Below, piece after piece: positions 1 through 25,121 of a DNA stretch of 25,121 nucleotides. Source of the DNA: Bordetella parapertussis. Its GTDB lineage: Bacteria > Pseudomonadota > Gammaproteobacteria > Burkholderiales > SG8-41. A model generated the notes under the pieces. The model was not told the origin of the DNA. It saw only the letters and a list, made by a program, of their open reading frames with translations, and ran no database searches. The DNA lies in NCBI GenBank assembly GCA_945863085.1, contig CAMBCD010000003.1, positions 1 through 25,121 on the forward strand. The letters run 5' to 3'. How positions within the stretch are numbered: the first letter of the stretch is position 1; every line of letters begins with the position of its first letter. Both the position numbers and the translations under genes were made by a program.

Positions 1-2
1 AC

Positions 3-1217
3 AAAAAGAAGGGCAATGCCATCGTCAAGGCCGCCGACGAGGCGCTGACCGGACAATGGGACGCGCATTTCCCGCTGGTGGTGTGGCAGACCGGCTCCGG
101 CACCCAGACCAACATGAACGTCAATGAAGTGCTGGCCAATCGTGCTTCCGAGTTGCTCGGCGGCAAACGCGGTGCGGCGCGCCTGGTGCACGAGAATGAC
201 GACGTCAACAAGGGGCAGTCCTCGAACGACACCTTCCCCACGGCGATGCACGTCGCGGCGGTGATTGTGCTGCAAAAGGAACTCAAGCCCGCGGTGAAAA
301 AACTGCGCAACACGCTGGCCAAAAAAGCGCGTGCGTTCATGAACATCGTCAAGATCGGCCGCACCCATCTGCAGGACGCAACACCACTCACGCTGGGCCA
401 GGAATTCTCCGGTTATGTGTCGCAGCTCGACCACAGCCTGAAACATGTCGAAGCCGCGCTGCCGCATCTGTGTGAACTGGCGCTTGGCGGTACTGCGGTC
501 GGCACAGGCTTGAATGCCCATCCGAAATTTGCGAAGGATGTCGCCGCGCAACTGAAAAAACTTACCGGCCAGCCTTTCGTGACGGCGCCCAACAAGTTCG
601 AAGCCCTGGGTTCCTGCGACGGCGTGGTTGCTGCGCATGGCGCGTTGAAAACATTGGCGACTTCACTGATGAAAATCGCCAACGACATTCGCTGGCTGTC
701 CAGCGGCCCGCGCTGCGGCATCGGCGAGCTGAGCATTCCGGAAAACGAACCGGGCTCGTCGATCATGCCGGGCAAGGTCAACCCGACGCAGTCCGAATCG
801 ATGACCATGGTCTGCTGCCAGGTGTTCGGCAACGACACCGCGATCAACGTCGGCGGTTCGATGGGCAACTTCGAGCTCAACGTGTTCCGCCCGATGGTGA
901 TCCGCAACTTCATGCACAGCGCGCACCTGCTGGCGCATGCCTGCGAAAACTTCGACGAACACTGCGCGGTCGGCATCACACCCAACCTCGAACGCATCAA
1001 GCAACTGACCAACGATTCACTGATGCTGGTGACGGCGCTGAATCCGCACATTGGTTACGCCAAGGCCGCAGCGATTGCCAAGAATGCCCACAAGAAGGGG
1101 CTGACGCTGAAGGAGTCGGCGATCTCGCTGGGCCACCTGACTTCAGCGCAGTTCGATCAGTGGGTGCGGGCGGAGGACATGGTGGGGATGAAGATCAAGG
1201 GGAAGAAAAAGAAGTAA
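3..1217 (+). CDS. fumC: Fumarate hydratase class II, 5' end missing
   Basis: Interconverts fumarate and L-malate in the TCA cycle, as a cytosolic iron-independent homotetramer. The reading frame is open from the left edge, so the first part of the gene lies outside the window and the visible portion is the C-terminal 404 codons. Seen in order: the GSGTQTNMN substrate-binding segment, a [13 protein letters not shown] segment, [10 protein letters not shown] (the catalytic-histidine region of FumC) and the fumarase/aspartase-superfamily signature [11 protein letters not shown]. The C-terminus ends in a lysine-rich tail (KIKGKKKK). GSGTQTNMN and the GRTHLQDA context favour FumC over aspartase or argininosuccinate lyase. 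It is followed by a terminator and then by the oppositely oriented cassette array. Confidence 0.97.
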
Positions 1218-1232
1218 ACAACCCATATTCCT

Positions 1233-1262
1233 CTCTCCCCGCTTGCGGGAGAGGGTTAGGGT
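1233..1262. repeat. REP-like palindromic repeat downstream of fumC
   Basis: CTCTCCCCGC and GCGGGAGAG form an imperfect hairpin around TT, with one unpaired C, followed by GGTTAGGGTGAGGG. This layout resembles a dispersed extragenic palindrome known from many proteobacterial genomes. Only one copy is visible here, so its repetitive nature is inferred. Confidence 0.55.
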
Positions 1263-1274
1263 GAGGGGGGAATA

Positions 1275-1312
1275 AACACGCCTGCCGGCGGGAGTCGGCA
1301 GGCGTGTTTTCA
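1275..1312 (+). terminator. Rho-independent terminator of fumC
   Basis: A perfect 13-bp stem (1275-1287 with 1296-1308, AACACGCCTGCCG with its complement) encloses an 8-nt loop and runs into TTTT at 1307-1310. It sits about 60 bp after the fumC stop and separates fumC from the minus-strand cassette array. The symmetry and the A residues on the left mean it could also stop transcripts arriving from the cassettes. Confidence 0.85.
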
Positions 1313-1347
1313 TGGAGTCGGCTGGAAATGCCCGGGACCAAGCCGGG

Positions 1348-1410
1348 ATTTAACCGGTATTAACGGGTGGGCAGACATGGCCGTCGCTTACGGACCGGTG
1401 GTTATGTGCC
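1348..1410 (-). other. attC site of cassette D (degenerate)
   Basis: On the minus strand R'' is GGCACATAAC (1410-1401), the exact inverse of the start of cassette D. The best R' is GTTAAAT (1354-1348), which fits GTTRRRY; an alternative is GTTAATA slightly upstream. CCGGT and ACCGG can pair as a short inner arm. The inner arms are weaker than in the other three sites, so the 3' boundary is uncertain. Confidence 0.55.
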
Positions 1411-1411
1411 A

Positions 1412-1705
1412 TTACAGCTCATATTTCGAGATGTCGAGCGACCCGTGAAAGACTCCGAGGATGTCGATGTTTCCATCGTCTTTTACGAGATAAGCAATGC
1501 GGTAATGCCCGTATAGCAGGACTCGGATGTTTCGGGAGGAGGCAACGTATCGGTGTCCAATCTCGGGGAATCTGGCGAGGACTTGCGCCTTCTCGTAGAT
1601 TTCCTGAACAGTGCGGGAGGCTGCTTGTGGATTGTCGGCTGCGATGTACTCGAAGATGTCTTCGAGGCAGCGCCGTGCTTCATCGGTCCATGCTATTGCT
1701 GCCAT
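1412..1705 (-). CDS. RelE/ParE-family toxin
   Basis: Toxin half of a type II toxin-antitoxin pair carried on cassette D. The 97-aa product matches the RelE/ParE fold size. It begins with a typical WTDEARRCLEDIFEYIAADNP helix region and continues through EIYEKAQVLARFPEIGHRY. It ends in the strand-rich RVLLYGHYRIAYLVKDDGNIDILGVFHGS characteristic of the family. Family members either cleave ribosome-bound mRNA (RelE) or poison gyrase (ParE); the sequence does not settle which. The ATG start overlaps the end of the antitoxin gene by 13 bp, so translation is probably coupled. Its TAA lies one base before the attC R'' site, so the cassette has almost no non-coding 3' sequence. Confidence 0.9.
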   Translation of the reverse strand: MAAIAWTDEARRCLEDIFEYIAADNPQAASRTVQEIYEKAQVLARFPEIGHRYVASSRNIRVLLYGHYRIAYLVKDDGNIDILGVFHGSLDISKYEL

Positions 1706-1878
1706 GCGCGGATGCGGTGCGCCATCTGCTCGTTTGAGATGGTGCGCTTCGCGTCCGAGTCGGCGAGTCCGCGCTCGACCATGACGTGAAAAGCAAGTTC
1801 TCGCACAATTTCCTCGCGCGAACTGTCTTCGGGCTGCCCCTGGATCAGGCGGGTAAGTTCTTCCTTGACTGTGGACAT
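1693..1878 (-). CDS. Antitoxin of the cassette-borne RelE/ParE pair
   Basis: A 61-aa acidic protein starting MSTVKEELTRLIQGQPED, upstream of and overlapping the toxin gene, the usual antitoxin-first order. It resembles the short antitoxins with an N-terminal leucine-rich helix and a C-terminal SxEExxxRIxxW-like helix; here the C-terminus reads ISNEQMAHRIRAWQQ. I chose the internal ATG at 1878 rather than the longer open frame (to 1914) because GGAGG lies about 8 nt upstream. The leader begins inside cassette D, 64 bp after the recombination point, so the pair could carry its own promoter. The exact antitoxin family was not identified, and no clear DNA-binding motif was recognised by eye. Confidence 0.82.
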   Translation of the reverse strand: MSTVKEELTRLIQGQPEDSSREEIVRELAFHVMVERGLADSDAKRTISNEQMAHRIRAWQQ

Positions 1879-1936
1879 GGTTTGAGCCTCCAAGTTATCG
1901 CTATCTTGCCACAATCATTTGCCACCGACGAATGGC

Positions 1937-2023
1937 ACATAACGTCGTGCTCTGCGGCGGGCCGCTACGGACTTTAATAGTGGCGCGATGCTCCCCGCCG
2001 TCCGCAGCAGCTAAATGTTAGGC
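1937..2023 (-). other. attC site of cassette C
   Basis: On the minus strand R'' is GCCTAAC (2023-2017) and R' is GTTATGT (1943-1937). Inside, GCTGCTGCGGACGGCGGG can pair with CCCGCCGCAGAGCACGAC, leaving unpaired bases of the kind that define the attC bottom-strand hairpin. R'' is the inverse of the GTTAGGC at which cassette C begins (3158). R' deviates from GTTRRRY at one position (T in place of the second R). Confidence 0.82.
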
Positions 2024-2059
2024 CAGAACCTGTCGCACCGCCCCCGAATTGAACGCGCA

Positions 2060-3130
2060 TTAGTGGTTAAGCCGGTAGAGCCGTTCGGCATTCTCATAGC
2101 CGATACGGCGTGCCAATTCCGCGGGCCGGTGGGACAGTAGCCGACGAATGCCGCGTCGCTGTATCTCAGAGCGCTGCTCAAATATGCGGGGGGCTTCCGC
2201 ACCGGTATATGTCTTGGCAACAACAAAACTGTCGCTGCCGATGACGAACCGGTCTGGGAAGTCGCGCAGCACCGCAATCCAATCGTCGTTGATTGCGCCC
2301 TTCGGATGCACCATCGACCCAGGGAAGGGAGCGGTAGGTCGAATGCTGAGCGCGAGATTGGAATGCCGGTCAAGCAACTCCCGAACCAACCTGGGAGTGA
2401 AATAGCCTACTGGATCTGCCCCGGCGTGCGCCCACAGGATCTTCGTCTTTCGATTATGCGCGAGCAGGCGCTCGAAGCCCTCGAGATTCGCCTTCAGCAC
2501 CGCGGGGTTTCGCGGCGACGATAGGTTGGTGGGTTTCTCGACGTCGGCGGGCACTGGATCGAAATGAAGATCGATCGGCACGTCGTGCTGTGCCGCAATA
2601 TCTGCAAGAAGTAGAAGCAGGGGATGATCGGCAGGCACCGATTCGTAACCGTGGCTTGGTGACAACGACACGTGATGCGCGGTGATTTCGCCGAAGCCCT
2701 TGGCCCCGCTCGCGATGATGCGTTGGGCCGTTTCTTCAAAGCTGCGGCGAACCCCCTCAGACACTTCCGGTGATTTTCCCGCCTCCTGTAACATGGGATT
2801 CAGCGACCCGCCGCCGCCGAACATCACGATACGTGGGCCGTACTTCTTTACGATGGCGGCGAGACTCTCTATATCGAAATTCTCGCGTGGACGCGGCGGC
2901 GACATGACAATGATCGTCCGAATACGTTCAGCGTCCATTATCTGTAGCGCCGTGCCTGCGGCCTCATCAAAGCCCTCAAGATTCCCCTTGTCGGCGATGA
3001 GATGAAAGTGGACGTCGATCCAATCCCCCTGAGATTGTGCGCGCGCGTCGAATGCTAGCAAGTTAGCGCCAAGAAGCACGACGATCGCCGCAAATGTGAC
3101 GAGGCAAAGCGCTCCTGACCGAAATCTCAC
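2060..3130 (-). CDS. Secreted amidohydrolase (amidohydrolase_2-like), cassette C
   Basis: A predicted exported metal-dependent hydrolase of the TIM-barrel amidohydrolase superfamily; its substrate is unknown. The 356-aa protein starts with a signal peptide (RFRSG followed by a hydrophobic stretch, with probable cleavage after ARA before QSQGD). Candidate metal and catalytic residues are visible in family order: DVHFHL (H41, H43), GEIT (E148), LHFD (H189), WAHAG (H235) and GSDSF (D300). I prefer the GTG at 3130 because GGAGGA lies 7 nt upstream; an in-frame GTG at 3145 is the alternative. The gene fills one integron cassette and its stop is 37 bp before R''. Amidohydrolases act on lactones, amides and decarboxylation substrates, so no specific reaction is claimed. 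Confidence 0.85.
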   Translation of the reverse strand: MRFRSGALCLVTFAAIVVLLGANLLAFDARAQSQGDWIDVHFHLIADKGNLEGFDEAAGTALQIMDAERIRTIIVMSPPRPRENFDIESLAAIVKKYGPRIVMFGGGGSLNPMLQEAGKSPEVSEGVRRSFEETAQRIIASGAKGFGEITAHHVSLSPSHGYESVPADHPLLLLLADIAAQHDVPIDLHFDPVPADVEKPTNLSSPRNPAVLKANLEGFERLLAHNRKTKILWAHAGADPVGYFTPRLVRELLDRHSNLALSIRPTAPFPGSMVHPKGAINDDWIAVLRDFPDRFVIGSDSFVVAKTYTGAEAPRIFEQRSEIQRRGIRRLLSHRPAELARRIGYENAERLYRLNH

Positions 3131-3151
3131 GCTGCATTCCTCCACTGTAGA

Positions 3152-3246
3152 GCCTAACGTTCACGCCCACCGGCGTGCCGCCTCAATCCATCAATTCGCG
3201 ATGACGCTTGCCTCGCGTCCGCGTGGGGCGTGGGGTTAGAGGGCGC
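3152..3246 (-). other. attC site of cassette B
   Basis: On the minus strand R'' is GCGCCCTCTAAC (3246-3235) and R' is GTTAGGC (3158-3152), a perfect GTTRRRY. Inner arms CACGCCCCAC and GTGGGCGTG pair with an extra base on one side. R'' is the exact inverse of the first 12-13 nt of cassette B. The cassette B reading frame runs right through the site. Confidence 0.85.
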
Positions 3247-3564
3247 ATCATCGAAGTACTGCACACCGCGTTTTTGTAAGGTGCGCTTGATAGGAGATGC
3301 ATGGGCGATTACGTGACGCCAAAGCAGCACGAACCACGCCAAGGACCCGACAACGGAAATGACGAAAACTTGGAAAGTCCCCATGACTTGGCCAAACCAA
3401 TTGGTCCAAGCCCAAGGATCTCCAGTAACCCAGCCCTTATACACGAAGCCCCAAGCCGATAGCAGGGCAACAAATCCTACGAACAGGCCACCTTTCGCCC
3501 ACGGGCCGAATCGTCGCCCGGGTGTCCAAACGGACGGCCTCACTCGGATTGCATATCTGCTCAA
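3154..3564 (-). CDS. Two-helix membrane protein, cassette B
   Basis: I do not recognise a family. The 136-aa product has a basic N-terminus, then hydrophobic segments at about residues 25-43 and 64-83 separated by a tryptophan-rich loop (GDPWAWTNWFGQ), then a polar tail. The start is a TTG at 3564, with GAGGG about 8 nt upstream; that Shine-Dalgarno-like sequence is part of the GTTAGAGGG core site, so the recombination junction itself would supply it. Residues from about 107 onwards are encoded by the attC site, and the stop TAG lies inside the GTTAGGC core where cassette C begins. The C-terminus is therefore a by-product of cassette structure and may change if the next cassette is exchanged. 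Confidence 0.65.
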   Translation of the reverse strand: MSRYAIRVRPSVWTPGRRFGPWAKGGLFVGFVALLSAWGFVYKGWVTGDPWAWTNWFGQVMGTFQVFVISVVGSLAWFVLLWRHVIAHASPIKRTLQKRGVQYFDDAPSNPTPHADARQASSRIDGLRRHAGGRER

Positions 3565-3573
3565 TGCTGCGCC

Positions 3574-3648
3574 CTCTAACGTCCGCGGTGAAATGCGCGT
3601 GCGAGCGACGCTCGCGGAGCGTCATTTTCGACCGCGTGGTTAGAGACC
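3574..3648 (-). other. attC site of cassette A
   Basis: On the minus strand R'' is GGTCTCTAAC (3648-3639) and R' is GTTAGAG (3580-3574). The fold is very clear: CTCTAAC with GTTAGAG, then CGCGGTGAAATG with CATTTTCGACCGCG leaving extrahelical bases, and an apical perfect stem GCGAGCG-A-CGCTCGC. It is the cleanest of the four attC sites. Confidence 0.9.
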
Positions 3649-4002
3649 ATTCTGTCCTTTGCCGCTTGTGCGAATAGCGTTAACCAGCCCTAGGAAGCAG
3701 GCAAAAAAGATAATCGCCGCGATAAACGCCAACTCGCTCACAAACTTTGTCGATGCATTCACCAGCTCAATTAAACTGAAAATTGTTTGATCTCGGTAGT
3801 TGATCCAGCTTCGTATAACATGCCCCTTCACCGGCAGGTCAGCAACGGCCTCGAGAGTCTTCACTTCGCTCTCGGGGAACGCGCGGGGCATGAATCTCGC
3901 GCGATCCTCGTCGGACCAGTTACTCGGCCACCAAAGACCAATGCCGCCAAATACCAGCGCGAAGACGAGATTCAAAACCGCAATTGCCTTCAAAGATCCC
4001 AT
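3640..4002 (-). CDS. Two-helix membrane protein, cassette A
   Basis: No family recognised. The 120-aa product has one hydrophobic segment at about residues 5-25, a polar middle region (about 26-87, with DEDRARFMPRAFPESEVKTLE), and a second strongly hydrophobic segment at about 88-108 followed by a short basic tail. The topology suggests a small inner-membrane protein with a periplasmic or cytoplasmic loop. It is the first cassette after the attI-like site. Its ATG lies only 9 bases after the recombination point and its stop codon TAA is part of the attC R'' sequence, so the cassette has almost no non-coding DNA. Expression probably depends on a promoter upstream of attI. Confidence 0.7.
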   Translation of the reverse strand: MGSLKAIAVLNLVFALVFGGIGLWWPSNWSDEDRARFMPRAFPESEVKTLEAVADLPVKGHVIRSWINYRDQTIFSLIELVNASTKFVSELAFIAAIIFFACFLGLVNAIRTSGKGQNGL

Positions 4003-4005
4003 GGT

Positions 4006-4065
4006 CTCTAACTAGTTTTATACGGCAAAAACGTCGGATAACATTCCGGCGCGATGGATAACATC
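4006..4065 (-). other. attI-like primary integration site
   Basis: On the minus strand two ATGTTATCC direct repeats (4064-4056 and 4044-4036) are 20 bp apart. They are followed by TAAAAC and then the GTTAGAG core (4012-4006) where cassette A begins. The second repeat starts 32 nt before the recombination G. In class 1 attI1, recalled from memory, two ATGTTA-containing repeats lie 19 bp apart, the second 34 nt before the junction, with TAAAACAAA before GTTAGGC. The agreement in sequence and spacing is close, and no attC palindrome is present here. Confidence 0.65.
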
Positions 4066-4074
4066 CCAGAGAAA

Positions 4075-4102
4075 ATCATAATTTATTCAATTAAAACAAT
4101 AA
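4075..4102 (-). promoter_or_regulatory. Candidate cassette promoter (Pc-like)
   Basis: AT-rich tract directly upstream of the attI-like site. A good -10 (TATGAT, 4080-4075) is preceded at 16 bp by a poor -35 (TTATTG, 4102-4097). The position, just outside attI and pointing into the array, is where an integron promoter is expected. The -35 match is weak, so this is only a candidate. Confidence 0.3.
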
Positions 4103-4234
4103 TTTATGTTCATTTATGGTTTTTCAGACACCGATAAAATCGGAACGAAAAGCGACACCCTGTGATTTACCCAAGAGAGAATAGCGGAAATCAATTTTGT
4201 TGTTGCAGTCATTGTTTAACACGACCGCTGGCCC

Positions 4235-4744
4235 ATGCTCAAACTGAACCCCGAAAGCCCATTGCGCACACTGATGGAAACCTTCCCGCATGCGGGAAAG
4301 CTGGAGTGGATCGGCCTGCGCCCCGCACGGCGTGCGCCGCTGCAATCCTTCAATCATGTCGAGGTGCTGGCCGATCACGGTCTCGTCGGTGACCACAAGG
4401 CGCAACGCACCGGCGGCAAGCGCCAGGTCACGCTGATCCAGCGTGAACATCTGGATGCACTTGCTTCAATGCTCGGTCGCGCTGCCGTCGATCCCGCGCT
4501 GTTACGCCGTAACCTGGTCGTGTCCGGCATCAACTTGCTGGCGCTGCGCGACACGCAGTTTGAGATCGGCGGTGTGGTGTTCGAAGGCTCGGGCCTGTGC
4601 GAACCCTGTTCGCGCATGGAGGAGGTGCTGGGGACCGGTGGTTACAACGCGATGCGTGGTCACGGCGGCATCATTGCCCGTGTGCTCAGCGGCGGCGTGA
4701 TCCGTGTCGGTGAGGCGGTGGCGTACAAAAATATCCCCGCCTGA
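4235..4744 (+). CDS. MOSC domain-containing protein
   Basis: A stand-alone MOSC (molybdenum cofactor sulfurase C-terminal) domain protein of 169 aa. The domain is thought to carry or transfer sulfur to metal centres, and members such as YiiM-like proteins act on N-hydroxylated substrates via Moco. Seen: the opening GKLEWIGLRPARRAP, DHGLVGDHK, KRQVTLIQREHL, RRNLVVSGINL, and the GLCEPCSRME segment with the conserved cysteine (C125, with C122 nearby). The ATG at 4235 has no strong Shine-Dalgarno sequence. It is the first ordinary chromosomal gene after the cassette array and stands where an integron integrase gene would normally be. Its last codons overlap the terminator of the opposing gene. 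Confidence 0.9.
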   Translation: MLKLNPESPLRTLMETFPHAGKLEWIGLRPARRAPLQSFNHVEVLADHGLVGDHKAQRTGGKRQVTLIQREHLDALASMLGRAAVDPALLRRNLVVSGINLLALRDTQFEIGGVVFEGSGLCEPCSRMEEVLGTGGYNAMRGHGGIIARVLSGGVIRVGEAVAYKNIPA

Positions 4745-4755
4745 GAGGCGGGGAT
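4727..4755 (-). terminator. Intrinsic terminator inside the end of the MOSC gene
   Basis: A perfect 10-bp stem (ATCCCCGCCT at 4733-4742 with AGGCGGGGAT at 4746-4755) has a 3-nt loop. On the minus strand it is followed by ATATTTTTG, so it terminates the small secreted-protein gene. The plus strand has no T-run after it. The stem covers the MOSC stop codon. Confidence 0.85.
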
Positions 4756-4775
4756 GGGTGCGTGGCTGCTGCGGC

Positions 4776-5027
4776 TTATTTGACGTCGAGGATTTTCATC
4801 GCCTTGGCCAGCGTGTCCACCGAATCCTGGTGTTTGCCGGCCTTGTGGAAGGCTTCCCCTTCGGCGCGGAATTTTTTCACATCGGCCATTTGCGCGGCGC
4901 TCAGTTTCGGGCTCTTCGACATCGCCTCGTCGATTTTTTTCATGTCGGCGGGGCAGTGGAAGGCCAGTGCGGCGCTGCTGGCGAACAGCAGGGCGGTGGC
5001 AAGAACGGTTGCAGTCAGGTTTTTCAT
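4776..5027 (-). CDS. Small secreted/periplasmic protein
   Basis: An 83-aa protein with a textbook signal peptide (MKNLTATVLATALLFASSAALA, predicted cleavage after ALA before FHCPADM). It leaves a mature peptide of about 61 residues rich in Lys, Ala and Asp with two similar helical stretches (MKKIDEAMSKSPKLSAAQM and FHKAGKHQDSVDTLAKAM). The second resembles a single TPR-like helix pair. A single cysteine (C25) sits near the mature N-terminus. I recall similar short proteins of unknown function in Betaproteobacteria but cannot name a family. GGAG lies about 9 nt before the ATG, and a terminator follows directly. It is divergent from the Nudix gene, sharing a 101-bp promoter region. Confidence 0.82.
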   Translation of the reverse strand: MKNLTATVLATALLFASSAALAFHCPADMKKIDEAMSKSPKLSAAQMADVKKFRAEGEAFHKAGKHQDSVDTLAKAMKILDVK

Positions 5028-5128
5028 CGTGGTTCTCCTCGAGGTGGAAGGGTGTCAATGACAGGGTGTCAGTGAGGCAAATCAGTGTGGCATAAAAACC
5101 GGCCATCGGTTACGGGTAGAATTTCCCC

Positions 5129-5764
5129 ATGCATGACATTCCCTTAACAGTCCTTCCCTCCGGCTTATTCCCGCTGACCGCGGCTGCCGTCCGCGCCGGC
5201 CTGCAGCGCCCGCCACCGGCGCCCGAGGCGCTGGATCTGCACGCGATTTCGCTGAAGGAGGGCACCAGGGTCACCGAAGCCGCGGTGCTGGTACCGCTGG
5301 TCAACCGCGAGGCCGGTGTGCAGCTGCTGCTGACCCAGCGCACCGAACACCTGCGCGACCACGGCGGACAGGTCAGTTTTCCCGGCGGTCGCGTCGAGCC
5401 GGATGACCGTGACCGCGAAGCGACGGCGCTGCGTGAAATGACCGAAGAAGTTGGCCTGGCGTCAGACTGCGTGACGCTGCTGGGTCGCTTGCCTGTTTAC
5501 GAAATCCCCTCGGGCTTCCGCATCACGCCGGTGGTGGGCTGGATCGAGCCGCCGTTTGTGGTGGCGCCCGATCCCTTTGAAGTGGCCGACATTTTCGAAG
5601 CGCCGCTCGAATATTTCCTCGACCCCGCGAATTACCAGCGCCGCGAATACCATTTCCGCGGGCGTCACCGCCATTACCTGGCGATTCCTTACGAAGGCCG
5701 TTATATCTGGGGCGCCACCGCCGGCATGTTGTACAGCCTGTGCCGGATGCTGGGTTCAAAATGA
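5129..5764 (+). CDS. CoA pyrophosphatase, Nudix family (NudL-like)
   Basis: Hydrolyses CoA or acyl-CoA to 3',5'-ADP and phosphopantetheine, a cytosolic housekeeping or CoA-recycling role. The 211-aa sequence has the CoA-specific NuCoA motif (LLLTQRTEHLRDHGGQVSFP) running into the Nudix box (GGRVEPDDRDREATALREMT then EEVGL). Spacing in the box matches the NudL/YeaB subgroup rather than the strict Nudix consensus, with Asp where the first Glu is usual. A C-terminal segment (YHFRGRHRHYLAIPYEGRYIWGATAGMLY) is also typical of the subgroup. The gene overlaps ybaK by 4 bp (ATGA), so the two are translationally coupled. Confidence 0.92.
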   Translation: MHDIPLTVLPSGLFPLTAAAVRAGLQRPPPAPEALDLHAISLKEGTRVTEAAVLVPLVNREAGVQLLLTQRTEHLRDHGGQVSFPGGRVEPDDRDREATALREMTEEVGLASDCVTLLGRLPVYEIPSGFRITPVVGWIEPPFVVAPDPFEVADIFEAPLEYFLDPANYQRREYHFRGRHRHYLAIPYEGRYIWGATAGMLYSLCRMLGSK

Positions 5765-6249
5765 GCGCGCCGCGCATGCCCTCGACGCCGGCGGTGCTGG
5801 CCCTGCGCGCGGCGGGGGTCGCCTTCACGCCGCATTTTTATGATTACGAGGAACGCGGCGGCACCACGGTGTCGGCACGCGAACTCGGTGTCGCCGAACA
5901 TGCGGTGATCAAGACCCTGGTGATGCAGGACGAAGCCGCGCGGCCCTGCGTCGTGCTGATGCACGGCGATTGCGAGGTCTCGACCAAGGCGCTGGCGCGG
6001 ATCATCGGCGTCAAACGCATCGAGCCCTGCAAACCGGAAGTGGCCGAGCGCCATACTGGTTACCGGGTCGGCGGCACCTCGCCATTCGGCACACGGCGCA
6101 AAATGCCGGTCTATTTCGAACAAACCGCGCTCGAACTGCCGGGCATCTACATCAACGGCGGCAGCCGCGGTTTCCTGGTCGGCATCCCGCCGCAGGCTGT
6201 GGTCAGCCTGCTGCAGCCGGAACTGGTGACGGTCGCCATCAGGCCTTGA
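5761..6249 (+). CDS. ybaK: Cys-tRNA(Pro)/Cys-tRNA(Cys) deacylase YbaK/EbsC
   Basis: Trans-editing enzyme that hydrolyses Cys-tRNA(Pro) made in error by prolyl-tRNA synthetase. The 162-aa product has the YbaK layout: TPAVLALRAAGVAF at the N-terminus, AVIKTLVM with the conserved lysine (K51), HGDCEVSTKALAR, GYRVGGTSPFGTRRKMPV and YINGGSRGFLVGI. I chose the ATG at 5761, which overlaps the stop of the upstream Nudix gene in ATGA. An upstream in-frame ATG (5740) would lie inside that gene. It is the second gene of a two-gene plus-strand unit; the next gene starts 55 bp further on. Confidence 0.93.
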   Translation: MSAPRMPSTPAVLALRAAGVAFTPHFYDYEERGGTTVSARELGVAEHAVIKTLVMQDEAARPCVVLMHGDCEVSTKALARIIGVKRIEPCKPEVAERHTGYRVGGTSPFGTRRKMPVYFEQTALELPGIYINGGSRGFLVGIPPQAVVSLLQPELVTVAIRP

Positions 6250-6304
6250 GCCGATCCGGCATTCACCCATTTGCAGCGCCGGATGGGGCATTATTGCGTT
6301 AGCC

Positions 6305-7465
6305 ATGGCGAATGCTTCCGCATCCTCGAAACCGACCCTCGGCCTGATCATGACCGGCGGCGGCGCGCGCGCCGCCTACCAGGTCGGCGTGATCCGTGCA
6401 TTGCACGAAATCCTGCCCAAGGACGTGCGCAACCCCTTTCCCATCATCTGCGGCACTTCCGCGGGCGCGATCAACGCGGCGGTGCTGGCCACCGATGCCG
6501 GCAATTTCCATCGCGGCGCGCGCCGGTTGATGACGGTCTGGAAAAATTTTCATGTCGAACAGGTCTATCGCGCCGACGCCTGGGGCGCTCTGGGCAACAG
6601 CGCGCGCTGGCTGATGACCGCGTTGTCCGGCGGCAGCCTCGACGGCCCGATCTCGCTGCTCGACAATTCACCGCTGGCCGACCTGCTCGGGCGCCACGTC
6701 GATTTCCCGGCGATCGGGCGCAATATCAACGCCGGCCACCTGCGGGCGTTTGCGGTCACCTGTTCCGGCTATTCCTCGGGCCAGTCGGTGACGTTTTACG
6801 AAGGCAATGCGAAGTTGGAGAACTGGGAGCGCGCGCGCCGCGTCGGCGTCGCGATGCCCATCGGCCTGCCGCACCTGATGGCGTCGAGCGCGCTGCCTTT
6901 CATTTTTCCGCCGGTGCTGATCAACCGCGAATATTTCGGCGACGGTTCGATGCGGCAGATTGCGCCGGTCAGTCCCGCGCTGCACCTCGGCGCCGACCGC
7001 CTGCTGGTGATCGGCGTCGGCCGCCAGGCCAAACAATCCGCGGTGCGCCAGCCGTCGAACGGTTATCCGTCGCTGGCACAGATTGCCGGCCATGCGCTGG
7101 ACAGCATTTTCCTTGACGCGCTGGAGGTTGATCTCGAGCGCCTGCAGCGCATCAACCGAACGCTGAGCATCATTCCGGCGGCAACGCTGGCCCAAAACGG
7201 TTATCCGCTGCGCGCCGTTGAATTCCGCGTGATGACGCCCAGCGTGCCGCTGAGCCAGATTGCGGCACAGTACGCGCATGACCTGCCGCGGGTGATCCGC
7301 GGACTGCTGCAGACCGTCGGCGCGATGAAACGCACCGGCTCCAACCTGGTGTCGTACCTGCTGTTCGAAAAAGCCTATTGCCGTGCGCTGATCCAGCTCG
7401 GTTATCGCGACACGATGGCGCAGCAGGACGATTTGATTGCCTTCCTCGGTTACGGCCCGCAGTAA
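6305..7465 (+). CDS. Patatin-like phospholipase
   Basis: A 386-aa Ser-Asp dyad lipid acyl hydrolase. Seen: glycine-rich oxyanion loop TGGGARAAYQVG (residues 17-28), nucleophile elbow GTSAG (S52) and catalytic aspartate in GDGSMRQ (D213). A C-terminal extension of about 160 residues includes SIIPAATLAQNGYPLRAVEF. No signal peptide is visible, so the protein is probably cytosolic or peripheral on the inner membrane. The stop TAA shares a base with the ATG of the following methyltransferase (TAATG), so the two genes are coupled. The substrate cannot be told from the sequence. Confidence 0.92.
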   Translation: MANASASSKPTLGLIMTGGGARAAYQVGVIRALHEILPKDVRNPFPIICGTSAGAINAAVLATDAGNFHRGARRLMTVWKNFHVEQVYRADAWGALGNSARWLMTALSGGSLDGPISLLDNSPLADLLGRHVDFPAIGRNINAGHLRAFAVTCSGYSSGQSVTFYEGNAKLENWERARRVGVAMPIGLPHLMASSALPFIFPPVLINREYFGDGSMRQIAPVSPALHLGADRLLVIGVGRQAKQSAVRQPSNGYPSLAQIAGHALDSIFLDALEVDLERLQRINRTLSIIPAATLAQNGYPLRAVEFRVMTPSVPLSQIAAQYAHDLPRVIRGLLQTVGAMKRTGSNLVSYLLFEKAYCRALIQLGYRDTMAQQDDLIAFLGYGPQ

Positions 7466-8079
7466 TGTCCCGGTCCCCGCCGGTCAAGCCCTGGGCTGAG
7501 GCCTGCGAGCGCAACCGCGCGCCCATCCTTGAAGTGCTGCGCGGCGCGTTTGCCGGGGCGACCCAGGTGCTGGAAATCGGTTCCGGCACCGGCCAGCATG
7601 CGGTGTTTTTCGCCGCGGCATTGCCGCATCTGGTCTGGCAACCCAGCGACCGTCCCGAACACCTGCCCGGCATTGCTGCGTGGCGCGACGATGCCGGACT
7701 GCCCAACCTGCGTGCGCCGCTGGCGCTGGATGTCGATGCGGCAGAATGGCCGGTGGCGGAATGCGATGCGCTGTTCAGCTCCAATACGCTGCACATCATG
7801 TCGTGGGCGTCGGTGGAAAATTTTTTTCGCGGGGCAGGGCGTGTGCTGCTGCCCGGCGGCGTGCTCGCGGTATACGGCCCCTTCAGTTATGGCGGCCGGC
7901 ATACCGCGGAATCGAATGCGCGTTTTGATGCCTTCCTGCGCGAGCGCGATTCCCTGAGCGGCGTGCGTGATTTCGATGTGGTTTCTGCGCTCGCGCAGCG
8001 GCACGGCCTGGTCCTGTCTGACGATCATGCCTTGCCCGCCAACAACCGCGTGCTGACCTGGCGGCGCATGGGCGGATGA
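7465..8079 (+). CDS. DUF938 family SAM-dependent methyltransferase-like protein
   Basis: A 204-aa class I methyltransferase fold protein of the DUF938 family; its substrate is unknown. The family pattern is clear: CERNRAPILEVLRGAF, SAM-binding motif I VLEIGSGTGQHAVFFA (about residues 35-50), LPHLVWQPSDRPEHLPGI, LFSSNTLHIMSW, and GAGRVLLPGGVLAVYGPFSY. It ends LPANNRVLTWRR. I chose the ATG at 7465, which overlaps the patatin stop by one base. The longer open frame upstream lies inside the patatin gene. Some family members are fused to or near isoprenoid- and lipid-related genes, but this context gives only the patatin neighbour. Confidence 0.92.
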   Translation: MSRSPPVKPWAEACERNRAPILEVLRGAFAGATQVLEIGSGTGQHAVFFAAALPHLVWQPSDRPEHLPGIAAWRDDAGLPNLRAPLALDVDAAEWPVAECDALFSSNTLHIMSWASVENFFRGAGRVLLPGGVLAVYGPFSYGGRHTAESNARFDAFLRERDSLSGVRDFDVVSALAQRHGLVLSDDHALPANNRVLTWRRMGG

Positions 8080-8255
8080 TGCGCTTGCCAGTGGCCGGCG
8101 TACTGGGTATAGGGTATAAAACGGCATAAAGGCTGATCAGCGTAAAAAAGTAAAAAATCGATGGCAGAAGACGGCGGCCCCCGATCTGCCGCGCCCGATG
8201 AAGCATCCGCAGTTTGTACGTAGTTTTTTACTCCCACGGATCACCGGAGAGCAGC

Positions 8256-8765
8256 ATGAGTCGTGCATTTGTCAAAGAAAGCGACGACGATTTCAGCGCG
8301 GGCGAACTGCCCGAGCGGCCGGTGCCTGCGCACGCCAATTATGTGACGCCGCTGGGGCTGGAGCAGTTGCGCACGCGGGTGCGCGAACTGGCCGAGCAGC
8401 ACGAGCAACTGAAGGCGGTCTCCGCGGATGATTCGGAGGCCAAGCGCAAGCTGCGTGAAGTCGAACGCGACCAGCGTTATTTCAACACCCAGCTGGAGCG
8501 CGCCGAACTGGTCGATCCCGCGCAGCAGCCGCACGGCGAGGTGCATTTTGGCGCCACCGTGGAGGTCGAGGATGCTGATGGCGGCGTCCAGGAGTTCAGC
8601 ATTGTCGGTGATGATGAGGCCGATGGTGCCGCGGGCAAGATCAGCTGGGGTTCACCGCTGGCGCGGTCACTGCTCGGCGCGCGCAGCGGCGACACCGTGA
8701 AATGGCAGCGGCCCGCCGGCACCACCGAAGTTGAAATCATTGCCATCCGCTACGCTGCGCGGTAA
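8256..8765 (+). CDS. GreA/GreB-family transcript cleavage factor
   Basis: Binds the RNA polymerase secondary channel and stimulates cleavage of backtracked RNA. The 169-aa protein begins MSRAFVKESDDDF, the N-terminal extension seen in many betaproteobacterial GreB-like proteins. An N-terminal coiled coil follows (LRTRVRELAEQHEQLK to FNTQLERAELVD) with acidic tip residues (SADDSE). The FKBP-like C-terminal domain contains VHFGATVEVED, FSIVGDDEAD and SWGSPLARSLLGARSGDTV. The tip differs from the E. coli GreB DRSEN pattern. The ATG at 8256 is chosen because GGAGAG lies 5-6 nt upstream. The 176 bp in front hold A/T-rich repeats (GGGTATAGGGTATAAAA) and no gene. Confidence 0.85.
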   Translation: MSRAFVKESDDDFSAGELPERPVPAHANYVTPLGLEQLRTRVRELAEQHEQLKAVSADDSEAKRKLREVERDQRYFNTQLERAELVDPAQQPHGEVHFGATVEVEDADGGVQEFSIVGDDEADGAAGKISWGSPLARSLLGARSGDTVKWQRPAGTTEVEIIAIRYAAR

Positions 8766-8850
8766 ACTGTAAGCTATTGTTTTTATTATTGTTTTTGCCG
8801 TACCTTTTACTGTACCCTTTGATCACTCCCTCAGCGGCGGGCGCCGACGC

Positions 8851-9798
8851 ATGAAATTTCTGGCACTGGCATGTGCATTACTGCTTGAGCAGGCGTGGCC
8901 GCTGCGCCGCGGCAATCCGCTGTACGCGGGCTTCGAACGTTACGCCGATTACCTGGAGCGGCAGTTCTACGGATTGCAGGCGAGCCACGGCGCGATCGCC
9001 TGGCTGGTGGCGGTGTTGCCGCTGGCGCTGCTGACGCTGGCCGGTTATGCCCTGCTGCGCGAAGCCAGCGTGCTGCTGGCCATGGCATGGAGTGTTGCCG
9101 TGCTCTACGTGGCGATGGGCTTCCGCCGTTTCAGCCATTGTTTTACCGAAATCGCACAGGCCCTGCGCGCCGCGAAGCAAGTCCCCTTGGGGGGTGAACA
9201 GAATGTCAATCTTGCACGTGACGTGCTGGGCCGCTGGCGCGGCGTGCCGGCCGATGAACTGAATGCCGCAGAGATTTCACGGGTGGCGATCGAACTGGGC
9301 CTGCTGCAGGCGCATCGTTATGTGCTGGGCCCGATTTTCTGGTTCGTCGTGCTCGGACCGGTGGGCGCACTGGTTTATCGTGCGGCCGACCTGCTGGCGG
9401 ATCGCTGGGGCAGGCAGTTGCAACCGGAACAACGCGCTTTCGCGCAGTTTGCCGAACGCGCCTTTTTCTGGATCGACTGGCTGCCGGCGCGGATTACTGC
9501 GGCGAGTTTTGCCATCGCCGGCAACTTCGAGGATGCCGCGTATTGCTGGCGCACGCAGGCGGCCGGCTGGGGGCGCGGCGCCGAGGGCGTGGTGCTGGCC
9601 AGCGGCGCCGGGGCGCTGGGCGTCAAACTCGGCGGCGTCCTGCGCGAGGACGGCATGCTCAACCAGCGGCCGGAACTGGGCATAGGCGACGAGGTGAATG
9701 TCGAGGATCTGCGCAGCGTGGTGGGCCTGATCTGGCGCGCGCTGGTGTTGTGGCTGGTGTCGCTGCTGATAGTGTCGATGGCGCGCGTCGTCAGCTAG
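8851..9798 (+). CDS. CobD/CbiB-family membrane protein
   Basis: A 315-aa polytopic inner-membrane protein of the CobD/CbiB (AmpE-related) group found in Betaproteobacteria. Genuine CobD/CbiB attaches aminopropanol to cobyric acid. No other cobalamin genes are nearby and the family's function in this context is unproven, so the corrin role should not be assumed. Seen: LEQAWPLRRGNPLYAGFERYADYLE, membrane segments around residues 50-90, YVAMGFRRFSHCFTEIAQAL, and a LGPIFWFVVLGPVGALVYRAADLL segment matching the CobD core. AERAFFWIDWLPARITAASFAIAGNFEDA follows, then a C-terminal helix. It converges with rsgA, leaving 19 bp between the two stops. Confidence 0.85.
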   Translation: MKFLALACALLLEQAWPLRRGNPLYAGFERYADYLERQFYGLQASHGAIAWLVAVLPLALLTLAGYALLREASVLLAMAWSVAVLYVAMGFRRFSHCFTEIAQALRAAKQVPLGGEQNVNLARDVLGRWRGVPADELNAAEISRVAIELGLLQAHRYVLGPIFWFVVLGPVGALVYRAADLLADRWGRQLQPEQRAFAQFAERAFFWIDWLPARITAASFAIAGNFEDAAYCWRTQAAGWGRGAEGVVLASGAGALGVKLGGVLREDGMLNQRPELGIGDEVNVEDLRSVVGLIWRALVLWLVSLLIVSMARVVS

Positions 9799-9817
9799 AT
9801 ATCAGAACCAGAAAGAA

Positions 9818-10735
9818 CTAGAACTGCTTCTGCTGGCGCAGGTTGTCCGACGCCAGCCGGCGATATACCGCCAGCCGCCGCGTATCAATGTGCCCTGCCT
9901 CATGCGCCGCCGTAATCGCGCATCCCGGCTCTTCCAGGTGGCGGCAGTCACGGAAGCGGCATTGCCCGAGGTAGGGCCGGAACTCGATGAACGCTGCCGC
10001 GAGGTCGGCAACCCCGAGGTGATGCACGCCGAAGGCCTGCACGCCGGGCGTGTCGATGATGTCGCTGCTGGCGTCGAGGTGATGCAGCCGCGCATGTGAA
10101 GTCGTGTGTTTGCCGGTGCCCAGCGCAGCGGAAACCTCCTGCGTCAGCGCCCGGACCTGCGGCGCCAGCTGGTTCAGGATGGTCGATTTGCCCATGCCCG
10201 ACTCGCCGACCAGCACGCTGCGATGACCGGTGAGATGTGCGCGCAGTTCATCCACGCCCTCGGTCGCAATCAGCTTCAGCAGCGGATAACCCATCGCCGT
10301 ATACAGCTTCAGTGCGACTGCTGACTTGGCGGATTCCGGCAGATCCGCCTTGTTGAGCACGATCAGCGGGCGGATGCCGGCGTGTTCGGCAGCGGCCAGG
10401 CAGCAGTCGAGCACATCGAGGTCGAAGGAGGGTACCGGTGCGACCACCGTGACCATTTGCGTGACATTGGCGGCGATGAGCTTCTGCTTCCAGCGGTCGG
10501 AGCGGTAGAGCAGCGTCTGCCGCGGCAGGCAGTTGTCGATGACGCCCTGCTCATCGTTCTGCGCGGTGACGGTGACCTGGTCGCCGCAGGCGTAGTCGGT
10601 GCGCTTGCCGCGGGTCACGCAGTCGCGCACGCGGCCGTCCGCGCATTCGACCAGGAAGCGCCGGCCGAAGGCGGCGGTGATCCGGCCCTGCGTTGCGGGG
10701 TCAGAGGTCCCCTGTGCTGGGATTTCGGAGGTCAC
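9818..10735 (-). CDS. rsgA: Ribosome small subunit-dependent GTPase A
   Basis: Late 30S-subunit assembly GTPase. The 305-aa protein shows the diagnostic circular permutation: G4 NKAD (128-131) comes before G1 GESGMGKST (177-185) and G3 DTPG (228-231). An N-terminal OB domain (about 15-70) and a C-terminal zinc knuckle (C259, C264, H266, C272 in CRFRDCRHLEEPGC) flank the GTPase. The start is a GTG placed directly after the phhB TGA (TGAGTG). There is no obvious Shine-Dalgarno sequence, so translation is probably coupled to phhB. It is the last gene of the M48 protease-phhB-rsgA operon. Confidence 0.96.
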   Translation of the reverse strand: MTSEIPAQGTSDPATQGRITAAFGRRFLVECADGRVRDCVTRGKRTDYACGDQVTVTAQNDEQGVIDNCLPRQTLLYRSDRWKQKLIAANVTQMVTVVAPVPSFDLDVLDCCLAAAEHAGIRPLIVLNKADLPESAKSAVALKLYTAMGYPLLKLIATEGVDELRAHLTGHRSVLVGESGMGKSTILNQLAPQVRALTQEVSAALGTGKHTTSHARLHHLDASSDIIDTPGVQAFGVHHLGVADLAAAFIEFRPYLGQCRFRDCRHLEEPGCAITAAHEAGHIDTRRLAVYRRLASDNLRQQKQF

Positions 10736-11065
10736 TCAGAGGTCAAACAAGGCGTCGATCTTGGCGGCGCAGATGAAATCGTTCTGCGACAGGCCGCCGA
10801 TGGCGTGGGTGATGTAATCGACCCGGCATTGTTTGTAGCCCACGGCCAGGTCGGGATGGTGGTCTTCGCGGTGCGAAATCCATGCCGTTGCGTTCACGAA
10901 GGCCATGGTCTCGTGGTAGTTGCGGAACTCGTAGGTTTTGCTCAGCACGCCATTGGCAACAGCCCAGCCCTTGAGGTGTTTCAGCAGCAGTGCAACCTCA
11001 TCCGCCGTCAGGGGTGCTACGCCACCCTCGCAGGGCTTGCATTTTTTCTGCGCAAGATCATTCAT
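10736..11065 (-). CDS. phhB: 4a-hydroxytetrahydrobiopterin dehydratase (PCD/DCoH)
   Basis: Dehydrates pterin-4a-carbinolamine in recycling of the tetrahydrobiopterin cofactor, for example of phenylalanine hydroxylase. The protein is about 109 aa, normal for the family. The active-site region SHREDHHPDLAVGYKQCRVDYITHAI is intact, with LLKHLKGWAVANGVLSKTYEF before it and GGLSQNDFICAAKIDAL after it. GTG (11068) and ATG (11065) starts are adjacent and I report the ATG. It lies 13 nt after the M48 protease stop and its own stop touches the rsgA start. No phenylalanine hydroxylase gene is in the window. Confidence 0.93.
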   Translation of the reverse strand: MNDLAQKKCKPCEGGVAPLTADEVALLLKHLKGWAVANGVLSKTYEFRNYHETMAFVNATAWISHREDHHPDLAVGYKQCRVDYITHAIGGLSQNDFICAAKIDALFDL

Positions 11066-11078
11066 CACCCGGCCCCGC

Positions 11079-12329
11079 TCAGTGTGCGCCCGCAGCCTGC
11101 TGCAGCCGCGCGATGCGCGTGGTGGCCGGCGGGTGCGAATCGTAAACTGCCGAATACAGCGGATCCGGTGTCAGCGTCGAGGCGTTGTCCTTGTAGAGTT
11201 TGACCAGCGCCGTGATCAGGTCGGAGGCGGGGGTGTACTGTGCGGCGAAGGCGTCAGCCTCGAATTCGTGCTTGCGTGACACCATCGCGCTCAGCGGCTG
11301 GAACAGGAAGGTGAACACCGGCACCACGATCGAAAACAGCACCAGCGCCATCGCGGTCGACGGCGTGGTCACGCCGATGCCTTCGTAGAACCAGGGTTTG
11401 TCGAGCACCCAGCCGAGCAGCCAGAGGAAACCGAGGCTGATCGCAAAAATGCCGGCGATGCGCTTGATCACGTGTTTCAGCTTGAAGTGGCCCAGTTCAT
11501 GCGCCAGCACAGCCTCGACTTCCTGCGGTTCCAGGCGTTCCAGCAGGGTGTCGAAAAACACGATGCGCTTGGTTTTGCCGAAGCCGGTGAAATAGGCATT
11601 GCCGTGGCTGGAGCGGCGTGAACCGTCCATGACCATCAGGCCCCTGACCTTGAAGCCGCAGCGCTCGAGCAGGCGTTCGACGCGTTCCTTCATTGCCGCA
11701 TCGGTCAGCGGTGAAAACTTGTTGAACAGCGGCGCGATCCAGGTCGGATACACCGCCAGCATCAGGATGTTGAAGGCCATCCAGGTCAGCCAGGCATAAA
11801 ACCACCACCATTCGCCCATGCGCTCCATCAGCCACAGCACGGTGGCGATCAGCGGCAGGCCGAGCGCGGCGCCGACCACCAGGCCCTTGATGAAATCGAT
11901 CCAGAACAGCTTCACGGTGACCTTGTTGAAACCGTAACGCTCTTCGATGACAAAGGTGCGGTAGAGGCTGAACGGGATGTCGATGACCATCGATACCACG
12001 GCGACACCGGCGATCAGCGCCAGGCCGCGCACGATGCCGGGTTCGAACCAGGTCGTGGTCAGTTCGTGCAGTGCCTGCAGGCCGCCGCCAAAAGTGAAAG
12101 TGAGCGCAACCGCAGCCTCGACCACCACGCTGAGCATCGCGAAACGGGTCTTGGTGGCGGTGTAGTCTGCCGCGCGCTGGTGGGCGTCCAGCGTGATGAC
12201 GTCGGCAAACTGCGCCGGCACGGCGTTGCGGTGGGTCAGCACATGGGCGGCGTGGCGCGCCGACAGCCACAGGCGGGCGGCGACGGTCAGCAGCAGGGCG
12301 ATCAGGAAAACGAGGCCGAAGGTATGCAT
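11079..12329 (-). CDS. M48 family integral-membrane metallopeptidase (Ste24-like)
   Basis: A zinc protease of the Ste24/CAAX-prenyl-protease-1 group, in the inner membrane with the active site facing an internal chamber. The 416-aa sequence has an N-terminal M48_N-type domain (VITLDAHQRAADYTATKTRFAM; IDIPFSLYRTFVIEERYGFNK) and several membrane helices. The HExxH motif is HELGH at residues 277-281, and the third zinc ligand is in HEFEADAFA (about E355). Bacteria of this type lack prenylated proteins, so a quality-control or house-cleaning role is the usual inference. It is first in the minus-strand operon with phhB and rsgA, and divergent from orn. Confidence 0.94.
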   Translation of the reverse strand: MHTFGLVFLIALLLTVAARLWLSARHAAHVLTHRNAVPAQFADVITLDAHQRAADYTATKTRFAMLSVVVEAAVALTFTFGGGLQALHELTTTWFEPGIVRGLALIAGVAVVSMVIDIPFSLYRTFVIEERYGFNKVTVKLFWIDFIKGLVVGAALGLPLIATVLWLMERMGEWWWFYAWLTWMAFNILMLAVYPTWIAPLFNKFSPLTDAAMKERVERLLERCGFKVRGLMVMDGSRRSSHGNAYFTGFGKTKRIVFFDTLLERLEPQEVEAVLAHELGHFKLKHVIKRIAGIFAISLGFLWLLGWVLDKPWFYEGIGVTTPSTAMALVLFSIVVPVFTFLFQPLSAMVSRKHEFEADAFAAQYTPASDLITALVKLYKDNASTLTPDPLYSAVYDSHPPATTRIARLQQAAGAH

Positions 12330-12421
12330 ATTTTTATGGGAAGTTGCGGGCTGGGGGTGCAGGCATGTGACACAATGGGTGCCTGAAAATTCCCGAATAT
12401 TGAAAGTTACATAAATAATGA

Positions 12422-12457
12422 CAAAAACATGCCTCTGGCGAGGCTGTCATGTTTTTG
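12422..12457. promoter_or_regulatory. Long palindrome in the orn leader
   Basis: CAAAAACATG (12422-12431) and CATGTTTTTG (12448-12457) form a perfect 10-bp arm pair. Inside, CCTC and GAGG pair over a TGGC tetraloop, leaving a 4-nt bulge (CTGT). The palindrome lies 29 bp before orn in the 157-bp divergent region. It could be a leader hairpin, a protein-binding site or a weak attenuator. Confidence 0.5.
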
Positions 12458-12486
12458 GAAAAGATCAATAAAACATCAAAATCATT

Positions 12487-13032
12487 ATGGCACAGGATCC
12501 CAACGCCCTCATCTGGATCGACATGGAGATGAGCGGGCTGAACCCCGAAACCGACCGTGTACTGGAAATCGCGATCGTCATCACCGATGCCCAGCTCAAC
12601 ACCGTGGCCGAAGCCCCGGTATTGGTGATTCATCAGCCGGATTCGGTGCTCGACGTGATGGACAACTGGAACAAATCGACCCACAAAAAATCCGGACTGA
12701 TTGATCGGGTGAAAGCATCAGTGCTGACCGAAGCCGAGGTTGAGGATCAGATGGTCGCGTTCCTGGCGCAGCATGTGCCGAAAGGCGTGTCGCCGATCTG
12801 CGGCAACTCGGTGCACCAGGACCGGCGCTTCCTGGTCAAGTACCTGCCGAAGCTGGATGATTATTTCCATTACCGCCTGATCGACGTCAGCACGCTAAAA
12901 GAGCTGGCGCGGCGCTGGAAACCGGAAGTGCTGGGCGGGATGGTCAAACACGGCAAGCATGAAGCGCTGGCCGACATCCATGAGTCCATCGCGGAGTTGC
13001 GCTACTACCGCGAACAGATCATGAAAATCTGA
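12487..13032 (+). CDS. orn: Oligoribonuclease
   Basis: A 3'-5' exoribonuclease that degrades diribonucleotides, including pGpG from c-di-GMP turnover; cytosolic homodimer. The 181-aa length is standard. All DEDDh residues are present: D12 and E14 in [12 protein letters not shown]112 in HQDRRF, H158 and D163 in [13 protein letters not shown]. Other family signatures are [11 protein letters not shown] and [10 protein letters not shown]. It is divergent from the M48 protease gene, a common betaproteobacterial arrangement, and converges with the DUF6494 gene. Confidence 0.97.
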
Positions 13033-13048
13033 AGCGTCAGTTGGTTTT

Positions 13049-13101
13049 CGCGGCGGAATCTATCCGCGGCAGAATCAGCCGCGCGCGATTGTTTCTTTTT
13101 T
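13049..13101 (+). terminator. Possible orn terminator
   Basis: CGCGGC (13049-13054) can pair with GCCGCG (13078-13083), enclosing a second CCGCGG palindrome, and a T-rich run (TTGTTTCTTTTTT) follows a few bases later. The stem is short relative to its loop, so termination is plausible rather than clear. The T-run overlaps the stop codon of the converging DUF6494 gene. Confidence 0.4.
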
Positions 13102-13306
13102 AGTTCAGGTTCAGGTCCCCGTCGAATTTCACTTCCAGCGCCAGTGCGCCGACACTCAGGGTCATCGCCACCGGCAGCGATTCGCTGCCCTTGAGTTTGC
13201 CGTCCTCGATGGCTTTGCGCACCGCCTTCTCGATCGCCAGCTGTGAATTGACACCGACGGTTTTGAGAAACTTGCGGATGCTCATGTTCAGGGCTTCGTC
13301 GTTCAT
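13100..13306 (-). CDS. DUF6494-type small protein
   Basis: A 68-aa soluble protein with sequence MNDEALNMSIRKFLKTVGVN followed by SQLAIEKAVRKAIEDGKLKG, SLPVAMTLSVGALALEVKF and DGDL. This is the pattern I associate with DUF6494, small proteins of unknown function common in Proteobacteria. I chose the ATG at 13306, which overlaps the pgi stop in ATGA and has GGAG about 10 nt upstream. The much longer frame lies inside pgi. Translational coupling to pgi suggests co-expression, but no metabolic role can be read from the sequence. Confidence 0.75.
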   Translation of the reverse strand: MNDEALNMSIRKFLKTVGVNSQLAIEKAVRKAIEDGKLKGSESLPVAMTLSVGALALEVKFDGDLNLN

Positions 13307-14946
13307 GACTTTCTCCGGTTGTGCTGCTTTGAATAATTGACCAGGCCGTTGGTCGAGGTGTCGTGTGTTGCTGACGGCGCGGCTGCGGTGAACTCCGGCA
13401 GCAGGCCGCCGGCGAGGTGTTTGCCGTGTTCCACCCCCCACTGGTCAAAGGCGTTGATGTCCCAGATTGCGCTTTGCACGAAGCAGCGGTGTTCGTAGAG
13501 CGCGAGCAGGGCGCCGAGACTGCGCGGATTGAGCACCGGCAGCAGCAGCGTATTGCTCGGCCGGTTGCCGGGCAGCGCCTGGTGCGGCGCCAGCCGTGCC
13601 GCTTCGCGTGCGGTATTGCCCTGCTGCAGCAGGGCCTGTTCGGTTTCAGCCGCGGTCACGCCGCGCATCAGCAGGGCGGATTGCGCAAAACAGTTCGACA
13701 GCATCACCGCGTGGGTGTTTTCCACATCTGCGGCGCCCCCCAAGAGGACTTGCTGCGCAGCGCGCGGCTGGCAGCTGGTGATGAAATCCACCGGCACCGG
13801 TCGCGTGCCCTGGTGCAGCAGCTGGAAATAGGCGTGCTGGCCTTCGGTGCCGGCGCTGCCCCATAACACCGGGCCTGTGTCCTGGCGCAGTGTTTTGCCG
13901 CGCCGGCTGACGCTTTTGCCCAGGCTTTCCATTTCGAGCTGCTGCAGCCAGGCCGGCAGCAATCCCAGCCCCGGCTGATAGGGAATCACCGCGCGCGAAG
14001 CCATGCCGAAAAAATTGGCGTGCCACAGCCCGATCAGCGCCAGCAGCACCGGCATGTTTTTGTCAAAAGCTGCGCTGGCAAAATGCGCATCCATGTCTGC
14101 TGCACCGGCGAGCAGTTCATCGAAGGCGTCGGCGCCCATTGCAATCATTGCCGGCAGGCCAACGGCCGACCACAGCGAATAACGCCCGCCGACCCAGTCC
14201 CAGATTGGGAATATGCGTTCGACGGGCACGCCGAAGGCCTGGGCGGCAGCAGACTGTGCGGTCACTGCAGCGAAATGCGCGCCGTGGTCTGCAATGCCGG
14301 ACGCCTGCAGCCAGGCGCGGGCGGCCCGGGCATTGAGCAGCGTTTCCTGGGTCGAGAAACTCTTGGACTGCAGGATGAACAGCGTGGTTGCGGCATCCAG
14401 CGTCGCCAGCAGCCGGTCCAGCGATTCGCCCGGCGTGTGGATGAAATGTACGCGTGGCGAACTGGCATCCGGGGCGCAGGCCGCTGCGGCCAGTGCCGGT
14501 CCCAGCACCGAGCCGCCGATGCCCAGGCTGACGACATCGGTGATGCTGCGGCCGCCGGCGCCAAGGACTTTGCCGTCGCGCAAGGCCCTCGCCAGCTTGC
14601 GCATCGCGGCCAGCGCAGAGCGCACTTCGCGCGGCGCGTTCTCGCCGGCGCGCAGCGCAGTGTGCCAGGCGGCGCGTTTTTCCGTGGTATTGACGCGTTT
14701 GCCGGCGAGCAGGTCGCGGATCTGGTCCGGCAATCCGCGCTCCCGTGCCAGCGCCAGCAGCAGTTCCAGCGTTTCGGGAATGATCAGGTTTTTCGAGTAA
14801 TCGAGCAGCAGGCCGCAGGCTTCCAGCGAAAAGCGCTGGAAACGCTGCGGATCGGCGGCGAACAGCTCGCGCAGGCGGCGGTCATGCCACGTCCGCTGGT
14901 GAGCGGTGAGCGCACGCCAGGCAGGTGTGCGCGTCAGCGAGGCCAT
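13303..14946 (-). CDS. pgi: Glucose-6-phosphate isomerase
   Basis: Interconverts glucose-6-phosphate and fructose-6-phosphate. The 547-aa length is typical of the long PGI form. Seen: N-terminal FSLEACGLLLDYSKNLI, SLGIGGSVLGP sugar-phosphate loop, LQSKSFSTQETLLNA, PGI signature 1 (DWVGGRYSLWSAVGLP), GSAGTEGQHAYFQLLHQGT with the catalytic glutamate, and signature 2 (AIWDINAFDQWGVEHGK). The C-terminus contains NGLVNYSKQ. All expected blocks are intact. The gene is read on the minus strand, is immediately followed by the overlapping DUF6494 gene, and is preceded (at 15026) by the MITE-like element. Confidence 0.97.
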   Translation of the reverse strand: MASLTRTPAWRALTAHQRTWHDRRLRELFAADPQRFQRFSLEACGLLLDYSKNLIIPETLELLLALARERGLPDQIRDLLAGKRVNTTEKRAAWHTALRAGENAPREVRSALAAMRKLARALRDGKVLGAGGRSITDVVSLGIGGSVLGPALAAAACAPDASSPRVHFIHTPGESLDRLLATLDAATTLFILQSKSFSTQETLLNARAARAWLQASGIADHGAHFAAVTAQSAAAQAFGVPVERIFPIWDWVGGRYSLWSAVGLPAMIAMGADAFDELLAGAADMDAHFASAAFDKNMPVLLALIGLWHANFFGMASRAVIPYQPGLGLLPAWLQQLEMESLGKSVSRRGKTLRQDTGPVLWGSAGTEGQHAYFQLLHQGTRPVPVDFITSCQPRAAQQVLLGGAADVENTHAVMLSNCFAQSALLMRGVTAAETEQALLQQGNTAREAARLAPHQALPGNRPSNTLLLPVLNPRSLGALLALYEHRCFVQSAIWDINAFDQWGVEHGKHLAGGLLPEFTAAAPSATHDTSTNGLVNYSKQHNRRKS

Positions 14947-15025
14947 TTTTTTGCGGGTGCTTCGAACATGCCCGGCATTGTACCCCGGCGCTGCAACGGC
15001 GGCGGCGTTTACAATACTGTCATCC

Positions 15026-15229
15026 AGGGCCTGTTAATCATTACCTCATGAGTGCGACGGCGACGATTTGGCCCTGGGCCAAATCGTCCCGTCCCTCCGG
15101 GTTGTGTTCAAAATCGCCACTGGCTGCGTTCCTCGCCTTGCACCTATACTCATATGGGCTGCGGCAAGTGCCTTGCCACTGACGATTTTGAATACAACGC
15201 ATCTCACGAAGTAATGACTAACAGGCCCT
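15026..15229. mobile_element. MITE-like element with 27-bp terminal inverted repeats
   Basis: The ends AGGGCCTGTTA at 15026-15036 and its complement at 15219-15229 extend into imperfect 27-bp terminal inverted repeats (differences at three positions in TCATTACcTCaTGAG versus TCATTACtTCgTGAG). A second, inner inverted repeat follows on both arms (GTTGTGTTCAAAATCG with its partner, then CACTGGC-type arms and GGCTGCG). The whole 204-bp unit is therefore one long interrupted palindrome with no coding capacity. It lies between divergent pgi and lrgA. No target-site duplication is obvious. Being a MITE rather than a one-off palindrome needs a second copy elsewhere. Confidence 0.7.
15062..15088. repeat. 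Perfect 27-nt palindrome nested in the MITE left arm
   Basis: GACGATTTGGCCC, a single T, then GGGCCAAATCGTC: 13-bp perfect arms. Comparison of the two MITE arms shows that about 45 bp containing this palindrome are present only on the left. Confidence 0.8.
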
Positions 15230-15240
15230 AGGGGATGTCA

Positions 15241-15621
15241 ATGCTGGGCGCGCTCACGGTGTTGCTGGTGTTTCAACTGATCGGCGAGGTGATCGTGCAG
15301 TTTGCGGGCCTGCCGATCCCCGGGCCGGTGATCGGCCTGCTGCTGCTGTTCCTCAGCCTGTGCGCGCGCGGCAGCCTCGCCGTGCCGCTGCGCGACACCG
15401 CCAACGGCCTGCTGCAGCATTTGTCGCTGCTGTTCGTGCCCGCCGGGGTCGGCGTGATGGTGCATTTCTCGCGGGTGGCCGGCGAATGGCTGCCGATCCT
15501 CGCCGCGACCATCATCAGCACCGCGCTGGCGATCGGCGTCAGCGCACTGGTGATGCAGGCGCTGATGCGCGGCCGCAGCAACGACGGGGGCGGCGGAGAC
15601 GGAGACGGAGGAAAGGCATGA
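15241..15621 (+). CDS. lrgA: LrgA/CidA-family membrane protein
   Basis: A holin-like small inner-membrane protein of the CidA/LrgA (YohJ) family; with LrgB it affects murein hydrolase activity, autolysis or small-metabolite (pyruvate/glycolate) export in studied species. The 126-aa product has four hydrophobic segments and the family motif GLPIPGPVIGLLLLFLSL, then LLQHLSLLFVPAGVGVMVH. The tail is polar and glycine/aspartate-rich (NDGGGGDGDGGKA). I chose the ATG at 15241 because AGGGG at 15230-15234 is properly spaced; the ATG at 15235 would abut it. The stop overlaps lrgB in ATGA. The MITE ends 11 bp before the start. Confidence 0.9.
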   Translation: MLGALTVLLVFQLIGEVIVQFAGLPIPGPVIGLLLLFLSLCARGSLAVPLRDTANGLLQHLSLLFVPAGVGVMVHFSRVAGEWLPILAATIISTALAIGVSALVMQALMRGRSNDGGGGDGDGGKA

Positions 15622-16343
15622 CCCCGCGCATCGCCGATGTCTGGGTTTATCTTTCCGCGAGCCCGCTGCTCGGGCTGACCCTGACACTGGTCGCCTACCA
15701 GGCTGCGTACTGGATTTACCAGCGCGCGCATTTCAATCCGCTGCTGAACCCGGTGCTGCTGGCGATACTGGTGCTGGTTGCTGCATTGACGCTGACCGGC
15801 ACCGCCTACGCCACTTATTTCGATGGCGCCAAGTTTGTGCATTTCCTGCTCGGTCCGGCAACGGTCGCGCTGGCGGTACCGCTGTACCTGCAGTTCGACA
15901 AACTGAAAAAACTCGCGCTGCCGCTGGCCGTGGCACTGCTTGCCGGTTCGCTGACTGCGATCGTGTCCGCGGTGGGCATCGCCTGGCTGCTCGGCGCCAG
16001 CGAGACCACGTTGCTGTCGCTGGCGCCGAAATCGGTGACCACGCCGATCGCGATGGGCATTGCCGAAAAAATCGGCGGCATCCCGTCGCTGGCTGCGGTG
16101 CTGGTGATGCTGACCGGCGTCAGCGGTGCGGTGATGGCCAAATACGTGCTCGACGGACTGCGCATCACTGATTTCAGCGTGCGCGGTTTCGCGGTCGGCA
16201 TCGCCGCCCATGGCATCGGCACTGCGCGCGCGTTCCAGGTCAGCGAGCAGGCGGGCGCCTTTGCCGGGCTCGGCATGGGCATGAACGGCCTGGTGACGGC
16301 GATGCTCGCACCGCTGCTGCTGATCCTGTGGCGATGGATTTGA
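15618..16343 (+). CDS. lrgB: LrgB/CidB-family membrane protein
   Basis: Partner of LrgA; a polytopic inner-membrane protein of the LrgB/YohK family, related to plastid PLGG1 glycolate/glycerate transporters. The 241-aa product carries the family signatures FLLGPATVALAVPLY, LAPKSVTTPIAMGIAEKIGG, VLVMLTGVSGAV, and GIAAHGIGTARAFQ, with about seven membrane segments. The ATG at 15618 overlaps the lrgA stop by 4 bp, the usual lrgAB arrangement. The EI24-like gene begins 13 bp after its stop, so the three genes are probably one transcript. Confidence 0.95.
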   Translation: MTPRIADVWVYLSASPLLGLTLTLVAYQAAYWIYQRAHFNPLLNPVLLAILVLVAALTLTGTAYATYFDGAKFVHFLLGPATVALAVPLYLQFDKLKKLALPLAVALLAGSLTAIVSAVGIAWLLGASETTLLSLAPKSVTTPIAMGIAEKIGGIPSLAAVLVMLTGVSGAVMAKYVLDGLRITDFSVRGFAVGIAAHGIGTARAFQVSEQAGAFAGLGMGMNGLVTAMLAPLLLILWRWI

Positions 16344-16356
16344 TGGAAACCATCTG

Positions 16357-17073
16357 ATGCACGACGTCATTGCCGCACTGACCCGCGCCGCGGGCAATCT
16401 TTTCGACCGGCGCATCATCGCCCTCGTGTTCCTGCCGATGCTCGGCAGCCTGGTTCTGTGGATGGTGCTGGCGTGGCTGTTCTGGGATGCCTGGACGGGT
16501 GGCATCACCGCGGCCATGGCTTCGACCACGGTGGCGGGCTGGCTGCAGGGCTGGAGCGCGACCTGGGTGATCGATTACACGGCGGCGCTGGTGGTGCTGA
16601 TTGCGATCCTGCCGGCGATGCTGGTGACCGCGCTGCTGATCACCGAAATCTTTGCGATGCCGGTGATCGTAAAATTTGTTGCCGGGGGTTATCACCCGGA
16701 TCTGCAGCGCGCCGCCGGCGGCACGCTGGCCGGCAGCCTGTTCAATGCCACCATTGGCATTGTTGTGTTTGCGGTGTTGTGGGTATTCACATTGCCGCTG
16801 TGGCTGACCGGTGTCGGTGCTGTGCTGGCCCCGGTGCTGACCTCGGCGTACCTGAATCAACGGCTGTTCCGCTACGACGCGCTGGCCGAACACGCCAGCC
16901 CGGAAGAATTCACGCGGATCGTAAGCAGCTCGCGCGGCGACCTGTTCCTGCTCGGCATCCTGTTGTCGCTGTTGTTGTACGTACCAGTGGTCAATCTGCT
17001 GGTGCCGGTGCTGTCCGGGCTGGCGTTTACGCAGTTCTGCCTGGCAAAACTGGCTGCTGCCCGCCGTAACTGA
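16357..17073 (+). CDS. EI24/CysZ-like membrane protein
   Basis: A 238-aa polytopic inner-membrane protein with the EI24 (CysZ-type) layout. It starts MHDVIAALTRAAGNLFDRR and has a long hydrophobic pair around residues 20-45 and 70-105. The hallmark segment GTLAGSLFNATIGIVVFAVLWVFTLPLWL follows, then VLAPVLTSAYLNQRLFRYDALAEHAS and a C-terminal helix pair ending VVNLLVPVLSGLAFTQFCL. CysZ in enterobacteria is a sulfate transporter, but no cysteine-biosynthesis genes are near, so transport of sulfate is not claimed. It lies directly downstream of lrgAB. Confidence 0.82.
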   Translation: MHDVIAALTRAAGNLFDRRIIALVFLPMLGSLVLWMVLAWLFWDAWTGGITAAMASTTVAGWLQGWSATWVIDYTAALVVLIAILPAMLVTALLITEIFAMPVIVKFVAGGYHPDLQRAAGGTLAGSLFNATIGIVVFAVLWVFTLPLWLTGVGAVLAPVLTSAYLNQRLFRYDALAEHASPEEFTRIVSSSRGDLFLLGILLSLLLYVPVVNLLVPVLSGLAFTQFCLAKLAAARRN

Positions 17074-17230
17074 TGGGTCGGCAGGGCTTGAAATCAGGAA
17101 CCTTGCCCCAATATCGGATTTAATGGCCTAAGCCTGTGTCTGCGCCTTGGGTCTGCTTCGCGCGTGCTTCAAAGACCCGCCCGAAAAGTCCGGGCCGGCT
17201 TTTGCTGCATTGGATCAAAATGATATTGTT

Positions 17231-17244
17231 CAGGCATCTGCCTG
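17231..17244. promoter_or_regulatory. Small palindrome upstream of the DUF883 operon
   Basis: CAGGCA-TC-TGCCTG, a perfect 6-bp inverted repeat 44 bp before the DUF883 GTG start, in the 214-bp gap after the EI24 gene. It could be an operator; nothing else supports that. Confidence 0.25.
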
Positions 17245-17287
17245 TTGGTGCCGATTGTTATTTACTTTCCATGAGAGGAACCTGCCC

Positions 17288-17614
17288 GTGAATACAGCAA
17301 CCGGAAGCAATGCAACTGATATCACCAAGGAAAAACTGATCAGCGACTTCAAGGTCGTGGTCGCGGATGCCGAAGCGCTGCTGAAGGCTTCGGCCGGACA
17401 GGGTGGTGAAGCCCTGGCTGCCGTGCGCACGCGGGTGCAGGAGTCGCTGGCGATCGCCAAGGAAAAGATGCTCGACGCCGAGGAAGAACTGCTGGCGAAG
17501 ACCAAGGAAGCGGCCCGCGTCACCGACGAATACGTGCACGACCACCCCTGGCATGCGGTGGGCGTCGCCGCCGGTGTCGGCCTGGTGATCGGCCTGCTGA
17601 TCGGCCGGCGTTAA
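17288..17614 (+). CDS. DUF883 family protein (ElaB/YqjD type)
   Basis: A 108-aa protein of the ElaB/YqjD family. E. coli members are inner-membrane, stationary-phase proteins that bind ribosomes. Seen: a long charged helix with regular heptads (ITKEKLISDFKVVVADAEAL to AKTKEAARVTDEYVHDH), then HPWHAVGVAAGVGLVIGLLIGRR. The last segment is a C-terminal membrane anchor with glycine-zipper spacing and a basic end. I chose the GTG at 17288 because GAGAGGAA lies 8-9 nt upstream. The longer frame from 17147 adds an N-terminus unlike the family. The next gene starts 6 bp after its stop. Confidence 0.9.
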   Translation: MNTATGSNATDITKEKLISDFKVVVADAEALLKASAGQGGEALAAVRTRVQESLAIAKEKMLDAEEELLAKTKEAARVTDEYVHDHPWHAVGVAAGVGLVIGLLIGRR

Positions 17615-17620
17615 TCCTTC

Positions 17621-18007
17621 ATGGCTGAATCCCGCGAGGCGGAAGGCCTGCTGGCGTCGCTGAAAACGCTGACCTTGACGCTGGTCGGAGTGGTGCAGAC
17701 CCGCCTCGAGCTGTTGTCCACGGATATCGCCGAGGAGCGGGCGCGTCTGACGGGCATCATGATTTCGGCGATGGTGGCGCTGTTCTGCCTCGGTGTCGGC
17801 GTGGTGCTGCTCGCAATATTGATCGTGGTGGTGTTCTGGGAGTCGCACCGCGTTGTCACGCTGGGTCTGCTGACGGCAGTATTCCTGGCATCCGGCGCCG
17901 GCTTGTGGGGCCTCGCCATGCATAAATTGCGCAGCAAACCGCGCCTGTTCGATGCCAGCATTAGCGACCTGGCCAAGGACCGCGACCAGCTGTCCTCCGG
18001 ATCATGA
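17621..18007 (+). CDS. YqjE-like phage-holin-superfamily membrane protein
   Basis: A 128-aa protein with an N-terminal amphipathic helix (GLLASLKTLTLTLVGVVQTR), the charged ELLSTDIAEERARL segment, then two transmembrane helices (about residues 47-71 and 80-100). This is the YqjE/Holin-X layout. It sits between DUF883 and YqjK genes exactly as in the enterobacterial yqjD-yqjE-yqjK operon. It overlaps the next gene by 4 bp (ATGA). Despite the family name, a lysis role is not expected in this context; a membrane-stress role is inferred. Confidence 0.88.
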   Translation: MAESREAEGLLASLKTLTLTLVGVVQTRLELLSTDIAEERARLTGIMISAMVALFCLGVGVVLLAILIVVVFWESHRVVTLGLLTAVFLASGAGLWGLAMHKLRSKPRLFDASISDLAKDRDQLSSGS

Positions 18008-18294
18008 GTGAACTCGAAGCGGTGATCGCGCGGCGCAAACGGCTGGTGGCACAGTCCGCGCTGCAGCGCGCGACGCTGACGCGCTGTATTGCGCCGTGGC
18101 AGCCACGGCTGGCATGGGTGGATCGCGGCATCGCCGCGGTGACTTATGTGCGTCGTTATCCTGTGGCGCTGGCCGGCCTGGGTCTGCTGGTAGCAGCGTT
18201 GCGGCCGCATCGCGCGGCTGGTTGGGTGCAGCGCGGCTTTATGTTGTGGCAGATCGGTAGTTCATTTCGCAACACATTACGCGATCGCCGCTGA
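18004..18294 (+). CDS. YqjK-like protein
   Basis: A 96-aa basic protein with RRKRLVAQSALQRATL near the N-terminus, a segment around VDRGIAAVTYVRRYPVALAGLGLLVAALRP and an arginine-rich end. This matches YqjK-type proteins that follow yqjE. The weak sequence conservation of the family makes context the main support. The start overlaps the yqjE stop by 4 bp. It is the last gene of the operon; no clear terminator follows, only an AT-rich tract. Confidence 0.75.
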   Translation: MSELEAVIARRKRLVAQSALQRATLTRCIAPWQPRLAWVDRGIAAVTYVRRYPVALAGLGLLVAALRPHRAAGWVQRGFMLWQIGSSFRNTLRDRR

Positions 18295-18310
18295 ATAAAT
18301 TATTGTTTAT

Positions 18311-18323
18311 AATCAATAACTTA
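18311..18323. promoter_or_regulatory. IHF-like consensus match
   Basis: AATCAATAACTTA fits WATCAANNNNTTR exactly. It is in the AT-rich gap (TATTGTTTATAATC...) between yqjK and the decayed DUF1428 gene, where the two strands converge. With a 13-bp degenerate pattern in AT-rich DNA a chance match is quite possible. Confidence 0.2.
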
Positions 18324-18409
18324 TAGTTTTTCCGGTGTGCTGCCTTGCCAGCACCCCACTCAAGCCGTAGAGCATTCCTGTCCACCATGCCGCGCTGGTC
18401 TGCTGCGAA

Positions 18410-18604
18410 TCAGAAGCTGACCAGTTTTTTGAATCCGCCGCAGATCATGCGCTTGGCATCGAAGGGCATGTTTTTCATGTCACACATTTCAGCGAGGCGC
18501 GGATCCTTCATCACTTTTGCATTGACGCGGTCGCGGTGGGCGCGTGATTTGTAGACGATCCAGGCAAATACCACTGTCTCGCCGGTTTTGAGCTTTACAC
18601 TCTG
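18410..18604 (-). pseudogene. DUF1428 gene fragment (C-terminal half)
   Basis: The frame reads QSVKLKTGETVVFAWIVYKS, then RAHRDRVNAKVMKDPRLAEM, then MPFDAKRMICGGFKKLVSF. This is the C-terminal half of a DUF1428 protein (stress- or quinol-type dimeric alpha/beta-barrel fold, about 115 aa when complete). The N-terminal half, which should start with MYVDGFVV-type sequence, is absent. Instead the frame continues upstream into sigma-factor DNA in the wrong frame. DUF1428-type and DGPF/YCII proteins are frequent neighbours of the sigma-factor family seen here, so a deletion probably removed the end of one gene and the start of the other. The junction is at about 18598-18606. Confidence 0.8.
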
Positions 18605-19459
18605 CGCGTCGCCAGAGCACGCTCCACCAGCGCGATGCCCTCTGTGATCTGTTTGTGGTTCCACAGCCGGCGGTCCTGGTCTTCGAGCAGGATCAGGTCG
18701 CCCGAGGCTTGTGTTCTCGCGGCGCGCCGCGATTCATGCAGCAGCATCAGCGCCAGCAGGCCCAGAACTTCCGGCTCCGGCAGCAGGTCGGCGATCAGCC
18801 GTGCGAGTCGTATTGCTTCTACCGACAGGTCATGCCGCGTCAGCGTGTTGCCCGATGATGCGGTGTACCCTTCGTTGAATACCAGGTAGATCACCCGCAG
18901 CACACTGTCGAGCCGGTCGGACAGGTCTTCCGGTGCGGGCACCTGGTAGGGATTTTCGCGTCACGAATCTTGTTCTTGGCGCGCACGATGCGCTGCGCCA
19001 GGGTCGGCGGCGCGGTGAGGAAGGCGTGGGCGATTTCTTCGGTGGTCAGGCCGCAGACTTCGCGCAGCGTCAGCGCCACCTGTGCGTCGGGCTGCAGGGC
19101 CGGGTGGCAGCAGGTGAATATCAAGCGCAGCCGGTCGTCCGCGATGTCTTCGGTTTCGGGCGAGTCAGGAGCGGCAATGTTTTTCGCGGCGGCATCGTCC
19201 AGTTCATCCACCCGCGCATCGCGGCGGATGGCACAATGGCCTTGAAGCGGCCGGCCGAGACCAGCCAGGCGCGGGGATTCGCCGGCACACCGTCGCGCGG
19301 CCATTGTTCGAGTGCTGCGCGAAAGGCTTCGTGCAACGCCTCCTCGGCGGCATCAAAATCACCGAGCAGGCGGATCAGCGTCGCGAACACGCGGCGCGAC
19401 TCGCTGCGGTAGACGGCGTCTACCGTCACGTGCATGGTTCTGGATTGTTCCTCGCTCAT
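18598..19459 (-). pseudogene. RNA polymerase sigma factor gene, two frameshifts and 3' deletion
   Basis: Remnant of an ECF-like sigma factor with a C-terminal DUF6596 domain. The N-terminus is MSEEQSRTMHVTVDAVYRSE through LIRLLGDFDAAEEALHEAFR and NPRAWLVSAGRFKAI. One base is missing near 19233/19234: restoring it gives KAIDAIRRDARVDEL. The second frame reads DDRLRLIFTCCHPALQPDAQ, then TTEEIAHAFL and IRDAKIP. One base is missing again in the C-run (G-run on plus) at 18949-18951. The third frame reads VPAPEDLSDRLDSVLRVIYL, VFNEGYTASSG, SRRAARTQASGDLILLEDQD and ALATRR, then breaks into DUF1428 sequence. About 150 or more C-terminal residues are missing. The deletion shows genuine decay; the single-base shifts alone could be sequencing errors. 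Confidence 0.87.
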
Positions 19460-19507
19460 TTGCGGCGCCCTGATTGCGCCGTAGTGTAAACGAGGCGGGG
19501 TGGCGGC

Positions 19508-20494
19508 TCAGTTCGGCGTGATACCGGCATCCTTGATGACCTTGCGCCAGCGCGCGAGTTCGGTGCGGATCATGTTGCCCATTTCCTGCGGCGTGGTGGA
19601 GGTCGGCACCATGCCGATGGATTCAAGGTGTTTGATGATGCCGGGATCAGCGACGGCGTTTTTCATTTCGGCGTTCACTCTTTTCACCACATGCGCCGGC
19701 GTGCCGGCGGGTCCGAGGAATCCGTACCAGGTGGTGTTGTTGAAGCCGGGATAGGTCTCGGCGATGGCGGGAACGTCGGGCAGTGATTTCAACCGCGTCG
19801 GGTGGCCGATGGCGATCGCGCGCACCTTGCCGGTGGCCATGTGCGGCTGCCAGGGCGCTGCGCCGCCGAAAATCGCCTGGACCCGGCCGGAGAGCAGGTC
19901 CACTGTTGCCGCGCCGCCGCCCTTGTACGGCACATGCGTGAATTTGGCGCCGCTCAGCGAGGTCAGCAGTTCGATGCCAAGGTGGTTGGGGGTGCCGGTG
20001 CCGGGTGACGCAAAATTGATCTTGCCAGGCTGCGCCTTGGCGAGATCCACCAGCTCTTTCACATTCCTCGCCGGAACCGACGGATGGACCACGATCAGGA
20101 ACGGCACATACACGCCGACGCCGATGGGCGTGAAATCCTTCTCCGGGTCATACGACAGTTTGGTGCCGAAGGCGGCGCTGACCACCAGCCCGCCGGAAGT
20201 GCCGAGCACCAGCGTGTAACCGTCGGGCGTCGCTTTGGCGGCAATGCCGTGGCCGATGGTCGAACCCGCGCCGGGCCGGTTGTCGATGACCATCGTGGTG
20301 CCGAATTTCTCCGAGAACCAGATGCCGAAAGCGCGCGCGGTGGGATCAGTGGTGCCGCCCGGCGGATAGGGCACGATGATGCGCACCGGGCGGTTGGGAT
20401 AATTTTCGGCGGCCTGGACCGTGAACGGCGCGAACAGCAGCGCAGCAACGAGCGGGATGAAAGGAACGGCCATCCACTGCGGACGTACCAGCAT
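19508..20494 (-). CDS. Bug-family periplasmic receptor (TctC-like)
   Basis: Extracytoplasmic solute receptor of the tripartite tricarboxylate transporter family, binding a carboxylate-type ligand in the periplasm. The 328-aa protein has a signal peptide (hydrophobic to about residue 28, ending FTVQAAENYP). It then has the Bug signatures: YPNRPVRIIVPYPPGGTTDP, VIDNRPGAGSTIGHGIAAK, PDGYTLVLG, FASPGTGTPNHLGIELL, THVPYKGGGAATVDLLSGRV and WYGFLGPAGTP. GGAGGAG lies 7-8 nt before the ATG at 20494. It is alone, with no TctA/TctB membrane genes here, as is usual for the expanded Bug families of Burkholderiales. Confidence 0.95.
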   Translation of the reverse strand: MLVRPQWMAVPFIPLVAALLFAPFTVQAAENYPNRPVRIIVPYPPGGTTDPTARAFGIWFSEKFGTTMVIDNRPGAGSTIGHGIAAKATPDGYTLVLGTSGGLVVSAAFGTKLSYDPEKDFTPIGVGVYVPFLIVVHPSVPARNVKELVDLAKAQPGKINFASPGTGTPNHLGIELLTSLSGAKFTHVPYKGGGAATVDLLSGRVQAIFGGAAPWQPHMATGKVRAIAIGHPTRLKSLPDVPAIAETYPGFNNTTWYGFLGPAGTPAHVVKRVNAEMKNAVADPGIIKHLESIGMVPTSTTPQEMGNMIRTELARWRKVIKDAGITPN

Positions 20495-20552
20495 GGTTTA
20501 CTCCTCCACGGCCATTGTCAGATTATTGTTTGTTTGAGCTGCCGACGTGAAT

Positions 20553-20587
20553 GATTGCAGGTTCAAAAATGGATTGTAGGTTCAAAA
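20553..20587. repeat. Short tandem direct repeat
   Basis: GATTGCAGGTTCAAAA at 20553-20568 and GATTGTAGGTTCAAAA at 20572-20587: two 16-nt copies with one difference, 19-bp period. They are in the 232-bp gap between the Bug receptor and the GST, where no gene is recognised. About two helical turns separate them, which suits a pair of protein sites, but they may be incidental. Confidence 0.5.
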
Positions 20588-20726
20588 GCAGGCATCCGCC
20601 AAGCGGCGGGCCCGTTTTTAACCCCGTGCTGACGTTGCGGCGCCGACTGCGGCAGTTCTGCGAGTTCCTTCTTGCAGAACTTCGCCATGCTGCTGCGCCC
20701 GCATCACGGTCAGCCTTGTTTTTGGC

Positions 20727-21332
20727 TTACTCGCGCATTGCGCGCGCCGCTTTGGCGGCCGGACGTTCCCAGCAGCGTTTCATCCAGTGATCCAGGCGCG
20801 GCCATTTGCCGAGATCAATCGACAGCGCGCGATACAGCGCACCGGCGACATTGACATCGGCGACCGTAAACGCCTCGCCGATCAGCCAGGTTGATTCGGT
20901 GAGTGAAGTTTCCAGCACATCGAACGCGGGTGTGACCTGTTTCCAGCTGGCGGCGGCGATGTCGGCCTTGCGTTCGGCCGCGGGCAGCGCCACGGTGTGG
21001 CGCACGTAATCGACGATCTGGCGGTCGAGGCGGTCGGTTTCCCACAGGCTCCATTGCATCACCAGAGCCTGGTGTTTGACATCGGCGGGCCACAGCGGGC
21101 TGTGGTGTTTTTTGGCGAGATAGATGTTGATTGCCATCGACTCCGACAGGATGAAGCCGTCGTCATCGATGGTCGGCACGCGGGCATTGGGATTCAGTGC
21201 ACGGTAGGCGGGCGTCTGCGTCTCCGGCGCGCGCGGCAGCCAGTCTTCATGGTTGTATTCAAGGCCGAGTTCACCAGCCATCCAGATAACGCGAAGGGCG
21301 CGGGAGTTGGCGGAGCCGTAGATGCGGAGCAT
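20727..21332 (-). CDS. Glutathione S-transferase family protein
   Basis: A 201-aa cytosolic GST. The N-terminal thioredoxin-like domain includes MLRIYGSANSRALRVIWMAG (candidate active-site Ser/Asn near residue 10), NPNARVPTIDDDGFILSESM with the cis-Pro and the Glu-Ser glutathione-binding pair, and INIYLAKK. The helical C-terminal domain includes WSLWETDRLDRQIVDYVRHT and WLIGEAFTVADVNVAGALYR with the conserved N-capping Asp. The substrate is unknown. The start ATG lies only 3 nt after the stop codon of the restriction endonuclease gene. The gene has therefore lost any leader of its own and is probably transcribed from the restriction-modification operon. Confidence 0.93.
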   Translation of the reverse strand: MLRIYGSANSRALRVIWMAGELGLEYNHEDWLPRAPETQTPAYRALNPNARVPTIDDDGFILSESMAINIYLAKKHHSPLWPADVKHQALVMQWSLWETDRLDRQIVDYVRHTVALPAAERKADIAAASWKQVTPAFDVLETSLTESTWLIGEAFTVADVNVAGALYRALSIDLGKWPRLDHWMKRCWERPAAKAARAMRE

Positions 21333-21335
21333 GGG

Positions 21336-22073
21336 TTATTTACCTTTCAGTTTTGCAAAAGCCGTTGCTCTTGCGTGTAACGATATGGCGAAGTGACGAA
21401 TATCCAACTCGACATTAGGCTCATTGTAGGCGCCTTGTTTTCCCGTTCTGGCATTTGATGTAAAGAAACAGGCGGCGTCGTAAAGTCGCTCGCGCAACAG
21501 GCGCTCGCAGACCAATTCATATCGTTTGGCATAGCTCCGCTCCTGGAAGGTTTCGTCTACCTTGAACGGGGATAAATTGATTCGCTTGGTCGGCTTGGTT
21601 GATTTGTCTTGCTCTTCAAGCATAAAAATATAACCAAGCCACGGTCTCTGGGACGGCTTGTAAATGCCTTTGCTGTAAGCTGTCCAGAAGTCGGTTGCGT
21701 TTCCTAGGGCTTCTTCCACGCGGTTGTTGAAATTATTGCCGAAACTACCTACTTGAGACTTAACCTCAACCGCGGCAATCAAGTCAGTGCCTGATGCCAC
21801 CACCAAATCCCATTCTTTTGTGGGTCTGAAAAAACCGGGCAGGGTACGGGAAACCTTTGAAGTAGTATGGATGGTAAAATTTTCAAGCCCTGCGTCGTGA
21901 ACAATTTCGGCAACAAGGTTGACAAATCCATCGGCATGTTTGCCCGCAGTGACTTTCCCTCTGTTTCCTGCGTCTTTTACCCCAGTTCTGGATCCTTGTT
22001 TTTTGCCTTGCCTTAAGCGGGTTTTCCAAAAATGTTTTACCGCATCTCCTAGCTCTTTTTTGACATTAATCAA
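21336..22073 (-). CDS. PaeR7I/XhoI-family type II restriction endonuclease
   Basis: A 245-aa restriction enzyme of the PaeR7I family, whose characterised members cut CTCGAG. Seen: GKHADGFVNLVAEI, PGFFRPTKEWDL with the PD-(D/E)xK core D89 and E103-V-K105 (EVKSQVG), and the highly conserved FGNNFNNRVEEALG directly after. LGYIFMLEEQDKSTKP and YAKRYELVCERLLRERLYDA follow. All expected catalytic residues are present. The start is TTG at 22073, with a run of seven G immediately upstream serving as Shine-Dalgarno sequence. It lies 11 bp after the methyltransferase stop, in the methyltransferase-first order that protects the host. GC is visibly lower than in neighbouring genes, indicating recent transfer. 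Specificity is inferred from the family only. Confidence 0.9.
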   Translation of the reverse strand: MINVKKELGDAVKHFWKTRLRQGKKQGSRTGVKDAGNRGKVTAGKHADGFVNLVAEIVHDAGLENFTIHTTSKVSRTLPGFFRPTKEWDLVVASGTDLIAAVEVKSQVGSFGNNFNNRVEEALGNATDFWTAYSKGIYKPSQRPWLGYIFMLEEQDKSTKPTKRINLSPFKVDETFQERSYAKRYELVCERLLRERLYDAACFFTSNARTGKQGAYNEPNVELDIRHFAISLHARATAFAKLKGK

Positions 22074-22084
22074 TCGCCCCCCCT

Positions 22085-23077
22085 TTATTTGTTGTGCAGG
22101 CGAATGGTGCGCCCGGAAAAAAGTTTCGGCATTTCATTTTCCATGCGCTTGGCGGACATCTCGAAGTATTCTGGGTCAACTTCTATTCCGATGCTGTTAC
22201 GCCCCCACTTTGCGGCGGCGATATTCGTGGTTGCCGTGCCCATGAAAGGGTCGAGTACCGTATCGCCGACAAAGCTGAACATGCGCACAAGCCGCTCGGC
22301 CAGTTCAAGTGGGTAAGGCGCTGGATGTTGCCGCGTCGACGCACCGGTTACGCCCGACCAGATTTGCTGAAACCAGATTTTGTGTGATTCCGCAGGAATT
22401 ACGCTCAAGATCCGGGTGGCCACGGAAGGGCTGCGATATCCCCCAGGTTTTCGCTCCATCAGAATAAATTCAATATCGTTCTTGATGACGCTATTGGGTT
22501 CGTACGGTTTCCCGAGAAATCCCCCGCCATTGCCACTGGCTTCATATGCGGCATTTGCGATTTTGTACCAGATGATCGGAGTGAGATTGCTAAATCCTAT
22601 TTTCCGGCAATGCTCCTGGATGGAGGCGTGCAGCGGGAAAACAACGTGTTCCCCGGCATTTTTGCGCCGCGAGAGGCAAACATCGCCAACTACGCAGATT
22701 ACTCTTCCACCTGGAACGAGTGCGTCAAAACAGGATTGCCAAACCCGGTCTAATTCATCAAGAAAATTTTCGTACTCAGCGATGTAGCCCATTTGCCCAT
22801 CACTTTGATTGTATTCCTTGAGTGTCCAGTAGGGCGGTGAGGTAACAACGAGGTGTACGCTTTCGGCGGCAAGGAAATCGATCTCCCTGGAGTCATGCTG
22901 ATAAAGGTGATGCGTGGTTGGCAGTTGTGAAAGCTGAGCCTCAATCGCAGTCGTCAGTTTTTTATCTTTGGCGATTCTGGGCAGATCGGTTTGATGATTT
23001 GTAATCCGGCCAATTTCTGGCGGTAGCCAGTCAGATGGGTCAAAGGCCAAATTTTCAGAGCGAAGGGGTTTGTTCAT
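22085..23077 (-). CDS. Type II DNA methyltransferase, beta class (N4-cytosine or N6-adenine)
   Basis: Modification partner of the downstream endonuclease. The 330-aa protein has motif IV TSPPYW (79-84) before the SAM-binding motif I region DPFMGTATT (276-284), the circular order of beta-class enzymes. Other recognised blocks are HLVVTSPPYWTLKEYNQS, GGRVICVVGDVCLSRRKN, GNGGGFLGKPYEPN and HPAPYPLELAERLVRMFSFV. SPPY is most often seen in N4-cytosine enzymes, so m4C is the likelier mark. I chose the ATG at 23077 over the GTG at 23113 because a -10/-35 pair places the transcript start at this ATG. The characterised M.PaeR7I is a different, N6-adenine type enzyme, so this pairing is unusual. Confidence 0.9.
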   Translation of the reverse strand: MNKPLRSENLAFDPSDWLPPEIGRITNHQTDLPRIAKDKKLTTAIEAQLSQLPTTHHLYQHDSREIDFLAAESVHLVVTSPPYWTLKEYNQSDGQMGYIAEYENFLDELDRVWQSCFDALVPGGRVICVVGDVCLSRRKNAGEHVVFPLHASIQEHCRKIGFSNLTPIIWYKIANAAYEASGNGGGFLGKPYEPNSVIKNDIEFILMERKPGGYRSPSVATRILSVIPAESHKIWFQQIWSGVTGASTRQHPAPYPLELAERLVRMFSFVGDTVLDPFMGTATTNIAAAKWGRNSIGIEVDPEYFEMSAKRMENEMPKLFSGRTIRLHNK

Positions 23078-23083
23078 TTTTTC

Positions 23084-23112
23084 ATTATCCCAACGATCAC
23101 GGCATTTGACCA
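23084..23112 (-). promoter_or_regulatory. Predicted promoter of the restriction-modification operon (leaderless)
   Basis: -10 GATAAT (23089-23084) and -35 TGGTCA (23112-23107) are separated by 17 bp. The expected start of transcription, 7 nt after the -10, coincides with the A of the methyltransferase ATG at 23077. There is no Shine-Dalgarno sequence for that ATG. Both facts fit a leaderless mRNA. Confidence 0.5.
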
Positions 23113-23427
23113 CGAAGTGATTGGTCGGTCATGTTGTTTGGCTGATACTTGATTGATCAGCGGGGCGCAACATTTCCCTAGGAACTCGATGATTGCATGT
23201 TGAACTGAGCTGGCAATGCTCAAGTGATCTGAGTGGGGGGGGTAAATAACATAATAAAAACAAATGATTATCGATTATTTTTGATTGCATGACGGCAAAA
23301 TAAAAAACTGTCGCATCGCGGACGTACCCGTCGCCCGCCGGAACAAGCGGTTTAAACTTTGCTACCCATCGTCCGCGCGATACGAGCCACTCAGCGACTT
23401 TTCTGAACACTTTTACGAGATTTAGGC
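23113..23427. other. Gap without a recognised gene, between the R-M operon and the hydrolase
   Basis: This 315-bp region is AT-rich in its middle. It has an imperfect palindrome with CTGAT (23142-23146) and ATCAG (23156-23160), a run of eight G (23235-23242) and an A/T tract at about 23250-23310. The right third is GC-richer and probably belongs to the ancestral chromosome upstream of the hydrolase. A minus-strand open frame crosses it (23129-23458), but it has no recognisable domain and overlaps the hydrolase start. Confidence 0.5.
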
Positions 23428-24519
23428 ATGACCCAAGGCGACACCTTGTTCGATGCAAAACACCCCCTCGAAATCGCGGACCAGGGCTGCTTTTTCACCG
23501 GCGGGCGTTATCGCGAGCAGGACGACACGATGGCGGGCCAGATGTATGTGCAGTACCAGATCCCGGCCAAACAGAAATTTCCCTATCCCATCGTGATGAT
23601 CCACGGCGGCGGGCAGACCGGTGTCAATTTTCTTGGCACTCCGGACGGGCGTCGCGGCTGGGCGGATTATTTTCTCGCTGAGGGTTATGCGGTGTATGTG
23701 GTGGATCAGCCGGGGCGCGGGCGTTCGGGTTATTTCCCGCGCAGCTACGGCCCGTCAGTGCATCGCGGCACGGCGGTGACGGAGAAGCGGTTTTCGGCGC
23801 CGGAGAATGCCGGGCACTGGCCGCAGGCGAAGCTGCATACGCAATGGCCGGGCAGCGGTGTCGCCGGTGATGCGGCCTTTGACCAGTTTTATGCTTCGCA
23901 GGTCGAGGGCATGGAGGACATCAGTACCATTGAGTCACTTTTGCGCGAGGCGGGCAGTGAATTGCTCGACCGCATCGGACCGGCCGTGCTGCTGACGCAT
24001 TCGCAGGGCGGGCCGCTGGGCTGGACCATCGCCGATGCGCGGCCGAAGCTGGTGCGCGGCATTCTCGCGGTGGAGCCCAATGGCGCGCCGGTGTGGGAAA
24101 TGAAATTCAAGGGGCCGCCGGATTATTTCGAGGAAGACCGGATCACGCGGCCCTGGGGCATTACCCGCGGCCCACTGACTTTTTCGCCGGCGGTGGCCTC
24201 CGCCGATGTACTGAAATTCGTGCGCCAGGATGTGCCGGATGGTCCGGGGCTGGTGCAGTGCTGGCTGCAGGCCGAGCCGGCGCGGCAATTGCCCAATCTG
24301 AAAAACATTCCGATCCTGATTGTGACCGCCGAGGCTTCGTACCATGCGCCCTACGATCACTGCACTTCGCTGTTCCTGAAACAGGCCGGTGTGGAGCATG
24401 ATTTTGTGCGGCTGGCGGATGTCGGCATCCGCGGCAACGGGCACATGATGATGCTGGAAAAAAACAATCTGGAAATCGCGGCGTATTTCCGGCAATGGCT
24501 GGAACAGAAGGTCAAATAA
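23428..24519 (+). CDS. Alpha/beta-fold hydrolase (esterase-like)
   Basis: A 363-aa hydrolase. The oxyanion region is PIVMIHGGGQTG (about 54-65), then VVDQPGRGRSGYFPRSYGPS, nucleophile elbow THSQGG with S192, a candidate acid in AVEPNGAP (E216), and catalytic His339 in GNGHMMMLEKNN. It lacks a signal peptide. This long subfamily with the DQPGRGRSGY motif commonly lies beside Bug receptor genes in Burkholderiales. Here the next gene, 22 bp downstream with its own good ribosome-binding site, is a Bug receptor. Uptake of an ester or lactone and its hydrolysis is a reasonable inference, but the substrate is unknown. The ATG at 23428 has only a weak Shine-Dalgarno sequence. Confidence 0.88.
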   Translation: MTQGDTLFDAKHPLEIADQGCFFTGGRYREQDDTMAGQMYVQYQIPAKQKFPYPIVMIHGGGQTGVNFLGTPDGRRGWADYFLAEGYAVYVVDQPGRGRSGYFPRSYGPSVHRGTAVTEKRFSAPENAGHWPQAKLHTQWPGSGVAGDAAFDQFYASQVEGMEDISTIESLLREAGSELLDRIGPAVLLTHSQGGPLGWTIADARPKLVRGILAVEPNGAPVWEMKFKGPPDYFEEDRITRPWGITRGPLTFSPAVASADVLKFVRQDVPDGPGLVQCWLQAEPARQLPNLKNIPILIVTAEASYHAPYDHCTSLFLKQAGVEHDFVRLADVGIRGNGHMMMLEKNNLEIAAYFRQWLEQKVK

Positions 24520-24541
24520 AATCCATACAAGGAGAACTATC

Positions 24542-25121
24542 TTGAAAAAGCCGGAAATGGCGCGGCGTTTTGTTGCGGGCCTGGTGTCGGCCGGCATGTT
24601 GTGGAGTGGCGCCGGGATGGTCGCGGCTCAGGACTATCCGGCCAAATCGGTGCGGCTGATCGTGCCGGCTTCACCCGGCGGCGGGCTGGACATCATGGCG
24701 CGCGCGGTGGCGCTGGAGCTGACGCCGATGTGGGGCCAGTCGGTGGTGGTCGACAACCGGCCCGGCGCCGGGGTTTTTCTTGGCACGGAAATGGTGTCCA
24801 AGGCGCCCGCCGACGGTTACACGATGCTGATGATCAACGCCAATCTCGCGCCGAATCTGGTGCTGCTCAAGCGGCTTGACGTCGGCAGGCAGCTCACCGG
24901 AGTGGCGAAAATCGCCGACCTGCCGACCGCACTGGCGGTAAACACATCATTGCCGGTGAGGTCGGTGAAGGACCTGATCGCGCTGGCCGGCTCCTCGAAG
25001 CTGGCCTACAGCACCACCGGCAACGGCACCACCAGCAACATTACCGGTGAAATGTTGAAGCTTGCGGCGAAGGTGGACATCACCCACGTGCCGTACAAGG
25101 GCGGCAATCCGGCGATGGCGG
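24542..25121 (+). CDS. Bug-family periplasmic receptor, 3' end beyond the window
   Basis: Second Bug/TctC-like solute receptor. The start is a TTG at 24542 with AAGGAG about 7 nt upstream. The first internal ATG would cut the basic n-region of the signal peptide (KKPEMARRFVAGLVSAGMLW, cleavage near VAAQDYP). Family blocks follow: YPAKSVRLIVPASPGGGLDI, VVDNRPGAGVFLGTEMVSKA, PADGYTMLMINANLAPN, YSTTGNGTTSNITGEML and THVPYKGGNPAMA. The frame is open to the right edge, leaving roughly the last 40% unseen. It probably forms one operon with the alpha/beta hydrolase 22 bp upstream. Confidence 0.93.
   Translation, partial: MKKPEMARRFVAGLVSAGMLWSGAGMVAAQDYPAKSVRLIVPASPGGGLDIMARAVALELTPMWGQSVVVDNRPGAGVFLGTEMVSKAPADGYTMLMINANLAPNLVLLKRLDVGRQLTGVAKIADLPTALAVNTSLPVRSVKDLIALAGSSKLAYSTTGNGTTSNITGEMLKLAAKVDITHVPYKGGNPAMA

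Follow-up and report, generated by a model that had tools for sequence, protein, structure and literature searches.

An attI-headed cassette array between fumC and a MOSC gene, likely filled by an integrase encoded elsewhere

The gap between fumC and a MOSC-domain gene in the window, as we term the whole stretch of 25,121 nucleotides analysed here, harbours an integrase-less integron, a cassette array that starts at an attI site of its own and is likely filled in trans by an IntI integrase encoded elsewhere in the genome. The attI site of the window and those adjoining intI in related genomes are the same element, and the fumC-MOSC gap is a platform common to related genomes. Across the taxonomic family, one of environmental bacteria, attI-headed arrays recur at several chromosomal places, and many distinct capture sites are likely filled by an integrase whose gene lies apart from them. 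By sequence reading, the gap holds four cassettes (1364-4011), all on the minus strand, and the full element extends over 1358-4068 once attI is counted in (Table 1).

Table 1. Features of the fumC-MOSC array in window coordinates.
Feature	Coordinates	Strand	Basis or remark
MOSC-domain gene, divergent from array, 166 bp past attI	4235..4744	+	PF03473, E 1.3e-17
attI platform	4006..4068	-	ATGTTATCC twice as a direct repeat, followed by GTATAAAACTAG^TTAGAG
Cassette 1, 432 bp	3580..4011	-	G^TT boundaries
Cassette 1 ORF, 120 aa	3640..4002	-	stretches of hydrophobic residues by eye; no family match
attC1	3574..3645	-	R2 46.3 bits, E 4.8e-10; fold z -4.4
Cassette 2, 422 bp	3158..3579	-	sequence reading
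Cassette 2 ORF, 136 aa, TTG start	3154..3564	-	no homologue found
attC2	3152..3241	-	R2 50.4 bits, E 4.2e-11; fold z only -1.7
Cassette 3, 1215 bp	1943..3157	-	sequence reading
Cassette 3 ORF, 361 aa, Amidohydro_2 (PF04909)	2060..3145	-	E 7.5e-7
attC3	1937..2023	-	end-to-end alignment to attC L111:560-646
Cassette 4, 579 bp, toxin-antitoxin	1364..1942	-	sequence reading; same cassette distal in L003
Cassette 4 antitoxin-like ORF, 61 aa from ATG	1693..1878	-	position before parE
Cassette 4 ParE/RelE-type toxin, 97 aa	1412..1705	-	PF05016, E 7.7e-18
attC4, short degenerate terminal site	1358..1407	-	core sites ACATAAC / GTTAATA alone
Terminator-like hairpin 3' of fumC, array-distal border	1274..1309	+	14-nt perfect inverted repeat, 8-nt loop

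The initial annotation had described four same-strand cassettes, each with its first nucleotides recurring inverted at its own attC, and this description holds. A repeat search returned three of these matches (12 nt at 100%, 3639-3650/4001-4012; 20 nt at 90%, 3235-3254/3561-3580; 13 nt at 100%, 1401-1413/1931-1943), and the remaining one was read by eye (7 nt, GTTAGGC/GCCTAAC, 3152-3158/2017-2023). R2, an attC covariance model built solely from the attCs of relatives, detects attC1 and attC2 at significant E values on the minus strand and misses attC3 and attC4. The alignment of attC3 with the attC of an intI-bearing array (L111:560-646) scores 99, while the best of 500 shuffles reaches 49, so that the proposed CALIN-type array between fumC and the MOSC gene is borne out by two attC sites from the covariance model and a third from alignment. 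Our counts rely on R2 because a stricter attC scanner, run over background strands totalling 1.59 Mb, still gave 44 matches scoring 17 or more. Upon plain folding of the bottom strand only attC1 is striking (z -4.4), the other values lying between -1.7 (attC2) and -0.3 (attC3), with -0.7 for the attC4 region; Rfam scans returned zero matches, attC sites included.

The proteins of cassettes 1 and 2 match no family in Pfam or NCBIfam; among 5.8 billion proteins the former retrieves solely itself, with a later start, and the latter nothing, in line with the undescribed cassette proteins suggested initially. The cassette 3 protein, whose N-terminus looks signal-peptide-like by eye, has 1787 matches, the window's own counted, among 7998 candidates scored. 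One homologue (69%) lies directly after an attC in G038 (L189), and those in L188, L190 and L191 have no visible cassette setting. In cassette 4, the 61-aa ORF is named antitoxin because it is placed ahead of parE, and no Pfam or NCBIfam family was found for it at or over the cut-off. This cassette is the only one that the window shares with the array of L003 (parE 89%, antitoxin 99% identical). A sigma-70 scan of 3950-4260 gave one weak match on the opposite strand, no more than in shuffles, and for this reason no cassette promoter is claimed.

While the array type, the relatives and the proteins of the initial CALIN reading stand, that reading overlooked the attI of the array itself, along with the attI beside intI in relatives, the many integrase-less copies and the fumC-MOSC platform. 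The crossover point of this attI falls between G 4012 and T 4011, and the site is 93-98% identical to the attI adjoining intI in five relatives (G001, G003, G004, G011 and G016). It scores 76.3 bits with the attI model R1; the window's copy is among the 23 used to train R1, and the scores of these copies are therefore not independent (L085, the intI-linked copy of G004, was left out of the sources in the scoring run). Identity collapses past the G^TTRRR core, unrelated cassettes follow the G^TTRRRY point, and the same element directly adjoins intI in relatives. The site is thus of attI type, and IntI binding and recombination are predicted for it.

As stated initially, the array has no integrase beside it. 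In tblastn, an IntI query gave a best E of 0.84 in the window and no match at E <= 1e-5 across 80 MOSC loci; the arrangement is that of a CALIN with no intI nearby, and not that of a complete integron with intI beside attI. A putative stub of intI (codons about 4-12) aligns at 4134-4160 on the plus strand, at approximately the distance of the intact gene from attI. Its local alignment score of 29 is reached by 0.4% of 500 shuffles, and a similar offset is seen at other attI copies. In relatives, whose record titles agree with the betaproteobacterial setting proposed initially, the IntI of L083 passes the integron integrase profiles TIGR02249 (470 bits) and NF011946 (523 bits). The intI loci of relatives carry a LexA-like box over the intI start, as sedentary chromosomal integrons do.

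The attI of the window belongs to a large series. Type-I attI was found with R1 in 22 of 74 genomes of the same taxonomic family, in 71 copies, some of whose weak matches (E near 1e-3) may represent other attI lineages; 16 of the 22 genomes hold 2-10 copies. Only seven copies, in seven genomes, adjoin intI, with a constant 114-115 bp separating attI from the border of the match to the intI profile. The other 64 have no adjoining intI; at E <= 1e-9, six of 42 copies are intI-linked. Both an intI-attI pair and orphan copies occur in six of the 22 genomes (G001, G003, G004, G016, G063 and G064), with weaker R1 matches in G063. At the genome cut-off of E <= 1e-30, intI is present in 12 of the 22 genomes with type-I attI versus 26 of the 52 without it, and in the other ten attI-bearing genomes, G065 with its ten attI copies included, it was not found; completeness is not given for the genomes searched, and the closest relatives of the window are draft MAGs according to record titles. 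A second attI lineage (type II) shows the same pattern, with 26 matches in 15 of 74 genomes, some partial and covering under half of the query, and five of them intI-linked. For orphan attI copies, the intI-linked attI in the same genome is a slightly nearer match than those in other genomes (0.861 versus 0.835; 3 of 120 permutations as extreme, the observed one included), and it is strictly the best in 5 of 11.

Cassettes follow most testable orphan copies. For 28 of the 38 testable integrase-less copies, a count that leaves out the L164 match of R1 (26 bits, partial), R2 detects an attC in the 2 kb on the downstream side, and it does so for 25 of 35 once the loci used to train R2 are removed; random windows contain one in 1.3% of 15,250 cases. 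When 20 orphan copies are aligned on the core, 17-20 of 20 agree at every position between -12 and +4, past which they diverge, except for a C at +9. In addition, a cassette from an intI site recurs at the orphan site of another genome (L103/L163, 82% over 601 bp).

Several orphan copies occupy chromosomal sites common to different genomes. At fumC-MOSC in six genomes, attI is conserved at 87%, versus 70% and 64% upstream and 31% downstream. The DNA past the G^TT crossover differs in all six, and the orthologous sites re-align only past the arrays, whose lengths differ. Several relatives with cassettes in this gap carry attCs, as the initial reading of the locus would have it. The fumC-MOSC attI is also present in seven other assemblies (L001, L003, L004, L008, L014, L015 and L017), which come from several projects (record titles) and have contigs of up to 550 kb. 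At site C (G014 and G017), the flank is better conserved (89.1%) than attI itself (79.7%), and intI was found in neither genome.

On balance, we lean towards a distributed integron, in which one SOS-type IntI would serve attI platforms at fixed addresses, copied, truncated in intI and kept by selection, so as to form parallel capture ports. IntI from an intI-linked locus would join incoming cassettes, through their attC, to any of the orphan attI sites by recombination between G and TT; this activity in trans is deduced from sequence comparison. Since insertion would occur at attI, new cassettes would lie beside it and the oldest would remain distal, as may be the case for the ParE cassette shared with L003. 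One orphan class would derive from an intI-attI module with intI cut after about 12 codons, later copied to several chromosomal places. Against this reading count the presence of attI, which is unlinked to that of intI across the family genomes, the ten of 38 orphan copies in which R2 finds no attC, and the site C attI, which falls below its flank.

It is rather improbable that the orphan arrays are instead fossils, left behind by integrons whose loss of intI lies far back and followed cassette entry, and that they capture nothing at present. The intI 5' stubs would suit such decay: they are convincing upstream of 9 of 13 class-b orphan copies, and unconvincing at L156, L154, L157 and L148 of this class and at all six other copies. 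So would the ten attI-bearing genomes without intI at E <= 1e-30, the degenerate attC4, the relaxed attI of site C and the proposal that CALINs are degraded integrons (PMC9024848, in the part consulted). However, nothing of intI is found past the stub, an IntI trace being absent in 40 of 45 regions upstream of attI copies (up to 2.5 kb, some shorter). Moreover, attI at fumC-MOSC is conserved above its own flank, its adjoining DNA differs in six of six genomes, and multiple copies exist even where the intI locus remains. Decidedly less probable still is an ordinary CALIN devoid of attI, formed where cassettes entered secondary (attG) sites or where an array was rearranged. CALINs are indeed common (PMC9024848) and in Xanthomonas lie at conserved loci (PMC12444791), both as given in the parts consulted, but a short secondary-site consensus would not yield the 60-bp element akin to intI-linked attI that heads the arrays, and the attI alignment contradicts this account. 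An artefact of metagenome assembly or binning is hardly credible, for although the closest relatives are MAGs and G003 has three intI/attI types, the fumC-MOSC attI recurs in the seven further assemblies.

If the distributed integron is correct, part of the CALIN class, namely those with a maintained attI cognate to a distant intI in the same genome, would be live capture sites. The attI series, with two lineages and dozens of copies, constitutes natural material for establishing what IntI needs in attI, and the many addresses would let the question be tested of whether more first-position cassettes are expressed at once.

A CALIN is a cluster of attC sites lacking an integron integrase, defined by attC alone; the sections consulted of the IntegronFinder 2.0 paper count 2961 CALINs versus 2760 complete integrons and limit attI detection to class 1 (PMC9024848). 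The attI-headed integrase-less array is a new variant within this class, and a literature search, whose partial scope left subscription journals mostly outside, found no published counterpart. Like a CALIN, the window array combines two or more attC sites with cassettes and has no intI nearby; unlike CALINs as defined in those sections, it has a conserved attI matching the intI-linked attI of relatives, present in many copies. The family arrays also resemble the situation in Xanthomonas, where intI lies at ilvD and CALINs at seven other chromosomal loci, in a paper which states that a functional IntI can mobilise CALINs in trans; the portions consulted of that source mention no attI in those CALINs, whereas the family arrays have attI and some an intI stub (PMC12444791). 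As in delta-attI cassettes of mobile integrons, attI sequence lies away from intI, but delta-attI, in the excerpts consulted, is a partial attI inside a cassette, while in the family attI forms a platform on the chromosome, ahead of the first cassette (PMC12901181). Finally, intI, attI, attC and cassettes running away from attI are shared with sedentary chromosomal integrons, from which the family differs in that its attI platforms outnumber intI and lie mostly apart from it.

The initial annotation had proposed four same-strand cassettes between fumC and the MOSC gene, and had stated that the beginning of every cassette is repeated in inverted orientation at the attC of that cassette; both claims hold, the array lying on the minus strand and the inverted starts spanning 7, 12, 13 and 20 nt. 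When 5.8 billion proteins were searched, the 120-aa cassette protein matched solely itself with a later start, the 136-aa protein had zero matches, and the 361-aa Amidohydro_2 protein had 1787, its own entry included, among 7998 candidates scored.

Features of the fumC-MOSC interval
Feature	Position	Strand	Product
fumC	ends 1217
Hairpin between fumC and array	1274-1309
Cassette boundaries (G^TT)	4012/4011, 3580/3579, 3158/3157, 1943/1942, 1364	minus
Cassette 1			120 aa, no known family
Cassette 2			136 aa, no known family
Cassette 3			361 aa, Amidohydro_2 protein
Cassette 4			ParE-type toxin + antitoxin-like partner
attI-type element	4006-4068
MOSC gene	4235-4744

A covariance model of attC (R2), built from 19 attCs of relatives to which the window contributed none, recovered attC1 and attC2 on the minus strand (E 4.8e-10 and 4.2e-11) and missed attC3. 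On the plus strand R2 detects attC1 alone (E 0.022), which is also the only striking window attC in plain folding. Though missed by R2, attC3 aligns well with an attC from another array; for attC4, the support consists of its core sites alone.

The 63 bases preceding cassette 1, overlooked in the initial annotation, form an attI-type element, the docking site normally found beside the integron integrase gene intI. Two copies of the repeat ATGTTATCC, with a spacing of about 20 bp, lie within it, and its end reads GTATAAAACTAG^TTAGAG. This layout, in which a pair of direct repeats is followed by an xxTAAAAC-GTTAG simple site, resembles that of class 1 attI1. A leader search and a search with the integron-integrase profile TIGR02249 were run over 20 genomes from the MOSC-locus set, 11 of which exceed the profile cut-off, below which other matches occur in 14 of 14 controls. 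The same element, 93-98% identical to that of the window, adjoins intI in the related genomes G001, G003, G004, G011 and G016 (in G003 and G016 a contig end interrupts intI), and the integrase protein of locus L083 scores 470 bits on TIGR02249. The intI beside the type-I attI of G011 (locus L109) contains in-frame stops, one near codon 12, and this integrase looks broken.

Most copies of the element stand apart from intI. A sequence-only attI model (R1) from 23 copies, including the window's, was run on 74 genomes of the G003 family and gives 71 matches in 22 genomes, with at least two copies in 16 and a maximum of ten. From the coordinates of all intI matches, intI adjoins 7 of the 71 (6 of 42 at E <= 1e-9), its profile match lying 114-115 bp from attI at all seven. 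In tblastn searches with IntI of up to 2.5 kb upstream of 45 fetched copies (less than 1.5 kb being available for 8), 5 matched and 40 gave no match even at E <= 1. Type-I attI is not tied to more intI (12 of 22 genomes with attI vs 26 of 52 without), and intI was not found in some genomes with many copies, such as G065 with ten. In an order-wide sample, R1 matches at E <= 1e-7 occur in 7 of 399 genomes; of these seven, six belong to the family set as well. A second attI lineage, type II, gives 26 matches, some partial, in 15 of the 74 genomes; intI or a fragment of it adjoins 5, and one type-II match lies at fumC-MOSC of locus L007. A third lineage, type III, gives 7 matches in 5 of the 74. 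Two type-III attIs beside intI, L081:1325-1399 (G010) and L084:1325-1399 (G003), share 75 of 75 bases, as after a recent transfer of the whole platform. Orphan attIs are slightly closer to the intI-linked attI of their own genome (0.861 vs 0.835 for others'; 3 of 120 permutations, counting the observed arrangement; in 5 of 11, the genome's own attI is strictly the best match), a small effect that is suggestive.

By R2, a same-strand attC lies within 2 kb downstream of 28 of the 38 orphan copies that have 300 bp or more of downstream sequence, vs 1.3% of 15,250 random windows (25 of 35 copies without the training loci). At 26 bits or more, the counts are 23 of 38, 20 of 35 and 0.4%. Locus L177 carries two same-direction orphan copies (1491-1551 and 6387-6442), 4.9 kb apart, each with an attC downstream.

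A MOSC-based scan yielded 80 loci, 17 containing both fumC and MOSC, with differing gap content and distances of 0.8-4.1 kb in 15 and of 6 and 221 bp in the other two. In L001, L003, L008, L014 and L015, the MOSC-side bases align with the window up to the variable part and are then wholly different. The distal ParE cassette is the only one common to the window and L003, as expected if newer cassettes enter beside attI. In the gap, the more distant L009, L018 and L022 have a gene on the plus strand that by eye looks like a short-chain dehydrogenase, and L020 and L023 have almost nothing; these likely represent the state preceding the platform. A second fumC 3' end (residues 316-371, 87%) stands between fumC and the cassettes at L011:6030-6197, as would follow the insertion of a further element at the end of fumC. 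In the same gap, L002:6618-7148, L005 and L012 carry an ORF that by eye resembles a REP-type transposase, or remnants of one. The MAG records of L008, L016 and L019, titled Bordetella parapertussis, group here with environmental MAGs by MOSC identity, and their titles look wrong.

Flanking DNA is shared among copies in different genomes. The fumC-MOSC flank is common to the window, L152, L156, L161 and L166, and the address recurs in L147, L162 and L154, with MOSC on the same stretch. Other attI addresses share flanks in L149/L151/L163, L159/L165 and L148/L157/L171, with further flank-like matches in L150/L155, L168/L185, L170/L183 and L172/L177/L179. One intI address is common to L103, L106, L109 and L114; L182 has its flank, and intI was not found within its 659 bp. 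Homology returns only past arrays of unequal length; one address, for instance, has arrays of 1664, 469 and 1042 bp. Across 20 aligned copies, TTAG is kept in 17-20 and the following bases vary except for C at +9; this C (TTRRRYNNC), outside the usual core, is present in 18 of 20 first cassettes after orphan attI. The intI array of G003 and an orphan address of G016 have one cassette in common (82% over 601 bp).

Were orphan arrays remnants left by an old loss of intI, attI should be less conserved than its flank; one address shows this, in two genomes where intI was not detected (79.7 vs 89.1%). At fumC-MOSC in six genomes, mean identity is 87% in attI, 31% past the crossover point, and 70% and 64% in two 90-bp blocks upstream. 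Several class-b copies, those with a common AT-rich upstream block, match intI codons about 4-12 in the DNA outside attI, 64-71 bp from it vs 70 in the intact gene. For 9 of the 13 class-b copies, no more than 2.2% of 500 shuffles reach the score of this stub; shuffles do not support it at L156, L154, L157 and L148, or in any of six other copies. The simplest reading is that these platforms would derive from a single intI-attI module that was truncated and spread as copies to several addresses.

The literature searched yielded no account of attI copies that are dispersed and lack an integrase. In Xanthomonas, CALINs occupy seven loci separate from intI (PMC12444791), and the available part of that report mentions no attI, which the window array does possess. 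This array is a CALIN by definition; unlike CALINs as defined, it appears to have a maintained attI, present in many copies and cognate to an intI elsewhere.
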